A stretch of 64,000 nucleotides of DNA from Bradyrhizobium sp. CB2312 (GTDB lineage: Bacteria; Pseudomonadota; Alphaproteobacteria; Rhizobiales; Xanthobacteraceae). Shown piece after piece: positions 1 to 64,000 of the stretch. Position numbers and translations under genes: made by a program. The DNA lies in contig NZ_CP121668.1 of assembly GCF_029714425.1 (NCBI RefSeq), positions 4,795,501 through 4,859,500 on the forward strand, written 5' to 3'. The notes beneath the pieces are model-generated. The model saw nothing but the letters and a program-made list of their open reading frames with translations, searched no databases and was not told the origin of the DNA. Within the stretch, counting starts at the first letter, position 1; each line of letters opens with the position of its first letter.

Positions 1-381
1 GGCGCAGACTTCCAGAAGGAGACCATTCTCGTCGTCGAGGATGATGAGCGTGTTCGCAACATCTCGTCGGAAAGTCTGCGCGAACTCGGTTACACCGTTT
101 TCGAAGCGGCAGGCGCGAAAGAGGCGATCAGGAAGATCGAAGAGGGGCCCGTTCCGGATCTGCTGTTTACGGATGTCGTGATGCCCGAAATGACAGGCGC
201 CGAGTTGGCAACCGAGCTGTTGAAACGGCACCCTGGACTGAAAGTGCTGTTCACGACCGGCTATACGCGCAATGCAATTGTTCACAACGGCATGCTCGAT
301 GCCGGCAAGCATCTGCTCTCCAAGCCCTTCGCGATCGAAGATCTGGCAGCCAAGGTCCGCAGTCTGCTCGACGAGATTTGA
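1..381 (+). CDS. response regulator receiver domain, 5'-truncated by the window edge
   Basis: The reading frame is open from base 1, so the N-terminus lies outside the window. About 126 residues form one CheY-like receiver domain: the acidic pair in LVVEDDERV, the phospho-acceptor Asp in FTDVVMPEMTG (codon at 172-174), the Thr in LFTTGYT and the conserved Lys in LSKPFA. The protein ends straight after the domain. Receivers of the form xILVVEDDxxVR that end this way are often the C-terminal module of hybrid histidine kinases, so this is probably the tail of a hybrid kinase; a stand-alone regulator cannot be excluded. The sequence shows no input or kinase domain. Confidence 0.85.
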   Translation, partial: GADFQKETILVVEDDERVRNISSESLRELGYTVFEAAGAKEAIRKIEEGPVPDLLFTDVVMPEMTGAELATELLKRHPGLKVLFTTGYTRNAIVHNGMLDAGKHLLSKPFAIEDLAAKVRSLLDEI

Positions 382-413
382 TCATCCGGCTCCATCCAAA
401 CCCCGCCTTCCAC

Positions 414-1670
414 CTATTGTGCCGGCACGGCCGTCGGCTTTGCGCCAGCCCCCGGCGGAATTGCCGGCCAGGGGCTCTTCGGCTTGGCCGCCACTGACGA
501 ACACGCCGTCGCAAGCCGTGGCCACATGGACGCCAGGCCTGTCAGGTCGATGTCCAGTCCTGTCGTATCCGTCTTTTCGTCCGGCATGGTCGTGGTTTGC
601 CGGACATGCAGCGAGCGAGACGCCAGCATCGTGAAGACCATATCGCGGTCGACGTTGCCACTCCACATTTCGTACTTCCCGGCGTTCACAGGAGAGCCTC
701 CGGCCTCCTTGCTCGTGTCGGCATCCGCCGTCATCGATATCGTGCTTTTGCCGGCGCTCGCCTTGTCGATGTCACCCGCGAACATCAGCGGCACGCGATT
801 CCTGCTTTCGCAATACATGCGCCACTCCATCGTCCGGAATGACGCGCCGTTTTCCGTCTTCGTCACGGCGATCTTGCTGACGAAGGGCCGTGCTCCCGTC
901 TCCAGCCTCCATGTCCCCTCGGCAAAGGGCCGCATGTCGATCCCGAAACGATAGAGCTCGGCGCGCGTCAGCACGTGCAGGTTTTCGTAGGTCACGGTCC
1001 GGATGAGGTCATCGAGCTCGCGGCTGATCCCCATCGCCGCGATGAACGCGGCGCGGACGCGTTCGGCTGTCACCATCCGGCGCTGCCTGATCTCTGCGAG
1101 CACCTCCGGAGGCGGTTCCCTGCGCATGTTGAGGACGAGCCGGGAGTTATGCACCGCCAGCACTGCATCGGGGGCCACCGCGCGCGATGTTGCTCCGAGA
1201 AACAGGTAAGCGCAGGCCGAGTTGCACATCGCATGGTAGGTGGTGAGCTGGGCCTCGACCTCGCCGCCTGCAGTCTTCAGCTTCAGGCATTCGGCGTCCA
1301 CCTGCGTCTCCGCGGCGCACGCGGCCACGATGGTCCGGCCGACCCGGGCGACCGCCTTGCGGCTGCGCAAGAGCCGCCCGATGACATAGGATTGCTCCAC
1401 GTTGCCGCCGGGTGAATGAAGGTAGATCGGACGCTGCGTGTCCGTGACGCCCGCCAAGAAGTGGCGAACGCGCGCCGCGGCATTCTCGTCGATCTTGCCC
1501 TCGATGGCGATCCAGCGGTCGCAGCCCGGCCCGCACGCGTCCGGCGCTCCCCTGGCAAGATAGATCGTCAGCCCCGGAGCAAATCCGGTCTTTTCGGCCG
1601 GTGTTTCTTCGGCATGCATTGCGCCGGGAAGCAACAGGGCGGCGGCGACAAGCAGGATACGGGTGAGCAT
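414..1670 (-). CDS. exported ClpP/crotonase-like protein (COG3904-type)
   Basis: 418 residues with a clear signal peptide (hydrophobic residues 4-20, likely cut after AMHA), so it is predicted to be periplasmic. Residues about 50-180 resemble the ClpP-fold periplasmic family: SPGGN at 86-90 would form the oxyanion strand, Ser151 in CNSACAYLF sits where the nucleophile belongs, and His174 in AVHNS is a candidate catalytic His. The C-terminal 200 residues are not recognised. It stands alone on the minus strand, convergent with the response regulator. Substrate and proteolytic activity are unknown; the assignment rests on motif spacing only. Confidence 0.7.
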   Translation of the reverse strand: MLTRILLVAAALLLPGAMHAEETPAEKTGFAPGLTIYLARGAPDACGPGCDRWIAIEGKIDENAAARVRHFLAGVTDTQRPIYLHSPGGNVEQSYVIGRLLRSRKAVARVGRTIVAACAAETQVDAECLKLKTAGGEVEAQLTTYHAMCNSACAYLFLGATSRAVAPDAVLAVHNSRLVLNMRREPPPEVLAEIRQRRMVTAERVRAAFIAAMGISRELDDLIRTVTYENLHVLTRAELYRFGIDMRPFAEGTWRLETGARPFVSKIAVTKTENGASFRTMEWRMYCESRNRVPLMFAGDIDKASAGKSTISMTADADTSKEAGGSPVNAGKYEMWSGNVDRDMVFTMLASRSLHVRQTTTMPDEKTDTTGLDIDLTGLASMWPRLATACSSVAAKPKSPWPAIPPGAGAKPTAVPAQ

Positions 1671-1887
1671 GAAATTGATGGGACCGGAGGCTTTAAAAAG
1701 ACGAATGAAGGCTACTCGAAGATCAGACCGTGCATAACTTTCGGTGGCATGGCGAAGCTCAGCTTATTCCTCATCGTCGAACGCGACTACATCCCTTCAC
1801 GAATGCGCATTGTAAATTTTCGCCCGCGCTGCCGCGTTTGCAGTTTGAGGCCACAGGCGCTATGTCCGGTTTCGGAATGATCTGAAC

Positions 1888-2580
1888 ATGACAATCTCTG
1901 ACGACAATGAGCTCTCCCGCCTGAAGGAGATCGGCCGTATCGTCGCCAACACCCTCGAGGCGATGGGGAAGGCGCTCGAACCGGGCATGACCACCGGCGA
2001 GCTGGACCAGATCGGACGAAAGCTCCTGGAAGCCGCCGGGGCACGTTCGGCGCCGGAGCTGGCCTACGACTTTCCCGGGGCGACCTGCATCAGCGTGAAC
2101 GAGGAGATCGCGCATGGCATCCCGGGGCAGCGACGGATCGCGCGCGGCGATCTCGTCAACATAGACGTTTCAGCCGAGAAGAACGGACTCTTTGCAGACA
2201 CGGGCGCCTCGTTCGCCGTTCCGCCCGTGAGCCGCGCGATCGAGCGCCTTTGCAGGGATGGCCGGCGGGCGATGTGGACCGGCCTGCGGCAGGTCGGCGC
2301 CGGCAAGCCGATGGCCGGCATCGGCCAGGCTATCGGGACCTTCGCGCGGAAGAACGGCTATAGCCTTGTCAGGAATCTCGCCAGTCACGGCGTCGGCCTG
2401 TCGCTCCATGAGCAGCCGACGGAAATCGCGACATGGCCCGACCGCTCCGAGCGCCGCATCATGCGTGACGGCCTGGTGTTCACGGTCGAGCCGTTCCTGT
2501 CCCTGGGCGCCGAGTGGGCCCAGGACGGCGATGATCCGTGGACGCTGTACAGCAGCCCCGAAGCTCCGACCGTTCAATAG
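1888..2580 (+). CDS. map: type I methionine aminopeptidase, C-terminal motif lost by frameshift
   Basis: M24-family aminopeptidase that would remove the initiator Met from nascent proteins. Four of the five metal ligands are visible: Asp93 (NIDVS), Asp104 (DTGASF), His167 (ASHGVG) and Glu201 (TVEPF). The frame stops at 2578-2580, at the codon just before where the fifth ligand should be. The missing tail (SEHTVIATRNGP and onward) is present in another frame up to 2638. At 230 residues it is about 20 shorter than usual. Either a sequencing error, a recent inactivating insertion or a recoding site explains it. Rhizobia usually carry more than one map copy, so loss may be tolerated. Confidence 0.8.
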   Translation: MTISDDNELSRLKEIGRIVANTLEAMGKALEPGMTTGELDQIGRKLLEAAGARSAPELAYDFPGATCISVNEEIAHGIPGQRRIARGDLVNIDVSAEKNGLFADTGASFAVPPVSRAIERLCRDGRRAMWTGLRQVGAGKPMAGIGQAIGTFARKNGYSLVRNLASHGVGLSLHEQPTEIATWPDRSERRIMRDGLVFTVEPFLSLGAEWAQDGDDPWTLYSSPEAPTVQ

Positions 2581-2581
2581 C

Positions 2582-2638
2582 GAACACACGGTGATTGCCA
2601 CCCGAAACGGACCCTTGATCGTCACGCTCGCGGGTTAA
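2582..2638 (+). pseudogene. out-of-frame C-terminal tail of the methionine aminopeptidase
   Basis: Read from 2582, this stretch encodes EHTVIATRNGPLIVTLAG followed by TAA. It matches the final strand of type I methionine aminopeptidases, which carries the fifth metal-binding Glu (EHT motif). Removing one base from the TAGC at 2578-2581 joins it to the upstream frame with no stop and no other change. It is therefore part of the same gene rather than a separate one. Confidence 0.75.
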
Positions 2639-2693
2639 GGTTGCCGGGGTTGTAGCCCAAGACGGTGCAGCCGCTCGCCGGGCGCGGATGGCG

Positions 2694-3992
2694 TCAGGCC
2701 ACGGGATCCCTGTGAACCGCCGAACGGCTTCGATGATCCGGCGCCAGCGACGGCGCGAGCGGAGCAGCGTCGCGTCGCGCGGTGAGTTCGACCGGCGCAG
2801 ACTTGGCGCCTCGCCAGGCCACTATCCAGATCAGGAAACCGAGCAACGCAAGCGCGGCGCCGACGGGGCCGGTGGAGGTCCAGCCCAACCCCTCGCGAAT
2901 GGCGAGGCCGCCGAGGAAGGGACCGAGCGCGTTGGCGGTGTTGAACGCGGAATGGTTCAGCGCGGCAGCCAGCGCCTGCGCATCGCCGGCGACGTCCATC
3001 AGCCGGGTCTGGAGGATGGCGCCGAGCGAGACGCTGGCACCGATCGCGAAGATGTCGATCGCGAGCAGCCAGGGATTGCCGGCCGCCAGCGGAAACAGCA
3101 GCAGCGCGACAGCAGCAAACAGCAGGATCACGCCCGCGGTCGGCATCAACGCGCGGTCGGCAAAGCGCGGCACGAACAGATTGCCGAGCGTGGCGCCGAT
3201 GCCGAACACCGCCAGGAAGAACGGGATGACCGTTGTGCTGACCTTGGTGACCTCGATCAGTGTCGTCGCAAGATAAGTATAGACGGCAAACATGCCGCCG
3301 AAGCCGATGGCGCCGATCGCGAGCGTAATCCAGACGCGTCCGCTTCGGAGCGCACCGAGCTCGCGCAGCGGGTCCGACTTGCCGGCCCGGTCGCGCGGCG
3401 CGAACAGCGCGCAAAGCAGCACCGTCAGCAGCGCCAGCATAGACACGAGGCCAAAACTCGCGCGCCAGCCGACCGCCTGGCCGATCAGATTGGCCAGCGG
3501 CACGCCGATGATCGTGGCTATGGTCAGGCCGAGCATGACCTGGCCGATCGCCTGGGAGCGGCGATGCTGCGGAACGAGCGAGGCCGCGACCAGCGCGGCG
3601 ATGCCGAAATAGGCGCCATGCGGCAGCCCCGAGAGGAAGCGTGCCGCGATCATCCAGCCGAAGCCAGGCGCAAGCGCCGTGAGCGCGTTGCCGAGCGCGA
3701 ACACGGCCATCAGCACCAAGAGCTGCGTGCGCCGCGCGAAGCGCGCGCCAGCTACGGCGATCAGCGGCGCGCCCAGCACCACGCCGAGCGCATAGGCGCT
3801 GATCGCGTGTCCCGCGGCCGGCTCGTCGACATGGAGGTCGGCGGCGAAGAACGGCAGCAGGCTCATCGATGCGAATTCGGTGGTTCCGATCGCAAAGCCG
3901 CCCATTGCGAGCGAGAACAGGACGATGGCGAGGTGAGGGGGCGCGGAAGCAGATTGCGCTCCGCGCGCGGTCGCTTGGGACGAAGCTGTCAT
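2694..3992 (-). CDS. MFS transporter, AraJ/sugar-efflux type
   Basis: About 432 residues with twelve predicted membrane helices and the signature of the drug:H+ antiporter-1/AraJ group: an N-terminal MGGFAIGTTEF segment, RFLSGLPHGAYFG in helix 5 and GVPLANLIGQ. A role as inner-membrane exporter of a sugar or drug-like compound follows from the family; the substrate is unknown. The ATG at 3992 was chosen because AGGA lies just upstream (GCAGGACACATG); a GTG at 4043 in the same frame would add 17 residues. It is a single gene on the minus strand. A 14-bp palindrome lies about 145 bp upstream. Confidence 0.85.
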   Translation of the reverse strand: MTASSQATARGAQSASAPPHLAIVLFSLAMGGFAIGTTEFASMSLLPFFAADLHVDEPAAGHAISAYALGVVLGAPLIAVAGARFARRTQLLVLMAVFALGNALTALAPGFGWMIAARFLSGLPHGAYFGIAALVAASLVPQHRRSQAIGQVMLGLTIATIIGVPLANLIGQAVGWRASFGLVSMLALLTVLLCALFAPRDRAGKSDPLRELGALRSGRVWITLAIGAIGFGGMFAVYTYLATTLIEVTKVSTTVIPFFLAVFGIGATLGNLFVPRFADRALMPTAGVILLFAAVALLLFPLAAGNPWLLAIDIFAIGASVSLGAILQTRLMDVAGDAQALAAALNHSAFNTANALGPFLGGLAIREGLGWTSTGPVGAALALLGFLIWIVAWRGAKSAPVELTARRDAAPLAPSLAPDHRSRSAVHRDPVA

Positions 3993-4136
3993 GTGTCCTG
4001 CATTGGTGGCGTCAACGGGAACCAGCCCAGTGAACGTCGCCACCCCTGCAAGATTTGTCCGTCGAACTTAAACCTGGATCAGCCCGCGTCAACACCACGG
4101 CCGCAATGCAGAGCCGGCCGCATATCAGCATCCCGA

Positions 4137-4150
4137 TTGGCACGTGCCAA
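4137..4150. promoter_or_regulatory. perfect 14-bp palindrome TTGGCACGTGCCAA
   Basis: A perfect dyad between the MFS gene start and the end of the DUF3551 pair. It could be an operator for the MFS gene or a transcription-end structure; there is no T-run, so an operator is slightly preferred. No regulator gene lies beside it. Confidence 0.4.
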
Positions 4151-4151
4151 A

Positions 4152-4406
4152 CTAGTCGATCCGCTTTGACCGCCGCGCAGCCTTCGGCTTGCTCTGCGCA
4201 AAGTACGGGTTCACGACGCAACTCGCTGAACGCCCCACGGCGAGAAACTTGCATTGTTCGAGCGAGGTGTAGCGGCAATCGAAATAGCCCACCTGACCGT
4301 AGATCTGCATGCAGACGGGATAGCTGGGATCATAGGTCTGCGCCCGCGCGTGCGCGCTGACGAGCAGCGTGCCGATCGCGGCGAGCGCGAGAGCGGCGCA
4401 GCGCAT
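4152..4406 (-). CDS. DUF3551-like small exported protein, second of a tandem pair
   Basis: 84 residues with an N-terminal signal peptide (hydrophobic, ending SAHARA) and a mature part of about 60 residues with several Cys (PVCMQIYG, FDCRYTS, EQCKFL, SCVVNPYF). The Cys-x-NPYF ending is shared with the upstream gene, which marks the two as paralogues. The ATG at 4406 was chosen because it lies one base after the upstream stop (TGAGATG), indicating coupling; a longer in-frame start at 4472 would overlap the neighbour and hide the signal peptide. DUF3551 has no known function and is common in Bradyrhizobium. Confidence 0.7.
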   Translation of the reverse strand: MRCAALALAAIGTLLVSAHARAQTYDPSYPVCMQIYGQVGYFDCRYTSLEQCKFLAVGRSASCVVNPYFAQSKPKAARRSKRID

Positions 4407-4407
4407 C

Positions 4408-4710
4408 TCAGCGCAGCGGGAGATAGCCCGGCCCAAATGTGCGCGGGCGGTTCTGATACGCATAGGGATCATCGCTCTGGCCTGCGAAATACGGATTGGC
4501 GATGCAGGTCAGCGCGCGGCCCGATGCGCTTGCCTGACACTGCGCGTAGCTGTCGAACCTGCAATTGCTCAGTCCCGGCCATTCGTCGCCCGTCAGGCAG
4601 AACGCATGATTGGTGCCGAACGCGCGTGCGGGCGTGCTTGCGTCGAACGCGAATGTGGCGAGAGCGAGCAAAAATGTGGCGACAATGGGGAGAGTAATTC
4701 GTCCACGCAT
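4408..4710 (-). CDS. DUF3551-like small exported protein, first of a tandem pair
   Basis: 100 residues beginning with a signal peptide (TLPIVATFLLALATFAF, probable cut after ARA). The mature part carries the spaced Cys pattern seen in its downstream paralogue: AFCLTGD, SNCRFDS, AQCQASA and LTCIANPYF. It is predicted to be periplasmic or secreted and perhaps disulfide-bonded. It forms a two-gene unit with the paralogue, whose start follows after one base. No function is known; the family name is assigned from the motif pattern. Confidence 0.75.
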   Translation of the reverse strand: MRGRITLPIVATFLLALATFAFDASTPARAFGTNHAFCLTGDEWPGLSNCRFDSYAQCQASASGRALTCIANPYFAGQSDDPYAYQNRPRTFGPGYLPLR

Positions 4711-4961
4711 TTCAATTCTCCATCACGCGTTTGTGCGCGCGGCGATGTTACGCGCGCACGCGATGAATGTCGTGTAGTCGACATGGAACTCGTGAAAACA
4801 CTTGTTTCAAAGGGTTTCCCGCGCGCGCTGCTAAACATGCATTAACGTAGCGAGGGCCTTTGGCTCTGACTGTGGCGTCGGAGTTACAGCAATTCTGTCG
4901 ATCGCTGCTAAGACGACGCCACGGCCCGGGGGCCTACTGAAGAAACTGGAACGGGAATCAA

Positions 4962-5681
4962 ATGAAGAAGAATCTGTTGCTCGCCGCTGTGAGCCTCGTC
5001 GCGCTCAGCGCGACTGCGCCGGCGCTGGCTGCTGATCTCGCTGCGCGTCCTTACACCAAGGCGCCTGCGATGGTCGCGACGATCTACGACTGGAGCGGCT
5101 TCTACATCGGTATCAACGGCGGCGGCGGTTCCTCGCACGCGACCTGGGATTTCGTCGGCATCGGCCGCGAAGGCTCGCACGATGCGACCGGCGGCACGGT
5201 CGGTGGCCAGGTCGGCTATCGCTGGCAGTCCGGCCAGTGGGTGTTCGGCGTGGAAGGCCAGGGCAACTGGGCCGACTTCTCCGGCGACAACGCCAGCGCG
5301 CTGTTCGCCACCCGCAACCGCACCAAGATCGACGCGTTCGGTCTGATCACCGGCCAGGTCGGCTACGCCTGGAACAACGTGCTCGTCTACGTCAAGGGCG
5401 GTGCGGCCGTGGTCAGCGACAAGTACGAGATCTTCGGGCTCGGTGGTCCGCTGCTCGCTTCGACCAGCGACACCCGCTGGGGCGGCACGGTCGGCGCCGG
5501 CCTCGAGTACGGCTTCGCTCCGAACTGGTCGGTCGGCGTCGAGTACAACCACATCTTCCTGTCGGACAAGGATGTCACCTTCGCTGGCTTCGCCGGCTCG
5601 GAGCGCATCAAGCAGGACGTCGACATGGGTCTCGTCCGCCTGAACTACAAGTTCGGCGGCCCGATCATCGGCCGTTACTGA
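4962..5681 (+). CDS. outer membrane beta-barrel protein, Omp25/Omp31 (RopB-like) family
   Basis: 239 residues. The signal peptide (KKNLLLAAVSLVALSA, cut near ALAADLA) is followed by the typical start DLAARPYTKAP and YDWSGFYIGINGG. The rest alternates Gly- and aromatic-rich strands expected of an eight-stranded barrel, and the last residues end LNYKFGGPIIGRY, a barrel-closing strand. Such proteins are abundant structural surface proteins of rhizobia. It is a single gene with a strong terminator immediately downstream. Start ATG 4962 is preceded by GGAACGGGAATCAA. Confidence 0.9.
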   Translation: MKKNLLLAAVSLVALSATAPALAADLAARPYTKAPAMVATIYDWSGFYIGINGGGGSSHATWDFVGIGREGSHDATGGTVGGQVGYRWQSGQWVFGVEGQGNWADFSGDNASALFATRNRTKIDAFGLITGQVGYAWNNVLVYVKGGAAVVSDKYEIFGLGGPLLASTSDTRWGGTVGAGLEYGFAPNWSVGVEYNHIFLSDKDVTFAGFAGSERIKQDVDMGLVRLNYKFGGPIIGRY

Positions 5682-5696
5682 GCAAAGTACTGAGAT

Positions 5697-5754
5697 CGAT
5701 CGCTCTGCAAGGAGCGATCGTCGAAAGCCCCGGCCTCGCGCCGGGGCTTTTTGT
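5697..5754 (+). terminator. rho-independent terminator of the beta-barrel protein gene
   Basis: A GC-rich hairpin (AAGCCCCGGC / GCCGGGGCTT, stems about 5725-5734 and 5740-5749) is followed by TTTTTGTTGTT. A second small dyad (CGATCGCTC / GAGCGATCG, 5697-5720) lies just before it. Confidence 0.9.
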
Positions 5755-5804
5755 TGTTGAAATTCAGATAGTTAACCATCCCGCTTCTCGGCGGCTGAGA
5801 TCGC

Positions 5805-5848
5805 TTGACTCCCAAGAACGAAATGAGAACAATGTTCTTCATACGTTC
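5805..5848 (+). promoter_or_regulatory. SOS promoter with two overlapping LexA boxes
   Basis: A sigma-70 type promoter TTGACT (5805-5810)-N17-AACAAT (5828-5833) is covered by two copies of the alphaproteobacterial LexA box. One is GAAC-N7-GAAC at 5816-5830, the other GTTC-N7-GTTC (same motif, other strand) at 5834-5848. Both fit the consensus exactly. Together they span the spacer, the -10 and the likely start point, which predicts tight repression by LexA. Confidence 0.85.
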
Positions 5849-5866
5849 TAGCAAGGGAGCGAGACC

Positions 5867-5965
5867 ATGTTCAGGATTTTCGTGGAAGAGGCGGCTGCAC
5901 TGGCGTCCATCACGCTGTTCGTCGGGATGATCGCAATCTGGGCGCAGGTCATTCCGCAGCTCTGA
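5867..5965 (+). CDS. SOS-controlled 32-residue membrane protein, SidA-like candidate
   Basis: A short open frame starting ATG at 5867, with AAGGGAG about 8 bases upstream and TGA at 5963-5965. The product has a charged N-terminus (MFRIFVEEAA), one hydrophobic segment (about residues 10-28: ALASITLFVGMIAIWAQV) and a short tail ending IPQL, so it should be a single-pass inner membrane protein. It begins 19 bases after a double LexA box and is therefore predicted to be induced by DNA damage. In Caulobacter the 29-residue SOS protein SidA blocks division at FtsW/FtsN; size, topology and control match, but homology has not been tested. Confidence 0.7.
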   Translation: MFRIFVEEAAALASITLFVGMIAIWAQVIPQL

Positions 5966-6147
5966 TTCCCCACTCTTGGCAGGCCCGGTTGGGGAAAAGC
6001 GGGACGACGCGACGGATCGGCCGGTCCGGCGTGGACTCTCGCGGCGCGACACCCCACCATTGTGAGGCGAGTCGGCCGGGCGAGTGCATGATGCCTTGAG
6101 GAGCCGGCGACCGCTCCATCTCATCTGCAAGAGGCCGTCACGCGACC

Positions 6148-9100
6148 ATGCCGAGCGCCGGATTTGTCCACCTTCACGTTCACTCGGCCTATTCGCTGCT
6201 CAAGGGCTCGATCAAGATCGCCAAGCTCGCCGAGCTTGCGAAGAAGGACCACCAGCCGGCGCTGGCGCTGACCGACACCGACAATCTGTTCGGCGCGCTG
6301 GAGTTCTCCGACAAGATGGCGGGCTCCGGCATCCAGCCGATCGTCGGCCTGGAACTGGCGATCGATTTCGGCGACCAGGACCCGACCGCGCGCAACGCGA
6401 TGGGGCCCTCGCGCGTGGTGCTGCTGGCGGCGCAGGAGCGCGGCTATCGCAGCCTGATGCGGCTGAACTCGCGCGCGTTCCTCGAATCGCCCGACAGCCA
6501 TGCCCCGTTCATCAAGTTCGACTGGTTCGACGGCGAGACCGAGGGCCTGATCGCGCTGACGGGCGGACCGGACGGGCCGATCTCGCTGGCGCTGGCCGGC
6601 GGCATGGCCGAGCTCGCCGCGACGCGCTGCGAGCGTCTGGCCAATCTGTTCGGCGACCGCCTCTACATCGAATTGCAGCGCCACAACCTCGACAAGGAGC
6701 GGCGCATCGAGGGCGGCTTGATCGACATCGCCTATGCGAAAGGCCTGCCGCTGGTCGCAACCAACGAGCCGTATTTCGCCGCGACCGACGACTACGAGGC
6801 GCATGACGCGCTGCTCTGCATCGCCGGCGGCCGGCTGATAGCCGAGACCGATCGCGTGCAGCTCACGCCGGATCATCGCTTCAAGACCCGCGCCGAGATG
6901 GCGGTGCTGTTCGCCGACATTCCGGAGGCGCTGGCCTCGACCGTGGAGATCGCCGAGCGCTGCTCGTTCCGCCCGATGACGCGCAAGCCGATCCTGCCGT
7001 TCTTCACCGTCGGCGCCGCCGCCAGCTCCGATGCCGCCGCGGTCGAGGCCGCCGAATTGAAGCGACAGGCGGAGGAGGGGCTCGCCAACCGCCTGCGCGT
7101 CCATGGCCTGTCGCAGGGCATGACGGAAGAGGACTACAACAAGCGCCTGGCGTTCGAGCTCGACGTCATCATGCGCATGAAGTACGCGGGCTACTTCCTG
7201 ATCGTGTCCGACTTCATCAAATGGGCCAAGGCGCACGGCATTCCGGTCGGGCCTGGCCGTGGCTCCGGCGCAGGCTCGCTGGTGGCGTGGGCGCTGACCA
7301 TCACCGACCTCGACCCGATCAAGTTCGGCCTGCTGTTCGAGCGCTTCCTCAATCCGGAACGCGTCTCGATGCCGGACTTCGACATCGACTTCTGCCAGGA
7401 CCGCCGCGGCGAGGTGATCAAGTACGTGCAGGAGCGCTACGGCCGCGATCAGGTCGCGCAGATCATCACCTTCGGTACGCTGCAGGCGCGCGGCGTGCTG
7501 CGCGATGTCGGCCGCGTCTTGCAGATGCCCTATGGCCAGGTCGACAAGCTGACGAAGCTCGTGCCGCAGAATCCGGCGGCGCCCGTCACGCTGGCGGCAG
7601 CGATCGAGAGCGAGCCAAAACTCCAGGCGTTCCGCGACGAAGACCCGGTGGTGGCGCGCGCCTTCGACATCGCCCAGCGCCTCGAAGGCCTGACCCGGCA
7701 TGCTTCGACCCACGCGGCCGGCATCGTGATCGGCGATCGCCCCCTGAGCGAGCTCGTGCCGATGTACCGCGATCCGAAGTCGGATATGCCGGTGACCCAG
7801 TTCAACATGAAATGGGTCGAGCCTGCGGGCCTCGTCAAGTTCGACTTCCTCGGCCTGAAGACGCTGACCGTGCTCGACGTCGCGTGCAAGCTGCTCAAGC
7901 CGCGCGACATCCATGTCGATCTCGCCACGCTGCCGATCGACGATGCCGAGAGCTACCAGATGCTGGCACGTGGCGAGGTGGTCGGCGTGTTCCAGGTTGA
8001 AAGCCAGGGCATGCGCCGCGCGCTGGTCGACATGCGCCCCGACCGTTTCGAGGACATCATCGCGCTGGTCGCGCTCTACCGCCCAGGCCCGATGGCGAAC
8101 ATCCCGACCTATTGCGCGCGCAAACACGGCGACGAGGAGCCGGAATATCTGCATCCCGTGCTGGAGCCGATCCTGAAGGAGACCTTCGGCGTCATCATTT
8201 ACCAGGAACAGGTGATGCAGATCGCGCAGGTGATGTCGGGCTATTCGCTCGGCGACGCCGACCTCCTGCGCCGCGCCATGGGCAAGAAGATCCGCGCCGA
8301 GATGGACAAGCAGCGCGACATCTTCGTCGCCGGCGCGGTGAAGAACGGCGTGCCGAAAGCGCAGGCCGAGACCATCTTCGAACTGCTCGCCAAATTCGCC
8401 GATTACGGCTTCAACAAGAGCCACGCGGCCGCCTACGCGCTGGTGTCCTACCACACCGCCTACATGAAGGCGCATTATCCCGTGGAGTTCATCGCGGCGT
8501 CGATGACGCTCGATCTGAACAACACTGACAAGCTCTCCGAATTCCGCTCCGAGGCGCAGCGCCTCGGCATCAAGGTCGAGCCGCCGAACATCAACCGCTC
8601 CGGCGCGACCTTCGAGGTCGGCGAGAAGGTCATCTATTACGCGCTGGCCGCGCTCAAGGGCGTCGGCATCCAGGCCATCGAGCAGATCATCGAGGAACGC
8701 ACCAGGCGGGGACTGTTCACCTCGCTCGCCGACTTCGCTGCGCGGGTCAATCCGCGCGCGATCAACAAGCGCATCATCGAGAGTTTAGCTGCCGCCGGCG
8801 CCTTCGACACGCTGGAGCCGAACCGGGCCCGCGTCTTCGCCGGCGCGGACGCGATCCTGGCCGCCTGCCAGCGTTCGCATCAGGCCGAGACGATCGGCCA
8901 GAACGACATGTTCGGCATGTCGGCGGACGCGCCGACCATCATGCTGCCGCAGATCGAGCCCTGGCTGCCGGCCGAGCGGCTGCGCCGCGAGTACGACGCG
9001 ATCGGCTTCTTCCTGTCGGGACATCCGCTCGACGATTACGCGACCGTGCTCAAGCGCCTGCGGGTGCAGTCATGGGCCGAGTTCTCGCGCGCGGTGAAGA

Positions 9101-9651
9101 CCGGCGCCACCGCCGGCAAGGTCGCCGCGACCGTCGTGTCGCGCATGGAGCGGCGCACCAAGACCGGCAACAAGATGGGCATCATGGGACTGTCCGACCC
9201 CACCGGCCATTTCGAGGCGGTGCTGTTCTCCGAGGGCCTCGCGCAATATCGCGACGTGCTGGAGCCGGGCGCCGCGGTGCTGCTTCAGCTCGGCGCGGAA
9301 TTGCAGGGCGAGGACGTTCGCGCCCGCGTGCTGCATGCCGAGCCGCTCGATGACGCCGCGGCCAAGACGCAGAAGGGCCTGCGCATCTTCCTGCGCGACA
9401 CCAAGCCGCTGGAGTCGATCGCCAAGCGCCTCGCCGGCCCCGAGATGGCGGCCACCAACGGCGCCGCGCCGAAAATCGGCAGCCCCGGCATCGCGCCGCG
9501 CTCCAATGGCGACGGCGAGGTCTCGCTGGTGATGATGCTCGACCTCGAGACCGAGGTCGAGATGAAGCTGCCGGGCCGCTTCAAGGTCTCGCCGCAGATC
9601 GCCGGCGCGATCAAGGCGGTGGCGGGCGTCGTGGACGTGCAGCAGCTCTAG
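6148..9651 (+). CDS. dnaE: DNA polymerase III alpha subunit (replicative, DnaE1 type)
   Basis: 1167 residues, the length of replicative DnaE1 rather than the shorter SOS polymerase DnaE2. Domains in order: N-terminal PHP domain (HLHVHSAYS at 8-16), the C-family polymerase core with catalytic Asp410/Asp412 in PDFDIDF and Asp566 in KFDFLGLKT, the GPGRGSGAGSLVAW nucleotide-binding loop, a helix-hairpin-helix region around 830-900 and an OB-fold near 990-1070. It synthesises both strands at the replication fork with the beta clamp. Start ATG 6148 has no strong ribosome site. The SOS micro-gene lies 182 bp upstream, so partial read-through is possible. Confidence 0.97.
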   Translation: MPSAGFVHLHVHSAYSLLKGSIKIAKLAELAKKDHQPALALTDTDNLFGALEFSDKMAGSGIQPIVGLELAIDFGDQDPTARNAMGPSRVVLLAAQERGYRSLMRLNSRAFLESPDSHAPFIKFDWFDGETEGLIALTGGPDGPISLALAGGMAELAATRCERLANLFGDRLYIELQRHNLDKERRIEGGLIDIAYAKGLPLVATNEPYFAATDDYEAHDALLCIAGGRLIAETDRVQLTPDHRFKTRAEMAVLFADIPEALASTVEIAERCSFRPMTRKPILPFFTVGAAASSDAAAVEAAELKRQAEEGLANRLRVHGLSQGMTEEDYNKRLAFELDVIMRMKYAGYFLIVSDFIKWAKAHGIPVGPGRGSGAGSLVAWALTITDLDPIKFGLLFERFLNPERVSMPDFDIDFCQDRRGEVIKYVQERYGRDQVAQIITFGTLQARGVLRDVGRVLQMPYGQVDKLTKLVPQNPAAPVTLAAAIESEPKLQAFRDEDPVVARAFDIAQRLEGLTRHASTHAAGIVIGDRPLSELVPMYRDPKSDMPVTQFNMKWVEPAGLVKFDFLGLKTLTVLDVACKLLKPRDIHVDLATLPIDDAESYQMLARGEVVGVFQVESQGMRRALVDMRPDRFEDIIALVALYRPGPMANIPTYCARKHGDEEPEYLHPVLEPILKETFGVIIYQEQVMQIAQVMSGYSLGDADLLRRAMGKKIRAEMDKQRDIFVAGAVKNGVPKAQAETIFELLAKFADYGFNKSHAAAYALVSYHTAYMKAHYPVEFIAASMTLDLNNTDKLSEFRSEAQRLGIKVEPPNINRSGATFEVGEKVIYYALAALKGVGIQAIEQIIEERTRRGLFTSLADFAARVNPRAINKRIIESLAAAGAFDTLEPNRARVFAGADAILAACQRSHQAETIGQNDMFGMSADAPTIMLPQIEPWLPAERLRREYDAIGFFLSGHPLDDYATVLKRLRVQSWAEFSRAVKTGATAGKVAATVVSRMERRTKTGNKMGIMGLSDPTGHFEAVLFSEGLAQYRDVLEPGAAVLLQLGAELQGEDVRARVLHAEPLDDAAAKTQKGLRIFLRDTKPLESIAKRLAGPEMAATNGAAPKIGSPGIAPRSNGDGEVSLVMMLDLETEVEMKLPGRFKVSPQIAGAIKAVAGVVDVQQL

Positions 9652-9659
9652 CCGGCCGT

Positions 9660-9680
9660 CCCGGACGGACGCCGTCCGGG
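9660..9680 (+). terminator. possible terminator hairpin after dnaE
   Basis: A 9-bp perfect stem (CCCGGACGG / CCGTCCGGG) with a 3-base loop starts nine bases after the dnaE stop. There is no T-run, so efficient rho-independent termination is doubtful. Confidence 0.4.
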
Positions 9681-9788
9681 CCTGCGGAGCGGCGGACATT
9701 GTGGTCTCGCCAGATCATTGCGGCTATGATCGCGACGATGCAGCTCGTTTGCGCGGACGTTTTCGGCCGCACCGGGAGGAAGCGAGAC

Positions 9789-10529
9789 ATGTGCGAGCAA
9801 TGCCCACAATCCCTACATGACGAGATCACGCCGTCGCGGCGATCCGCGATGCTGTTTGCCGCCTCCGCGCTCGGCGTTGCCCTGAGCGGGGCCGCCTTCG
9901 CCAAGGAGACCAAAGCGCCACCCAAGCCGCAGAACGTGCTGGCGCCCGATGCGGCGCTGAAGCGGCTGATGGACGGCAATGCGCGCTATGTCCAGGGCGT
10001 TGCGCGGCGACATGATTTCAAGCACGAGCGTGAAGCGCTGGCGGGCGGCCAGAACCCGTTTGCCGCCGTGCTGAGCTGCGCCGATTCGCGCATCGCACCG
10101 GAATATGCCTTCGACACCGGCCGCGGCGATCTCTTCGTCTGCCGCATCGCCGGAAATTTCGCCGGCAACGAGATGATCGCCAGCATGGAATATGCGGTCG
10201 GGGTGCTCAATACGCCGCTGATCCTCGTTCTCGGCCATGACAGTTGCGGCGCGATCGATGCGACGCTGAAGGCGATCAAGGACAACACGTCGCCGCCGGG
10301 CCACATCCCCTCGCTCGTCGATGCGATCGCGCCTGCCGCCAAGGCTGCGATGCAGCAGGGCGGCGACGTGCTCGACCAGGCGATCCGGCAGAACGTGATC
10401 GACAATGTCGCCAAGCTGAAATCGGCGGCACCGATCCTCAATGCGGCCGTGGAGCAGGGCAAGCTGAAGGTCGTGGGCGGCATCTACCGGCTCACGACGG
10501 GAACGGTCGACCTGATCGCGCAGGGCTGA
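9789..10529 (+). CDS. beta-class carbonic anhydrase with Tat-type export signal
   Basis: 246 residues. Catalyses hydration of CO2 to bicarbonate. The zinc site is complete: Cys97, Asp99 and Arg101 in SCADSR, His150 and Cys153 in GHDSCGA. Before the enzyme lies a twin-Arg motif (SRRSAML, Arg17-Arg18) and a hydrophobic run ending AAFA at about 38, which points to Tat export into the periplasm. Start ATG 9789 was preferred over an in-frame start 30 codons upstream because GGGAGGAAGCGAG sits directly before it and gives a normal signal peptide. The next gene starts 164 bp downstream. Confidence 0.92.
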   Translation: MCEQCPQSLHDEITPSRRSAMLFAASALGVALSGAAFAKETKAPPKPQNVLAPDAALKRLMDGNARYVQGVARRHDFKHEREALAGGQNPFAAVLSCADSRIAPEYAFDTGRGDLFVCRIAGNFAGNEMIASMEYAVGVLNTPLILVLGHDSCGAIDATLKAIKDNTSPPGHIPSLVDAIAPAAKAAMQQGGDVLDQAIRQNVIDNVAKLKSAAPILNAAVEQGKLKVVGGIYRLTTGTVDLIAQG

Positions 10530-10693
10530 ACGAGCTGATCGCTTTCAGCGTCGTCACGCTGGCGCAGACAGCTATCGTCGGCGCCGGGCGCCATGCCACC
10601 GCCTCAATCCGAGCCTTTCGTTCAAGCGCCATTCAGCCAGCCGCGCGTCTGATGCGCGCTGGCACCTCAACCACAAAGCTGGGCAAGCAAGCC

Positions 10694-13153
10694 ATGCGTG
10701 GGACGCTCAAAGCCTTCATCTGCCTTCTCCTGCCGCTCGCGGTCCTTGCCGCGGGCGCACCGGAGCAGGCACGCGCGCAGCAGCCGGAAAAGCGCATCGC
10801 GCTCGTGGTCGGCAACGGCGCCTATGCCAAGTCGCCGCTGGCGACGACCGCGAACGATGCCGGCCTGATCGCGCAGACGCTGCAGGCGGCGGGCTTCGAC
10901 GTTGTCGGGGCGCGCGATCTCGATGGCGACACGCTGCGCAAGAGCTTTCGCGATTTCATCCAGAAGGCCCAGGCCTCCGGCCCCGGCACCGTCGCGATGA
11001 TCTATCTGGCCGGTTACGGCGTGCAGCTTGCGGGCGAGAACTATTTCATCCCGGTCGATTCCAACATCAGCCGCGACACCGACATTCCGACCGAAGCCTT
11101 GCGCATCAGCGACTATGTGCGCCAGCTCGCGTCGATCCAGCTCAAGGCCAACATCGTCGTGCTCGATGCGGCCCGCGCCCAGCCCTTCATCGAAGGCGGG
11201 CAGCCGATCGCCAGCGGCCTCGCGCTGGTCGAGCCCGAGGCGAACATGCTGATCGCCTTCAACGCCGCACCCGGCACTGTCGCGCCGGAAGAGCCGGGAC
11301 CCTACGGCATCTACGCGCAGTCGCTGGCCGAGATGATCCGCACCGGCGGGCTGGCGCTGCCTGACGTGTTCGACCGCGTCCGCCTGCGTGTCAACGAATC
11401 CGCCAAGGGCGCGCAGGTGCCCTGGAACGAGCAGAAGATCTCGGCGCAGTTCTCGTTCTTCGAGCGCGGGCCCGATGCGCCGCCGCCGGAGGTTGCGCCC
11501 GACCAGATCGCCGCGATCCGGAGCAAGCCGATCCGCGATCTCGGCGTGCAGGATGCCTATGCCGCCGCGCTCGCGCGTGACACGCTGCCGGCCTACGAGG
11601 AGTTTCTCGCGGCCTATCCCGGCGATCCCTTGTCGAAGCGCGTGATGGTGATCGTGGCGGCGCGCCGCGAGGCGATCACCTGGCGGCGGACCTATCGCGC
11701 CGACACGCCGGACGCCTATTGGTCCTATCTGCGCCGCTATTCGCGCGGGCCTCATGCCGGCGACGCGCGGCGTAGGCTTGCGATCCTGACCGCACCGCTC
11801 GAGCCGCCGCCGAGCTTCGCCATGCTGGATTACGACGTGCCGCCACCGCCGCCGGAGGAGGTGGTCTATGTCGACCGTCCCGTGCTGTACTTCAGCGACC
11901 CTGATTTCGGCTTCGCGCCGCCACCGCCGCCGCCGATCTATTATCTGCCGCCACCGCCGCCGGATTTCGTCGTGTTGCCGCCGCCGCTGCCGGTGGTCGG
12001 GCTGTTCGTGCTGCCGCAGCCGGTGTTCGTGCCGATTCCGGTGTTCGTCCGCCCGCCGATCTATGTCGCGCCGCCGCCGAACAACATCATCTACCAGAAC
12101 ATCCACAACACGACCGTCATCAACACCGTGATCAATCGCCCGCTGGCGCCGCCGCCGGGTTTCAGCACCGGAGCGGCCAGTCTGGCACCGGCGGTGGCCG
12201 GTCGCGCCAACCCCGCAGGCCCGGCGGTGCCGCAGGCCGTCGCCCAGCGCGCCGCCTTGATCCAGCAGGGCAAGGCGCCGATGCCGCAGAGCGCGACGAT
12301 CCAGCCGACGGCGAGGCCGGGAACACCCCCGGTGACACCGGCGAATGTTGCCCCGACCGCAGCGCCACCTGCCGCGCCGCCGCCCAGATTGCCCCAGGCC
12401 AACACGTTGCCGGTTCCCGGAGCCCAGGGTGGCCCGCCCGCGCCACCGGCGGGGGCCGGGCCTCTGCCCGGCGGCAAGCCCGCGCCGACCGCGACGGCTC
12501 CCGGCACGATAGCGCCGGTGCATCCGGGTGCGCCAACCGCGACGGCTCCCGGCACAACGCCGCCGGCCCATCCCGGTCCGCCAACGACGACCGCTCCGGC
12601 CGCTGCACTCGCGCCGACCAACCCGACTGCTGCGCCTGGCCAGCCGCCCAAGCCGCCGGTTGCGGGAGTGCCGCCCGGAACCGGGCCAGCGGATCGCGCC
12701 AAATCCGCAATCCGCGAGCCGGCCGGCTCGCCGCCGCCCGCTGCCGACACATCTGCGCGCCCCGCGGGACGACCGGCCGCGCCGCCACCCGCCGCTGCGC
12801 GCGAGCCGGCTAGGCCGCAGCATCTTCCGTCGGCTGCGCCGGCGCAGGTGACCCGGCCCTCGACCCCACCACCGCGGCCCCAGGCCGTGGCGAGGCCGAC
12901 GCCTCCGGCGCCAGCCGCCGTCGCGCGCCCGGCGCCACCGCCTCCGCCGCGCGTCGCATCGCCTCCACCGGCACGGGTGGCTCCCCCGGTCGCAGCCGCA
13001 CGGCCTGCACCGCCACCGCCCGCAGCCCGGCCGGCGCCCCCGCCGCCACCCCGGGTGGCGGTTGCCCCGCCAGCCCGGCCGGCCGCACCGCCGCGTCCTG
13101 CGGCACCGCCGGCCGCCGCGAAGAAGTGCCCGCCCAACCAGCCGAAGTGCTAA
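10694..13153 (+). CDS. exported caspase-like (C14) protein with both catalytic residues replaced; proline-rich tail
   Basis: 819 residues: signal peptide (1-29), caspase-like p20 domain (about 32-255), a linker of short tetratrico-like helices (about 270-375), then 440 residues dominated by Pro and Ala. In active family members the dyad sits in AGHG and LDACR; here these read AGYGVQ (Tyr108) and LDAARAQ (Ala160), so the fold is kept but proteolysis is not expected. The tail contains PPPP runs, a segment of alternating Val and Pro (about 430-460), APGT-type repeats and ends KKCPPNQPKC. Start ATG 10694 gives the signal peptide. A binding or scaffold role in the envelope is inferred. Confidence 0.85.
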   Translation: MRGTLKAFICLLLPLAVLAAGAPEQARAQQPEKRIALVVGNGAYAKSPLATTANDAGLIAQTLQAAGFDVVGARDLDGDTLRKSFRDFIQKAQASGPGTVAMIYLAGYGVQLAGENYFIPVDSNISRDTDIPTEALRISDYVRQLASIQLKANIVVLDAARAQPFIEGGQPIASGLALVEPEANMLIAFNAAPGTVAPEEPGPYGIYAQSLAEMIRTGGLALPDVFDRVRLRVNESAKGAQVPWNEQKISAQFSFFERGPDAPPPEVAPDQIAAIRSKPIRDLGVQDAYAAALARDTLPAYEEFLAAYPGDPLSKRVMVIVAARREAITWRRTYRADTPDAYWSYLRRYSRGPHAGDARRRLAILTAPLEPPPSFAMLDYDVPPPPPEEVVYVDRPVLYFSDPDFGFAPPPPPPIYYLPPPPPDFVVLPPPLPVVGLFVLPQPVFVPIPVFVRPPIYVAPPPNNIIYQNIHNTTVINTVINRPLAPPPGFSTGAASLAPAVAGRANPAGPAVPQAVAQRAALIQQGKAPMPQSATIQPTARPGTPPVTPANVAPTAAPPAAPPPRLPQANTLPVPGAQGGPPAPPAGAGPLPGGKPAPTATAPGTIAPVHPGAPTATAPGTTPPAHPGPPTTTAPAAALAPTNPTAAPGQPPKPPVAGVPPGTGPADRAKSAIREPAGSPPPAADTSARPAGRPAAPPPAAAREPARPQHLPSAAPAQVTRPSTPPPRPQAVARPTPPAPAAVARPAPPPPPRVASPPPARVAPPVAAARPAPPPPAARPAPPPPPRVAVAPPARPAAPPRPAAPPAAAKKCPPNQPKC

Positions 13154-13250
13154 AGCGCGATGAAATTAGGATGGATCGTCATCGCGCTTTAGGTTGTTGT
13201 TTGAGCATGATCTTTTCGGAAAACCGCTGGGCACTTTTCCGGATCATGCT
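13152..13250. repeat. compound palindromic repeat (two hairpins) of a type frequent in Bradyrhizobium
   Basis: Hairpin one: AAAGCGCGATGA (13152-13163) with TCATCGCGCTTT (13179-13190). Hairpin two: AGCATGATC (13204-13212) with GATCATGCT (13242-13250), with a nested TTTTCGGAAAA. The first arm overlaps the stop codon of the caspase-like gene. I recall near-identical units scattered widely in this genus, so it is probably a mobile or REP-like intergenic unit that may also act as a terminator. Confidence 0.75.
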
Positions 13251-13465
13251 TTAGGGCAGGGCGGAGGCCCTACGGGAAACGGCCTTCGGCTGGCGAAAAC
13301 CGCCCCCGAATGGCCCTTATTTCCTTGCTTCTGGCCGAAATGGCGCTATATAGCGCGCCATCTCACACGGAAACATGGCTCACAAGGCCGTCCGGTGGCA
13401 ACCGGGGCGAGAACGCTCCGTTTTGCTCACACGTTTCCGGAGGAACCAACCGGAGAATTAGAACG
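13154..13465 (+). other. 312-bp intergenic region ahead of rpsB
   Basis: The first 100 bases are the compound palindromic repeat. The remainder contains the rpsB promoter at about 13325-13352 and an untranslated leader of about 100 bases before rpsB. The leader is a plausible place for autoregulation by S2, but no specific structure was recognised. Confidence 0.7.
13325..13352 (+). promoter_or_regulatory. probable promoter of the rpsB-tsf block
   Basis: TTGCTT (13325-13330)-N16-TATATA (13347-13352). The -10 sits inside a perfect palindrome GCGCTATATAGCGC. The position about 110 bp before rpsB suits a ribosomal-protein leader. Confidence 0.6.
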
Positions 13466-14461
13466 ATGGCACTGCCCGATTTCACTATGCGTCAGCTGCT
13501 CGAAGCTGGCGTGCACTTTGGTCACCAGTCTCACCGCTGGAATCCGAAAATGGCTCCCTTCATTTTCGGCACCCGCAACAACATCCACATCGTCGATCTC
13601 GCCCAGACCGTGCCGATGCTGCATCAGGCCCTCCAGGCCGTCAGCGACACGGTTGCCAAGGGCGGCCGCATCCTGTTCGTCGGCACCAAGCGCCAGGCGC
13701 AGGACGGCGTCGCCGACGCGGCCAAGCGCTGCGCGCAGTATTTCGTCAATTCGCGCTGGCTCGGCGGCACGCTGACCAACTGGAAGACGATCTCGGCATC
13801 GATCAAGCGCCTGCGTCATCTCGACGACGTGCTCTCGGGCGGTGAAGCCAATTCCTACACGAAGAAGGAGCGCCTGACGCTTCAGCGCGAGCGCGACAAG
13901 CTCGACCGCTCGCTCGGTGGCATCAAGGACATGGGCGGTCTGCCCGACCTGATCTTCGTGATCGACACCAACAAGGAAGACATCGCGATCCAGGAGGCCC
14001 AGCGCCTCAACATCCCGGTCGCCGCGATCGTCGACACCAATTCGGATCCGAAGGGCATCACCTATGTGGTGCCGGGCAATGACGACGCCGGCCGCGCCAT
14101 CTCGCTCTATTGCGACCTGATCGCCCGTGCGGCGATCGACGGCATCTCGCGCGCGCAGGGCGATTCGGGCATCGACATCGGCGCCTCCGCCCGTCCGCTC
14201 GCCGAAGAGCTGCCGGCCCCGTCCTCGAGCGGCTTCCAGGGCCTTGCCGGTCCGCGCGGCACCGCCGACGACCTCAAGAAGCTCCCGGGCGTGTCGGGTG
14301 CGATCGAGAAGAAGTTCAACGACCTCGGCATCTTCCACTACTGGCAGCTCGCCGAGCTCGACCACGACACCGCGCACACGATCGGCGAAGAAGTCGGTCT
14401 GCCGAGCCGCGCGGATGCCTGGGTGGCCAAGGCCAAGGCGCTGACCGCGGAAGCGGAATAG
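13466..14461 (+). CDS. rpsB: 30S ribosomal protein S2
   Basis: 331 residues. Starts [20 protein letters not shown], with the family hallmarks [27 protein letters not shown] and VDTNSDP. It is about 90 residues longer than E. coli S2; the extra C-terminus carries a helix-hairpin-helix-like segment ([15 protein letters not shown]) as in other alphaproteobacteria. S2 sits on the back of the small subunit and helps dock S1. ATG 13466 is preceded by GGAGGAACC and GGAGAATTAGAACG; an upstream in-frame start has no conserved sequence. First gene of the growth block. Confidence 0.97.
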
Positions 14462-14594
14462 TCAGAGCGACCGGGTGGCCGGATCGGATCCGGCCACCAT
14501 TTCATTCAGTTGACGCGAATTCCTGAGATGGACCGCGGCGGGGCAAGTGGATGCCGCGCCGCGGCAAACCGGCAGGCAAGAAGGATATTCAACG

Positions 14595-15518
14595 ATGGCA
14601 ACGATCACAGCTGCGATGGTCAAGGACCTGCGCGAGTCGACCGGCGCGGGCATGATGGACTGCAAGGCCGCGCTCACCGAGACCAATGGCGACATGGAAG
14701 CGGCGCAGGACTGGTTGCGCAAGAAGGGCCTGTCGAAGGCCGCCAAGAAGTCGGGCCGCGTCGCCGCCGAGGGTCTGATCGGCGCGCTCACCAAGGGCAA
14801 CAAGGGCGTCGTGGTCGAGGTCAACTCCGAGACCGACTTCGTCGCGCGCAACGGCCAGTTCCAGGGCCTCGTCAAGATGATCGCCCAGGTTGCCTTCGAC
14901 GCCGGTGCCGATGTCGAGAAGATCAAGGCCGCCAAGGTCGGCGATGTCACGATCGAAGCCGCGATCAATGATGCGATCGCGACCATCGGCGAGAACATGA
15001 CGCTGCGCCGTGCTGCTTCGCTCGAAGTGAGCCAGGGCGTGGTGTCGCATTACGTCCACGGCGCCGTTATCGACGGCGCCGGCAAGATGGGCGTGATCGT
15101 GGCGCTGGAATCGCCCGGCAAGGCCGACGAGCTCGCAGCTCTCGGCCGCCAGATCGCGATGCATGTCGCCGCCGCCAACCCGCTGGCGCTCGATCCGTCC
15201 GGCCTCGATCCGGCGGTCGTCAAGCGCGAGAAGGACGTGCTCGCCGACAAATATCGCCAGCAGGGCAAGCCCGAGAACGTGATCGAGAAGATCGTCGAGT
15301 CCGGCCTCAAGACCTACTACAAGGAAGTCTGCCTGCTCGAGCAGGCCTTCATCCACGACACCGGCAAGTCGGTGGCGCAGGCGGTGAAGGAAGCCGAAGG
15401 CAAGGTCGGCGGCGCTGTGAAGATCGCCGGCTTTGTGCGCTATGCTCTCGGTGAGGGAATCGAGAAGCAGGAAAGCGACTTCGCGGCCGAGGTCGCAGCG
15501 GCCAGCGGCAAGAAGTAA
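14595..15518 (+). CDS. tsf: translation elongation factor Ts
   Basis: 307 residues. Nucleotide exchange factor for EF-Tu. The N-terminal UBA-like domain starts [20 protein letters not shown] and contains the MDCKAAL motif; the core has the [10 protein letters not shown] signature that contacts EF-Tu, followed by the dimerisation domain. ATG 14595 was chosen over an upstream in-frame start because the conserved N-terminus begins here, after AAGAAGGATATTCAACG. It follows rpsB after 133 bp, the standard bacterial pairing. Confidence 0.97.
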
Positions 15519-15578
15519 GCGCCGGAACGTTCCTTCCGGCGTGCCGCCGGAAGCGGCGCCCGGACAAGGAAAGTGCAC

Positions 15579-16295
15579 ATGACTGATCCGGTCTATCGTC
15601 GCGTCGTGATCAAGCTGTCCGGCGAGTATCTCGCGGGACAGCAGGGCTTTGGCATCGATCAGCCGACCGTGGACCGGGTTGCGGACGATCTGATCGCCGC
15701 CCGCAAGCTCGGCACCGAGGTCGCGGTGGTGATCGGCGGCGGCAACATCGTGCGCGGCGTCGAGGTCTCCTCGCGCGGCGTGTCGCGCACGACCGGCGAC
15801 ACCATGGGCATGCTCGCCACCATGATGAACTGCCTCGCGCTGGAGGCGACGATCGAGCGCAAGGGCATGCCGGCGCGCGCGCTGTCGGCCTTCGTCATGC
15901 CCGAGATTTCCGAGCTGTTCACCCGCACCGCGGCGCACAAATACCTCGCCGAGGGGCGGATCGTGCTGCTCGGCGGCGGAACCGGCAATCCGTTCTTCAC
16001 CACCGACACCACGGCGGTGCTGCGCGCCGCAGAGATCGGCGCCGAAGCGGTGCTGAAGGCGACCAATGTCGACGGCGTCTACTCGGCCGACCCGAAGAAG
16101 GATCCGTCTGCCACGCGTTTCGACCGGCTGACGCATTCCCAGGCCATCGAGGGCGGCTACAAGGTGATGGATTCGACCGCCTTCGCGCTTGCCCGCGAGA
16201 CGTCACTGCCTATCATCGTGTTCTCGATCGCGGAGCCGGGGTCGATCGGCGCGATTCTGCGCGGCACCGGCCACGGAACCATCGTCGCCGGCTGA
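15579..16295 (+). CDS. pyrH: uridylate kinase (UMP kinase)
   Basis: 238 residues, amino-acid-kinase fold. Phosphorylates UMP to UDP for pyrimidine nucleotide supply. Motifs: KLSGEYL near the N-terminus, [10 protein letters not shown] (phosphate loop), [13 protein letters not shown] (UMP site) and [12 protein letters not shown] 15579 is preferred to a GTG two codons earlier because the AAGGA site lies 8 bases away. It lies 60 bp after tsf and 68 bp before frr, the usual operon order. Confidence 0.97.
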
Positions 16296-16363
16296 CGGCT
16301 CATCTGGTGCGCCCCAAAGGCGGGGTCGCGGAGAGGTCGCCGGGATTTTGAAGGAGAAACGTG

Positions 16364-16927
16364 ATGGCCACGGGTAATTTCGACCTCAACGAAGTGAAGC
16401 GCCGCATGCAGGGCGCCGTCCAGTCGCTCAAGCACGAGCTCGGCGGCCTGCGCACGGGGCGCGCCTCCGCCTCGATGCTCGATCCGGTGCAGGTCGATGC
16501 CTATGGCAGCCACATGCCGCTCAACCAGCTCGCCACCGTCAGCGTGCCGGAGCCGCGCCTGATCTCGGTGCAGGTCTGGGACAAGTCGATGGTCAAGGCG
16601 GTGGAGAAGGCGATCGTCGATTCCAACCTCGGCCTGTCGCCGGCGACCGAAGGCCAGGTGCTGCGCCTGCGCATCCCCGAGCTCAACGAGGAGCGCCGCA
16701 AGGAGCTGGTCAAGGTCGCGCACAAATACGCCGAAGCCGCCAAGGTCGCCGCGCGACACGTCCGCCGCGACGGTCTCGACGTTCTGAAGAAGCTCGAGAA
16801 GAATCACGAGATGTCGGAGGACGATCAGAAGCGTCACGCCGACGAGGTGCAGAAGGCGACCGACGGTACCATCACCGAGATCGACCAGCTGCTGGCCGCC
16901 AAGGAAAAAGAAATCCTGACTGTTTAA
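16364..16927 (+). CDS. frr: ribosome recycling factor
   Basis: 187 residues, the family's usual length. With EF-G it splits post-termination ribosomes. The three-helix domain signature is present: LRTGRAS near residue 32, [13 protein letters not shown] in the beta domain and [21 protein letters not shown] 16364 follows a strong AAGGAGAAACGTG. The next gene, uppS, begins 10 bases after its stop, suggesting co-transcription. Confidence 0.97.
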
Positions 16928-16937
16928 GGCTGCCTCC

Positions 16938-17696
16938 ATGTCCAACGCCGCCGCGCCCGCAACGGAAGGACCCGACCGGTCCGATGCGCCTGCGCATGTC
17001 GCCATCATCATGGATGGCAACGGGCGTTGGGCCGCTGCGCGCGGCCTGCCGCGTGCGGAAGGCCATCGCCGCGGCGTCGAGGCGTTGCGCCGCGTGGTGC
17101 GTGCCTCGCACGAGCTCGGCATCCGCTATCTCACCATTTTCTCGTTCTCCTCGGAGAACTGGTCGCGGCCGGCGAGCGAGATCGGCGATCTGTTCGGCCT
17201 GCTGCGCCGCTTCATCCGCAACGATCTGACAAGCCTGCATCGTGATGGCGTCAAGGTGCGCATCATCGGCGAGCGGGAAGGACTCGAGAGCGACATCTGC
17301 GCGCTTCTGAACGAGGCCGAGGAGCTGACGCGCGACAACACGCGCCTGACACTCGTCGTCGCCTTCAATTACGGCTCGCGGCAGGAGATCGCGAAGGCGG
17401 CGCAGAAGCTCGCGCGCGAAGTTGCGGAGGGCAAGCGCGATCCCAACACGATCGACGCCGAGACGCTGGGCGCGCATCTCGATGCGCCCGACATTCCCGA
17501 TCCCGATCTGATCATCCGCACCAGCGGCGAGCAGCGCCTGTCCAACTTCCTGATGTGGCAGGCCGCCTACAGCGAGCTGGTGTTCGTGCCGATTCACTGG
17601 CCCGATTTCGACAAGGCGGCGCTGGAAGGCGCGATCGCCGAATTTGCCAGGCGCGAGCGCCGTTTCGGCGGTCTGGTCGCGAGAACCGCCTCGTGA
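16938..17696 (+). CDS. uppS: undecaprenyl diphosphate synthase
   Basis: 252 residues, cis-prenyltransferase fold. Condenses isopentenyl units to make the C55 lipid carrier for peptidoglycan and O-antigen. Seen: [13 protein letters not shown] with catalytic Asp26, FSFSSENW, and the substrate-binding [20 protein letters not shown]. Its stop overlaps the GTG start of cdsA (GTGA), so translation is coupled. Confidence 0.96.
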
Positions 17697-18535
17697 GCGA
17701 ACCCGACGCCGTATCGGCGGGCGAAAAGCCAGCCCCGAGCAATCTCGTGATGCGGGTTCTCGCAGCGCTGGTGCTGGCGCCGCTCGCCATTGCGCTCGCC
17801 TATGCCGGCGGCTGGCTGTGGGCGCTGCTCGTCACCCTGGTGTCGATCGGACTGTTCGCGGAATGGCTGATGGTGGTGGGCGCGGGCTCGACCGCGCTGA
17901 CCGGGGCAGGGACGATCGCCATCGCCATGATGGGCTTGTGCATGGCCGCCGGCGCGCTCAAGACCGCAATCATCGTTGGCTGCGTCGGCGGCGTGATCGT
18001 GATGCTGATCGCGCGCGGCAAGTTCGTTTGGGCGGCGACCGGATTCGCTTATGCGTCTGCGGCGCTGTTGGCCTCGATTTTGGTGCGGAAGGATCTGGTC
18101 AACGGCTTTTCCGCGCTGATGTTCGTGCTGCTCGTGGTGTGGGCGACCGATATCGGCGGCTATTTCGCCGGACGCAGCATTGGCGGGCCGAAGCTGTGGC
18201 CGCGCGTCAGCCCGAAGAAGACCTGGTCCGGCGCGCTCGGCGGCTTCATGGCGAGCCTTGCGGTGGCGGGCGGCTTTGCGGCCTTTGGGATCGGCAAGGC
18301 TGTTCCGCTGCTGCTCGTCGGCGCCATCCTGTCGGTGGTATCGCAGGCCGGCGATCTGTTCGAATCCGCGGTGAAGCGGCGCTTCGGGGTCAAGGATTCC
18401 AGTCACTTAATTCCCGGCCATGGCGGCCTTATGGACCGCCTGGACGGCTTTGTTGCCGCCATCCTGATGGCGTGGATTATCGGCTTTGTTCGCCATGGTG
18501 TGCATAGCGCCGGAAGCGGTCTTATGGTTTGGTGA
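17693..18535 (+). CDS. cdsA: phosphatidate cytidylyltransferase
   Basis: 280 residues with about eight membrane helices. Makes CDP-diacylglycerol from phosphatidate and CTP. The C-terminal family signature is visible: [48 protein letters not shown], including the Asp pair that binds metal. The GTG at 17693 overlapping the uppS stop is the best start; upstream in-frame codons lie inside uppS and are not conserved. dxr starts four bases downstream of its stop. Confidence 0.94.
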
Positions 18536-18539
18536 GGAT

Positions 18540-19763
18540 ATGAGCGCAGTCCCATTGCGTAACAACAGGCTTGCTGCGTCCGACGTCCGCAGCGTCACGG
18601 TTCTCGGCGCCACCGGCTCGATCGGCGACAGCACGATGGATTTGCTGCGCGCCTCGCCCGAGCGCTACCGCGTCGAAGCCTTGACCGCGAACGGCAATGT
18701 CGCGGCGCTGGCCAAGCTCGCGAAGGAATTCTCCGCGCGCTACGTCGCGATCGCCGACACCTCCAAGCTCGCCGAGCTCAAGGCCGCGCTCGCCGGCACC
18801 AGCACCGAATGCGGCGCCGGCGAAAGCGCGGTGATCGAGGCCGGCGCGCGTCCGGCTGATTGGGTCATGGCCGCCGTCAGCGGCGCGGCCGGACTGAAGC
18901 CGGCGCTGGCCGCGGTCGATCGCGGCGCTCATGTCGCGCTCGCCAACAAGGAATGCCTGGTTTGCGCCGGCGATTTCTTCATGCAGCGCGCGGCGAAAGC
19001 GGGCGCCTGCATCCTGCCGGCCGATTCCGAGCACAACGCGCTGTTTCAGGCCCTGGCATCGGGCAATCGCGACGAGCTTGTCCGCGTCATCATCACGGCC
19101 TCGGGCGGCCCGTTCCGCACCTGGAAGGCCGCTGACATCGAGCAGGCGACGCTCGAGCAGGCGCTCAAGCATCCGAACTGGAGCATGGGCCAGAAGATCA
19201 CGATCGATTCGGCCTCGATGATGAACAAGGGCCTCGAGGTGATCGAGGCGTCCTACCTGTTCGCGCTCTCGCCCGACGAGATCGACGTGCTCGTTCATCC
19301 GCAGTCGATCATCCACGGCATGGTCGAATTCTCTGACCGCTCGGTGATGGCCCAGCTCGGCGCGCCCGACATGCGCACCCCGATCGCGCACTGCCTCGGC
19401 TGGCCGGATCGCATCAAGGGACCCGCGGCCAAGCTCGATCTGGCCAAGATTGGCCAGCTGACCTTCGAGGCGCCGGACTTCGAGCGCTTCCCCGGACTGC
19501 GGCTGGCCTTCGATTCGCTCCGGACCGGGAAGGGGGCGACCACCGTTTACAACGCCGCCAACGAGGTCGCGGTCGCCGCCTTCATCGCCGGCAAGATCCG
19601 GTTCGGCGCGATTGCGCGGCTGGTCGAGGCGACGCTCGATGACTGGATCCGCGGCGGCAACCAGGCGCCGATGACCTCCGCGGATGATGCAATCTCCGTT
19701 GACTATGTTGCCCGAAATAGAGCTGCCGCCCTATTGCCTCAAATTGCCTTAAAGGCATCCTAG
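18540..19763 (+). CDS. dxr: 1-deoxy-D-xylulose 5-phosphate reductoisomerase
   Basis: 407 residues. Second enzyme of the MEP isoprenoid pathway, which supplies uppS. The NADPH-binding [15 protein letters not shown] lies near residue 22, followed by [12 protein letters not shown], the metal site in [11 protein letters not shown] and the substrate loop ASGGPFR. ATG 18540 is preceded by GGTGAGGAT. It lies between cdsA and rseP, the standard alphaproteobacterial arrangement. Confidence 0.97.
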
Positions 19764-19807
19764 ATGGCTTCGGGCCAGGGCCTTGCGGCGCTGGATAAGA
19801 GGAATCG

Positions 19808-20959
19808 ATGATCGACTTTTTCGTCCATAGTTTCAATGCCTTGAGCCATGGGCTTCTCGGTTACGTGGTTCCCTTCCTGTTCGTCCTGACCATCGTGGTG
19901 TTCTTCCACGAGCTCGGCCATTTCCTGGTCGCGCGCTGGGCAGGCGTGCGCGTGCTGACCTTTTCGCTCGGTTTCGGACCCGAGCTGGTCGGTTTCAACG
20001 ATCGCCACGGCACCCGCTGGAAGATCTCGGCCATCCCGCTCGGCGGCTACGTCAAGTTCTTCGGCGACGAGAGCGAAGCCTCGACCCCGTCGGCCGAGAT
20101 GCTCGCGGCCATGACCGCGGAGGAGCGCGCCGGCAGCTTCCACCACAAGAAGGTCGGCCCGCGTGCCGCCATTGTCGCGGCCGGCCCGATCGCGAATTTC
20201 ATCCTGGGTGCGCTGATCTTCGCCGGCATGGCGCTTTATTACGGCAAGCCGAGCACGATCGCGCGCGTTGACGGCGTCGTCGCCGAAGGCGCTGCGGCCG
20301 CAGCCGGCTTCAAGATCGGCGACGTCGTCGTCCAGATCGACGGCAAGCCGATCGAGAGCTTCGCCGACATGCAGCGAATCGTCGCGATGAATGCTGGTTC
20401 GGCGCTTGCCTTCCAGGTGAAGCGGGACGGCGCCATCGTGTCGCTGACCGCAACCCCGGCATTGCTCGAGCGCAAGGATCCCTTCGGCAACAGCCACAGA
20501 GTCGGCGTGCTCGGCGTCGAGCACAAATCGCAGGCCGGCGAGGCCTCGACCGCGCCGGTCGGTATCGGTGAAGCGCTCAAGATCGGCGTCGAGCAGGTCT
20601 GGTTCATCATCACCAGCACCTTCAAGTTCCTGGGCTCGCTATTCGTCGGACAGGGCAATCCGAACGAGGTCAGCGGCGTCCTGGGAATCGCGAAGATGTC
20701 GGGGCAGGCGGCCAGCGCCGGGTTCCAGTTCGTGATCAACCTGTGCGCGGTGCTGTCAGTGTCGATCGGTCTGCTGAACCTGTTCCCGATTCCGCTGCTC
20801 GATGGCGGTCACCTTATGTTCTACGCAGCGGAAGTGGTGCGCGGCCGGCCTCTATCCGAGCGAACTCAGGAAATGGGGTTCCGAATCGGACTCGGTTTGG
20901 TGCTGATGCTGATGGTGTTTGCGACCTACAACGACATCCTTCGGATGGCGGCTTCCTGA
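19808..20959 (+). CDS. rseP: site-2 zinc metalloprotease RseP/MmpA
   Basis: 383 residues. Intramembrane protease with HELGH (His34, Glu35, His38) in the first membrane helix, a periplasmic PDZ domain (about 125-210; GAAAAAGFKIGDVVVQIDGKP region) and the third metal ligand in LFPIPLLDGGHL near residue 330. Members cut anti-sigma factors or, in Caulobacter (MmpA), the polarity protein PodJ. Here the target is unknown. It sits between dxr and bamA, fitting a link to envelope stress. Confidence 0.96.
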   Translation: MIDFFVHSFNALSHGLLGYVVPFLFVLTIVVFFHELGHFLVARWAGVRVLTFSLGFGPELVGFNDRHGTRWKISAIPLGGYVKFFGDESEASTPSAEMLAAMTAEERAGSFHHKKVGPRAAIVAAGPIANFILGALIFAGMALYYGKPSTIARVDGVVAEGAAAAAGFKIGDVVVQIDGKPIESFADMQRIVAMNAGSALAFQVKRDGAIVSLTATPALLERKDPFGNSHRVGVLGVEHKSQAGEASTAPVGIGEALKIGVEQVWFIITSTFKFLGSLFVGQGNPNEVSGVLGIAKMSGQAASAGFQFVINLCAVLSVSIGLLNLFPIPLLDGGHLMFYAAEVVRGRPLSERTQEMGFRIGLGLVLMLMVFATYNDILRMAAS

Positions 20960-21148
20960 TAGGGGCTTTTTTGTGGCGTGATGGAGGGCGTTGCTGTTGA
21001 GCAACGTCTTGGAATGAAATTGAAATTGCGGCGCGCTCGGCCGTTTGCGGCGTCGGTGAAATTGGCTACAAGCGGCTCTGAACTTGGGGAATCTTCCAGA
21101 TCGGCGTTGGGGTTGGGTCTGGTACGGAATGATAAGGGCGCGTTGCGC

Positions 21149-23704
21149 ATGAAGTTTGGACTGCGACTCCGGGGGGGCTTGCTCGCAACCCTGATCATGT
21201 TCGGCGCGCCGGTGGTTGCCCCGGTCGGGGCTGTTTTCGTGTCTTCGTCTGCGCTCGCGCAGACCGTCCAGTCGATTTCCGTCGAAGGGAATCGTCGTGT
21301 CGAGGTGGAGACGATCCGATCCTATTTCAAGCCGGGTCCGGGCGGCCGCCTGGATCAAGGCGCCATCGACGACGGCCTCAAGGCCCTGATCGAGACCGGC
21401 CTGTTCCAGGACGTCAGGATCAACCGCGGCGCCGGCGGCCAGATCATCGTCTCCGTGGTGGAAAACCCGGTGATCGGTCGCATCGCCTTCGAGGGCAACA
21501 AGAAGATCAAGGACGAGCAGCTCACCTCCGAAGTCCAATCCAAGGCGCGCGGCACCTTCTCCCGCGCCATGGTGCAGTCCGACACGCTGCGAATCGCCGA
21601 GATCTACCGGCGCTCGGGCCGCTACGACGTGCGCGTCACGCCTGAAATCATCGAGCAGCCGAACAACCGCGTCGATCTGATCTTCACGATCGATGAGGGC
21701 GCCAAGACCGGCGTCAAGTCGATCGAATTCGTCGGCAACAACGCGTTCTCGTCCTACCGCCTGCGCGACGTCATCAAGACCCGCGAATCGAATCTGCTGA
21801 GCTTCCTCGCCAGCGGCGACATCTACGATCCAGATCGCGTCGAAGCCGACCGCGACCTGATCCGCCGCTTCTATCTCAAGAACGGCTTTGCCGACGTGCA
21901 GGTCGTGGCCGCGCTCACCGAATACGATCCGGAGAAGAAGGGCTTCAACGTCACCTTCAAGATCGAGGAAGGCGCCCAGTACCGCGTCGGCGCGGTCGAT
22001 CTCCGCTCCAGCATCCCGAACTTCGATCCCAGCTCGATGCGCTCTTATTCGCGCGTCAATGTCGGCTCGCTCTACAACGTCGAATCGGTCGAGAAGTCGG
22101 TCGAGGAGATGCAGATCGAGGCCTCGCGCCGCGGCTATGCCTTCGCCGTGGTCCGTCCCGGCGGCGACCGCAATTTCGAGGCGCATACCGTCTCCGTCGT
22201 GTTCAACATCGACGAGGGCCCGCGTACCTATATCGAGCGCATCAACCTGCGCGGCAACACCCGCACGCGCGACTACGTCATCCGCCGCGAGTTCGACATC
22301 TCCGAGGGCGATGCCTACAACCGCGCCCTGGTCGATCGTGCCGAGCGGCGCCTGAAGAACCTCGACTACTTCAAGACCGTGAAGATCACGACGGAGCCCG
22401 GCTCGTCGAGCGATCGCGTGATCCTGATCGTGGACATGGAAGAGAAATCGACCGGCGACTTCTCGGTCTCGGGCGGTTACTCCACCACCGATGGTGCGCT
22501 CGCCGAAGTCTCGGTCTCCGAGCGCAACCTGCTCGGCCGCGGCCTGTTCGCCAAGGCGTCGGTGACCTATGGCCAGTATGCCCGCGGCTACTCGCTGTCG
22601 TTCGTCGAGCCGTATCTGCTCGACTACCGCGTCGCGCTCGGCCTCGACCTCTATCAGCGCCAGCAACTGTCCAACAGCTTCATCTCCTACGGCACCAAGA
22701 CGCTCGGCTTCTCGCCGCGTCTCGGCTTCTCCTTGCGTGAAGACCTGGCGCTCCAGCTGCGCTACTCGATCTACCAGCAGGAAATCTCGCTGCCGGGCTA
22801 CCTTGCGAACTGTAACAACGTCCAGTTCCTGCCGGATGGGACGCCGAATCCGGCCTTCAACCCGAGCCCGGCCTTTTCCAACGCAACTGGTATCCCCCTT
22901 GCCGCTTCGACCAACGGCTTGGGCTGCTACAGCGACGGCGAAGCCTCGCTGCCGGTGCGCAAGGAGCTTGCTGGCGGCAAGACCCTGACGTCGGCGCTCG
23001 GCTACTCGCTGAGCTACAACACGCTGGACAACAACAAGAACCCGACCGACGGTCTGCTCATCGACTTCCGTCAGGACTTCGCCGGCGTCGGCGGCGACGT
23101 CTCCTACCTGAAGTCCGTGATCGATGCGAAGTACTACGCTCCGCTGGTGTCCGACCTCGTCGGCCTCGTCCACCTTCAGGGCGGCATGCTGAACAAGATC
23201 GGCAACAACGAACTGCGCATGCTCGATCACTTCCAGATGGGCCCGAACCTCGTCCGCGGCTTCGCCCCGAACGGCATCGGTCCGCGCGACATCAATCCGT
23301 TCGACACGCAGGACGCGCTCGGCGGCACCAAGTACTGGGGCGCTTCGTTCGAATTGCAGATGCCGTTCTGGTTCCTGCCGAAGGAAGTGGGTCTGAAGGG
23401 TGCGGTCTATGCCGATGCCGGCGGTCTGTATGACTACAAGGGACCGACGACGTGGAGCGTGACCGGCGAAACGACCACGCCAGCCAACTCGAACTGCATC
23501 CCCTCGACCACCAATCCGGTGTCCGCGGGAACCTGTACCGGCCTGATCTATGACGACAGCAAGGTGATCCGCTCATCGGTCGGCGTCGGCCTGATCTGGC
23601 AGTCGCCGTTCGGACCGCTGCGCTTCGACTACGCCGTGCCGCTCAGCAAGGGCAAGTACGACCGCACGCAGGAGTTCCGGTTCGGCGGCGGTACCTCGTT
23701 CTAA
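21149..23704 (+). CDS. bamA: outer membrane protein assembly factor BamA
   Basis: 851 residues. Signal peptide (about 1-38, ending SSALA), five POTRA domains (about 40-420) beginning [17 protein letters not shown], then a 16-stranded barrel. The conserved barrel loop [13 protein letters not shown] (the VRGF motif that plugs the pore) and the C-terminal strand ending FRFGGGTSF are present. It is the essential insertase for beta-barrel proteins. ATG 21149 was chosen because it starts the signal peptide; the frame is open further upstream to 20978 but without conserved features. Confidence 0.96.
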
Positions 23705-23841
23705 TTCGATCAGCAGGGCATGATCCGGCCCCTCGGGTTTTCCTTGGGGGTCGGTCGCCAAAAAGATCGTGCTCAATCCATGAGATAAGGCATGATGCGG
23801 CCTGGCCGCTTCATGCCGAAGCCGGACCGCGACGGGGTGGA

Positions 23842-24909
23842 ATGGCGCAGCCGACCTTCTTCACGAAACCGCCTGCCACAGCGCTGGCTGATATTGCCAC
23901 GCTGACCAAGGCGCAGCTTGTCGACCCCGGCCGGGGCGGCCAGATCATCACGGGCCTCGCTTCGCTGGACGAGGCCGGCCCGATGCATCTGGCGTTCTTC
24001 GACAACCTCAAATACGCCGACCAGCTCAAGGCGACCAAGGCCGGCGCCTGCCTCGTCAGCCCGCGTTTCGAAGCCCAGGTGCCCGCACATGTGGCCGTGC
24101 TGCGGGCGGCGCAGCCGTTCCGCGCCTTCGTCAGGATCGCACGGGAATGGCACGGTGACGCGCTACGGCCGCAATCCTGGGTCGGCAATGACGGCATTGC
24201 GCCCTCCGCCATCATCGACCCCACGGCGCGACTCGAGGACGGCGTGATCGTCGATCCCCTGGCGGTGATCGGCCCGGACGTGGAGATCGGCAGCGGCACG
24301 GTGGTCGGCGTCGGCGCCGTGATCGGCCCCGGCGTCAAGATCGGCCGGGACTGCAATGTCGGCGCCCGCACCGCAATCCAGTGCGCCCTGATCGGCAACA
24401 ACGTGCTGATCCACCCGGGCTGCTCGATCGGCCAGGACGGCTACGGCTTCATCTTCTTCGGCCCGGAAGGCCATCTGAAGGTGCCGCAGACCGGTCGGGT
24501 GTTGATCCAGAACGACGTCGAGGTCGGGGCGGGCACCACGATCGACCGCGGCAGCTTGCGGGATACCGTGATTGGCGAGGGGACCAAAATCGACAATCAG
24601 GTCCAGATCGGCCACAATGTGACGATCGGCCGGCACTGCCTGCTGGCAGCCCAGATCGGGCTCGCCGGCAGCCTGACCATCGGCGACAACGTGGCGCTGG
24701 GAGCGAAGGTTGGCATCAACAACCACCTCAAGATCGGCGACGGGGCGCAGGTGACCGCCATGAGCGCCGTCAAGGACGACATCCCACCGGGCGGGCGTTG
24801 GGGCGGGCATTTCGCCAAGCCGACCAAACAGTGGTTCAAGGAGATCATCGCGGTGGAGCGCCTGGTACGCGACAGCAAGGCCGATCCGAAGGACGAGGGA
24901 CGGGAATGA
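23842..24909 (+). CDS. lpxD: UDP-3-O-acylglucosamine N-acyltransferase
   Basis: 355 residues. Third step of lipid A synthesis. An N-terminal uridine-binding domain (about 1-105) precedes a left-handed parallel beta-helix of hexapeptide repeats (for example [20 protein letters not shown]). The catalytic His lies in QIGHNVTIG; the C-terminal helix carries [13 protein letters not shown]. Its stop overlaps the fabZ start (ATGA). Confidence 0.96.
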
Positions 24910-25367
24910 TGGAGGAATCACCTGTTAAGTTCGAGCTGGTGGACATCAACGCGATCCTCCAGACGTTGCCGCACCGTTTTCCGATGCTGCTGATCGACCG
25001 CGTCATCAACATCCGCGCCGATTACAGCGGCATCGGCATCAAGAACGTCACGTTCAACGAGCCGGCCTTCCAGGGACACTTTCCCGAGCGTCCGGTCTAT
25101 CCTGGCGTCATGATGATCGAGGCGATGGCGCAGACCGCGGGCGTGATCGGCATCAAGTCGGTCGAAGGCACCGAGAAGCCGCGGGCGGTGTATTTCCTCA
25201 CCATCGACAAGTGCAAATTCCGCAAGCCGGTGCTGCCCGGCGACACCATCGAATATCACATGCGCTCGCTCGGCCGCCGCAAGACGATGTGGTGGTTTCA
25301 CGGCGATGCCAAGGTCAACGGCCAGGTCGTGGCCGAAGCCGACGTCGGCGCCATGCTGACGGATTGA
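24906..25367 (+). CDS. fabZ: 3-hydroxyacyl-ACP dehydratase FabZ
   Basis: 153 residues, hot-dog fold. Dehydrates 3-hydroxyacyl-ACP in fatty acid elongation and competes with LpxA/LpxD for the same substrates, which explains its place among lipid A genes. Motifs: [12 protein letters not shown], then [22 protein letters not shown] with the catalytic His and Glu. Two consecutive ATG codons start the gene; the first overlaps the lpxD stop. Confidence 0.96.
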
Positions 25368-25539
25368 GGCCGCTTCCGGCGCGCTTCTTCATGCGGAGGA
25401 TGAAGTCGTTCACGTGCCGAGGCGGCTGCCTCGACCGGCGATGAAACGCGCCGATATGATACGTCACTGGACAGATCGGGGCTGGTCGCGCTAACCACCG
25501 GAAAAACGAGCGACTTCAACACACAAGCAGACCTTCTTG

Positions 25540-25557
25540 ATGAGTAAGATTGCCTGA
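25540..25557 (+). other. five-codon mini-frame duplicating the lpxA start
   Basis: ATG AGT AAG ATT GCC TGA, whose last A is the first base of the lpxA ATG. It repeats the lpxA beginning (ATG AGC AAG ATT) with one silent difference, so it looks like a 17-bp tandem duplication. It could act as a coupled leader frame or be an evolutionary accident. Confidence 0.5.
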
Positions 25558-26348
25558 TGAGCAAGATTGATCCCACCGCACGCGTCGCGGACGGCGCCGT
25601 GATCGGCGCGGGCACCGAGATCGGGCCCTATTGCATCATCGGCCCGCATGCCGTGATCGGCGCCAATTGCAAGCTGATCGGACAGGTCACCGTCATTGGC
25701 CACACCTCGGTCGGCGACAATTGCGTGATCTCGCCGTTCGCGGTGCTGGGCGGCGCGCCGCAGGACCTCAGCTACAAGGGCGAGCCGACCACGCTCGAGA
25801 TCGGCTCCGGCAACACCATCCGCGAAGGCGCGACGATGAATGTCGGCACCGTCAAGGGCGGCGGGAAGACGCGCGTCGGCAACGACGGCTATTTCATGAA
25901 CAACAGCCATGTCGGCCATGATTGCATCGTCGGCAACAACGCGATCTTCGCGACCTCGGCGACGCTCGGCGGCCACTGCGAGATCGGCGACGCCGTCTAT
26001 ATCGGCGGCCTCTCGGCGGTGCATCAGTTCACCCGCATCGGCTCCTATGTGATGGTGGGCGGCCTCTCGGGCGTTCGCGACGACATCATCCCGTACGGAT
26101 TGGTCAACGGGCAGTATGCGGTGCTGGAGAGCCTCAACCTGATCGGCATGAAGCGGCGCAAGTTCACCAAGCAGCGGCTTACCGCCGTGCGCGCGTTCTA
26201 CCAAAAACTCTTCCATGGGCCCGGCACGTTCGCCGCGCGGCTGGAGGCGGCGCGGCCACTCGCGAGCGAAGATCCGGCCATCGCCGAAATCCTCGACTTC
26301 ATCGGCAAGGGCAAGCGCCCGCTCTGCCTTCCTGCCATCGCGAAGTGA
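25557..26348 (+). CDS. lpxA: UDP-N-acetylglucosamine acyltransferase
   Basis: 263 residues. First step of lipid A synthesis. Begins MSKIDPTARVADGAVIGAG and continues as a hexapeptide-repeat beta-helix; the catalytic His lies in NNSHVGHDCIVGNN and the helical C-terminus starts near IGMKRRKF. A five-codon frame (MSKIA) whose stop overlaps this start (TGATG, 25555-25559) lies directly upstream and copies the first codons. It follows fabZ after a 189-bp gap in which no clear promoter was seen. Confidence 0.96.
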   Translation: MSKIDPTARVADGAVIGAGTEIGPYCIIGPHAVIGANCKLIGQVTVIGHTSVGDNCVISPFAVLGGAPQDLSYKGEPTTLEIGSGNTIREGATMNVGTVKGGGKTRVGNDGYFMNNSHVGHDCIVGNNAIFATSATLGGHCEIGDAVYIGGLSAVHQFTRIGSYVMVGGLSGVRDDIIPYGLVNGQYAVLESLNLIGMKRRKFTKQRLTAVRAFYQKLFHGPGTFAARLEAARPLASEDPAIAEILDFIGKGKRPLCLPAIAK

Positions 26349-26355
26349 TCCTGGC

Positions 26356-27225
26356 ATGGCCGCGGGCATGACATCGGCGGCTTCGGAGGTTTCATCGCCG
26401 GTCGGAATCGTCGCCGGCGGCGGCGCCATGCCCTTCGCGGTCGCCGACTCGCTTGCCGCGCGCGGTATCACGCCGGTGCTGTTTCCGCTGCGCGGGGCCT
26501 GCGATCCGGCGCGGGTGGAGAAATTCCGCCATCGCTGGATTTCGGTCGGCCAGCTCGGCCGCGCCATGCGGTTGTTCCGCGAGGAAGGCTGCCGCGACCT
26601 GATCTTCATTGGCACCTTGGTGCGCCCCTCGCTCTCCGAGATCAGGTTCGACGTCAAGACGTTGCGCCTGCTCGGCAACGTCATCCGTGCCTTCCGCGGC
26701 GGGGACGATCATCTATTGTCCGGCGTCGGCCGCATCCTCGAGCAGGACGGCTTTCGCATGGTCGGCATCAGGGATGTCGCGCCCGATCTGCTGATGCCCG
26801 AGGGTTGCATCACCCGCACGTGGCCGGCCGACAATGCCAAGGCCGACATCGAGCGCGGCCGCGCGGTGCTGACCGCGCTCGGTCCGTTCGACATCGGTCA
26901 GGCTGCGGTGGTGATCGACGGCCATGTGGTGGCGGTCGAGGACATCGAGGGCACCGACGCGCTGCTTGCGCGCGTGGCGCGGCTGCGCGAGGAGGGGCGG
27001 ATCCGCGCCGCCACGGGCCGCGGCGTGCTGGTGAAGGCGCCGAAGAGCGGCCAGGATCTGCGCTTCGACCTGCCGACGATCGGTCCGCGCACGATCGAGG
27101 GTGTCGCCAAGGCCGGCCTTGGCGGCATCGCGGTCATCGCCGGCAACACGATCGCCGCCGAGCCGCAGGCGATGATCGCGCTTGCCGACGCGAAGTATCT
27201 CTTCATCATCGGGCTGACGGCGTGA
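26356..27225 (+). CDS. lpxI: UDP-2,3-diacylglucosamine diphosphatase LpxI
   Basis: 289 residues (former DUF1009). Hydrolyses UDP-2,3-diacylglucosamine to lipid X, the step done by LpxH in E. coli; alphaproteobacteria use LpxI. Seen: VGIVAGGGAMPFAVADSLAARG at the start, the central LLMPEGCITRTWP, and the C-terminal RFDLPTIGPRTIEGVAKAGLGGIAV with the catalytic Asp of the family. ATG 26356 was chosen, 8 bases after lpxA; ATG 26368 is possible. The stop shares one base with the lpxB start (TGATG). Confidence 0.94.
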   Translation: MAAGMTSAASEVSSPVGIVAGGGAMPFAVADSLAARGITPVLFPLRGACDPARVEKFRHRWISVGQLGRAMRLFREEGCRDLIFIGTLVRPSLSEIRFDVKTLRLLGNVIRAFRGGDDHLLSGVGRILEQDGFRMVGIRDVAPDLLMPEGCITRTWPADNAKADIERGRAVLTALGPFDIGQAAVVIDGHVVAVEDIEGTDALLARVARLREEGRIRAATGRGVLVKAPKSGQDLRFDLPTIGPRTIEGVAKAGLGGIAVIAGNTIAAEPQAMIALADAKYLFIIGLTA

Positions 27226-28400
27226 TGCAGGGCCGCGATCCCAAACGCAGGATCTTCCTGATCGCGACGGAGGAATCCGGCGACAGGCTCGGCAGCGCCC
27301 TGATGAAGGTGCTGCGCCAGCGCCTCGGCGACGGCGTGCAGTTCGTGGGCGTTGGCGGCCGCACCATGGCGCGCGAGGGGCTGGAGACGCTGTTTCCGAT
27401 CGAGGAGCTGTCGATCGTTGGCCTGATCGCGCCGCTAATGCAATTGCCGAAGATGCTGCGGTTGATCCGCGAGACCGCGGATGCCGTGATCGAGGCCGCG
27501 CCCGATATGCTCGTCATCATCGACAGCCCCGACTTCACCCATCGCGTCGCCCGCCGCGTGCGCGCGAAGAATCCGGCGATCCCAGTCGTCGATTACGTCT
27601 CGCCCTCGGTCTGGGCCTGGCGTCCGGGCCGGGCGCGGACCATGCTCGGCTATGTCGACCATGTGCTCGGCCTGCTGCCGTTCGAGCCGGAGGAATACCG
27701 CAAACTCGGCGGGCCGCCCTGCAGCTATGTCGGCCATCCCCTGATCGAGCAATTGACCTCGCTGCGCCCGAATGCCGAGGAGCAGCGCCGCCGCGACGCC
27801 GAGCCGCCGGTGCTGCTGGTGCTGCCCGGCAGCCGCCGCAGCGAGATCCGGCATCATCTCGAGGTGTTTGGCGCAACCCTCGGGCGGCTTCAGGCGGAAG
27901 GGCTTGCGTTCGAATTGATGCTGCCGACCATGCCGCATCTCGAAGCCACCGTGCGCGAGGGCACCGCGAGCTGGCCGGTCAAGCCGCGGATCGTGGTCGG
28001 CGAGAACGAGAGGCGCGCAGTCTTCCGTCTGGCGCGTGCGGCGCTGGCAAAGTCGGGCACGGTAACGCTGGAGCTCGCGCTATCTGGCATCCCGATGGTG
28101 ACGGCCTATCGTGTGGGCGCGATCGAGGCCTTCATCCTGCGCCGCGCGATCCGCGTCTCCTCGGTGATCCTCGCCAATCTCGTGATCGGGGAGGACGTCA
28201 TTCCGGAGTATCTCCAGGAGGAGTGCACGCCGGAGAAGCTCGCGCCGGCGCTGATGGAGATTCTTACCGACACGCCGCTGCGCAAGCGTCAGGTCGAGGC
28301 CTTTGCGCGGCTCGATCAGATCATGTCAACCGGCAACAAATCGCCGAGCGTGCTCGCCGCCGACATCGTGCTGGCGACGATGCGGAAGGGGCGGCGATAA
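27225..28400 (+). CDS. lpxB: lipid A disaccharide synthase
   Basis: 391 residues, GT-B fold glycosyltransferase family 19. Joins lipid X with UDP-2,3-diacylglucosamine. Seen: IFLIATEESGDRLGSALM (N-terminal phosphate loop), FVGVGGRTMAREGLETLFP, DYVSPSVWAWRPGRA, LLVLPGSRRSEIRHH and AKSGTVTLELALSGIPMV. It is the last gene of the lipid A block, coupled to lpxI, and is followed by a large inverted repeat. Confidence 0.96.
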   Translation: MQGRDPKRRIFLIATEESGDRLGSALMKVLRQRLGDGVQFVGVGGRTMAREGLETLFPIEELSIVGLIAPLMQLPKMLRLIRETADAVIEAAPDMLVIIDSPDFTHRVARRVRAKNPAIPVVDYVSPSVWAWRPGRARTMLGYVDHVLGLLPFEPEEYRKLGGPPCSYVGHPLIEQLTSLRPNAEEQRRRDAEPPVLLVLPGSRRSEIRHHLEVFGATLGRLQAEGLAFELMLPTMPHLEATVREGTASWPVKPRIVVGENERRAVFRLARAALAKSGTVTLELALSGIPMVTAYRVGAIEAFILRRAIRVSSVILANLVIGEDVIPEYLQEECTPEKLAPALMEILTDTPLRKRQVEAFARLDQIMSTGNKSPSVLAADIVLATMRKGRR

Positions 28401-28411
28401 GAGACGGTCTT

Positions 28412-28497
28412 GTAGGGTGGGCAAAGCGCAAGCGTGCCCACGATTTCTTTTTTGGTTGCGGAAAGGTGGTGGGCACGCTGCGCTTTGCCCACCCTAC
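28412..28497. repeat. large palindromic repeat, copy 1 (left flank of sugar island)
   Basis: An inverted repeat: GTAGGGTGGGCAAAGCG at the left arm returns as CGCTTTGCCCACCCTAC at the right, with arms of about 29 bases and a 26-base loop. The same element occurs at 34845-34911. It is intergenic and directly follows lpxB, where it may also stop transcription. The type is a REP-like unit. Confidence 0.85.
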
Positions 28498-28535
28498 GGT
28501 ACCGCGCACGTTGCGCCAGCCTGGTCGGATCATGC

Positions 28536-29306
28536 CTAAGCCAAGCCGCCATCGACCCGAAAACACTGGCTGGTGATCCGCTGGCTCTCGTCGGATGCGA
28601 GGAACAGCGCCATGCTGGCGATGTCCTCGGGCGTCACCGCATCCGGGATGGCCTGGCGTGTACTACGCAGCTCGGCAATCTGCTTCTCGTCCGGATACCA
28701 TAGCCGGCGCTGGCGCTCGGTGATCACCATGCCCGGCGCGATCGCGTTGACGCGGATGCGGTCGGGGCCAACGGACCGCGCCAGCGAATTGGTGAAGCCG
28801 ACGATCGCGGCCTTCGCTCCGGCGTAGACCGGCAGCGCCGGCGCGCCGCGGATCCAGGCCACCGACGACATGTTGATGATCGAGCCGCCGCCACGCGCCT
28901 GCATCTGCGGCACTACGGCCTGTGCGGCAAAGAAGACGTGCTTGAGGTTGACGCCGATCGTCCAGTCGAAGTCGGCGGGCGTCACGTCCGCGAGCACCTG
29001 GCGCTGGTCGTTGGCGGCGTTGTTGACGAGGACCGCGGCATCGCCGAGCGAGCGACGGACCTGTGCCATCGCGGCGCGCAAGGCGTCGATGTCGAGGAGG
29101 TCGCAGGGCACGAACAGCGGCGCCGTGCCGGACGCGGCCGCGACCTCCGCGACCAGCGTTCCGCCGGCCGCTTCATCGATGTCGAGGAAGGCGACACGGG
29201 CGCCCTGGGCGGCGAAGGCACGCACGAAGGCGGCGCCGATGCCGCTCGCGCCTCCGGTGATCAGCACCACGCTGTCCGCGAGGCCGGCATAGCTCGTCTT
29301 TGTCAT
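28536..29306 (-). CDS. short-chain dehydrogenase/reductase of the sugar cluster
   Basis: 256 residues, classical SDR. NAD(P) motif TGGASGIG near residue 18, NNAA, and the catalytic Ser, Tyr and Lys in NMSSVAW and PVYAGAKA. The ending SQCFRVDGGLA is typical. Probably oxidises a sugar or sugar acid taken up by the adjacent ABC system. ATG 29306 overlaps the ATPase stop (ATGA); a longer frame upstream lies inside the ATPase gene. Last gene of the operon. Confidence 0.9.
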   Translation of the reverse strand: MTKTSYAGLADSVVLITGGASGIGAAFVRAFAAQGARVAFLDIDEAAGGTLVAEVAAASGTAPLFVPCDLLDIDALRAAMAQVRRSLGDAAVLVNNAANDQRQVLADVTPADFDWTIGVNLKHVFFAAQAVVPQMQARGGGSIINMSSVAWIRGAPALPVYAGAKAAIVGFTNSLARSVGPDRIRVNAIAPGMVITERQRRLWYPDEKQIAELRSTRQAIPDAVTPEDIASMALFLASDESQRITSQCFRVDGGLA

Positions 29307-30412
29307 GCGATTAGTCGCTCCGTCTCGGGGTCGAACAGGCAAATGCGGCGGGTGTCGAGTGCGAAGGGGGCAACGGCACCCGGTGATGGGCGGACGTCCG
29401 GGGAGATGCGCGCCTGCGCGGGCTCGCCGCCGAGCCGCAGCAGCACGATGGTCTCGGCCCCGGTGGGCTCGACCATCTCTACCGGAGCATTGACGACCAT
29501 GGGCACCTCGGCGGAAAACACGCGGCCGCCCTCGGCGATGCATTCCGGCCTGATGCCGAGCACCACGGCGCGGCCGATATAGGGGGCAGCCGTATCATAT
29601 CCGTGGAGGCGCAGACGAACTTCGTCCGGTCGTCCCGCGCCGATCACGGCCACCGGCCCGCCGGAATCGGCCTCGAGCCGGGCCGGCATCGTGTTCATCG
29701 GCGGCGAGCCCATGAAGCGGGCGACGAACAGATTGGCGGGATAACGGTAGACGGTGTCGGGGTCGGCGAATTGCTGCACGCTGCCCTGATGCATCACGGC
29801 GATCCGCGTCGCCATCGTCATCGCCTCGATCTGGTCGTGCGTGACATAGATGATGGTGGCGCCGATGCGCTGGTGTAGCCGCTTGATCTCCATCCGCATC
29901 TCCACGCGCAGCTTGGCGTCGAGGTTGGAGAGCGGCTCGTCGAACAGAAAGAGCAGGGGATCGCGCACCAGTGCCCGGCCCATCGCCACGCGCTGGCGCT
30001 GGCCGCCGGACAGCTGCGACGGCTTGCGGCCGAGCAGCGGCTCGATCTGGAGCAGCTTTGCGACATTCGCGACCGCCTTCTCCTGCTCCGCCTTCGGGAC
30101 GTGACGGCATTCCATGCCGAAGGTGATGTTCTGACGCACCGTCATCGACGGATAGAGCGCGTAGGACTGGAACACCATAGCGATGTCGCGGTCCTTGGGA
30201 GGGACGTCGTTGACGACGCGCCCGCCGATTTCGACGGTGCCTGCGCTGGCCCGGTCGAGCCCGGCGACGATGTTGAGCAGCGTGGACTTGCCGCAGCCGG
30301 AGGGTCCGACCAGCACGGTGAACTCGCCGCTGTCGATGTCGAGGTCGATGCCCTTCAGCACCTCCAGATTGGCGTAGCGCTTCGACAGGGCGCGAATGCT
30401 CAGTGCTGTCAT
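29303..30412 (-). CDS. ugpC: sugar ABC transporter ATP-binding protein (UgpC/MsmK family)
   Basis: 369 residues. Walker A GPSGCGKST, signature LSGGQRQRVAMGRAL, Walker B LFLFDEPLSNLD, His-loop THDQ. Residues beyond about 240 form the regulatory OB/TOBE domain of the MalK-like group (VVLGIRPECI). It energises the two permeases encoded upstream. The gene name marks the subfamily, not glycerol-phosphate specificity. Confidence 0.93.
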   Translation of the reverse strand: MTALSIRALSKRYANLEVLKGIDLDIDSGEFTVLVGPSGCGKSTLLNIVAGLDRASAGTVEIGGRVVNDVPPKDRDIAMVFQSYALYPSMTVRQNITFGMECRHVPKAEQEKAVANVAKLLQIEPLLGRKPSQLSGGQRQRVAMGRALVRDPLLFLFDEPLSNLDAKLRVEMRMEIKRLHQRIGATIIYVTHDQIEAMTMATRIAVMHQGSVQQFADPDTVYRYPANLFVARFMGSPPMNTMPARLEADSGGPVAVIGAGRPDEVRLRLHGYDTAAPYIGRAVVLGIRPECIAEGGRVFSAEVPMVVNAPVEMVEPTGAETIVLLRLGGEPAQARISPDVRPSPGAVAPFALDTRRICLFDPETERLIA

Positions 30413-30422
30413 GACAAACCCA

Positions 30423-31280
30423 TCATTTCACTGCGCCTGCGGTGAGGCCGCGTACGAAGTATTTGCCGCCGATCAGATAGATCAGCAGCGTCGGCAGAGC
30501 GGCGATCATCACTGCGGCGCTTTGCACGCCATGCTGCGGGATGTCGGCAACCGCGGCGGAGAGCGCGATCAGCGCGGCGGTGACCGGCTGCTGCTGACCG
30601 GTCGTGAATGTCACGCCATAGAGGAACTCGTTCCAGATATGCGTGAACTGCCAGATCACGGTGACGACCAGGATCGGCGGCGAGAGCGGCAGGATGATGC
30701 GCCAGAAAATGCGAAAGAACCCCGCGCCATCGATGCGCGCGGCTCTGATCAACTCCTGCGGAATGGCAACGTAGTAGTTTCGGCAGAACAGGGTGGTGAA
30801 GGAGAGCCCCTGGATCGTGTGGATCACGACGAGGCCCGTGAGCGTATTCATCAGGCCCGTATCGCGCAGCACGATGGTCCAGGGCAGCAAGCGCATCTGC
30901 TGCGGCAGGAAGATGCCGAGCGTGACGATACCGTAAATCCAGCTATCACCGCGAAAGCGCCAGAGCGAGACCGCGTAACCGGCAATCGCGCCAAGCAGGG
31001 TCGAGAAGATCGTCGCCGGGATGGTCACGAGCGCGGAGTTCAGCATGTAAGGCCGGATGCCGGCACAGGTCTCGGCGACGCAGAAGCCGCTCCAGGCGGC
31101 GGCGTAATTGCTCCAGGCCAGGTGCTGCGGCCAGCCGATCATCGAACCCTGTGCGATCTCTTCGTTGGACCGGAGTGAGTTCAGCACGACGACAGCCAAT
31201 GGCGCGAGCCATGCGACGGCGATCAGCGACACGATGAGATAGATCAGAATCCGGCTTGGTGCGAAGGTTCGCTCACGCAT
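30423..31280 (-). CDS. sugar ABC transporter permease (MalG type)
   Basis: 285 residues with six predicted helices. The inner-membrane coupling motif lies around RAARIDGAGFFRIFWRIILP (EAA loop, about residues 185-205). It forms the channel with the neighbouring MalF-type permease, whose gene overlaps it by 8 bases. Belongs to the carbohydrate uptake transporter-1 family. Confidence 0.92.
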   Translation of the reverse strand: MRERTFAPSRILIYLIVSLIAVAWLAPLAVVVLNSLRSNEEIAQGSMIGWPQHLAWSNYAAAWSGFCVAETCAGIRPYMLNSALVTIPATIFSTLLGAIAGYAVSLWRFRGDSWIYGIVTLGIFLPQQMRLLPWTIVLRDTGLMNTLTGLVVIHTIQGLSFTTLFCRNYYVAIPQELIRAARIDGAGFFRIFWRIILPLSPPILVVTVIWQFTHIWNEFLYGVTFTTGQQQPVTAALIALSAAVADIPQHGVQSAAVMIAALPTLLIYLIGGKYFVRGLTAGAVK

Positions 31281-32202
31281 GGATCGCCCGCCGCCGCTGG
31301 ATATAGCGCCACGCTGCGTAAGGCAGCAAAACCGCGAGAAGAATGAGCAGCATGAGGACCGCCGCCGCCGCGCCCCGTCCGAGCAGGCTGCGCTGGAACA
31401 TCAGGTCATAGACGACGAGCGCCGGCAGCTGGGTCGCGATCCCGGGCCCGCCATTGGTGAGCGCGCGAACGAGGTCGAAGGTCGAAATCGCGAACTGGAG
31501 CTGGATGACGATGACGGTGATGGTGATCGGCCAAAGCGTCGGCAGGATGACGCGCCGGTACATCCTGACAGGGCCGGCGCCGTCGATCTGCGCGGCCTTG
31601 ATCAGGTCGGCATCGACGGAGCGGAGGCCGGCGAGGAAGAGCGCCATGGCGAAGCCGGAGGATTGCCAGATCGCAGCGACGACAATGGTCCAGATCGCCA
31701 TGTCGCGGTCGATCAGCCAGTCGAACCGGAAGGATGTCCAGCCGAGGTCGTGAACCAGCTTCTGGATTCCAAGGCCAGGATTGAGCAGCCAGCTCCAGAC
31801 CGTGCCGGTGACCACGAACGACACCGCCAGGGGGTAGAGAAAGATGGAGCGCAGCAGGTTCTCGCCGCGAATGCGCTGATCGAGCAGGATGGCAAGGATG
31901 AGGCCGGTCGCCAGACTGAGCAGCACGAAAGCGCTGCCGAAGAGCAGCAGATTGTCCAGGGCGATCTGCCAGTTCCGCGATGCCGCAACCGCGGAATAGT
32001 TGCGCAAACCCACCCAGCCCGAAACCGGGACCAGCGTGGAAGGTGTGAGCGAGATCCAGATCGTCCACAGCGAAAACGCAATGAGGTGGGCCGCTGACAG
32101 CAGCAGCGGCACCCAGATCATCAGAACTTCGGGCAGCCGGCGGACCATTTCGGAGGTCGCCGGCCGGCCCGGTCGCATTGCTGTCGATGCGGCGTTGGTC
32201 AA
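31273..32202 (-). CDS. sugar ABC transporter permease (MalF/UgpA type)
   Basis: 309 residues with six predicted helices and the EAA loop KAAQIDGAGPVRMYRRVILP. First permease of the system. Its start overlaps the stop of the binding-protein gene by four bases, showing coupling. Partner and family follow from the gene order binding protein, permease, permease, ATPase. Confidence 0.92.
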   Translation of the reverse strand: MTNAASTAMRPGRPATSEMVRRLPEVLMIWVPLLLSAAHLIAFSLWTIWISLTPSTLVPVSGWVGLRNYSAVAASRNWQIALDNLLLFGSAFVLLSLATGLILAILLDQRIRGENLLRSIFLYPLAVSFVVTGTVWSWLLNPGLGIQKLVHDLGWTSFRFDWLIDRDMAIWTIVVAAIWQSSGFAMALFLAGLRSVDADLIKAAQIDGAGPVRMYRRVILPTLWPITITVIVIQLQFAISTFDLVRALTNGGPGIATQLPALVVYDLMFQRSLLGRGAAAAVLMLLILLAVLLPYAAWRYIQRRRAIHA

Positions 32203-33485
32203 CGTGCGCTCTCGACGGCGTCCGCGAGGCGTGTGGCCGCTTGCTCCGGCTTGATCGTCTTGTTCTTCACGAACTCCGTGATCACGTCGATCATCGCTGC
32301 GGTCATGCCGTTTTCCTGCGCCATGTTGTGCGCAAGGCTGAGGACGGCCTGATTGCTGGCGATCGCATCTTTCAGAGCTGCCGCGGTCCGCCGTTGCCCG
32401 TCCGACCAGCCTTCACCGGAGAGATCGACATCGGTGCGCACGGGGATCGATCCCGTGATTTGCGAATACATCGTCTGGATCGCCGGATCCATGACGAGCT
32501 GGGCCATCAGCGTCTGGCCGGCCTGCAGGTCCGCCTCCTTGCGCTGCCAGAAGATGAACGCGTCGGCATTCAGCAGGAAGACCGGCTTGCCATTGTCGCT
32601 CGGCCCCGGGGCGATGGTGAAGTCTTCGAACTTGAAACCGGCGTTGCGCAGCACGCCTTGCGCCCAACCGCCGATGATCATCATGCCCATGTCGCCGTCG
32701 ACGAAGCGCCTCAGATTGGTCGAAAAGTGCTGGGCGCCGACGTTGGGGTCCATCCAGTCGGCGATCTTGCGGACCTGCGCGAACGCAGCCTTGATCTCGG
32801 GGCCCTTCAGGGCCTTCTCGTCGAGGTTCATGATCGCCGTGCGATAGACGGCGGGACTGATGCCCGCCAAAGCGGCCTCGAACTTCTGGCCATCATCGGG
32901 GCGGGTGCCGCCGTTGGCAACGGGATATGCGACGCCGCCCGCTTTCATCTTCTCGGCGAGATCGTTGAAGTCGGCCCAGGTGACCGGAATCTTGTCGGCC
33001 TTGGCCTTGTCCATCGCGCGCTTGGAGAGGAACAGCATGTTGGTGCTGTAGATCTGCAGCGGCAGCGCGATCCATTTGCCCGCCGGCTTGTGCAGTTTCG
33101 CAAGGTCTGGAGCGACGACCTTCTCGTAGCCGGCGGCAGCGACGAGCGCGTCGAGATCGACGGTCGGAGCAATCTTCGACCACGCCGCAATCTCCGGGCC
33201 CTTGAGCTGCGAGCAGGCCGGCGGATCGCCGGCGATGATTTGGGCGCGCAGCTTGTTCATCATCTCGGTGGTGAAGCCGGGGACCGGCGAGTGCTGCCAG
33301 ACGCCGCCTTTTTCCTCGAACTTCTTCCCGAGCGCGGTGATCGCAGCGCCATCGCTGCCTGCGGACCATTGCGAGATCGCGGTGAGGCGCGGCTTGACCG
33401 CGCCTTGCGCGCGGGCAAAGGCCGGCAGTGCGAGCGCGGCCGCGGATCCAGCGAGCAGACGGCGCCTTGTTGTCGTGATCGGCAT
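32199..33485 (-). CDS. extracellular sugar-binding protein of the ABC system
   Basis: 428 residues, family 1 solute-binding protein (COG1653). The N-terminus TTTRRRLLAGSAAALALP carries consecutive Arg and a hydrophobic run ending FARAQ, a likely Tat signal, so it should act folded in the periplasm. ATG 33485 was chosen because GGGAGGAACTTGCC precedes it; an upstream in-frame start has no signal peptide. The substrate is unknown; the cluster suggests a sugar or sugar acid that the SDR then oxidises. Confidence 0.92.
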   Translation of the reverse strand: MPITTTRRRLLAGSAAALALPAFARAQGAVKPRLTAISQWSAGSDGAAITALGKKFEEKGGVWQHSPVPGFTTEMMNKLRAQIIAGDPPACSQLKGPEIAAWSKIAPTVDLDALVAAAGYEKVVAPDLAKLHKPAGKWIALPLQIYSTNMLFLSKRAMDKAKADKIPVTWADFNDLAEKMKAGGVAYPVANGGTRPDDGQKFEAALAGISPAVYRTAIMNLDEKALKGPEIKAAFAQVRKIADWMDPNVGAQHFSTNLRRFVDGDMGMMIIGGWAQGVLRNAGFKFEDFTIAPGPSDNGKPVFLLNADAFIFWQRKEADLQAGQTLMAQLVMDPAIQTMYSQITGSIPVRTDVDLSGEGWSDGQRRTAAALKDAIASNQAVLSLAHNMAQENGMTAAMIDVITEFVKNKTIKPEQAATRLADAVESAR

Positions 33486-33544
33486 GGCAAGTTCCTCCCG
33501 GGTGTGGACTTCTTTGCGCGGACAGCCGCGCGGCATCAGCTATG

Positions 33545-34735
33545 TCAAGCGGCCTCCGTCGATGCGGCCGGCATGCCGCCGCGGCAAGCGAGGCGGAAGG
33601 CCGCAAAGGCCAGCGCGGCCTGTGGATCATTGCCATTCGACGGCGGCGCGAAAGCGAGCGATGCTTGCGCATGCTGACGGCCGCCGAGCAGGCTGGCGTC
33701 GACCCCTTCAATCACCGCCTGGCGATCGGTCTCCGCAAGGAGCGACGGCCAGCCGCTGACGATAACGCCGCGGGATGGCTTCACGTTCAGCGTGTTGCCG
33801 ATCGCAAGGCCGAGCCGGAACAGCCGCCGGCGCAACTCCTGCCGTACGCGCGACGAGATCGGGATCGCGGTCGTCCATTCGCTGCCGACCCGGAGCAATT
33901 CGGCTTCGGTCATGCCAAGCAGCTCGGCGAGGGCCGGAAGCGACGTGTAGGCCTCGACACAGCCATGATGGCCGCAGCGGCAACGCGGTCCCTCGGGCCC
34001 GAACACCATATGGCCGAGTTCGACCGGCTGAAGCGCGTCGTCCTCAATCGGATCGTCCATCCAGGCGCCCGCGACGCCCTGGCCGACGAAGACGAACAGA
34101 TGCGCCCCGCTGAACGGATAGTCTTCGGTGCGGCAGCGATGGAAAATGGCGTGTGCCACCACCGAATTGGTGAACTCGACCGGGACGTCCGCGAACATCT
34201 CCCCGAGCATGCCGCTGATACGTTCGATGTCGCAGGGAATGATCGGGTTGCCCGCGACGCTGAGGCGGCCGAGGCCCGGAATGGTGATGCCGATCTGCGC
34301 GAGCGTGATGCGGCGGCGGCGCGTCCAGTCGCGCAGCAAGCTCAGTGCCTCGCGGAACACGCGGCCGACGCTCTCGACGGTCGGCTTCTTCGGCAGCGGA
34401 ACACGCTCGGTGTAGTGCATGACGCCGGTCATGCCGCCGACGCCGACGCTGAGCCACTGGCCGGTCAGCTCAAGGGCTGCAAGCGCGACGGTGCTGTCGA
34501 GTGAGACAAGACCCGTCGGGCCGCCGACATAAGGGGCAGGGCGCCGCGCTTCCTCGATCAGGCCTTCGGCCTTCAGGTCGAACAGGATGCGCGACAGGCT
34601 CGCTTCCGACAGGCGCACGGCCTTGGCCAGCGGCGGCCGGAACGAGCCGCCAGACTGAAGCAGGTGAGTCAAAATGGCAGCGCGCGTCTGCCGCCGACTT
34701 CTCGGCTGCTCCGGCATTTCCATCCCTATTGTCAT
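33545..34735 (-). CDS. ROK-family transcriptional regulator
   Basis: 396 residues. An N-terminal winged helix-turn-helix (about 15-70: TRAAILTHLLQ, LSEASLSRILFDLKAEGLI) precedes a ROK sugar-kinase-like domain with the zinc motif CRCGHHGCVEAY (about 255). It is first on the minus strand, 59 bp before the binding-protein gene, and probably represses the sugar operon until inducer binds. An 8-bp-arm palindrome overlaps its start, suggesting autoregulation. Other in-frame ATGs at codons 5 and 7 are possible starts. Confidence 0.9.
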   Translation of the reverse strand: MTIGMEMPEQPRSRRQTRAAILTHLLQSGGSFRPPLAKAVRLSEASLSRILFDLKAEGLIEEARRPAPYVGGPTGLVSLDSTVALAALELTGQWLSVGVGGMTGVMHYTERVPLPKKPTVESVGRVFREALSLLRDWTRRRRITLAQIGITIPGLGRLSVAGNPIIPCDIERISGMLGEMFADVPVEFTNSVVAHAIFHRCRTEDYPFSGAHLFVFVGQGVAGAWMDDPIEDDALQPVELGHMVFGPEGPRCRCGHHGCVEAYTSLPALAELLGMTEAELLRVGSEWTTAIPISSRVRQELRRRLFRLGLAIGNTLNVKPSRGVIVSGWPSLLAETDRQAVIEGVDASLLGGRQHAQASLAFAPPSNGNDPQAALAFAAFRLACRGGMPAASTEAA

Positions 34736-34754
34736 TCTTACTTAGTGTAAGAAT
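34734..34754. promoter_or_regulatory. probable operator of the ROK regulator
   Basis: Perfect inverted repeat ATTCTTAC-N5-GTAAGAAT overlapping the first ATG of the ROK gene. Position and symmetry suit binding of a dimeric winged-helix repressor. Confidence 0.6.
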
Positions 34755-34844
34755 TTGCGCGTGGACCGTTTCGGCTGTCAAGCGTTTGCCGGCGCGCTGC
34801 CCCGACTTGTTGTTGTGCGCGGCAGCAAGAACGCGATCGATCTC

Positions 34845-34911
34845 GTAGGGTGGGCAAAGCGAAGCGTGCCCGCGGAGAGGTGGTGGGCACGCTTCGCTTT
34901 GTCCACCCTAC
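34845..34911. repeat. large palindromic repeat, copy 2 (right flank of sugar island)
   Basis: Same element as at 28412-28497: GTAGGGTGGGCAAAGCG on the left, CGCTTTGTCCACCCTAC on the right, with a shorter loop. It lies between the ROK gene and the gltA terminator. Confidence 0.85.
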
Positions 34912-34915
34912 AAGG

Positions 34916-34955
34916 GCGCAAAACAAAACGGCGCCATCTTGCGATGGCGCCGTTT
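34916..34955 (-). terminator. rho-independent terminator of gltA
   Basis: A 13-bp perfect stem (AAACGGCGCCATC / GATGGCGCCGTTT, 34926-34955) with a 4-base loop, followed on the minus strand by TTTTGTTTTGC. It starts 22 bases after the gltA stop. Confidence 0.9.
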
Positions 34956-34977
34956 CGAAAGCCGTTTCGGCTAAGAC

Positions 34978-36282
<1,305 letters not shown>

Positions 36283-36439
36283 CAGAGGTCCCCGATGTAT
36301 GGTGAAACGGGCCGGACCCGGAAGGCCCCGATGACATGGTGGGGCAGGCCGGATATTCCAGAAGGTACGGGGGAGATGGGTATATTATTGCTGTGTGCGC
36401 TGCAAGATCATGGCAGCCATGGCCTACTTACGTCTTAGG

Positions 36440-37870
36440 CTAGTCCTTGGACTGATCCTTAAGCCGGCCAAGGCTCTCCTGGCGTCCCAGCACGTCCAAA
36501 ACCTCAAATATACCAGGCGACGTGGTGCGGCCGGTCAGCGCCGCACGCAGCGGTTGGGCGACCGCGCCGAGCTTGAGACTTTTTTCCTCGGCAAAAGCGC
36601 GCAGCGCGGCTTCGGTGGTGGCGCCGCTCCAAGCGTCGACTTTCTCCAGCGCGGAATGAAGCTGGCCGATCAGCTTGCGGTTCTCGTCCGTCAGCAGGGC
36701 TGCCGCCTTGGGATCGAGCTGTAGCGGCCGGTCGGCGAAGATGAAATAGGCGCCGTCGATCAGCTCGATCAGCGTCTTGGCGCGCTCCTTCAGCGCCGGC
36801 ATGGCCTTGAGCAGCTGCGAGCGCGTGGTGTCGTTCAACTTGGCCTTGATATCGTCGCGGGCCGGCACGACGTGGTCGAGCACGTCCTCGAACATCTTCA
36901 CGAGCGATTGATCGTCGGCGTTCCGGATGTAATGGCCGTTGAGGTTTTCCAGCTTGGCGAAATCGAAGCGGGCGGCGGCGCGGCCGACGTTGGCGAGGTC
37001 GAACGCGGCGATCATCTCCTCGGTCGAGAAGATCTCCTGGTCACCATGGCTCCAGCCGAGGCGGACGAGGTAGTTGCGGAGCGCGGCCGGGAGGTACCCC
37101 ATCGCGCGGTAGGCATCGACGCCGAGCGCGCCGTGGCGCTTGGACAGCTTCGAGCCGTCCGGTCCGTGGATCAGCGGGATATGGGACATGCTCGGCAGCG
37201 CCCAGCCCATCGCGTCGTAGATCTGCTTCTGGCGGGCGGCGTTGATCAGATGGTCGTCGCCGCGGATCACATGGGTGACGCCCATGTCGTGGTCGTCCAC
37301 CACCACCGCGAGCATGTAGGTCGGGTTGCCATCGCCGCGCAGCAGGACGAGGTCGTCGAGGTTCTCATTCTGCCAGACCACGCGGCCCTGGACCTGATCC
37401 TCGATTACGGTCTCGCCGGTCTGCGGGGCGCGCAGGCGGATCGTCGGCTTGACGTCGGACGGAGCCGTGGCCGGATCGCGGTCGCGCCACATGCCGTCGT
37501 AGAGGCGGGTGCGGCCTTCCGCGCGCGCCTTCTCGCGCATGGCGGTGAGCTCCTCGGCGGTGGCGTAGCAGCGGTAGGCCTTGCCGTCGGCGAGCAGCTG
37601 CTCGGCGACCTCGCGGTGGCGGGCGGCGCGGCTGAACTGGTAGATGACCTCGCCATCCCAGCCGAGCTCGAGCCACCTCAAGCCGTCGAGGATCGCGCCG
37701 ATCGCAGCTTCCGTGGAGCGCTCCCGGTCGGTGTCCTCGATCCGGAGCAGCATCTTGCCGCCATGCTTCTTCGCATAGAGCCAGTTGAACAGCGCCGTGC
37801 GGGCACCACCGATGTGGAGGAAACCAGTCGGTGAGGGAGCGAAGCGCGTGACGATTGGGGATGTGGTCAT
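36440..37870 (-). CDS. gltX: glutamyl-tRNA synthetase
   Basis: 476 residues, class I synthetase. HIGH motif in [18 protein letters not shown] (about residue 11-28), KMSKS motif as SKLSKRHG near residue 240, anticodon-binding helical domain after about 320. Charges tRNA-Glu. The window also carries glnS, so Gln-tRNA-Gln need not be made solely through misacylation by this enzyme. It is divergent from the flavoprotein gene at 37938 with a 67-bp gap. Confidence 0.96.
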
Positions 37871-37937
37871 TCGATAGCGAGCAAGGAGGGTAAAGCTGTG
37901 GGGCGACCGTGTATCATAGGGATGGGAGATTTTGCCA

Positions 37938-38525
37938 ATGCTAATCCAGGTCGTTCATAGCCACCCGCTTGTGGACAGCTACAATCATGCGTTGTTCCAG
38001 ACAATTGTGGAGACGCTCAGGCGCCGGCATGAGGTCATCGCGACCGACCTCTACCGCGAGGACTTTTCCCCGGCGATGACCGGAGCGGAGCGGCGCAGCT
38101 ACTACCAGAGCCCCTACGCCGCCGAGGCCGTGGCAGGCCTCGTAGGGCATTTGCAGCGTGCCGACGGCATCATCTTCTGCTTCCCACATTGGTGGTTCTC
38201 GATGCCCGCCATGCTGAAGGGCTATTTCGACAGGGTCTGGGCACCCGGAACGGCATTTGCCCACGATCTGGAAGGCGGGCGCATCAGGCCGCTGCTGACC
38301 AATATCCGCCTGTTTGGCGTCGTGACGAGCTACGGCTCGCCGTGGTGGCTGACCCGGATCGTCATGCAGGACCCCGGCCGCAAGGTGCTGTTTCGGGCGC
38401 TGAAACCGATGTGCGGGCCTCACGTTCGCTCGTTCTATTTGGCTCATTACGACATGGATCGCTCAACGCCGGCATCCAGGACTGCCTTCGTCGAGCGCGT
38501 CCGTGCCAGGATCGCCGAAGTTTGA
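37938..38525 (+). CDS. NAD(P)H-quinone reductase-like flavoprotein (NQO1/MdaB/KefF group)
   Basis: 195 residues, flavodoxin-like fold. The N-terminus [15 protein letters not shown] fits the FMN/FAD phosphate-binding loop of the NQO1 family, and the [22 protein letters not shown] segment (about 85-105) is its hallmark. It is predicted to reduce quinones by two electrons, protecting against oxidative stress. ATG 37938 was chosen over a TTG two codons earlier because GGGAG lies about 9 bases upstream. Confidence 0.88.
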
Positions 38526-38604
38526 TCGGGGGGCGGGCATGGGGCTTGGCCTGGAAGCGCGAATTTGGCAGAAGGACCGCTGATTTCCCTACAGGATTTT
38601 CGTA

Positions 38605-40281
38605 ATGACAGAACCGGTGGCAGCTGAGGTTGGGCGCGATTTCATTCGTGACATCATCCAGGCCGACCTCGATCAGGGCAAGTACAAGGAGATCGTGACC
38701 CGGTTCCCGCCGGAGCCGAACGGCTACCTGCATATCGGCCACGCCAAGTCGATCGCGCTCAATTTCGGCATCGCCCAGGAGTTTCCGGGCCGCTGCCATC
38801 TGCGCTTCGACGACACCAATCCGGTCAAGGAAGAGCAGGAATATATCGATTCCATCCAGGCCGACGTGCGCTGGCTCGGCTTCGACTGGGGCAAGAACCT
38901 GTTCTTCGCCTCGGATTATTTCGAGCGCCTCTATGAATGGGCGGAACAGCTGATCCGCGACGGGCTCGCCTATGTCGACGACCAGACCCAGGAGGAGATC
39001 CGCCTGTCGCGCGGCACGCTGACCGAGCCCGGCAAGAACTCGCCGTTCCGCGACCGCTCGGTCGAGGAGAATCTCGACCTGTTCCGTCGCATGAAGGCGG
39101 GCGAATTCCCGAACGGTGCGCGCGTTTTGCGGGCCAAGATCGACATGTCCTCGGGCAATATCAACCTGCGCGATCCCGTGCTCTACCGCATCCTGCATGC
39201 ACACCATCCGCGCACCGGAACCAAGTGGAGCATTTATCCGAGCTACGACTATGCCCACGGCCAGTCGGACGCGATTGAAGGCATCACGCATTCGATCTGC
39301 ACGCTGGAGTTCGAGGACCATCGGCCGCTCTATGACTGGTTCATCGAGAAGCTGCCGGTGCCGTCCGAGCCGCACCAGTACGAAATGGCGCGGCTGAACC
39401 TGACCTACACGCTGCTGTCCAAGCGCGTGCTGACCCAGCTCGTCCGCGACGGTCATGTCGCAGGCTGGGACGATCCGCGCATGCCGACCGTGGCGGGCAT
39501 GCGCCGCCGTGGCGTGCCGCCAGCCGCGCTGCGCGAATTCGTCAAGCGCATCGGCGTGGCCAAGGCCAACAGCGTGGTTGATGTCGGCATGCTCGAGTTC
39601 TGCATCCGCGAGGAGCTGAACCGCACCGCGCAGCGCCGCATGGCGGTCTTGAGGCCGCTCAAGGTCGTGATCGAGAACTATCCGGAAGGGCAGACCGAGG
39701 AACTCGAGGCGATCAATCATCCTGACGATCCCTCGGCCGGCACGCGCAAGATCACCTTCGGCCGCGAGCTCTATATCGAGCAGGACGACTTCATGGAGAA
39801 CCCGCCAAAGAAGTTCTTCCGCCTGTCGCCGGGCAACGAGGTGCGGCTGCGCTATGCCTATTTCGTCAAGTGCACCGGCGTGATCAAGAACGACGCCGGC
39901 GAGGTCGTGGAGCTGCGCTGCACCTACGACCCGGCGACCAAGGGCGGCAACGCGCCCGATGGCCGCAAGGTCAAGGCGACCATGCACTGGCTGCCGGCAG
40001 CGGCGTCGAAGCCGGCGGAGATCCGCATCTACAACCAGCTGTTCGCCAACCCGAGCCCGGACGCCTCGAACTTCGCGGCCGATCTCAATCCGAACTCGCT
40101 GGAGATCCTCTCCGATGCGCGGGTCGAGGCATCGGTTGCCGAAAGCAATTCGATGGAGCCGATGCAGTTCGAGCGCCAGGGCTATTTCGTGCGCGACAAG
40201 GATTCGACGCCGGGCAAGCCGGTGTTCTCCCGCACCATCGGGCTGCGCGATACGTTCGCGAAGGAAGTCGCCAAGGGCTGA
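38605..40281 (+). CDS. glnS: glutaminyl-tRNA synthetase
   Basis: 558 residues, class I synthetase. HIGH motif in [20 protein letters not shown] (about residue 33-52), KMSKS variant as LLSKRVL near 273, and the two C-terminal beta-barrels that read the anticodon. GlnRS is patchy in alphaproteobacteria and is thought to have been acquired from gamma-type lineages. It is flanked by minor genes between gltX and comEC. Confidence 0.96.
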
Positions 40282-40290
40282 GGATCCGAG

Positions 40291-40677
40291 ATGAGCAGCG
40301 AAGCCGACGCCATCGTTTCCGCCATCATCGCGAAATGGTGCGCCGGCTTCGCAAAGCTCGATGCCGTCGCGCTGTCGTCGCTCTATGCGAGGAACGCGTT
40401 CTTCTTCGGCTCGAATCCAAGACTCTATCGGGGCAGGGACGGCGTTGCCGATTACTTCGCCGGCCTGCCGCGCTGGCGTAAGCCATCTGCGGCCTTTTCC
40501 GAGGTGAACGCAGCGCAGGCCGGCCCTGACCTGATCAACGTGGCGGCAACCATCACGTTCGACCTCGCGGGCGAGCGGGACGATCTCATCGTCAAGATGA
40601 GCTGGGTCATCATGCGCGAGGATGGCGACTGGAAGATCGTCAATCACCACGCCTCGTCGCAGGTGCCGCTGATCTAG
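40291..40677 (+). CDS. SnoaL/NTF2-like protein (DUF4440 type)
   Basis: 128 residues. A cone-shaped alpha-beta barrel is suggested by the opening helix (IVSAIIAKWCAGFAKLDAVALSSLYA), FYRG-like LYRGRDGVADYF and the closing strands WVIMREDGDWKIVNHHAS. Such domains bind small ligands or act as isomerases; no catalytic residue can be assigned. It begins 9 bases after glnS, so it is likely co-transcribed. Confidence 0.8.
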   Translation: MSSEADAIVSAIIAKWCAGFAKLDAVALSSLYARNAFFFGSNPRLYRGRDGVADYFAGLPRWRKPSAAFSEVNAAQAGPDLINVAATITFDLAGERDDLIVKMSWVIMREDGDWKIVNHHASSQVPLI

Positions 40678-40695
40678 CGGACGCTCCATCAGTCT

Positions 40696-40737
40696 CGTCA
40701 TTCCGGGCTCGCGACTTCGTCGCGCCCCGGAATGACG
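40696..40737. repeat. short palindromic repeat, REP-like
   Basis: CGTCATTCCGGG at the left arm pairs with CCCGGAATGACG at the right, around a GCGAC/GTCGC inner stem. It follows the NTF2-like gene and may serve as its terminator. Units with this sequence are, to my knowledge, widespread in Bradyrhizobium. Confidence 0.75.
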
Positions 40738-40791
40738 ATTGAACGAACGTAGGCTCGCCGCGTTTACACGGATCCCAACCAAGGATCCGCC

Positions 40792-41025
40792 ATGCAGAAC
40801 ATCGCAGAGCATATGGAAGTCATCGGCGCCGACGGCGTCCACATCGGCACCGTCGACCGGGTCGAGGGCAATCGCATCAAGCTGACCAAGAAGGACAGCG
40901 GCGAGGGCAGCCACAAGGGGCACCATCACTTCATCGACAAGGGTCTCGTTGCCGACGTCGAGGGCAACAAGGTCCGCCTGTCGGCGAAAGCGGATGTCGC
41001 CGTGACGATGGAAGAGGAAAAGTAG
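40792..41025 (+). CDS. DUF2171-domain small protein
   Basis: 77 residues: HMEVIGADGVHIGTVDRVEGNRIKL at the start, a His-rich patch (SHKGHHHF, about 42-49) and two short strands at the end. It resembles the PRC-barrel-like DUF2171 family of unknown function; proteins of this sort often recur in rhizobia and may be stress-related. It is probably cytosolic and monocistronic. Confidence 0.8.
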   Translation: MQNIAEHMEVIGADGVHIGTVDRVEGNRIKLTKKDSGEGSHKGHHHFIDKGLVADVEGNKVRLSAKADVAVTMEEEK

Positions 41026-41121
41026 GGCGGGCGTCCGTCCGTTCCTGATCCGTACCGCTATTCGTCCGCCTGCACGTTCCGGTAGCCTTGGCACCCGTCG
41101 CGTATCGCAGGGTGCTAGGGA

Positions 41122-43404
41122 ATGGCGGAGCCGGGCCGACCGCGGCGTGTCTCGCAAGGGATCGCGGGAACTTGGCCGACGGGCCGAACCGCCTCGGCCG
41201 GCGGCTTTGCGCCGGTGGGCTCCGGCCTCTGGCCCGCGACCGTCGAGACGCTGCGCGTATGGGCGCGCGCTGAAACCGGCGCCGGGCGGCTGTTGCCGTG
41301 GGTGCCTGTCGCGTTCGGCGGCGGCATCGCGCTGTACTTCGCGGCCGATCATGAGCCGGTGCTGTGGGTCGTTGCAGCCACCGCGGTCGCGCTCATGTGT
41401 GGTGCGGTCCTGTTGCGGCGGAGCCGGTGGTTTGCGCCTGCGCTTCTGATCGCGGCGGTCGCGGCCGGCCTTGCCATGGCGACCTGGAAGACGGCGCGTA
41501 TCGCGCACACGGTGCTGGCAAAACCGCTCTATTCGGTATCGTTGTCGGGCTTTGTCGAGGCCCGCGACATCCGCGAGCGCACCGACCGTTTTGTCCTTCG
41601 CGTCACCGCGATGGAGGCGCAGCGCAGCGACGTCAAGCTCGAGCGCGTGCGCCTGTCGGTGCGCAAGGGGACCGCGCCCGAGGTCGGTAGCTTCGTGCAG
41701 CTGAAGGCGCGGCTATTGCCGCCGATTTCGCCGGTTCGTCCCGGCAGCTACGATTTCTCGCGTGACATGTTCTTCCAGGGCATTGGCGCCTCCGGTTTCG
41801 TGATGGGCGCGATCACCGCGTCCGTGCCGCCGGATGCCGGCGGCCTGCGGCTGCGCTATGCCGCGTTCATGCAAGGCCTCCGCGATGCGATCGACGCGCG
41901 CATCCGTGCGACGCTCGAGGGCGACAATCGCGCCATCGCGACGGCGCTGCTCACTGGTCGGCGCGATGCGATCACGACGCCCGTCAACGATGCCATGTTC
42001 ATCTCGGGGCTCGGTCATGTGCTGTCGATCTCCGGCTACCACATGGCGGTCGTCGCCGGCGTCGTGTTCTTCGCGGTGCGCGCGCTGCTGGCCTTGATTC
42101 CGGCGCTTGCGGCCGGTTTCGCCATCAAGAAGTGGTCGGCGGCCGCGGCATTGGTTGCGGCAGCGTTCTATCTGCTGCTGTCGGGCGCGGAAGTCGCGAC
42201 GCAAAGGTCGTTCTTCATGACGGCGGAGGTGCTGATCGCGGTGATGGTCGACCGCCGCGCCATCACCTTCCGCACGCTGGCCGTGGCGGCGCTGATCGTG
42301 CTTGCGGTCGCGCCGGAGGCGCTGGTGCACCCGAGTTTCCAGATGTCGTTCGCGGCGACGCTCGGGCTGGTGGCGCTGGTGCAGATCGGCATGCCGAACC
42401 TGTTTGCCTCGCCCGATCATTCCACGACCGCGCGCATCGCGCTGTGGGGCGGGCGCGAGATCGCGATGCTGTTCCTGGCCTCGCTAATCGCGGGGCTTGC
42501 GACCACGCCCTACGCCGCCTTCCACTTCCACCGCGTCACGCCGTTCGGCGTGCTCGCCAATCTTGGCGCGATGCCGGTGGTCTCGGCGCTGGTCATGCCG
42601 GCCGGGCTGTTGGGTCTGCTTGCGGCACCGTTCGGGCTCGACGGCGTGTTCTGGTGGCTGATGGGGATCGGCATCGACTGGATGATTGCGGTCTCGCGCT
42701 GGGTAGCGGGACTGCCGGGCGCTGTCGGCCGCATCCCCGCCTTCGGCATAGGCCCGCTGATTGCGGCGAGCCTCGGGGTCATCGTGATGGGTCTGTTGCG
42801 CACGCCGCTGCGCTGGTCCGGCGCCGTGGTGCTGCTGGCGGCGATCCTCTGGGGCCTGTCGGCGCGCCAACCGGACATTTTAATTGCCGGGGACGGCCAG
42901 AGCGTCGCGGTGCGGGGGCGGGACGGGCACCTGCACCTGATCAGGGCCAGCAAGGACGGTTTTCTGCTCAAGGAGTGGTTGGCTGCCGACGCCGATGTGC
43001 GTGACGCCGGCAGTGCCGCGCTGGCTGACGGCGTGTCATGCGACGAGGCCGGCTGCGTCACGCCGCTCGCCGACGGGCGGCTGGTGGCGCTGTCCCTGCG
43101 GATTGACGCGCTGGCGGATGATTGCAGTCGCGCTGCATTGGTGGTGACGGTAAGGCCCGCGCCGCCGGATTGCGCGGCGATGGTGGTCGACCGGCAGCGT
43201 CTGACGAGGCAGGGCGCGCTGGCGCTGACACAAGCTGGTGAGGGATTTGCGGTGCTGGCGGTGAAAGCGAGGGGCGCAAATCGCCCCTGGTCGCCGGCTG
43301 CTGCCGGCGAGGGCGTTTCCGAACTGACCCTCATGCCACCGTCTGGAGCTCCGCGCGTCCGGGACGCAACACCGTCGGAGGCCGACCTTGCGGCGGAGGA
43401 CTAG
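41122..43404 (+). CDS. comEC: ComEC/Rec2-family membrane channel protein
   Basis: 760 residues with about ten membrane helices. An N-terminal DUF4131-like part (about 50-230) is followed by the competence core (LLTGRRDAITTPVNDAMFISGLGHVLSISGYHMA, about 275-308). In transformable bacteria it conducts single-stranded DNA through the inner membrane. The C-terminal soluble part (about 585-760) sits where a metallo-beta-lactamase-like domain belongs, but no HxHxDH motif is visible, so that nuclease-like part appears degenerate. It lies near lexA, as in many relatives. Confidence 0.9.
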   Translation: MAEPGRPRRVSQGIAGTWPTGRTASAGGFAPVGSGLWPATVETLRVWARAETGAGRLLPWVPVAFGGGIALYFAADHEPVLWVVAATAVALMCGAVLLRRSRWFAPALLIAAVAAGLAMATWKTARIAHTVLAKPLYSVSLSGFVEARDIRERTDRFVLRVTAMEAQRSDVKLERVRLSVRKGTAPEVGSFVQLKARLLPPISPVRPGSYDFSRDMFFQGIGASGFVMGAITASVPPDAGGLRLRYAAFMQGLRDAIDARIRATLEGDNRAIATALLTGRRDAITTPVNDAMFISGLGHVLSISGYHMAVVAGVVFFAVRALLALIPALAAGFAIKKWSAAAALVAAAFYLLLSGAEVATQRSFFMTAEVLIAVMVDRRAITFRTLAVAALIVLAVAPEALVHPSFQMSFAATLGLVALVQIGMPNLFASPDHSTTARIALWGGREIAMLFLASLIAGLATTPYAAFHFHRVTPFGVLANLGAMPVVSALVMPAGLLGLLAAPFGLDGVFWWLMGIGIDWMIAVSRWVAGLPGAVGRIPAFGIGPLIAASLGVIVMGLLRTPLRWSGAVVLLAAILWGLSARQPDILIAGDGQSVAVRGRDGHLHLIRASKDGFLLKEWLAADADVRDAGSAALADGVSCDEAGCVTPLADGRLVALSLRIDALADDCSRAALVVTVRPAPPDCAAMVVDRQRLTRQGALALTQAGEGFAVLAVKARGANRPWSPAAAGEGVSELTLMPPSGAPRVRDATPSEADLAAED

Positions 43405-43412
43405 GATCTATT

Positions 43413-43847
43413 TCAACCGATCGGCAGACGCGGCGTTGTCGGCCGGCTGTCGACACCGACCTGCGGCTTGTGCTCGCGCTCGCCCAGCGGCTGGGTCACG
43501 GGCAGTTGCAGCACGGTTGCCTGCTGGCCTTCGACGAGCTGTGTCACCAGCACGTATTTGCCGTCGGGGAATTCGATCGCGTCATGATGGCGATCGGGAA
43601 TGTGCGGATCGATCTTGCCGAACTTGCCGACGCGCGAGTTGACGGTGCGCGTCCAGATCCAGCGATTGTCGTAGCGGACGTTGTCGGCGAAGGCGAGCTC
43701 CGTTCCCGGCAGCAGGCAGACCGCGACGGTCGGATCGGCCGCGGAGGCAAAGCCGCGCGTCGAGGTGCCGCGGAACGTTGTCGTCACGATCGTCTCGCCG
43801 ACCTCGGCAGGGCGCGATGCGACGGCATGCAGGCTGTAGTCACACAT
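43413..43847 (-). CDS. conserved hypothetical protein, MCDYSLH type
   Basis: 144 residues. It starts MCDYSLHAVASRPA and contains FRGTSTRGFA, AVCLLPGTELAF and two IPD/EFPDGKYV strands. It has no signal peptide and no membrane helix. I recognise similar short proteins in rhizobia by their opening motif but know no function. It is convergent with comEC, nine bases apart. Confidence 0.7.
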   Translation of the reverse strand: MCDYSLHAVASRPAEVGETIVTTTFRGTSTRGFASAADPTVAVCLLPGTELAFADNVRYDNRWIWTRTVNSRVGKFGKIDPHIPDRHHDAIEFPDGKYVLVTQLVEGQQATVLQLPVTQPLGEREHKPQVGVDSRPTTPRLPIG

Positions 43848-44041
43848 CGTGGGTGCTCCTCATGCGGAGATAGCAACCCGTGCCTCTGTCTTACGAGGCG
43901 CAGGCCTCTATCAGAGTGGAAGCATAATAGCGTCTGCGCGGTTGTAGGCAAATCTGCGGCTCGCTGCCGCAGCGTGCGATCACATTATCTTTCCCGAATC
44001 CGCTGGGAACAAAGTCTGCTTTCGTGCATTCGGTGGGGGTG

Positions 44042-44254
44042 TCAGCGGCCAGCCGGCGCCGACCAGCCGGAATATGGCCAGACCGCTTGTGACGGTTGCG
44101 TCAGCGCATTGCGCGCGTTTCGGACTTGCTCGCTCATTGCAGTCTCCTTGGCCACGTCCTTGCGGACATGGCGGTGCGATGGTGCGGCAACGGCTTGCGA
44201 CGCTGATGCTGCGACCAGCACCGCGGCTACTGTGCTCAGGATGATCTTGCGCAT
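44042..44254 (-). CDS. small exported protein
   Basis: 70 residues: a signal peptide (RKIILSTVAAVLVAASASQAVA, cut near AVAA) and a mature part of about 46 residues with a His/Arg patch (SHRHVRKDVAKE) and an aromatic end (VWPYSGWSAPAGR). ATG 44254 is preceded by GAGGAGACCTC. No domain is recognised; a periplasmic location is predicted. Confidence 0.7.
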   Translation of the reverse strand: MRKIILSTVAAVLVAASASQAVAAPSHRHVRKDVAKETAMSEQVRNARNALTQPSQAVWPYSGWSAPAGR

Positions 44255-44435
44255 GAGGTCTCCTCGAACCTTCGCAGCCGAAGCCGTGCTGCTTCGTGCG
44301 GCGTGGCGAGGATGTAGCGCCGGGGGAGGGGCCGGATAATCTGCGCGAAACCAGAAAGACTATCCAGCGCGAGCGGACAATCATCCGCTCCGATCTCTGG
44401 TCGGCGATGCCGATCGAAGCGCGCGGACAGCGCGC

Positions 44436-44465
44436 TCAGTACTTCCGGTATCAGTACTTCCGATA
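44436..44465. repeat. 15-bp tandem duplication at the lexA stop
   Basis: Two adjacent 15-mers (44436-44450 and 44451-44465) differ at one base. The second contains the last codons and the stop of lexA; the first repeats them just downstream, in frame, including a second TGA. Confidence 0.7.
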
Positions 44466-45152
44466 AAGCCCGATCAGCTTGCCCTGAATCTTGACCCGGT
44501 TCGGCGGCAGGATGCGTACCTCATAGGCCGCATTGGCGGGCTCGAGCGCGATCGAGGCGCCGCGGCGGCGGAAGCGCTTCAAGGTCGCTTCCTCGTCGTC
44601 GATCAGCGCCACCACGATGTCGCCGGTGTCGGCGCTCTCGTTGCGCTGGATCAGCGCCATGTCGCCGTCGAGTATGCCGGCTTCCACCATGGAATCGCCG
44701 CGCACTTCGAGCGCGTAGTGCTCGCCAGAGCCGAGCATGTCGGGCGGGACGCTAATGGTGTGGCTGCGGGTCTGCAACGCCTCGATCGGCGTGCCGGCCG
44801 CGATACGGCCCATCACGGGCACCGCGACGGGACGCTCGCCCTCGTCCGCGGGCGGGCTGGAGGTCGTGCGGACCTTGCCGAGGTTGCCCTCGATGACGCT
44901 CGGCGTGAAGCCGCGACGATTGCCGGCGGCGGCCTGCAGCTCAGGCAGCTTGATCACCTCGATGGCGCGGGCGCGGTTGGGCAGGCGGCGGATGAAGCCG
45001 CGCTCCTCGAGCGCGGTGATCAGGCGATGGATGCCTGATTTCGAGCGCAGGTCGAGCGCGTCCTTCATCTCGTCGAAGGATGGCGGCACGCCGCTTTCCT
45101 TCAGTCGCTCGCTGATGAACCGCAGGAGCTCGTACTGTTTGCGCGTTAACAT
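44451..45152 (-). CDS. lexA: SOS repressor LexA
   Basis: 233 residues. N-terminal winged helix ([34 protein letters not shown]), a linker, then the S24 autoprotease: cleavage site Ala119-Gly120 in [10 protein letters not shown], nucleophile Ser154 in RGDSMVEAG and general base Lys192 in EATLKRF. RecA filaments trigger self-cleavage and SOS induction. ATG 45152 is the conserved family start; the frame extends 23 codons upstream without conservation. A LexA box lies about 100 bp upstream. It also predicts the repressor for the micro-gene at 5867. Confidence 0.97.
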
Positions 45153-45245
45153 CTCGACCAAAATCCCCCGGTTGATGTCGTTCGATTCCGAGACGATGAA
45201 TTCAGCGATAAGTCGCTGCATGCTCGAAACAAATCATGAACGGAC

Positions 45246-45272
45246 ACTATATGTTCGATACATGTTCCGCAA
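45246..45272 (-). promoter_or_regulatory. lexA promoter with one LexA box
   Basis: On the minus strand TTGCGG (45272-45267) and TATAGT (45251-45246) are separated by 15 bases. A perfect GAAC-N7-GAAC box occupies 45253-45267, between the two hexamers, so LexA should repress its own gene. Confidence 0.8.
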
Positions 45273-45328
45273 CTGCTTAATTTACCGTGAACGCGACAAA
45301 GTTCGCGCCACGCGTGTGGCCTGCGCGT

Positions 45329-46540
45329 TCAGACCGGCAGGCGCAGCACCTCGCAAGGTGTGCCGGCTTCGGCCTTCGGCGCGAACGGCGCGCGCACGAG
45401 AAGTGCCTGTGCCGCAGCGAGATTCGCAAGCAGCGAGGAATCCTGGTGATTGACGGGAAGGGCGATCAACGTGCCGTCGTCGCGCGTCTCCAGGCGGGCG
45501 CGCAGATAATCCTCGCGCTGGTCGTTGGCGCCGACATCGCGGCCGAGCACCGCGCGCTCGCGGCGATGGTGAATCACGGAACGGCCCGACAGCGCGCGAA
45601 TCAGAGGCACCATGAACAGGAAGGCACACACATAGGATGACACGGGGTTGCCGGGCAGGCCGATCACGCGCATCGCCGCCAGGTGTCCATGCATCATCGG
45701 CTTGCCGGGCCGCATCGCGATCTTCCAGAACGTCATCGCGATGCCCTCGGCCTTCAGCGCTTGCTGGACCAGATCGTGGTCGCCGACCGAGGCGCCGCCG
45801 GTGGTGATCAGGATGTCGGCGCCGCTCTCGCGGGCGCGGCGGATGCCCGCGGTGGTGGCGTCCAGGGTATCAGCGGCAACACCGAGATCGACGGTATCGG
45901 CGCCCTCACTGCGGGCGAGCGCGTGCAGGGCGTAACCGTTGGAATAGACGATCTGGCCGGGGCCAGGCGTGGTGCCCGGCATCACCAGCTCGTCGCCGGT
46001 GGCGAGAATCGCGACTTTCGGGCGGCGGCGGACGGGCAGAAGCGGGTGATTCATGCCGGCGGCGAGCGCGAGGTCGCGCTCGGTCAGCCGGATACCCTTG
46101 CGCAGCAGCACGTCGCCCGCGCGGAAATCGACGCCGGCCGGGCGGATGTGTCGCCCCGTCACGGCCGTTTCCTTGATCGTGATGCGCCTCCCATCCGCAA
46201 CCGTGTCCTCCTGGATCACGACTGCGTCGGCCCCGTCGGGAACGACGCCGCCGGTGAAGATCCGCACGGCTTCGCCGGCGCCGACCGATCCCGCAAACGG
46301 CCGGCCCGCCGCGACCTCGCCGATCACGGTGAGCTGGGAATCGATTGTCGCGGCATCGGCCGCACGCACCGCATAGCCATCCATCGCCGACATCGCCTGC
46401 GGCGGCTGCGTGCGCCGCGCCGCGACGTCGCGGGCGAGCACGCGGTGGAAGGCTTGGTCGAGCGCGACCGTTTCTTCAGGCAGCGGCTCTGCGCCGGCAA
46501 GCACCGCGGCAAGCGCGTCAGAAACCGGCATCAGGGCCAC
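45329..46540 (-). CDS. moeA: molybdopterin molybdenumtransferase
   Basis: 403 residues. Inserts molybdate into adenylylated molybdopterin. Seen: PQAMSAMDGYAVRAAD (substrate site), IFTGGVVPDGADAVVIQED, TGDELVMPG, and the MoCF-fold core ITTGGASVGDHDLVQQAL, followed by GLPGNPVSSYV. A GTG at 46540 is preferred as start, since CTGGAG lies 9 bases upstream and the product then begins VALMPVSDALAAVL; an ATG three codons later is possible. Pairs with lexA as in other alphaproteobacteria; moaC is 12 kb away. Confidence 0.94.
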   Translation of the reverse strand: MALMPVSDALAAVLAGAEPLPEETVALDQAFHRVLARDVAARRTQPPQAMSAMDGYAVRAADAATIDSQLTVIGEVAAGRPFAGSVGAGEAVRIFTGGVVPDGADAVVIQEDTVADGRRITIKETAVTGRHIRPAGVDFRAGDVLLRKGIRLTERDLALAAGMNHPLLPVRRRPKVAILATGDELVMPGTTPGPGQIVYSNGYALHALARSEGADTVDLGVAADTLDATTAGIRRARESGADILITTGGASVGDHDLVQQALKAEGIAMTFWKIAMRPGKPMMHGHLAAMRVIGLPGNPVSSYVCAFLFMVPLIRALSGRSVIHHRRERAVLGRDVGANDQREDYLRARLETRDDGTLIALPVNHQDSSLLANLAAAQALLVRAPFAPKAEAGTPCEVLRLPV

Positions 46541-46665
46541 GTGTGAGAACTCCAGCTGCGCCCGTTCGGGCAAATCGGCGGCGAGAGTTCTAGCCGAGTG
46601 CAGGCGCTGAGGCAAAAAGGCGCTCACGCAGGAGGATTCATCCGCTCTGCAGTGAAGGACAGACG

Positions 46666-46758
46666 TCAAATCCGCCGCGGCATGATCCAGAAGGCCAGAC
46701 AGACGGGTACGAGGATGGCCATGGCGAGGATGAGAAGGACGAGAGCCACGGCCAGCAT
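46666..46758 (-). CDS. 30-residue hydrophobic membrane protein
   Basis: ATG 46758 with GGGGAG about 8 bases upstream, stop at 46666-46668. The product is almost entirely hydrophobic (LAVALVLLILAMAILVPVCL, then AFWIMPRRI), so it is a single membrane helix with a basic cytosolic end. It starts three bases after the stop of the 64-residue gene upstream. Function unknown. Confidence 0.55.
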   Translation of the reverse strand: MLAVALVLLILAMAILVPVCLAFWIMPRRI

Positions 46759-46761
46759 CGG

Positions 46762-46956
46762 TCAACTCCCCGGCGGCTCGTCCGGACTGACGTCCGGCGC
46801 TTTGGGACTCTGATCCTTGTCGGGCAGCGGATCGGCCTGCGATTTCAGGTCGGCGGCCTTGCTGATCAGCTTGGCGGAGAGCTCAGAATCCGAGGTGGTT
46901 CTGGCGTATTTCATCAGCAGCGAGGCCTGCTTGGTGAGGTAGGTTTTGCCCAACAC
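46762..46956 (-). CDS. small hydrophilic protein, partner of the micro-membrane protein
   Basis: 64 residues from a GTG start (46956): a helical first half (YLTKQASLLMKYARTTSDSELSAKLISKAADLKSQ) and a Pro/Asp-rich tail (PLPDKDQSPKAPDVSPDEPPGS). No signal peptide. An internal ATG (46914) is another possible start. It may be co-expressed with the 30-residue membrane protein 3 bases downstream. No family recognised. Confidence 0.55.
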   Translation of the reverse strand: MLGKTYLTKQASLLMKYARTTSDSELSAKLISKAADLKSQADPLPDKDQSPKAPDVSPDEPPGS

Positions 46957-47101
46957 GACGATAAGCCCGATGTAGAATTCCCAACGGACTCATGAGTCCG
47001 GAAGCCCGTATTCGTTCCGGGAACTCTTTACAAAATTGCACAAAATGATTTGGTTCCTCATTTTGCGTCAGATTAGTTCCAGGCCCCCTGGGCACCGGAC
47101 G

Positions 47102-47731
47102 TTAAACCCCGAGCGCCTTCAAGGCGTTCCCGACGGCGGTTGGCGAGGTCACATGCACCGCGGTCAGGCCGCGGGCGCGGGCTCCCTCGATGTTCTCGGC
47201 AAGATCGTCGAAAAATACGATCCGGTTGGCTGGCACGCCGATAGCGGCGACGACATGGTCGAAAGCTTCCGCATCGGGTTTGCGCAGGCCGATGCTGGAG
47301 GACAGGTAGACCTCGCGGAAATGGCCGAGCAGATCGGCGTATTCCTTCGAGAAATAGTCCACATGCGGCCGGTTGGTGTTGGAGAAGGCGTAGAGCGGCA
47401 TTTGCCTCGCCGCGCGCGGCAGCAACTCGGCTATGTCAGGCATCTCGCCGGCGAAGATCGCGTTCCAGCCTTCCAGGAACTGGGCGTCGGAAATGCCGAT
47501 CCCGAGTGAGTTGCGCAGCGAGGCGAAATAGTCCTCGTCGGTGATCTTGCCGACCTCGTGCAGCCGGTAGGCCTCGTCGCGCACATAGCGCGCGACGATG
47601 GCTTCGGGCTTGCAGCCGGCGTGCCCCGCCCAGCAATCGATCGCCTTGGAGAAATCGATGTCGAGCACCACGCGCCCGAGATCGAACAAAAGCGCATCGG
47701 CGCTGCCGGGAGAGAGCGAGGTCACCTGCAT
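47102..47731 (-). CDS. HAD-superfamily hydrolase, YihX-like
   Basis: 209 residues. Motif I LLFDLGRVVLDIDF has the nucleophilic Asp but Gly in place of the second Asp, as in the YihX/epoxide-hydrolase N-terminal subgroup; motif II is YAFSNTNRPH, motif III lies near LRKPDAEAF and motif IV is VFFDDLAENIEGA. It probably dephosphorylates a sugar phosphate. ATG 47731 follows lldD after 8 bases, so the two genes are co-transcribed; the longer frame lies inside lldD. Confidence 0.87.
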   Translation of the reverse strand: MQVTSLSPGSADALLFDLGRVVLDIDFSKAIDCWAGHAGCKPEAIVARYVRDEAYRLHEVGKITDEDYFASLRNSLGIGISDAQFLEGWNAIFAGEMPDIAELLPRAARQMPLYAFSNTNRPHVDYFSKEYADLLGHFREVYLSSSIGLRKPDAEAFDHVVAAIGVPANRIVFFDDLAENIEGARARGLTAVHVTSPTAVGNALKALGV

Positions 47732-47739
47732 CCTTATCC

Positions 47740-48873
47740 TCAGTATCGGTACGGGTCGTGGTCGAACAGCGGGAATGCGCTGAACACGCTTGGCGCATTG
47801 GTCGCGGTCGCCGGATGCAGGCAGGATTTGTTGACCTCGGCGAAGGAGGTGGCGCCCAGCAGGCCGAGGCAGCGCAGCACCTCGTCCTCCAGCAGTTCCA
47901 GCATGCGCGTGACGCCGGCCTCGCCGGCTGCCGCCAGCGCCCAGCATTGCAGCCGGCCGATGCCGACCATGTCCGCGCCCGCCGCGATCGCCTTGACGAT
48001 GTCGGTGCCCCGGCAGAAGCCGCCGTCGACCATGATCTTGGCGCGGCCCTTCACGGCATCGACGATCTCAGGGAGCACATGCATGGCGCCACGGCCATGA
48101 TCGAGCTGGCGCCCGCCATGGTTGGAGACGTAGATCCACTCGACGCCATGGTCGAGCGCGATCAGCGCATCCTCGGCGGTGGCGATGCCCTTCAGGATCA
48201 GCGGTATCTTGAACCTGTCCTTGATCATCTTCACGGTCCGCCACTCCAGCCCCTTCTGGAAATCGCCGCCGGTGGCGCGCAGGCGGCTCTCGCGAACATA
48301 GCGCTTGGCGATGTCACGTTCGCGACGGCTGTAATGGGCGGTGTCGACGGTCAGGCAGAACGCGGCGTAGCCGTTCTTCTCGCTCCTGCCGACAACATCG
48401 GCGACAAAGGCGTCGTCGCCGCGGACATAGAGCTGGTAGAGGCGCAGCGCATCGGGGGCGGCCTCGGCGGTCTTCTCCAGGCCAGGGTCCGACACCGAGC
48501 TCAGCATGTGCGCCGCACCGAAGGTGCCGGCCGCGCGTGCAACGCTTGCCGCACCGTCGGGGTCGAAGATTTCGAGCGCGCCGACGGGGGCCAGAACCAC
48601 CGGCAGGCGCATCCTGCGACCGAACTGCTCGACCGAGCCGTCCACCTTGCGGACGTCACGCAGCACACGCGGGCGGAAGGCGATCTCGTCCAGCGCCATG
48701 CGGTTGCGGCGCATCGTGGTCTCCGTCTCGGCGGCGCCGACGATGTAGTCCCAGGCATTCTGGTTGAGGTTGGCACGCGCCTTCCGGACGAATTCGTGCA
48801 GATTCTGGAACGGCTCGTTGCTGGCGCCGAGCTCGACGTTCCGTTCCGGCCGGATGCGGGGTGCTTCATTCAT
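47740..48873 (-). CDS. lldD: FMN-dependent alpha-hydroxy-acid dehydrogenase (L-lactate type)
   Basis: 377 residues, TIM barrel. Catalytic His in VSNHGGRQLDHG, FMN-contacting DGGFCRGTDIVKA and the GRLQCWALAAAGEAGV segment near the C-terminus. Oxidises L-lactate or a related 2-hydroxy acid and passes electrons to the membrane quinone pool or to oxygen. No dedicated lactate permease or regulator is adjacent, so the substrate is uncertain. It is first gene of a pair with the HAD hydrolase and divergent from ctpA. Confidence 0.9.
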   Translation of the reverse strand: MNEAPRIRPERNVELGASNEPFQNLHEFVRKARANLNQNAWDYIVGAAETETTMRRNRMALDEIAFRPRVLRDVRKVDGSVEQFGRRMRLPVVLAPVGALEIFDPDGAASVARAAGTFGAAHMLSSVSDPGLEKTAEAAPDALRLYQLYVRGDDAFVADVVGRSEKNGYAAFCLTVDTAHYSRRERDIAKRYVRESRLRATGGDFQKGLEWRTVKMIKDRFKIPLILKGIATAEDALIALDHGVEWIYVSNHGGRQLDHGRGAMHVLPEIVDAVKGRAKIMVDGGFCRGTDIVKAIAAGADMVGIGRLQCWALAAAGEAGVTRMLELLEDEVLRCLGLLGATSFAEVNKSCLHPATATNAPSVFSAFPLFDHDPYRY

Positions 48874-49174
48874 TGTTATCCTCCCGAGAATTTGAAGCCT
48901 TGTCTCATCGCCTTAGCCCGTCCGGACCTGCAAAACCATCCTAAGATCGCATAGCTGCGAGGCATGGCCCGGCCAACCGATTCCGCTTTGCGTGAAGCCA
49001 TTTCGGAACGTTGCCAAAAGTTTAGCTCAGGGCGAAGGGATTTTTACCCTGTACCCGCTGGCGTGGCGGCCCGGCCATCAAGAAACCTGAATGGTATTGT
49101 GAGAAGCTGGCTGGATCGCCATTTGCATGGCGGCTTCCAGCCTCCAAGAGAACCGCCAGCTAAGAAGGCCTTCC
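48874..49174. other. 301-bp divergent intergenic region between lldD and ctpA
   Basis: It contains the upstream regions of both genes. I see no convincing promoter hexamers, palindrome or RNA structure in it. Confidence 0.5.
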
Positions 49175-50512
49175 ATGCGGAAATCCCTGCTGTTCCCCCT
49201 GGGCGCGCTCACCGGAGCGTGTCTGACCCTTCTGGTAGCCAGCCCCCAGGCTGGCGTATGGGCGGCGCGGGCCGCAGCGGGCGCGGATGATGCCTATTCG
49301 CAGCTCAATCTGTTCGGCGAGGTCTTCGAGCGCGTGAAGGCGAGCTATGTCGAGAAGCCCGACAATTCCAAGCTGATCGAAGGCGCGATCACCGGCATGG
49401 TGACATCGCTCGATCCGCATTCACGCTACATGAACGACAAGGCCTGGACCGAAATGCAGGAGACCACCTCCGGCGAGTTCGGCGGCCTCGGCATCGAGGT
49501 CACGATGGAGGAGGGCCTCGTCAAGGTGGTCTCGCCGATCGACGACACCCCGGCGTCGAAGGCCGGCATCATGTCCGGCGACCTCATCAGCAAGATCGAC
49601 GGCGAGGCCGTGCAGGGCATGACGCTCGAGCAGGCCGTCAACAAGATGAAGGGGCCGGTCGACACCAAGACCAAGCTCACGATCGTACGCAAGGGCGCGG
49701 ATGCGCCGCTCGACGTCGCGATCACGCGCGAGATCATCCATGTGCGCCCGGTGCGCTTCCATGTCGAGAACGGCGACATCGGCTATATCCGCGTCACCTC
49801 GTTCAACGAGCAGACCACCGACGGGCTGAAGAAGGCGATCGCCGCGATCTCCAAGCAGGTCCCGCAGGAGAAGCTGGTGGGCTATGTGATGGACCTGCGT
49901 AACAATCCGGGCGGCCTGCTCGACCAGGCGGTGTCGGTGTCGAGCGCGTTCCTGCAGCGTGGCGAGGTCGTCTCGACCCGCGGCCGCAATCCGGAAGAGA
50001 CCCAGCGCTTCACCGCGCATGGCGGCGACCTCACCAAGGGCAAGCCGCTCGTGATCCTGGTCAATGGCGGTTCGGCTTCGGCCTCGGAGATCGTGGCCGG
50101 TGCGCTGCATGATCACAAGCGCGCGACGATCATCGGCACGCGCTCGTTCGGCAAGGGCTCGGTGCAGACCATCATCCCGCTCGGCGCCGGCAATGGCGCG
50201 CTGGCGCTGACCACGGCGCGCTACTACACGCCGTCGGGCCGCTCGATCCAGGCCCAGGGCATCGCGCCCGACATCGAGATTCTCCAGGACGTGCCGGCGG
50301 AGCTGAAGGGCCGGATGGACACCATGGCGGAGTCGCAGATGCGCGGTCATCTGTCGGCTGCCGACGGCAGCGAGCAGACCGGATCGCAGTCCTACGTTCC
50401 TCCGAAGGAGGAGGACGACAAGGCGCTGCACGCGGCCTATGATTTCCTCCACGGTGTTACCGCAAACGCCGTCGCCGCCAAGCCCGCGCCGAAGGCTGCG
50501 GTGCCGAACTAA
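49175..50512 (+). CDS. ctpA: carboxy-terminal processing protease CtpA (S41)
   Basis: 445 residues. Signal peptide or anchor (RKSLLFPLGALTGACLTLLVAS), PDZ domain (about 90-175, GLGIEVTMEEG start) and the S41 core with catalytic Ser in GGSASASEIVAGAL and Lys in GTRSFGKGSVQT. Cleaves C-termini of periplasmic proteins, for example peptidoglycan hydrolases. ATG 49175 was chosen because the signal peptide starts here. It is monocistronic with a strong terminator. Confidence 0.95.
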   Translation: MRKSLLFPLGALTGACLTLLVASPQAGVWAARAAAGADDAYSQLNLFGEVFERVKASYVEKPDNSKLIEGAITGMVTSLDPHSRYMNDKAWTEMQETTSGEFGGLGIEVTMEEGLVKVVSPIDDTPASKAGIMSGDLISKIDGEAVQGMTLEQAVNKMKGPVDTKTKLTIVRKGADAPLDVAITREIIHVRPVRFHVENGDIGYIRVTSFNEQTTDGLKKAIAAISKQVPQEKLVGYVMDLRNNPGGLLDQAVSVSSAFLQRGEVVSTRGRNPEETQRFTAHGGDLTKGKPLVILVNGGSASASEIVAGALHDHKRATIIGTRSFGKGSVQTIIPLGAGNGALALTTARYYTPSGRSIQAQGIAPDIEILQDVPAELKGRMDTMAESQMRGHLSAADGSEQTGSQSYVPPKEEDDKALHAAYDFLHGVTANAVAAKPAPKAAVPN

Positions 50513-50534
50513 GCCCTACAACGTCAAGACATCG

Positions 50535-50574
50535 ATCGCCCGGGAGTGGATACCGCTCCCGGGCGATTTTATTT
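50535..50574 (+). terminator. rho-independent terminator of ctpA
   Basis: A 12-bp stem (ATCGCCCGGGAG / CTCCCGGGCGAT) with a 9-base loop is followed by TTTTATTTT, 23 bases after the ctpA stop. Confidence 0.9.
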
Positions 50575-50585
50575 TGGGCGCCGTC

Positions 50586-51341
50586 TCAGCTCGGATTTAT
50601 GGCCGCGAAGGTCACCTCATAGCGGCCGTCGCGCTCGGCCCAGCGGCGGGCGCGGTCGCGTTCAACCAGCACCTCATCGCGGGGATGCACCCGCAGCTCC
50701 AGCAGTTGCATCACTTCCGCGATGTAGACGGCAAGCGGCATCGCGCGCGCATCGCTGGCCTGTTGCGTGCCGGTGAGCTCGGTCTGCACATAGGGCGGCG
50801 CGAGCTCCAGCACCTCGACCGGGATCTTGCGGAGCTGGTGCCGCAATGATTGCAGCCAGGAGTGCAGGAACGCCTTGCTGGCGCAGTAGGTCGGGAAGTC
50901 GGCGCGGGGCACGAAGGCGAGGTTCGAGCTGGTCGCGATGATCGTCGCATTCCGTTGCGTCTTCAGGAGTGGGAGGAGCGCGGCCGTGACGCGCAGCACG
51001 CCGAGAATGTTGGTTGCGACGATCGCTTCCGCGTCAGAGGCATCCCAGCCGTCCGCCGTCATGTCCTCCGGCCGCGAGATGCCGGCGTTGGCGATCAGCA
51101 CGTTGAGTTCAGGAAAGCGTGTCCGGACCTCGGCCGCCAAGTCCGGCAATGCCGAGGCATCGTCGAGGTCGAGCGGCAGGCCGATCAGGTCAGGGCGTTC
51201 AGCCATGATCTGATCGAGCAGGGCCTGCCGCCTGCCGGTGACGATGACGCGATTGCCGCGGTCGTGGAAAGCTTCGGCCAGTGTGCGGCCGATGCCGCTG
51301 GTGCCGCCGGTGATGAGGATCGTGTTGCCAGTCATCTTCAT
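50586..51341 (-). CDS. short-chain dehydrogenase, DltE-like
   Basis: 251 residues. Rossmann motif TGGTSGIG near residue 11, NAGI, catalytic Ser in TSSNLAF and Tyr-x3-Lys in PTYCASKAFLHSW. The C-terminus (LELAPPYVQTELTG) resembles the DltE/YkvO-type SDRs. Substrate unknown. ATG 51341 has AAAGG upstream; the longer frame has no conserved sequence. Confidence 0.88.
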   Translation of the reverse strand: MKMTGNTILITGGTSGIGRTLAEAFHDRGNRVIVTGRRQALLDQIMAERPDLIGLPLDLDDASALPDLAAEVRTRFPELNVLIANAGISRPEDMTADGWDASDAEAIVATNILGVLRVTAALLPLLKTQRNATIIATSSNLAFVPRADFPTYCASKAFLHSWLQSLRHQLRKIPVEVLELAPPYVQTELTGTQQASDARAMPLAVYIAEVMQLLELRVHPRDEVLVERDRARRWAERDGRYEVTFAAINPS

Positions 51342-51656
51342 GGTTGCTGCCTTTCGATGGAGGGAAAGCCACGGCAACCCAGGAAACCTCGGCAGCGAGC
51401 AGCCCGAGAAAACGGCAAACATCGGCGCGGGGAGAGCCGCGCCGAAATCGACGTCTTGAGCGGGTGATCGTCTGCACGCAGGAGAGTGATGGCATCACCG
51501 TGGCGTCTCGTGAATCGAGATCTCCCAGCCGGGATCCTCTCGACAAAGGACGCGTTGGATGACGGTAACGCCTACGGCAGCGGCGTTTCGGCAGCTGCAA
51601 GTGCTGAAATACTTTGGCCTGATGTCACCGTCAAGCGCGGCGGGCAGGCCGAAAGG
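51342..51656. other. 315-bp intergenic region
   Basis: It lies between the SDR start and the stop of the GGDEF-EAL gene, both on the minus strand. No promoter, terminator, repeat or short gene could be supported. Confidence 0.4.
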
Positions 51657-54389
51657 CTAGCTCGCCTCGCGCCGGCGGCCCTCGCTACCTTCGCGCCGGG
51701 CGAGCCGGCTGCGATGCAGCGCGAACAGCTCCAGAATCTTGTCGGCAGGCTTGGCGGCGCTGAACAAATAACCTTGCATCTCGGAGCAGCCGAGGGTGCG
51801 GAGCAGGCGCTGCTGCTCCTCGGTCTCGACACCCTCGGCCGTGGTGGTCATGCGACGGGCGGCCGCCAGGTTGACGACGGCCTGGACAATACTGGCGGAG
51901 CCATCGGGGCCGGCGATATCGTCGACGAAGCAGCGGTCGATCTTGATCTTGTCGAACGGGAATCGGTGGAGATAGCTCAGCGAGGAATAGCCGGTGCCGA
52001 AATCGTCGAGCGCGATACGCACGCCGATGGCGCGGAGCTGGTGCAGGATCGCAAGCGCCGCATCGTCGTCGCGGATCAGCACGGCCTCGGTGATCTCGAG
52101 CTCGAGCCGACTCGCCGGCAGATTGGAAGCGGCGAGCGCCGCCATGATCTTCAGCGCCAGCGTGCCGCTCTTGAACTGCACCGGCGAGACGTTGACGGCG
52201 AGGCGGATGTCGTCGGGCCAGTTTGCGGCGTCCCGGCAGGCGGTTGCCAGCACCCATTCGCCGATCTCGTTGATCAGGCCGGTATCCTCGGCGATCGGGA
52301 TGAACTCGGCCGGAGAGACCATGCCGCGCTCGGGATGGCGCCAGCGCACCAGCGCCTCGCAGCCGGTGATGCGGTCGTCCTTCAGGCCGAGGCAGGGCTG
52401 GTAATAGACCTCGAGGCCGCCTTCGCGCCCCCCTTGGGCGATGGCGCGGCGCAGGTCGATCTCGAGCTGCCGCCGCTCGTGCACCTTGGCGTCCATCTCC
52501 GGCTCGAAGAAGCGATAGGTGCGGCGTCCGGCGGATTTGGCGGCATACATCGCCATATCAGCGTTCTTCAGGATCTGGTCGAGCGCGGTGCCGTGCTCCG
52601 GCGCGAGCGCAATGCCGATGCTGGCGTCGGTGGTGAGATGATGGCCCATGCAGTCGAACGGAGCGCGGATGGCTTGAAAGACGCTCGCGACGAGCTCGTT
52701 GACCTGGTCCGGCGACGTCACCGCGCTCTGCACGATGGCGAATTCGTCGCCGCCGAGCCGCGCCACGAAATCCGACGGGCCGATGCACCGGCTCAGAGTG
52801 GCAGCCACCGACTTCAGGAGCTCGTCGCCGACGAGGTGGCCGAGCGCGTCGTTGACGCCCTTGAACTCGTCGATGTCGATGTAGTGCACCGCGAGTTGTT
52901 GGCCGCCCGTGACGCCAGCCAGCTCCGCGCGCAGATGCTCGTGGAACATGGCGCGGTTGGGCAGGTCGGTGAGCGCGTCGTAATGGGCGAGATGGGTGAT
53001 GCGTTCCTCGATGCGCCGGCGCTCGGTGATGTCCTCGTGCGTCACCACCCAGCCGCCGTCGGCGAGCGGTTCGTTGAGAACGTGGATCGAGCGGCCGTCG
53101 GCGGTGTCGACCACCATGGAGTTGCGGACATGGATGTCGCGCAGCACGCGCGCGACATAGTCGTGGACGTTGCCGGTGAAGGAGCCGGTCGCCTTGCGAT
53201 GGGCGATGATGTCGTGGAAGCTGGAGCCGGGCTTCACCACGTCCGGCGACAGTCCGTACATCTCGATGTAGCGCTGGTTGCAGACCACGAGCCGCCGCTC
53301 GGCGTCGAACAGCAGCAAGCCCTGACTCATGTTGTTGATGGCTCGGTCGAGACGCTGCTTCTCCAGCGTCAGCAGTTCGCGGGAGGCGCGGTGCTGTTCC
53401 AGCAGCTTGCGCACGATGGCGATCAGAACGCCGGCGATGGCGAGCGCGGAGGCGCCGGCGACCGAGATCAGGATGCCGATCTGCTCGCGCCAGTCGGTCA
53501 GGGCCGCGGCGCGCGTCGTGGTGGCCATGATCAGGATCGGGAAGTGTGGCAGGGCCCGCGCCGACACCAGCCGGTCTTCGCCGTCGACCGGGCTCATGAA
53601 GCGGCCGGCGAAATGATCGAGGCCGAAAATCCTCTGCTGTTCGAACGCGCCGGTCTTGAAATTCCGTCCCATCAGCTCGCTGGAATGGGGATAGCGGGCA
53701 AGCAGCGTGCCGTCCCGGTGCAGCATCGATATCGTCGCGCCGTCGCCGAGCACGACGGAGGCGAAGAACTTCTCGAAATTGGCAGGCTCGATGCCGCGCC
53801 CGACTACCCCCATGAACTCGCCGTTCGGTCCCACGATCCTGCGGACGATCAGGATGGTCCAGGCGCCGGAGACGCGGCTGTGCAGCGGCTCGATCAGGAC
53901 ATCAGGCGAATGCGGGTCGTATTTGAAGGTGCGGAAGTAGGCGCGGTCGGCGACGTTCACTTTCGGGCCAGGCCACGCCGTCGACGAATTGATCAAGTTG
54001 CCGTCGGCATCGATGACGTTGACGCCGCCGATGTAGGGCAGCGCCTCGATCTTCGAGCGCAGCATGCGGTGGACGTCCTGTCCGGAGAGGCGCTTGCGAT
54101 AGTCCTCCACGGTGTTGATTCCGGTCGCGCGGACGTGATCGACGAAATCCTTCTGGATGACCGCGAAATCCTGCAGCTGCTGATCGAAATGGTGGGCGAG
54201 CAGCAGCGCGGTGTTTTCCAGCTCGCGGCCGGCGTTGCGCAAAGCGCGCTCGCGGAAGTTCTGCGCCATCAGCGTCGCGCCAACGGCGATCGCCGCGATC
54301 AAAAGCATGCCGCCCACCACCAGCCAGCGGATCGGTCCGCTGCGCACGAAGGCCTGGTCAAAAAGGCGGCTGCCAAATCTCGTCATCAT
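51657..54389 (-). CDS. GGDEF-EAL protein with periplasmic Cache-like sensor
   Basis: 910 residues: membrane helix (about 20-42), periplasmic sensor of dCache type (about 45-295), second helix (about 304-326), PAS domain (about 345-455), GGDEF domain with intact GGDEF at 546-550, and EAL domain with EAL at 678-680 and later ELEITEAVLI and DDFGTGYSSL. It may make or degrade cyclic di-GMP in response to an external ligand. The product-inhibition site RxxD before GGDEF reads GPSD, so feedback inhibition is probably absent. Two ATG codons in tandem start it. It stands alone. Confidence 0.93.
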   Translation of the reverse strand: MMTRFGSRLFDQAFVRSGPIRWLVVGGMLLIAAIAVGATLMAQNFRERALRNAGRELENTALLLAHHFDQQLQDFAVIQKDFVDHVRATGINTVEDYRKRLSGQDVHRMLRSKIEALPYIGGVNVIDADGNLINSSTAWPGPKVNVADRAYFRTFKYDPHSPDVLIEPLHSRVSGAWTILIVRRIVGPNGEFMGVVGRGIEPANFEKFFASVVLGDGATISMLHRDGTLLARYPHSSELMGRNFKTGAFEQQRIFGLDHFAGRFMSPVDGEDRLVSARALPHFPILIMATTTRAAALTDWREQIGILISVAGASALAIAGVLIAIVRKLLEQHRASRELLTLEKQRLDRAINNMSQGLLLFDAERRLVVCNQRYIEMYGLSPDVVKPGSSFHDIIAHRKATGSFTGNVHDYVARVLRDIHVRNSMVVDTADGRSIHVLNEPLADGGWVVTHEDITERRRIEERITHLAHYDALTDLPNRAMFHEHLRAELAGVTGGQQLAVHYIDIDEFKGVNDALGHLVGDELLKSVAATLSRCIGPSDFVARLGGDEFAIVQSAVTSPDQVNELVASVFQAIRAPFDCMGHHLTTDASIGIALAPEHGTALDQILKNADMAMYAAKSAGRRTYRFFEPEMDAKVHERRQLEIDLRRAIAQGGREGGLEVYYQPCLGLKDDRITGCEALVRWRHPERGMVSPAEFIPIAEDTGLINEIGEWVLATACRDAANWPDDIRLAVNVSPVQFKSGTLALKIMAALAASNLPASRLELEITEAVLIRDDDAALAILHQLRAIGVRIALDDFGTGYSSLSYLHRFPFDKIKIDRCFVDDIAGPDGSASIVQAVVNLAAARRMTTTAEGVETEEQQRLLRTLGCSEMQGYLFSAAKPADKILELFALHRSRLARREGSEGRRREAS

Positions 54390-54699
54390 GCTGGATCATT
54401 GCCGTGCACACGTCAGGGTCAATTCTTGAGCCCGAAAACATCCGTTGGTTTACGGGAACGGTGTGGAGGCGAAGTTAGGAAGGCTGGTTAATGCGACATG
54501 AAGGAACGCGCGCAAAAGCAATCGATATGCGCGAGACAAGCGATGCAGGAATTGCCGGATGCCCCGGCCATGCCGGTCAATTTCTGCCGCACACGCCGCG
54601 ATCAACCAAGGCTTAACCATCTAAGTTGCTGGCGATCCTCACGGCGACATTGGCACGTGATTTGCGAAAAGCCAGCGAACGAGACAGAGAGGATCGATC
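54390..54699 (+). other. 310-bp region between GGDEF-EAL gene and pilin gene
   Basis: It holds the start region of the minus-strand GGDEF-EAL gene and, at its right end, the sigma-54 promoter of the pilin. Nothing else could be supported. Confidence 0.5.
54651..54665 (+). promoter_or_regulatory. sigma-54 (RpoN) promoter of the Flp pilin gene
   Basis: TGGCACG-N4-TTGC matches the -24/-12 consensus, with the invariant GG at 54652-54653 and GC at 54664-54665 separated by exactly ten bases. It ends 34 bases before the pilin start. An enhancer-binding activator would be needed; none is encoded nearby. Confidence 0.75.
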
Positions 54700-54864
54700 G
54701 TGAAAAACCTTTTGAAGAACTTCATTGCCGACGAATCCGGTGCGACCGCCATCGAATACGGCCTGATCGCCGCCGGCATCGCGCTTGCGATCATCACCGT
54801 CATCAACGGGATGGGCAGCAAGCTCAGTGCAAAATTCGGATCGATCAGCTCGTCGCTGAAGTGA
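54700..54864 (+). CDS. flp: Flp-type IVb pilin
   Basis: 54 residues, GTG start with GAGAGGATC upstream. A short basic leader (KNLLKNFIADESG) precedes the prepilin cleavage site G-ATAIEYGL with the conserved Glu-Tyr, then one hydrophobic helix (IAAGIALAIITVI) and a small polar end. It would be processed by a CpaA-type peptidase and assembled by a Tad machine, but no tad/cpa gene lies in the window, so it is an orphan pilin here. Its last 20 bases overlap the 3' end of the convergent MFS gene. Confidence 0.88.
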   Translation: MKNLLKNFIADESGATAIEYGLIAAGIALAIITVINGMGSKLSAKFGSISSSLK

Positions 54865-56101
54865 CCGTGCGGGTTTCGCCGCGCGCCGATATCGCCATCA
54901 CGACGAGCGCCGCGATGACGTTCGCCGCGGCGCTGAGCAGGATCGGCAGTGCGTAGCTGTGGCTTGAGTCATAGGCAAAGCCGGCGGCGCTCGGGCCGAC
55001 CAGTGTACCGAAGGCGACGCTGGTGTAGAGAACGCCAATGATGCCGCTGACATTGCGTCCGCCAAAATAGTCCATCACGACCGACGGCAGGACCGCAACC
55101 CAGCCGCCGTAGAACACGCCATAGACGAAGGCGAAGGCGGCGAGTGCCCAGACATTTGCCGCAACGGCCCAGATCACCATCGCGAACGCCATTCCGATCA
55201 GCACCATGATCAGCGAGCGGTCGCGGCCCATCCGGTCGGCAAGCGCGCCGAGGAAGAACCGGCCTGCGGTGCTGCCGGCCCCGATCATCCCGAGCAACAG
55301 CACGGCCGAGGATGCCGCGACCCCGTGGTCGCGCGCGTAGGGTACGAGGTGGACGAACGGAACGAAGGCGCCGAAAGAACACACGAGGCACGACACATAG
55401 AGACCGACAAAACGCGTCGATCGGACGGCCTCACGCACCGAGGTGCCGCCTGCATTGGTGGTGGCACCGGCGGCTTCGCGAGGCGGATCACCGTCCGGGT
55501 TGAGGCCCCGGTCCTTCGGATCGTTCTCGATCAACAGCGCGAGTCCACCGCCGAGCAGTGCGATCGCGCCCAGCGCCAGATAAGCGCCGCGCCAGCCGAC
55601 CGATGCGATCAGCAGCGAGGCGAGCGGCGGCATCGCCAGCGTGCCGAGCCCGATGCCGCTGACCGCGAGCCCGGAGGCAAAGCCGCGCCGCCTCACGAAC
55701 CAGCGCTGGACCGCGCCGATCGCGGGAACATAGGCGCAGCCGACCCCAATGCCGACGCCCAGCCCATAGGCGAGATAGACTTCGACGAGCGAGCGCGCGA
55801 GACTTGCGGCCGCAAGCCCGACCGCGACCAGGATCATGCCGACGACCGCAAGCGGCCGCGAGCCGAGCCGATCGGCAAGGGGACCACTGACGACGCCGAG
55901 TGCGAAGTAGAGAAAGCCCGCGATCGAAAACACCAGCGAGATCGAGCCGCGCGAGGCGCCGAAGTCGCGCTGGAGCGGCTCGAGGAAGGTGCTGAACGTG
56001 TAGGCGGAGCCGAAGCCGACGAACATGACGGCGAATGCCGCTGCGACGACGAACCAGCCATGGAAAATGCTCTGATGAGCCCGCGTGGAATGATTGGTCA
56101 A
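54845..56101 (-). CDS. MFS transporter, OxlT/monocarboxylate-like
   Basis: 418 residues with twelve helices (HGWFVVAAAFAVMFVGFGSAYTF at the start is typical of the OxlT/MCT-like group; DRLGSR and ADRMGRD are the cytosolic loop motifs). The start is a TTG at 56101 that overlaps the amidase stop (TTGA), with GGAGGC 5 bases upstream; no ATG is near and the upstream part of the frame lies in the amidase gene. It forms an operon with the amidase and may import its substrate or export its product. Confidence 0.87.
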   Translation of the reverse strand: MTNHSTRAHQSIFHGWFVVAAAFAVMFVGFGSAYTFSTFLEPLQRDFGASRGSISLVFSIAGFLYFALGVVSGPLADRLGSRPLAVVGMILVAVGLAAASLARSLVEVYLAYGLGVGIGVGCAYVPAIGAVQRWFVRRRGFASGLAVSGIGLGTLAMPPLASLLIASVGWRGAYLALGAIALLGGGLALLIENDPKDRGLNPDGDPPREAAGATTNAGGTSVREAVRSTRFVGLYVSCLVCSFGAFVPFVHLVPYARDHGVAASSAVLLLGMIGAGSTAGRFFLGALADRMGRDRSLIMVLIGMAFAMVIWAVAANVWALAAFAFVYGVFYGGWVAVLPSVVMDYFGGRNVSGIIGVLYTSVAFGTLVGPSAAGFAYDSSHSYALPILLSAAANVIAALVVMAISARGETRTVTSATS

Positions 56102-57513
56102 TGTTGCCTCCGCGAGATGAGGGAAGGATGGTGACGATGCCAGGACGTCGCGCGCTGGAATGCGGCGCCGGAACGGACCAGCACGGCTTCGTCGAGATGG
56201 GCGGCGACGAGTTGGAACGCGATCGGCATTCCGTCCGCCGATGCGCCGCCCGGCAGCGTGATCGTGGGATGTCCGGTCATGTCGAACGGGCAGGTGTAGC
56301 GCTGCAGCTTTGCGATCAGGTCCGGCCGCTCTCCGAGCGTGCTGATCATGGCGAGCGTCACAGGCGGCAACGGGTGCACCGGGATCAGCAGCAGGTCGAT
56401 GGTCTCGAACAGTGCAACCACGCGTCCGCGCAGCGCGAGTCGTCGCAAAAGGATCTTCTGGTAATCGCGCGCGGACAGCGCGCGACCGGCCTCGATCACC
56501 GCGGCGAGGATCGGGCCATACTCGTCCTTGCGGACGGGATAAGTCGCCTCGTGCGCGACCGCAGCCTCGATCGCGCAATTCGGCGCCCAATCGGCGATGG
56601 CCTGCGTCACGTCGGGAAATTTGACATCGACGGTGTCAGCGCCGAGCGAGCGGAAGGCGTCGATAGCGTCCGCCAGCACACGCTGCGTCGTGACCTCCAC
56701 GTCGTCATTGTTCCAAGCCGCGTCGACACCGATCCGCAAGCCGCGCAGGTCCTGTGCAGCCGCGGCCAGAAAGTCGGGCACCGGATCGCACAGCGACGTG
56801 GGATCGTTCGGGTCGTGTCCCGCGATCACGCCGAGCAGCGCGCCGGCATCGGTCGCGCTGCGAGCGATCGGGCCGACATGGTCGAGCGTCGCGGCCAGCT
56901 CGAACGCACCGTGGCGGCTGACCCGCCCCCAGCTGGGCTTCAGTCCGGTCAGGCCGTTGGCGGCCGCCGGCCAGCGGATCGACCCGCCGGTGTCGGAGCC
57001 GAGCGAGGCGAAGCAGAGCCCGGCGGCCGTCGCGACTGCCGGGCCGCTGGATGAAATGCCCGGCCAGTAAGCCGCATTCCACGGATTCTTCGGCGGCGTC
57101 ACCAGCGGATGGTGATCGGAATAGGCGCCTTCCGTGAGCTGCACCTTGCCGAGCACCACCGCGCCGGCGTCCCTGAGCCGCCGCACCACGGTCGCATCTT
57201 CAAGGGGACGAAAGTCGCGATGAAGTGTGGTGCCAGCCGCTGTCGGAATACCCTTGGTCCAGAACAGATCCTTCAGCGCTATCGGCACGCCGTGCAGCGG
57301 GCCCCGATATCGGCCATGTGCGATTTCGGCGTCCGCGGCTTTCGCCGCGGCGATTGCCGTTTCCGCCATCACGTGGACATAGCTGCAGAGCTCACGGTCC
57401 ACAGCGTCGATACGGCCGAGTTGCGCGCGAGTCACTTCCAGCGCGGAGATGTCGCGCGCCTTGATGCGCGCCGCGAGCTCGGTGAGTTCGAGATAGTGAA
57501 GGGCTTCGGTCAC
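56098..57513 (-). CDS. amidase-signature hydrolase
   Basis: 471 residues. The Ser-Ser-Lys triad is visible: Lys in PIALKDLFW, the first Ser in GISSSGPAVATAAG, and the nucleophile Ser in GSDTGGSIRWPA. It hydrolyses a carboxylic amide of unknown identity. It starts with GTG (57513) after TGGAGAACG. With the MFS gene it forms a two-gene operon, divergent from a CGNR-type regulator. It is not GatA by context, since gatB and gatC are absent. Confidence 0.9.
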   Translation of the reverse strand: MTEALHYLELTELAARIKARDISALEVTRAQLGRIDAVDRELCSYVHVMAETAIAAAKAADAEIAHGRYRGPLHGVPIALKDLFWTKGIPTAAGTTLHRDFRPLEDATVVRRLRDAGAVVLGKVQLTEGAYSDHHPLVTPPKNPWNAAYWPGISSSGPAVATAAGLCFASLGSDTGGSIRWPAAANGLTGLKPSWGRVSRHGAFELAATLDHVGPIARSATDAGALLGVIAGHDPNDPTSLCDPVPDFLAAAAQDLRGLRIGVDAAWNNDDVEVTTQRVLADAIDAFRSLGADTVDVKFPDVTQAIADWAPNCAIEAAVAHEATYPVRKDEYGPILAAVIEAGRALSARDYQKILLRRLALRGRVVALFETIDLLLIPVHPLPPVTLAMISTLGERPDLIAKLQRYTCPFDMTGHPTITLPGGASADGMPIAFQLVAAHLDEAVLVRSGAAFQRATSWHRHHPSLISRRQH

Positions 57514-57548
57514 GGTTCGCGTTCTCCATCATCGACACGTGTAAAAAG

Positions 57549-57599
57549 ATTATACCGGTGTTGGTTGCTGTCAACCGGTAAATCTGTTTTACTGGTGTT
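57549..57599. promoter_or_regulatory. divergent control region with three ACCGGT-like sites
   Basis: TACCGGTGTT (57553-57562), AACCGGTAAA (57573-57582, inverted) and TTACTGGTGTT (about 57589-57599) lie between the amidase and CGNR genes. On the minus strand TTGACA (57574-57569) and TATAAT (57554-57549) are perfect hexamers but only 14 bases apart. The sites overlap them, suggesting operators for the CGNR protein. Confidence 0.6.
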
Positions 57600-57617
57600 C
57601 CAATCCCTGGTGGTCCG

Positions 57618-58211
57618 ATGTCGAAAGAGTCCCGCAAATTCAAGGTTCCCGATGTGTTGGCGAACGTCTACGACTTCGCCAACACGCTCGATGTCCGCCA
57701 TTTCACGCATTTCGGCGTGGCGCACCCGCAAGGCGACGAACTCGGCGGACCGAAGCAACTGGCGGACTGGATGCGGGAACGCGGTCTTGGGGGGGAGGTC
57801 GGACGTGTCACGCCCGCAATGCTCGAGACTGCGCTACAGCTGCGCGGCGCCTTGCGCGATTATCTGCAGTGCGAGCCGGCTGAGCGGCGCCGCAACAAGG
57901 ACGTTCTCGACGCGCTTGGCCACGCTCTCGCGCCGTTTCCATTGCGGGTGGAGGCGCGTGCCGGGCGCGGCGCAATATTGTCGGCGGTGCGTGAGGATGC
58001 GCTTGGCGGCCTCTCCATGATTGCGATCGAGCTTCACGATGCCACGCTGCTGGGAACGCTCGACCGATTGAAGATGTGCGCGTCCGAGGAGTGCCGCCGG
58101 GTGTTCTTCGACCGCTCGAAACCATCGACGCGGCGCTGGTGCATGTCGACGCTGTGCGGAAACCGCGTGAAGACGCGTGCCTATCGCGAACGGCAGCGCG
58201 AGGCGAAATAG
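57618..58211 (+). CDS. CGNR zinc-finger (ABATE-domain) regulator
   Basis: 197 residues. The N-terminal ABATE-like domain (about 10-140; NTLDVRHF) is followed by a zinc-ribbon (CASEECRRVFFDRS, then WCMSTLCGNRVKTRAYRER) with the CGNR motif that names the family. Members are thought to be stress-responsive transcription regulators. ATG 57618 follows GGTGGTCCG. Divergence from the amidase-MFS operon and shared operator-like repeats suggest that it controls those genes. Confidence 0.88.
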   Translation: MSKESRKFKVPDVLANVYDFANTLDVRHFTHFGVAHPQGDELGGPKQLADWMRERGLGGEVGRVTPAMLETALQLRGALRDYLQCEPAERRRNKDVLDALGHALAPFPLRVEARAGRGAILSAVREDALGGLSMIAIELHDATLLGTLDRLKMCASEECRRVFFDRSKPSTRRWCMSTLCGNRVKTRAYRERQREAK

Positions 58212-58214
58212 ATA

Positions 58215-58733
58215 TCAGGCGCGGTAATGGCCCGACTTGCCGCCGAGCTTCTCGACGAGATGGATGCCGTCGATGCGCACGCCGCGCTCCACCGCCTTGA
58301 TCATGTCGTAGATGGTCAGGCACGCGACCGAAACGGCCGTGAGCGCCTCCATCTCGACGCCGGTCGGTCCCGTCACTTTCACGCTGGCGCGGACGAGGCA
58401 GCCGGGCAGCTTCGTGTCAGGCTCGATGTCGACCGTGACCTTCGACAGCGCGAGCGGATGACAGAGCGGGATCAGTTCCGAGGTGCGTTTCGCGGCCATG
58501 ATGCCGGCGATGCGCGCGGTGCCGAGCACGTCGCCCTTCTTGGCATTGCCCGAGACGATCAGGTCGAGCGTCGCCCTGGTCATGACGACGCGGCCTTCGG
58601 CGACGGCGAGCCGCTCGGTCGCGGGCTTCTCCGAGACGTCGACCATCCGCGCCTCGCCGGAGGCGCCGATGTGGGTCAGGGCAGGGCGGGCCTTCGCTCT
58701 AGACGGCTTGGATGCAGACGGCTTGCGCGCCAT
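58215..58733 (-). CDS. moaC: cyclic pyranopterin monophosphate synthase
   Basis: 172 residues. Second enzyme step of molybdenum cofactor synthesis. Seen: [19 protein letters not shown], the active-site loop [11 protein letters not shown], and [24 protein letters not shown] 58733 lies one base after the trpC stop (TGACATG), so the two are coupled. A basic, Ala-rich 20-residue N-terminal extension ([16 protein letters not shown]) precedes the core; it is longer than in E. coli. Confidence 0.95.
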
Positions 58734-58734
58734 G

Positions 58735-59556
58735 TCAGCGCGCGCCCGTGGCGCGTGCCGCGGTCTCACGCGTGAGCAGCGCGCGCGTGGCGGCCGTCAC
58801 GTCGGACTGCCGCATCAGGCTCTCGCCGACCAGGAAGGTCGACATGCCGACGCGCTCGAGCCGCGCGAGGTCTGCGGGCGTGAAGATGCCGCTCTCGCCG
58901 ACCATCAGCCGCTCGCCGGGGATCAGCGGCGCCAGCGTCTCGCTGGTCGCGAGCGTGGTCTCGAAGGTACGAAGATTGCGATTGTTGACGCCGATCATCG
59001 GCGAGCGGAGTTTCAGCGCGCGGTCGAGTTCGGCGCGGTCGTGGATCTCGATCAGCACGTCCATGCCGTAGGCGATTGCCGCGTCTTCGAGATCTTTTGC
59101 CGTGGCATCGTCGAGCGCCGCCATGATGATCAGGATGCAGTCGGCGCCGTGCGCGCGGGCCTCCGCCACCTGATAGGTGTCGAACATGAAATCCTTGCGC
59201 AGCACCGGCAGCGACGTCGCCGCGCGCGCCGCCGCCATGAAATCGAGATGGCCCTGGAACGAGGGCGTGTCGGTCAGCACCGACAGGCAGGCCGCGCCGC
59301 CGGCCTCATAGGCCTTGGCGAGCACGGGCGGATCGAAGTCGGCGCGGATCAGCCCCTTGGAGGGCGAGGCCTTCTTCACCTCCGCGATCAGTGCGAAGTC
59401 GCCATTGGCGTGCTTGGCCTTGAGGGCGCGCACGAAGCCGCGGGGAGCGGCTTGCGCCTTGGCCCTGGCCTCGACGTCCGAGAGCGACTGCGCGCGCTTG
59501 GCCGCGGCGATCTCCCCGCGCTTGTAGGCTTCGATCTTGGTCAGGATATCCGACAT
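58735..59556 (-). CDS. trpC: indole-3-glycerol phosphate synthase
   Basis: 273 residues, TIM barrel. Fourth step of tryptophan synthesis. Catalytic Lys in [15 protein letters not shown] and later LRKDFMFD; Glu in [13 protein letters not shown] region; [11 protein letters not shown] and [11 protein letters not shown] bind phosphate. Lies 7 bases after trpD and overlaps nothing. The trpD-trpC-moaC order is standard in alphaproteobacteria; trpF is not fused. Confidence 0.96.
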
Positions 59557-59563
59557 GGGAAAC

Positions 59564-60577
59564 TCAGCCGTTCGAGACCGCGATCAGGTGCTTCAGCCGC
59601 GCGCTTGCCGCGCCGCTGTCGAGCGATTTTGCGCCGATCGCGACGCCTTCCTTCAGATCCTTGGCGCGGCCGGCCACCACCAGCGCAGCGGCGGCATTCA
59701 TCAGGGCAACGTCGCGGTACGGGCTCGGCTTGCCGTCGAGCACGTTTTGCAGCGCGACCGCATTGGCGTCGGCGTCACCGCCCTTGAGTGCGCCGGGCTC
59801 GCAGCGCGACAGGCCGGCCTCTTCCGGCGTCACCTCGAAATTCCGGATCTCGCCCTTGTGGAGCGCGGAGACGAAGGTCGGGCCGGTGAGAGTGATCTCG
59901 TCGAGACCGTCGGAGCCATGCACGACCCAGGCGGATTCCGAGCCGAGGTTTTTCAGCACCTGCGCCAGCGGCTGCACCCATTGCCTGGAGAATACGCCGA
60001 CCATCTGCCGCTTCACCCCGGCCGGGTTGGACAGGGGCCCAAGCAGGTTGAAGATCGTGCGCGTCGCCAGCTCGACCCGGGTCGGGCCGACGTTCTTCAT
60101 GGCGGGATGATGGGCAGGTGCGAACATGAAGCCGATGCCGCATTCGCGCACGCAGCGGCCGACCTGCTCCGGCCTGAGGTCGATCTTCACCCCGAGCGAA
60201 GCCAGCACGTCGGCGGCGCCCGAGCGCGACGACAGCGCGCGGTTGCCATGCTTGGCCACGGGCAGGCCGGTGCCCGAGACGATGAAGGAGGCGCAGGTCG
60301 AGACGTTGACCGAGCCGGAGCCGTCGCCGCCGGTGCCGACGATGTCGACGGCATCTGCCGGCGCATCGACAGTGAGCATCTTGGAGCGCATCGCCGACAC
60401 CGCGCCGGTGATCTCGTCCACGGTCTCGCCACGGACCCTGAGCGCCATCAAGAGGCCGCCCATCTGCGAGGGCGTGGCCTCGCCGGACATCATGGCGTCG
60501 AAGGCGGAAGCTGCTTCCTCACGCGACAGGCTGGCGCCGGTCGCCACTTTTCCAATGATCGATTTCAGGTCGTCCAT
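59564..60577 (-). CDS. trpD: anthranilate phosphoribosyltransferase
   Basis: 337 residues. Second step of tryptophan synthesis. PRPP-binding [18 protein letters not shown] (about 77-94) and [17 protein letters not shown], anthranilate site near [12 protein letters not shown]. Preceded by a PpiD-like gene with 14 bases between. No attenuator leader is evident upstream. Confidence 0.96.
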
Positions 60578-60591
60578 CGCGTGCTTTCAAC

Positions 60592-62490
60592 TCACTGGTT
60601 CGCGCCGGTCACCTGCGCGAAGGCGGCCTGATTAATGGTGGTCCCGATGTCGGTTTCAAGCTTGTTGACGTAGGCGGCGACCTGCTCCTCGGTGAGCGCG
60701 CGGTCGAGGCTGTCCTTCAGCTTCTTGACTGCATCCGAGGCGGCATCGACCGCAGGATCGATGACGTCGGTGACGCGGAAGACGATCACCTCGCTGCCGC
60801 CGCTCACGGGCGTTTGCCCGACGCCGTCCTTGGCCGTGCGGAAGGCGGCCGCCACGACGGCCGCAGGCACGCCGGCGGGCGAGTCGTCGCGCTTGAAGCC
60901 CGAGGCGGTCTCGACCTTGACGCCGATCGCGGCGGCTTCATCTGCGAGCTTGCCGCCCGCTTCGAGCTTCTGCACCATCTCGGTCGCCTTGGCCTTCAGC
61001 TTGGCCGCGATCTGGTCCTGGTGCCAGCGCGCCTCGACCTGGTCACGGACCTCGTCGAGATTGCGGTCGCGCGAGGGCGTGATGGCGAGCACGTCGTACC
61101 AGACATAGCCGCCCTTGAACGAGATCGAGTCGTTGTCGACGCCGACATCGGTGTTGAAGGCCTGCGACACCACGTCGAGGCCTTGCGGGATGTTGGCGAC
61201 CGGCTGGCCGTTGGGCGCGCGGCCGGAACGGTCGACGGCGTCGATGGTCACGGCGGTGAGGCCGAGCTTCTGCGCCGCCTCGATCACGCTGGAGCCGCCG
61301 CCGCGCTCGTCTTCCATCTTGTCGCGGAGATCGGCGACCTTGACGCGCGCGCGCTCGGTCGCGATCTCGCGCTTGATGTCGGCTGCGACCTTTGCAAAGT
61401 CCGGCTCGACGCCGGGCTCGATCTTGTCGACCCTGACGAGGGAGACGCCGAGAGCGCCCTGGATCGGCTGGCTGATCTCACCGGCGGGCAGCGCGAAGGC
61501 GGCATTGCCGACCGCGGAGTCGAGTGAGGATTTGGTCACGAGCCCAAGGTCGACGTCCGAGGCGCTCAGCCCGCGCTCCTTGCCGAGGTCCTCGAACGAC
61601 GCGCCGCCGACGAGGCGCTCGCGAGCGGCCTGCGCCTCGGCGGCGTTCGGGAATACGAGTTGCTGGATCTGGCGCTTCTCGGGCGTGCCGAACCGGTCCT
61701 TGCGCTGGTCGAACACCTTCCTGGCGTCCTCGTCCGACACTTCGGTCCACTTGCCGATCTCCTCCGGCGAGACCATGACGAAGGCGATCTTGCGATATTC
61801 GGGGGCGCGGAACTGGACCTTGTGATCCTCGAAATAGGCGGCGAGCGCCTCGGGCGAGGGCGCGTCGATCTGACCCGCCTGCGCTGCGTCGAGCCTGACG
61901 AACTCGATGGCGCGCTGCTCGTTCTGGAATCGCGTCAGTACGTCGATCATCGCCTTCGGCGGCTCGAGGCCGGCGCCGATCGTGCCGGTGATCTGCCGGC
62001 GCAGCGACACCTTGCGCTGTTCGGAGACGTAGCGCTGCTCGGTGTAGCCGAAATTGCGGATGACGGCCTGGAAGCGGTTCGCGTCGAACTTGCCGTCGAC
62101 GCCCTTGAAGTTGGGCTCGTTCATGATGACCTGGCGGATCTGCTCGTCGGACTGGCCGAGCCCGAGGCGGCGCGCCTCTTCGTCGAGCGCGGCTTCCGCG
62201 ATGGTCTGCTGCAACACCTGCCGGTCGAGGCCGAAGGCGCGCGCCTGGTCGGGCGTCAGCGGACGACCGAACTGGCGGCCGATCTGCTGCAGGCGGTCGG
62301 TGTAGATCTGGCGGAACTCGTTCAGCGAAATCTCGGTGTGGCCGACCTTTGCCACCGTGGACTGACCGAAGCCGCGGAAGATGTCGGCGATGCCCCAAAT
62401 GCCGAAACTGATGATCAGCACGCCCATCACGATCGCCATAATGGTCTTGCCGACCCAGTTTGATGAGGCCTTGCGCATTCCTCGAAGCAT
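60592..62490 (-). CDS. ppiD: PpiD/SurA-like periplasmic peptidyl-prolyl isomerase
   Basis: 632 residues. A short cytosolic start, one membrane helix (about 16-36, VGKTIMAIVMGVLIISFGIWG), a SurA-like chaperone domain (about 50-180) and a parvulin domain (about 230-360; the core QIQQLVFPNAAEAQAARERL and ALPAGEISQPIQ). It helps fold secreted and outer membrane proteins as they leave SecYEG. ATG 62490 is preferred; an ATG four codons later has GAGGA too close. The frame continues upstream without conservation. First gene of the trp/moaC operon and divergent from tpiA. Confidence 0.9.
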   Translation of the reverse strand: MLRGMRKASSNWVGKTIMAIVMGVLIISFGIWGIADIFRGFGQSTVAKVGHTEISLNEFRQIYTDRLQQIGRQFGRPLTPDQARAFGLDRQVLQQTIAEAALDEEARRLGLGQSDEQIRQVIMNEPNFKGVDGKFDANRFQAVIRNFGYTEQRYVSEQRKVSLRRQITGTIGAGLEPPKAMIDVLTRFQNEQRAIEFVRLDAAQAGQIDAPSPEALAAYFEDHKVQFRAPEYRKIAFVMVSPEEIGKWTEVSDEDARKVFDQRKDRFGTPEKRQIQQLVFPNAAEAQAARERLVGGASFEDLGKERGLSASDVDLGLVTKSSLDSAVGNAAFALPAGEISQPIQGALGVSLVRVDKIEPGVEPDFAKVAADIKREIATERARVKVADLRDKMEDERGGGSSVIEAAQKLGLTAVTIDAVDRSGRAPNGQPVANIPQGLDVVSQAFNTDVGVDNDSISFKGGYVWYDVLAITPSRDRNLDEVRDQVEARWHQDQIAAKLKAKATEMVQKLEAGGKLADEAAAIGVKVETASGFKRDDSPAGVPAAVVAAAFRTAKDGVGQTPVSGGSEVIVFRVTDVIDPAVDAASDAVKKLKDSLDRALTEEQVAAYVNKLETDIGTTINQAAFAQVTGANQ

Positions 62491-62714
62491 TTGGTCCAAC
62501 TTGTTTTGGTCAGGAGGGGAACGGGAGCGCGTCTTAATGCAGATTCCGCAAAAGCGCCTCACCAAATTGATCAATCATCATAAAGTGGCGGCTTTGCCCC
62601 CGCAACCTCAGGTCAGGCGGTCTCCGAGAGCTGCGGTTAAAGGCCTCTGGTCTCTGGAACTGCCGCGACAGCTCTGCTAGCGCATGCGCAAACCTCATTT
62701 TGCTGGAAATTGAC

Positions 62715-63470
62715 ATGACCGACGCCATCCGCCCCCTGATCGCCGGCAACTGGAAAATGAACGGCCTGAAAGGTTCGGCTGCCGAATTCGACGCCATGCT
62801 CAACGGCGCGGCAGACGTCGCCGCTAAAGCTGACCTGCTGGTCTGCCCGCCGGCGACGCTGATAGCGGCCTTTGCCGACAAGGCACGCGGCAAGAAGGTC
62901 GCGGTCGGGGCCCAGGATTGTCATCCCAAGGCCTCCGGCGCCCATACCGGCGATATCGCCGCCGAAATGCTGGCCGATGCAGGGGCGAGCGCCATCATCG
63001 TCGGCCATTCAGAGCGCCGCGCCGACCACGGCGAGGGCGACGCCCTTGTCAGGCAGAAGGCGGAAGCCGCCTGGCGGGCCGGGTTGGTCGCGATCGTCTG
63101 CATCGGCGAGACGCAAGGCCAGCGCGATGCCGGCCAGACCCTGGATATCCTGCGCGGCCAGCTGGATGGCTCGCTGCCGGACGCCTCTACCGCCGCCAAC
63201 TTGGTGGTGGCGTATGAGCCGGTCTGGGCCATCGGCACCGGTCTCACCCCCACGGCCCAGGATGTCGAGCAGATTCATGGCTTTATCCGGGAACTCCTGA
63301 CCTCCCGGTTCAAGGCCGAAGGAACCAAGATGCGCATCCTCTATGGCGGCTCGGTCAAGCCGTCCAATGCGGCCGAGCTGATGGCGGTCAAGAACGTCAA
63401 CGGCGCCTTGGTCGGCGGTGCCAGCCTGAAGGCGGCCGATTTCCTTGCGATTGCCAAGGGCTGCCCCTAG
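62715..63470 (+). CDS. tpiA: triosephosphate isomerase
   Basis: 251 residues. Interconverts dihydroxyacetone phosphate and glyceraldehyde 3-phosphate. Lys in AGNWKMNG, electrophilic His in VGHSERR, catalytic Glu in [13 protein letters not shown] and phosphate loop [10 protein letters not shown] are all present. ATG 62715 was chosen over a TTG five codons upstream. It is followed by secG. Confidence 0.97.
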
Positions 63471-63495
63471 CTATTCCAAACCATTGGTATGAGCC

Positions 63496-63526
63496 CGATC
63501 GGGGGTGGCAATGCCCCTCCCGATCG
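63496..63526 (+). terminator. weak hairpin between tpiA and secG
   Basis: CGATCGGG and CCCGATCG pair around a 15-base loop that can extend the stem. No T-run follows, so it may be an attenuating or processing structure rather than a full terminator. Confidence 0.35.
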
Positions 63527-63609
63527 TGTAACACCGCGCAACTTCAGGAAAACCCGCGAAGCGCGACCGGCCGCCGTCAGGCGCTGCCCGCTTGTGACGG
63601 AAGGACATT

Positions 63610-63996
63610 ATGCAGACCATTGTCATCGTCATCCACCTCATGATCGTCGCCGTCATGATCGGCGCCGTCCTGCTCCAGAAGTCGGAAGGCGGCGGCCTCG
63701 GTATGGGGGGCGGCGCCGGCTTCATGTCGAGCCGGGGCACCGCGAACCTGTTGACGCGGACCACCGCGATCCTCGCCGCCGGGTTCTTCATCACCAGCCT
63801 GTTCCTGTCCTGGCATGCTGGATATAGCCGCGCGCCCTCGTCGATCATCGGCCAGCCGGCCTCGCAGAGCCAGCCGGCCGGCGGCGCGCCGATCTCGGCA
63901 CCGACCTCGGGCGGCATCCTCGACACGCTGAAGAAGGCCGACGAGCAGCAGCAGAACCAGGCGCCGTCGGGCCCGCAGGTGCCGCGCTCGCAATAA
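63610..63996 (+). CDS. secG: preprotein translocase subunit SecG
   Basis: 128 residues. Two membrane helices (about 2-20 and 50-70), separated by the conserved loop LLQKSEGGGLGMGGG and followed by SRGTANLLTR. It assists SecYE translocation. The C-terminal tail (about 80-128) is rich in Pro, Gln and Ser, as in rhizobial SecG, and longer than in E. coli. ATG 63610 follows GACGGAAGGACATT. The stop lies at the window's end. Confidence 0.96.
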   Translation: MQTIVIVIHLMIVAVMIGAVLLQKSEGGGLGMGGGAGFMSSRGTANLLTRTTAILAAGFFITSLFLSWHAGYSRAPSSIIGQPASQSQPAGGAPISAPTSGGILDTLKKADEQQQNQAPSGPQVPRSQ

Positions 63997-64000
63997 AGCA

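Follow-up and report, generated by a model that had tools for sequence, protein, structure and literature searches.

A probable SidA-family gene behind paired LexA boxes and ahead of dnaE in Bradyrhizobium sp. CB2312, with relatives in many Alphaproteobacteria

SidA and other small membrane inhibitors of cell division

SidA of Caulobacter crescentus has been described as a 29-residue, LexA-controlled inner-membrane protein that blocks division and binds FtsW and FtsN, and its effect is reported to be suppressed by mutations in ftsW or ftsI (PMC4211646). Its gene carries the locus tag CCNA_02004 (PMC10769358). DidA from the same organism is likewise a small single-helix inner-membrane division inhibitor, whereas it is described as 71 amino acids long, SOS-independent and binding to FtsN (PMC4211646). 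YneA from Bacillus, ChiZ from Mycobacterium, and SosA from Staphylococcus are comparable as damage-induced membrane division inhibitors; in contrast to the peptide considered here, YneA and ChiZ carry LysM domains (PMC13396833), and yneA, divS, chiZ, and sidA have been called unrelated genes (PMC4211646). According to a study from 2026, YneA contacts FtsW, and models of low confidence predict such a contact for ChiZ, SosA, and SidA as well, in the case of SidA with transmembrane helix 7 of FtsW (PMC13396833). A description of SidA outside Caulobacter was not found in the literature searched, which covered few subscription papers.

The DNA analyzed here, referred to as the window, is a stretch of 64,000 nucleotides from Bradyrhizobium sp. 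CB2312. It contains a 32-codon open reading frame at positions 5867-5965 that, judged from its sequence and surroundings, is very probably a SidA-family gene and the counterpart of Caulobacter SidA.

Organization of the locus

The small gene (5867-5965, + strand; MFRIFVEEAAALASITLFVGMIAIWAQVIPQL) is defined by its open reading frame, its conservation, and a profile match, and is preceded by the Shine-Dalgarno-like sequence AAGGGAG (5853-5859, + strand), which was read from the sequence. The initial annotation had described, within 5797-5965, a frame of this length encoding one membrane helix behind two exact LexA boxes that overlap a sigma-70-like promoter. The frame was confirmed, its helix is predicted by hydropathy, and promoter and boxes were recovered where they had been placed; only the distance between the second box and the ATG had to be corrected, from 19 to 18 bases. 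The -35 element TTGACT (5805-5810, + strand), with a mean identity to the window base of 0.99 in 36 genomes, is followed after a spacer of 17 nt by the -10-like hexamer AACAAT (5828-5833, + strand). Together they match the consensus at 9 of 12 positions, and a consensus scan of shuffled versions of 5500-6500 gave a mean of 0.1 such sites. LexA box 1, GAACGAAATGAGAAC (GAAC-N7-GAAC; 5816-5830, + strand), includes the first three bases of the -10 hexamer, the remainder of which fills the gap to box 2, GTTCTTCATACGTTC (GTTC-N7-GTTC; 5834-5848, + strand). The second box thus begins 3 nt past the first, in an inverted arrangement.

Downstream, 182 nt separate the stop codon of the small gene from dnaE (6148-9651, + strand), which encodes the 1167-residue alpha subunit of DNA polymerase III with the Pfam domains PHP, DNA_pol3_alpha, and DNA_pol3_finger. 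A consensus scan found no terminator-like site on the + strand between the small frame and dnaE, so that transcripts of the small gene may read through into dnaE. The structure of the leader RNA is ordinary (z 0.94; 83 of 100 shuffles fold equally well). The upstream neighbor is a gene for an outer-membrane beta-barrel protein (4962-5681; PF13505). At its 3' side, the same type of scan placed a terminator-like site (5723-5751, + strand) that would isolate the SOS promoter from the beta-barrel gene. Weak Rfam matches to BSnc120, SorX, and anti-hemB, far under their gathering scores, lie over this site at 5686-5770 (+ strand). Beyond dnaE, the frame 9699-10529 looks by eye like a beta-carbonic anhydrase gene, and the long frame 10244-13153 (+ strand) that follows it appears, also by eye, to encode a caspase-like domain and then a very proline-rich tail.

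LexA boxes and the repressor

Single LexA boxes are not rare in this DNA. The window holds 4, with 1.5 expected, and the genome holds 183, compared with 280 for the reversed pattern; counting single boxes as evidence was dropped as uninformative. One such exact LexA-like box, at 19868-19882, lies inside the frame 19808-20959, which looks by eye like an RseP-type site-2 protease gene, and is probably a chance match. The inverted pair GAAC-N7-GAAC-N3-GTTC-N7-GTTC, on the other hand, is confined to a single site here. Of 117 genomes of the genus, this one included, 116 carry the pair exactly once, compared with 1 of 117 for the reversed pattern; the genome without the pair (G835) is represented by an assembly that is 81% complete. 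In the cases compared (G002, G014, and G022), the pair sits at the promoter of the small gene, and both exact boxes precede the small gene in all 36 genus genomes examined, with mean identities to the window base of 0.86 for box 1 and 0.90 for box 2. The motif GTTC-N7-GTTC corresponds to the published LexA motif of Caulobacter (PMC12700426).

The window also encodes the repressor. A lexA gene (44451-45221, - strand; TIGR00498 with 185.2 bits, above the cut-off; PF01726, LexA_DNA_bind, and PF00717), whose family match begins at 45155, has a LexA box of its own upstream at 45253-45267 (- strand) and is 38 kb away from the small gene. The locus tags of lexA (CC1902) and dnaE (CC1926) lie close together in C. 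crescentus as well (PMC1839093). Elsewhere in the Bradyrhizobium genome, recA is preceded by a LexA box that begins 149 nt before the recA family match.

The small frame as a protein gene

Conservation of the frame in related genomes and its pattern of synonymous and nonsynonymous changes, which the initial annotation had named as ways to judge it, both speak for a protein gene. All 36 genus genomes, including that of the window, have an open frame here, and the encoded peptides are 78-100% identical. The 36 distinct gene sequences, encoding 23 different peptides, give a pN/pS of 0.144 and a dN/dS of about 0.10, indicating strong purifying selection; the same ratio read in the two other frames amounts to 1.9 and 5.4. 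Among the 32 codons, 14, 4, and 28 columns are variable at the first, second, and third codon position, respectively. Mean identity to the window base within the genus is 0.87 for the frame and 0.61-0.67 for the spacer to dnaE. From this conservation and selection pattern it follows that 5867-5965 is a protein gene under selection. The peptide matched no family in either Pfam or NCBIfam up to E = 10, and genes this short are easily overlooked in annotation.

The probable Caulobacter counterpart

The initial annotation had suggested that sidA also lies next to dnaE in Caulobacter. This proved right insofar as a 29-codon frame, MIR(I/V)ARESLALVSVA(S/G)FVWMMCTVA(N/Q)LVA, directly precedes dnaE in all four genomes titled Caulobacter. 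In each of them, its promoter has a single exact LexA box and two further near ones. A homologue is found in 60 of 61 genomes of the genus group at E up to 0.01 (in G760 only residues 1-18), and ten loci of the group all have the same exact box, with the FVHLR motif of DnaE lying 137-161 nt past the start of the frame. On the side away from dnaE, the frame is flanked in three of the four genomes by a gene with a nucleoside hydrolase motif, assigned to PF01156 at one locus (L163), and in the fourth by lolD. CCNA_02005 has been listed as an inosine-uridine nucleoside hydrolase (PMC3667746). Since size, LexA control, the tags CCNA_02004 and CCNA_02005, and the hydrolase neighbor agree, the frame was taken as sidA, an assignment to which the published locus tags and the neighbors point. 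Arithmetic with the tags gives weak support: in strain CB15, dnaE is CC1926 and recN is CC1983 (PMC1839093), and recN is also listed as ccna_02062 (PMC12700426). This offset would put dnaE at CCNA_02005, so that the tags agree only within about two.

Homology between the two peptides was examined with a profile for which the window's order supplied 54 sequences, including the window's own and excluding Caulobacter members. It gave 26.1-29.1 bits for three variants of the Caulobacter peptide taken as SidA. In a scored pool of 941 small membrane frames from all loci and the window, the best unrelated one reached 5.8 bits after family members, frames before dnaE, and the small frames L099 (18.6 bits), L102 (16.4 bits), and L124 (13.2 bits) had been set aside; the last three, whose status is unclear, are unfair decoys because they were found by searches with SidA-family profiles. 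With a full profile of 69 members, the Caulobacter peptide scored 26.3 bits, which was reached by none of the 19,986 shuffles scored out of 20,000 made (best 17.2 bits). The direct comparison of the two peptides is less distinct, with a BLOSUM62 score of 31 that 6 of 20,000 shuffles reach (best 36). As pairwise similarity is weak, SidA homology rests on the family profile together with synteny.

By eye, family members share a short N-terminus that often contains a basic residue, followed by an acidic residue around position 8, then A-L/F, and often F near position 18 and W near position 25. In an alignment of 15 sequences, W25 is invariant, the same column holding V in Caulobacter, and identity to the window peptide ranges from 26 to 88% outside the genus.

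The resemblance to SidA in control, size, and topology that had been proposed initially therefore extends to neighborhood and sequence. Both genes have LexA boxes at the promoter, encode about 30 residues with a single membrane helix (32 residues with a predicted helix in the window, 29 in SidA), stand directly before dnaE (for SidA as seen in other Caulobacter genomes), and are recognizable by the profile at 26-29 bits. Unlike SidA, the window peptide is three residues longer, its promoter has an inverted pair of exact boxes where SidA has a single exact box plus two imperfect ones, and its upstream neighbor is the beta-barrel gene instead of lolD or a nucleoside hydrolase gene.

Distribution of the family before dnaE

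In a profile search across the order, 65 of 297 genomes matched at E up to 0.1. Some of these matches are genuine members, others accidental fragments of long frames; weak matches in G133, G164, G150, G183, and G069 are real, as they adjoin dnaE. A search across the class with a limit of E = 1 gave matches in 178 of 385 genomes, for the most part by chance, and among the matches listed only those of the same genus and that in G116 were convincing. For this reason, the region in front of dnaE was inspected directly instead, in 199 genomes, 116 of the window's order and 83 of other orders of the class. The order sample comprised 130 genomes searched, of which 129 had a DnaE match and 116 were read. 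Among the 13 unread ones, four (G184, G049, G052, and G071) already had a member by peptide search, and the others (G175, G149, G100, G235, G038, G159, G088, G125, and G095), mostly small or divergent genomes, were passed over. In the class sample, 138 of 143 genomes searched gave a match, three of them from the window's order, and 83 of the other 135 were read. They were taken from the most DnaE-similar downwards (G499 was skipped), so that divergent genomes are under-sampled, and some upstream regions are short at contig ends, such as that of G348 with 196 nt only.

An exact LexA box precedes dnaE in 62 of the 116 order genomes and in 21 of the 83 others. A box followed at 8-80 nt by a frame of 24-50 residues with a strongly hydrophobic stretch was found in 69 of 199 genomes (54 of 116 in the order, 15 of 83 in other orders). 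The reversed box occurred 4 times in the order and 3 times in other orders and formed no pair with such a frame, and a small membrane frame starts by chance 8-80 nt past a random point in 116 of 2600 cases in upstream regions without a match. Allowing one mismatch in the box raised the count to 80 of 199, while the reversed control reached 19 of 199, mostly with matches landing near the same family frames; because of this control, only exact boxes were used.

Independently of the box, the profile of the order gave at least 10 bits for a same-strand frame before dnaE in 67 of 116 order genomes, 54 of which contribute to the profile itself, and in 11 of 83 genomes of other orders, none of which does. 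Opposite-strand matches numbered one in the order and none elsewhere. The former is a family-like frame (L219 in G129) with 26.1 bits, for which no exact LexA box was found in the 150 nt before its conserved part. By profile or box, a member stands before dnaE in 67 of 116 order genomes and 16 of 83 others, the kinship of 5 of the 15 box-linked frames from other orders resting on position and control, as they score below 10 bits. Neither test found a member before dnaE in 49 of 116 order genomes, including G129 with its inverted copy, or in 67 of 83 others; there the gene may have been lost, moved, or become unrecognizable.

The commonest length among the 69 box-linked relatives, which were selected for 24-50 residues and a hydrophobic stretch, is exactly 32 residues (29 cases). 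As start codons were chosen to give a length closest to 32 residues, individual starts may be wrong and the modal length is biased towards this value. At least two exact boxes within 130 nt are present in 15 of the 69 members; in Caulobacter, about 97% of SOS promoters are reported to have one box (PMC12700426). Three members (L172, L175, and L176; family f20) have GTTC-N7-GTTC near -80 and GAAC-N7-GAAC near -50, a layout unlike that of the window's genus.

Proposed function and alternative explanations

Taken as a whole, the most probable explanation, with a probability of roughly 0.85, is that the small gene is a sidA orthologue that is repressed by LexA, induced by DNA damage, and holds the septal FtsW/FtsI/FtsN complex inactive. 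What is observed is the gene, the selection acting on it, its conserved boxes, lexA and recA with boxes of their own, the homology to Caulobacter, and the place before dnaE. Derepression by damage, translation, and membrane insertion of the peptide are inferred, and division arrest through FtsW/FtsN in Bradyrhizobium would be carried over by analogy with Caulobacter. LexA bound to both boxes would cover the spacer, the -10 hexamer, and the start region, and as such should exclude RNA polymerase and keep the gene off. Such a double site would point to particularly stringent repression, in keeping with reports that constitutive sidA expression causes extreme filamentation in Caulobacter lexA mutants and that filaments are relieved in the lexA sidA double mutant (PMC12700426). 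After DNA damage, RecA-promoted cleavage of LexA would release a short transcript starting at about 5840, and the 32-residue peptide would insert into the inner membrane and hold the FtsW/FtsI/FtsN septal peptidoglycan complex inactive until the damage is repaired, a mode of action that has been proposed for SidA (PMC4211646).

The best-surviving alternative, although unlikely, is that a true SidA relative has moved to another membrane target in this lineage, such as FtsN, FtsI, FtsK, or a protein outside the divisome. The strong drift of the family outside the genus, with its 26-88% identity to the window peptide, would leave room for this, and no target test of SidA relatives beyond Caulobacter was found in the literature searched. 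Within the genus, however, the peptide is under strong constraint, and the 2026 study points to FtsW even for unrelated SOS inhibitors, its models for SidA being of low confidence (PMC13396833).

Considerably less probable is an SOS-induced toxin that acts by depolarizing the membrane and not by a septal block, and that slows growth or gives rise to persisters. Its model would be TisB of Escherichia coli, a LexA-controlled single-helix membrane peptide of 29 residues, and size and control alone cannot separate the two kinds. TisB, however, is a depolarizing toxin that is accompanied by an antisense RNA. What ties the small gene to SidA is its homology and the gene order they have in common. 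Judged by eye, the window peptide has an apolar predicted helix whose N-terminal end holds two acidic residues, unlike a cationic amphipathic peptide. No known antisense-RNA family exceeded its Rfam gathering score in 5300-6500, where the six matches reach about half of these scores or less (best 26.3 bits versus 114), although an antisense RNA of an undescribed kind may be present. That the boxes instead serve dnaE, so that damage would raise the polymerase by way of a long leader in which the small frame is a leader peptide or incidental, is the least probable reading: read-through is possible and the order of small frame and dnaE is kept across families, but conservation across families is seen in the amino acid sequence and less in the spacer, the stop codon lies anywhere from 31 to 605 nt before the DnaE match in 69 genomes, and the Caulobacter counterpart is an established protein. 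Co-transcription with dnaE could add to a SidA role but hardly replace it.

Significance of the SidA-like family

The main gain of the analysis is a wider SidA-like family before dnaE in many alphaproteobacteria. The profile, combined with the position before dnaE, yields a direct sidA candidate in many genomes, and the variation over dozens of related helices represents a natural mutational scan of the FtsW contact, as far as this contact can be inferred from Caulobacter. More tentatively, and with lower odds than even, SidA might be an ancestral SOS checkpoint of the Alphaproteobacteria that has been kept next to dnaE since its LexA promoter also reads into dnaE, with the window's genus having evolved a double-box, tightly closed promoter. 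If true, a single damage signal would at once arrest septation and increase the alpha subunit of DNA polymerase III.
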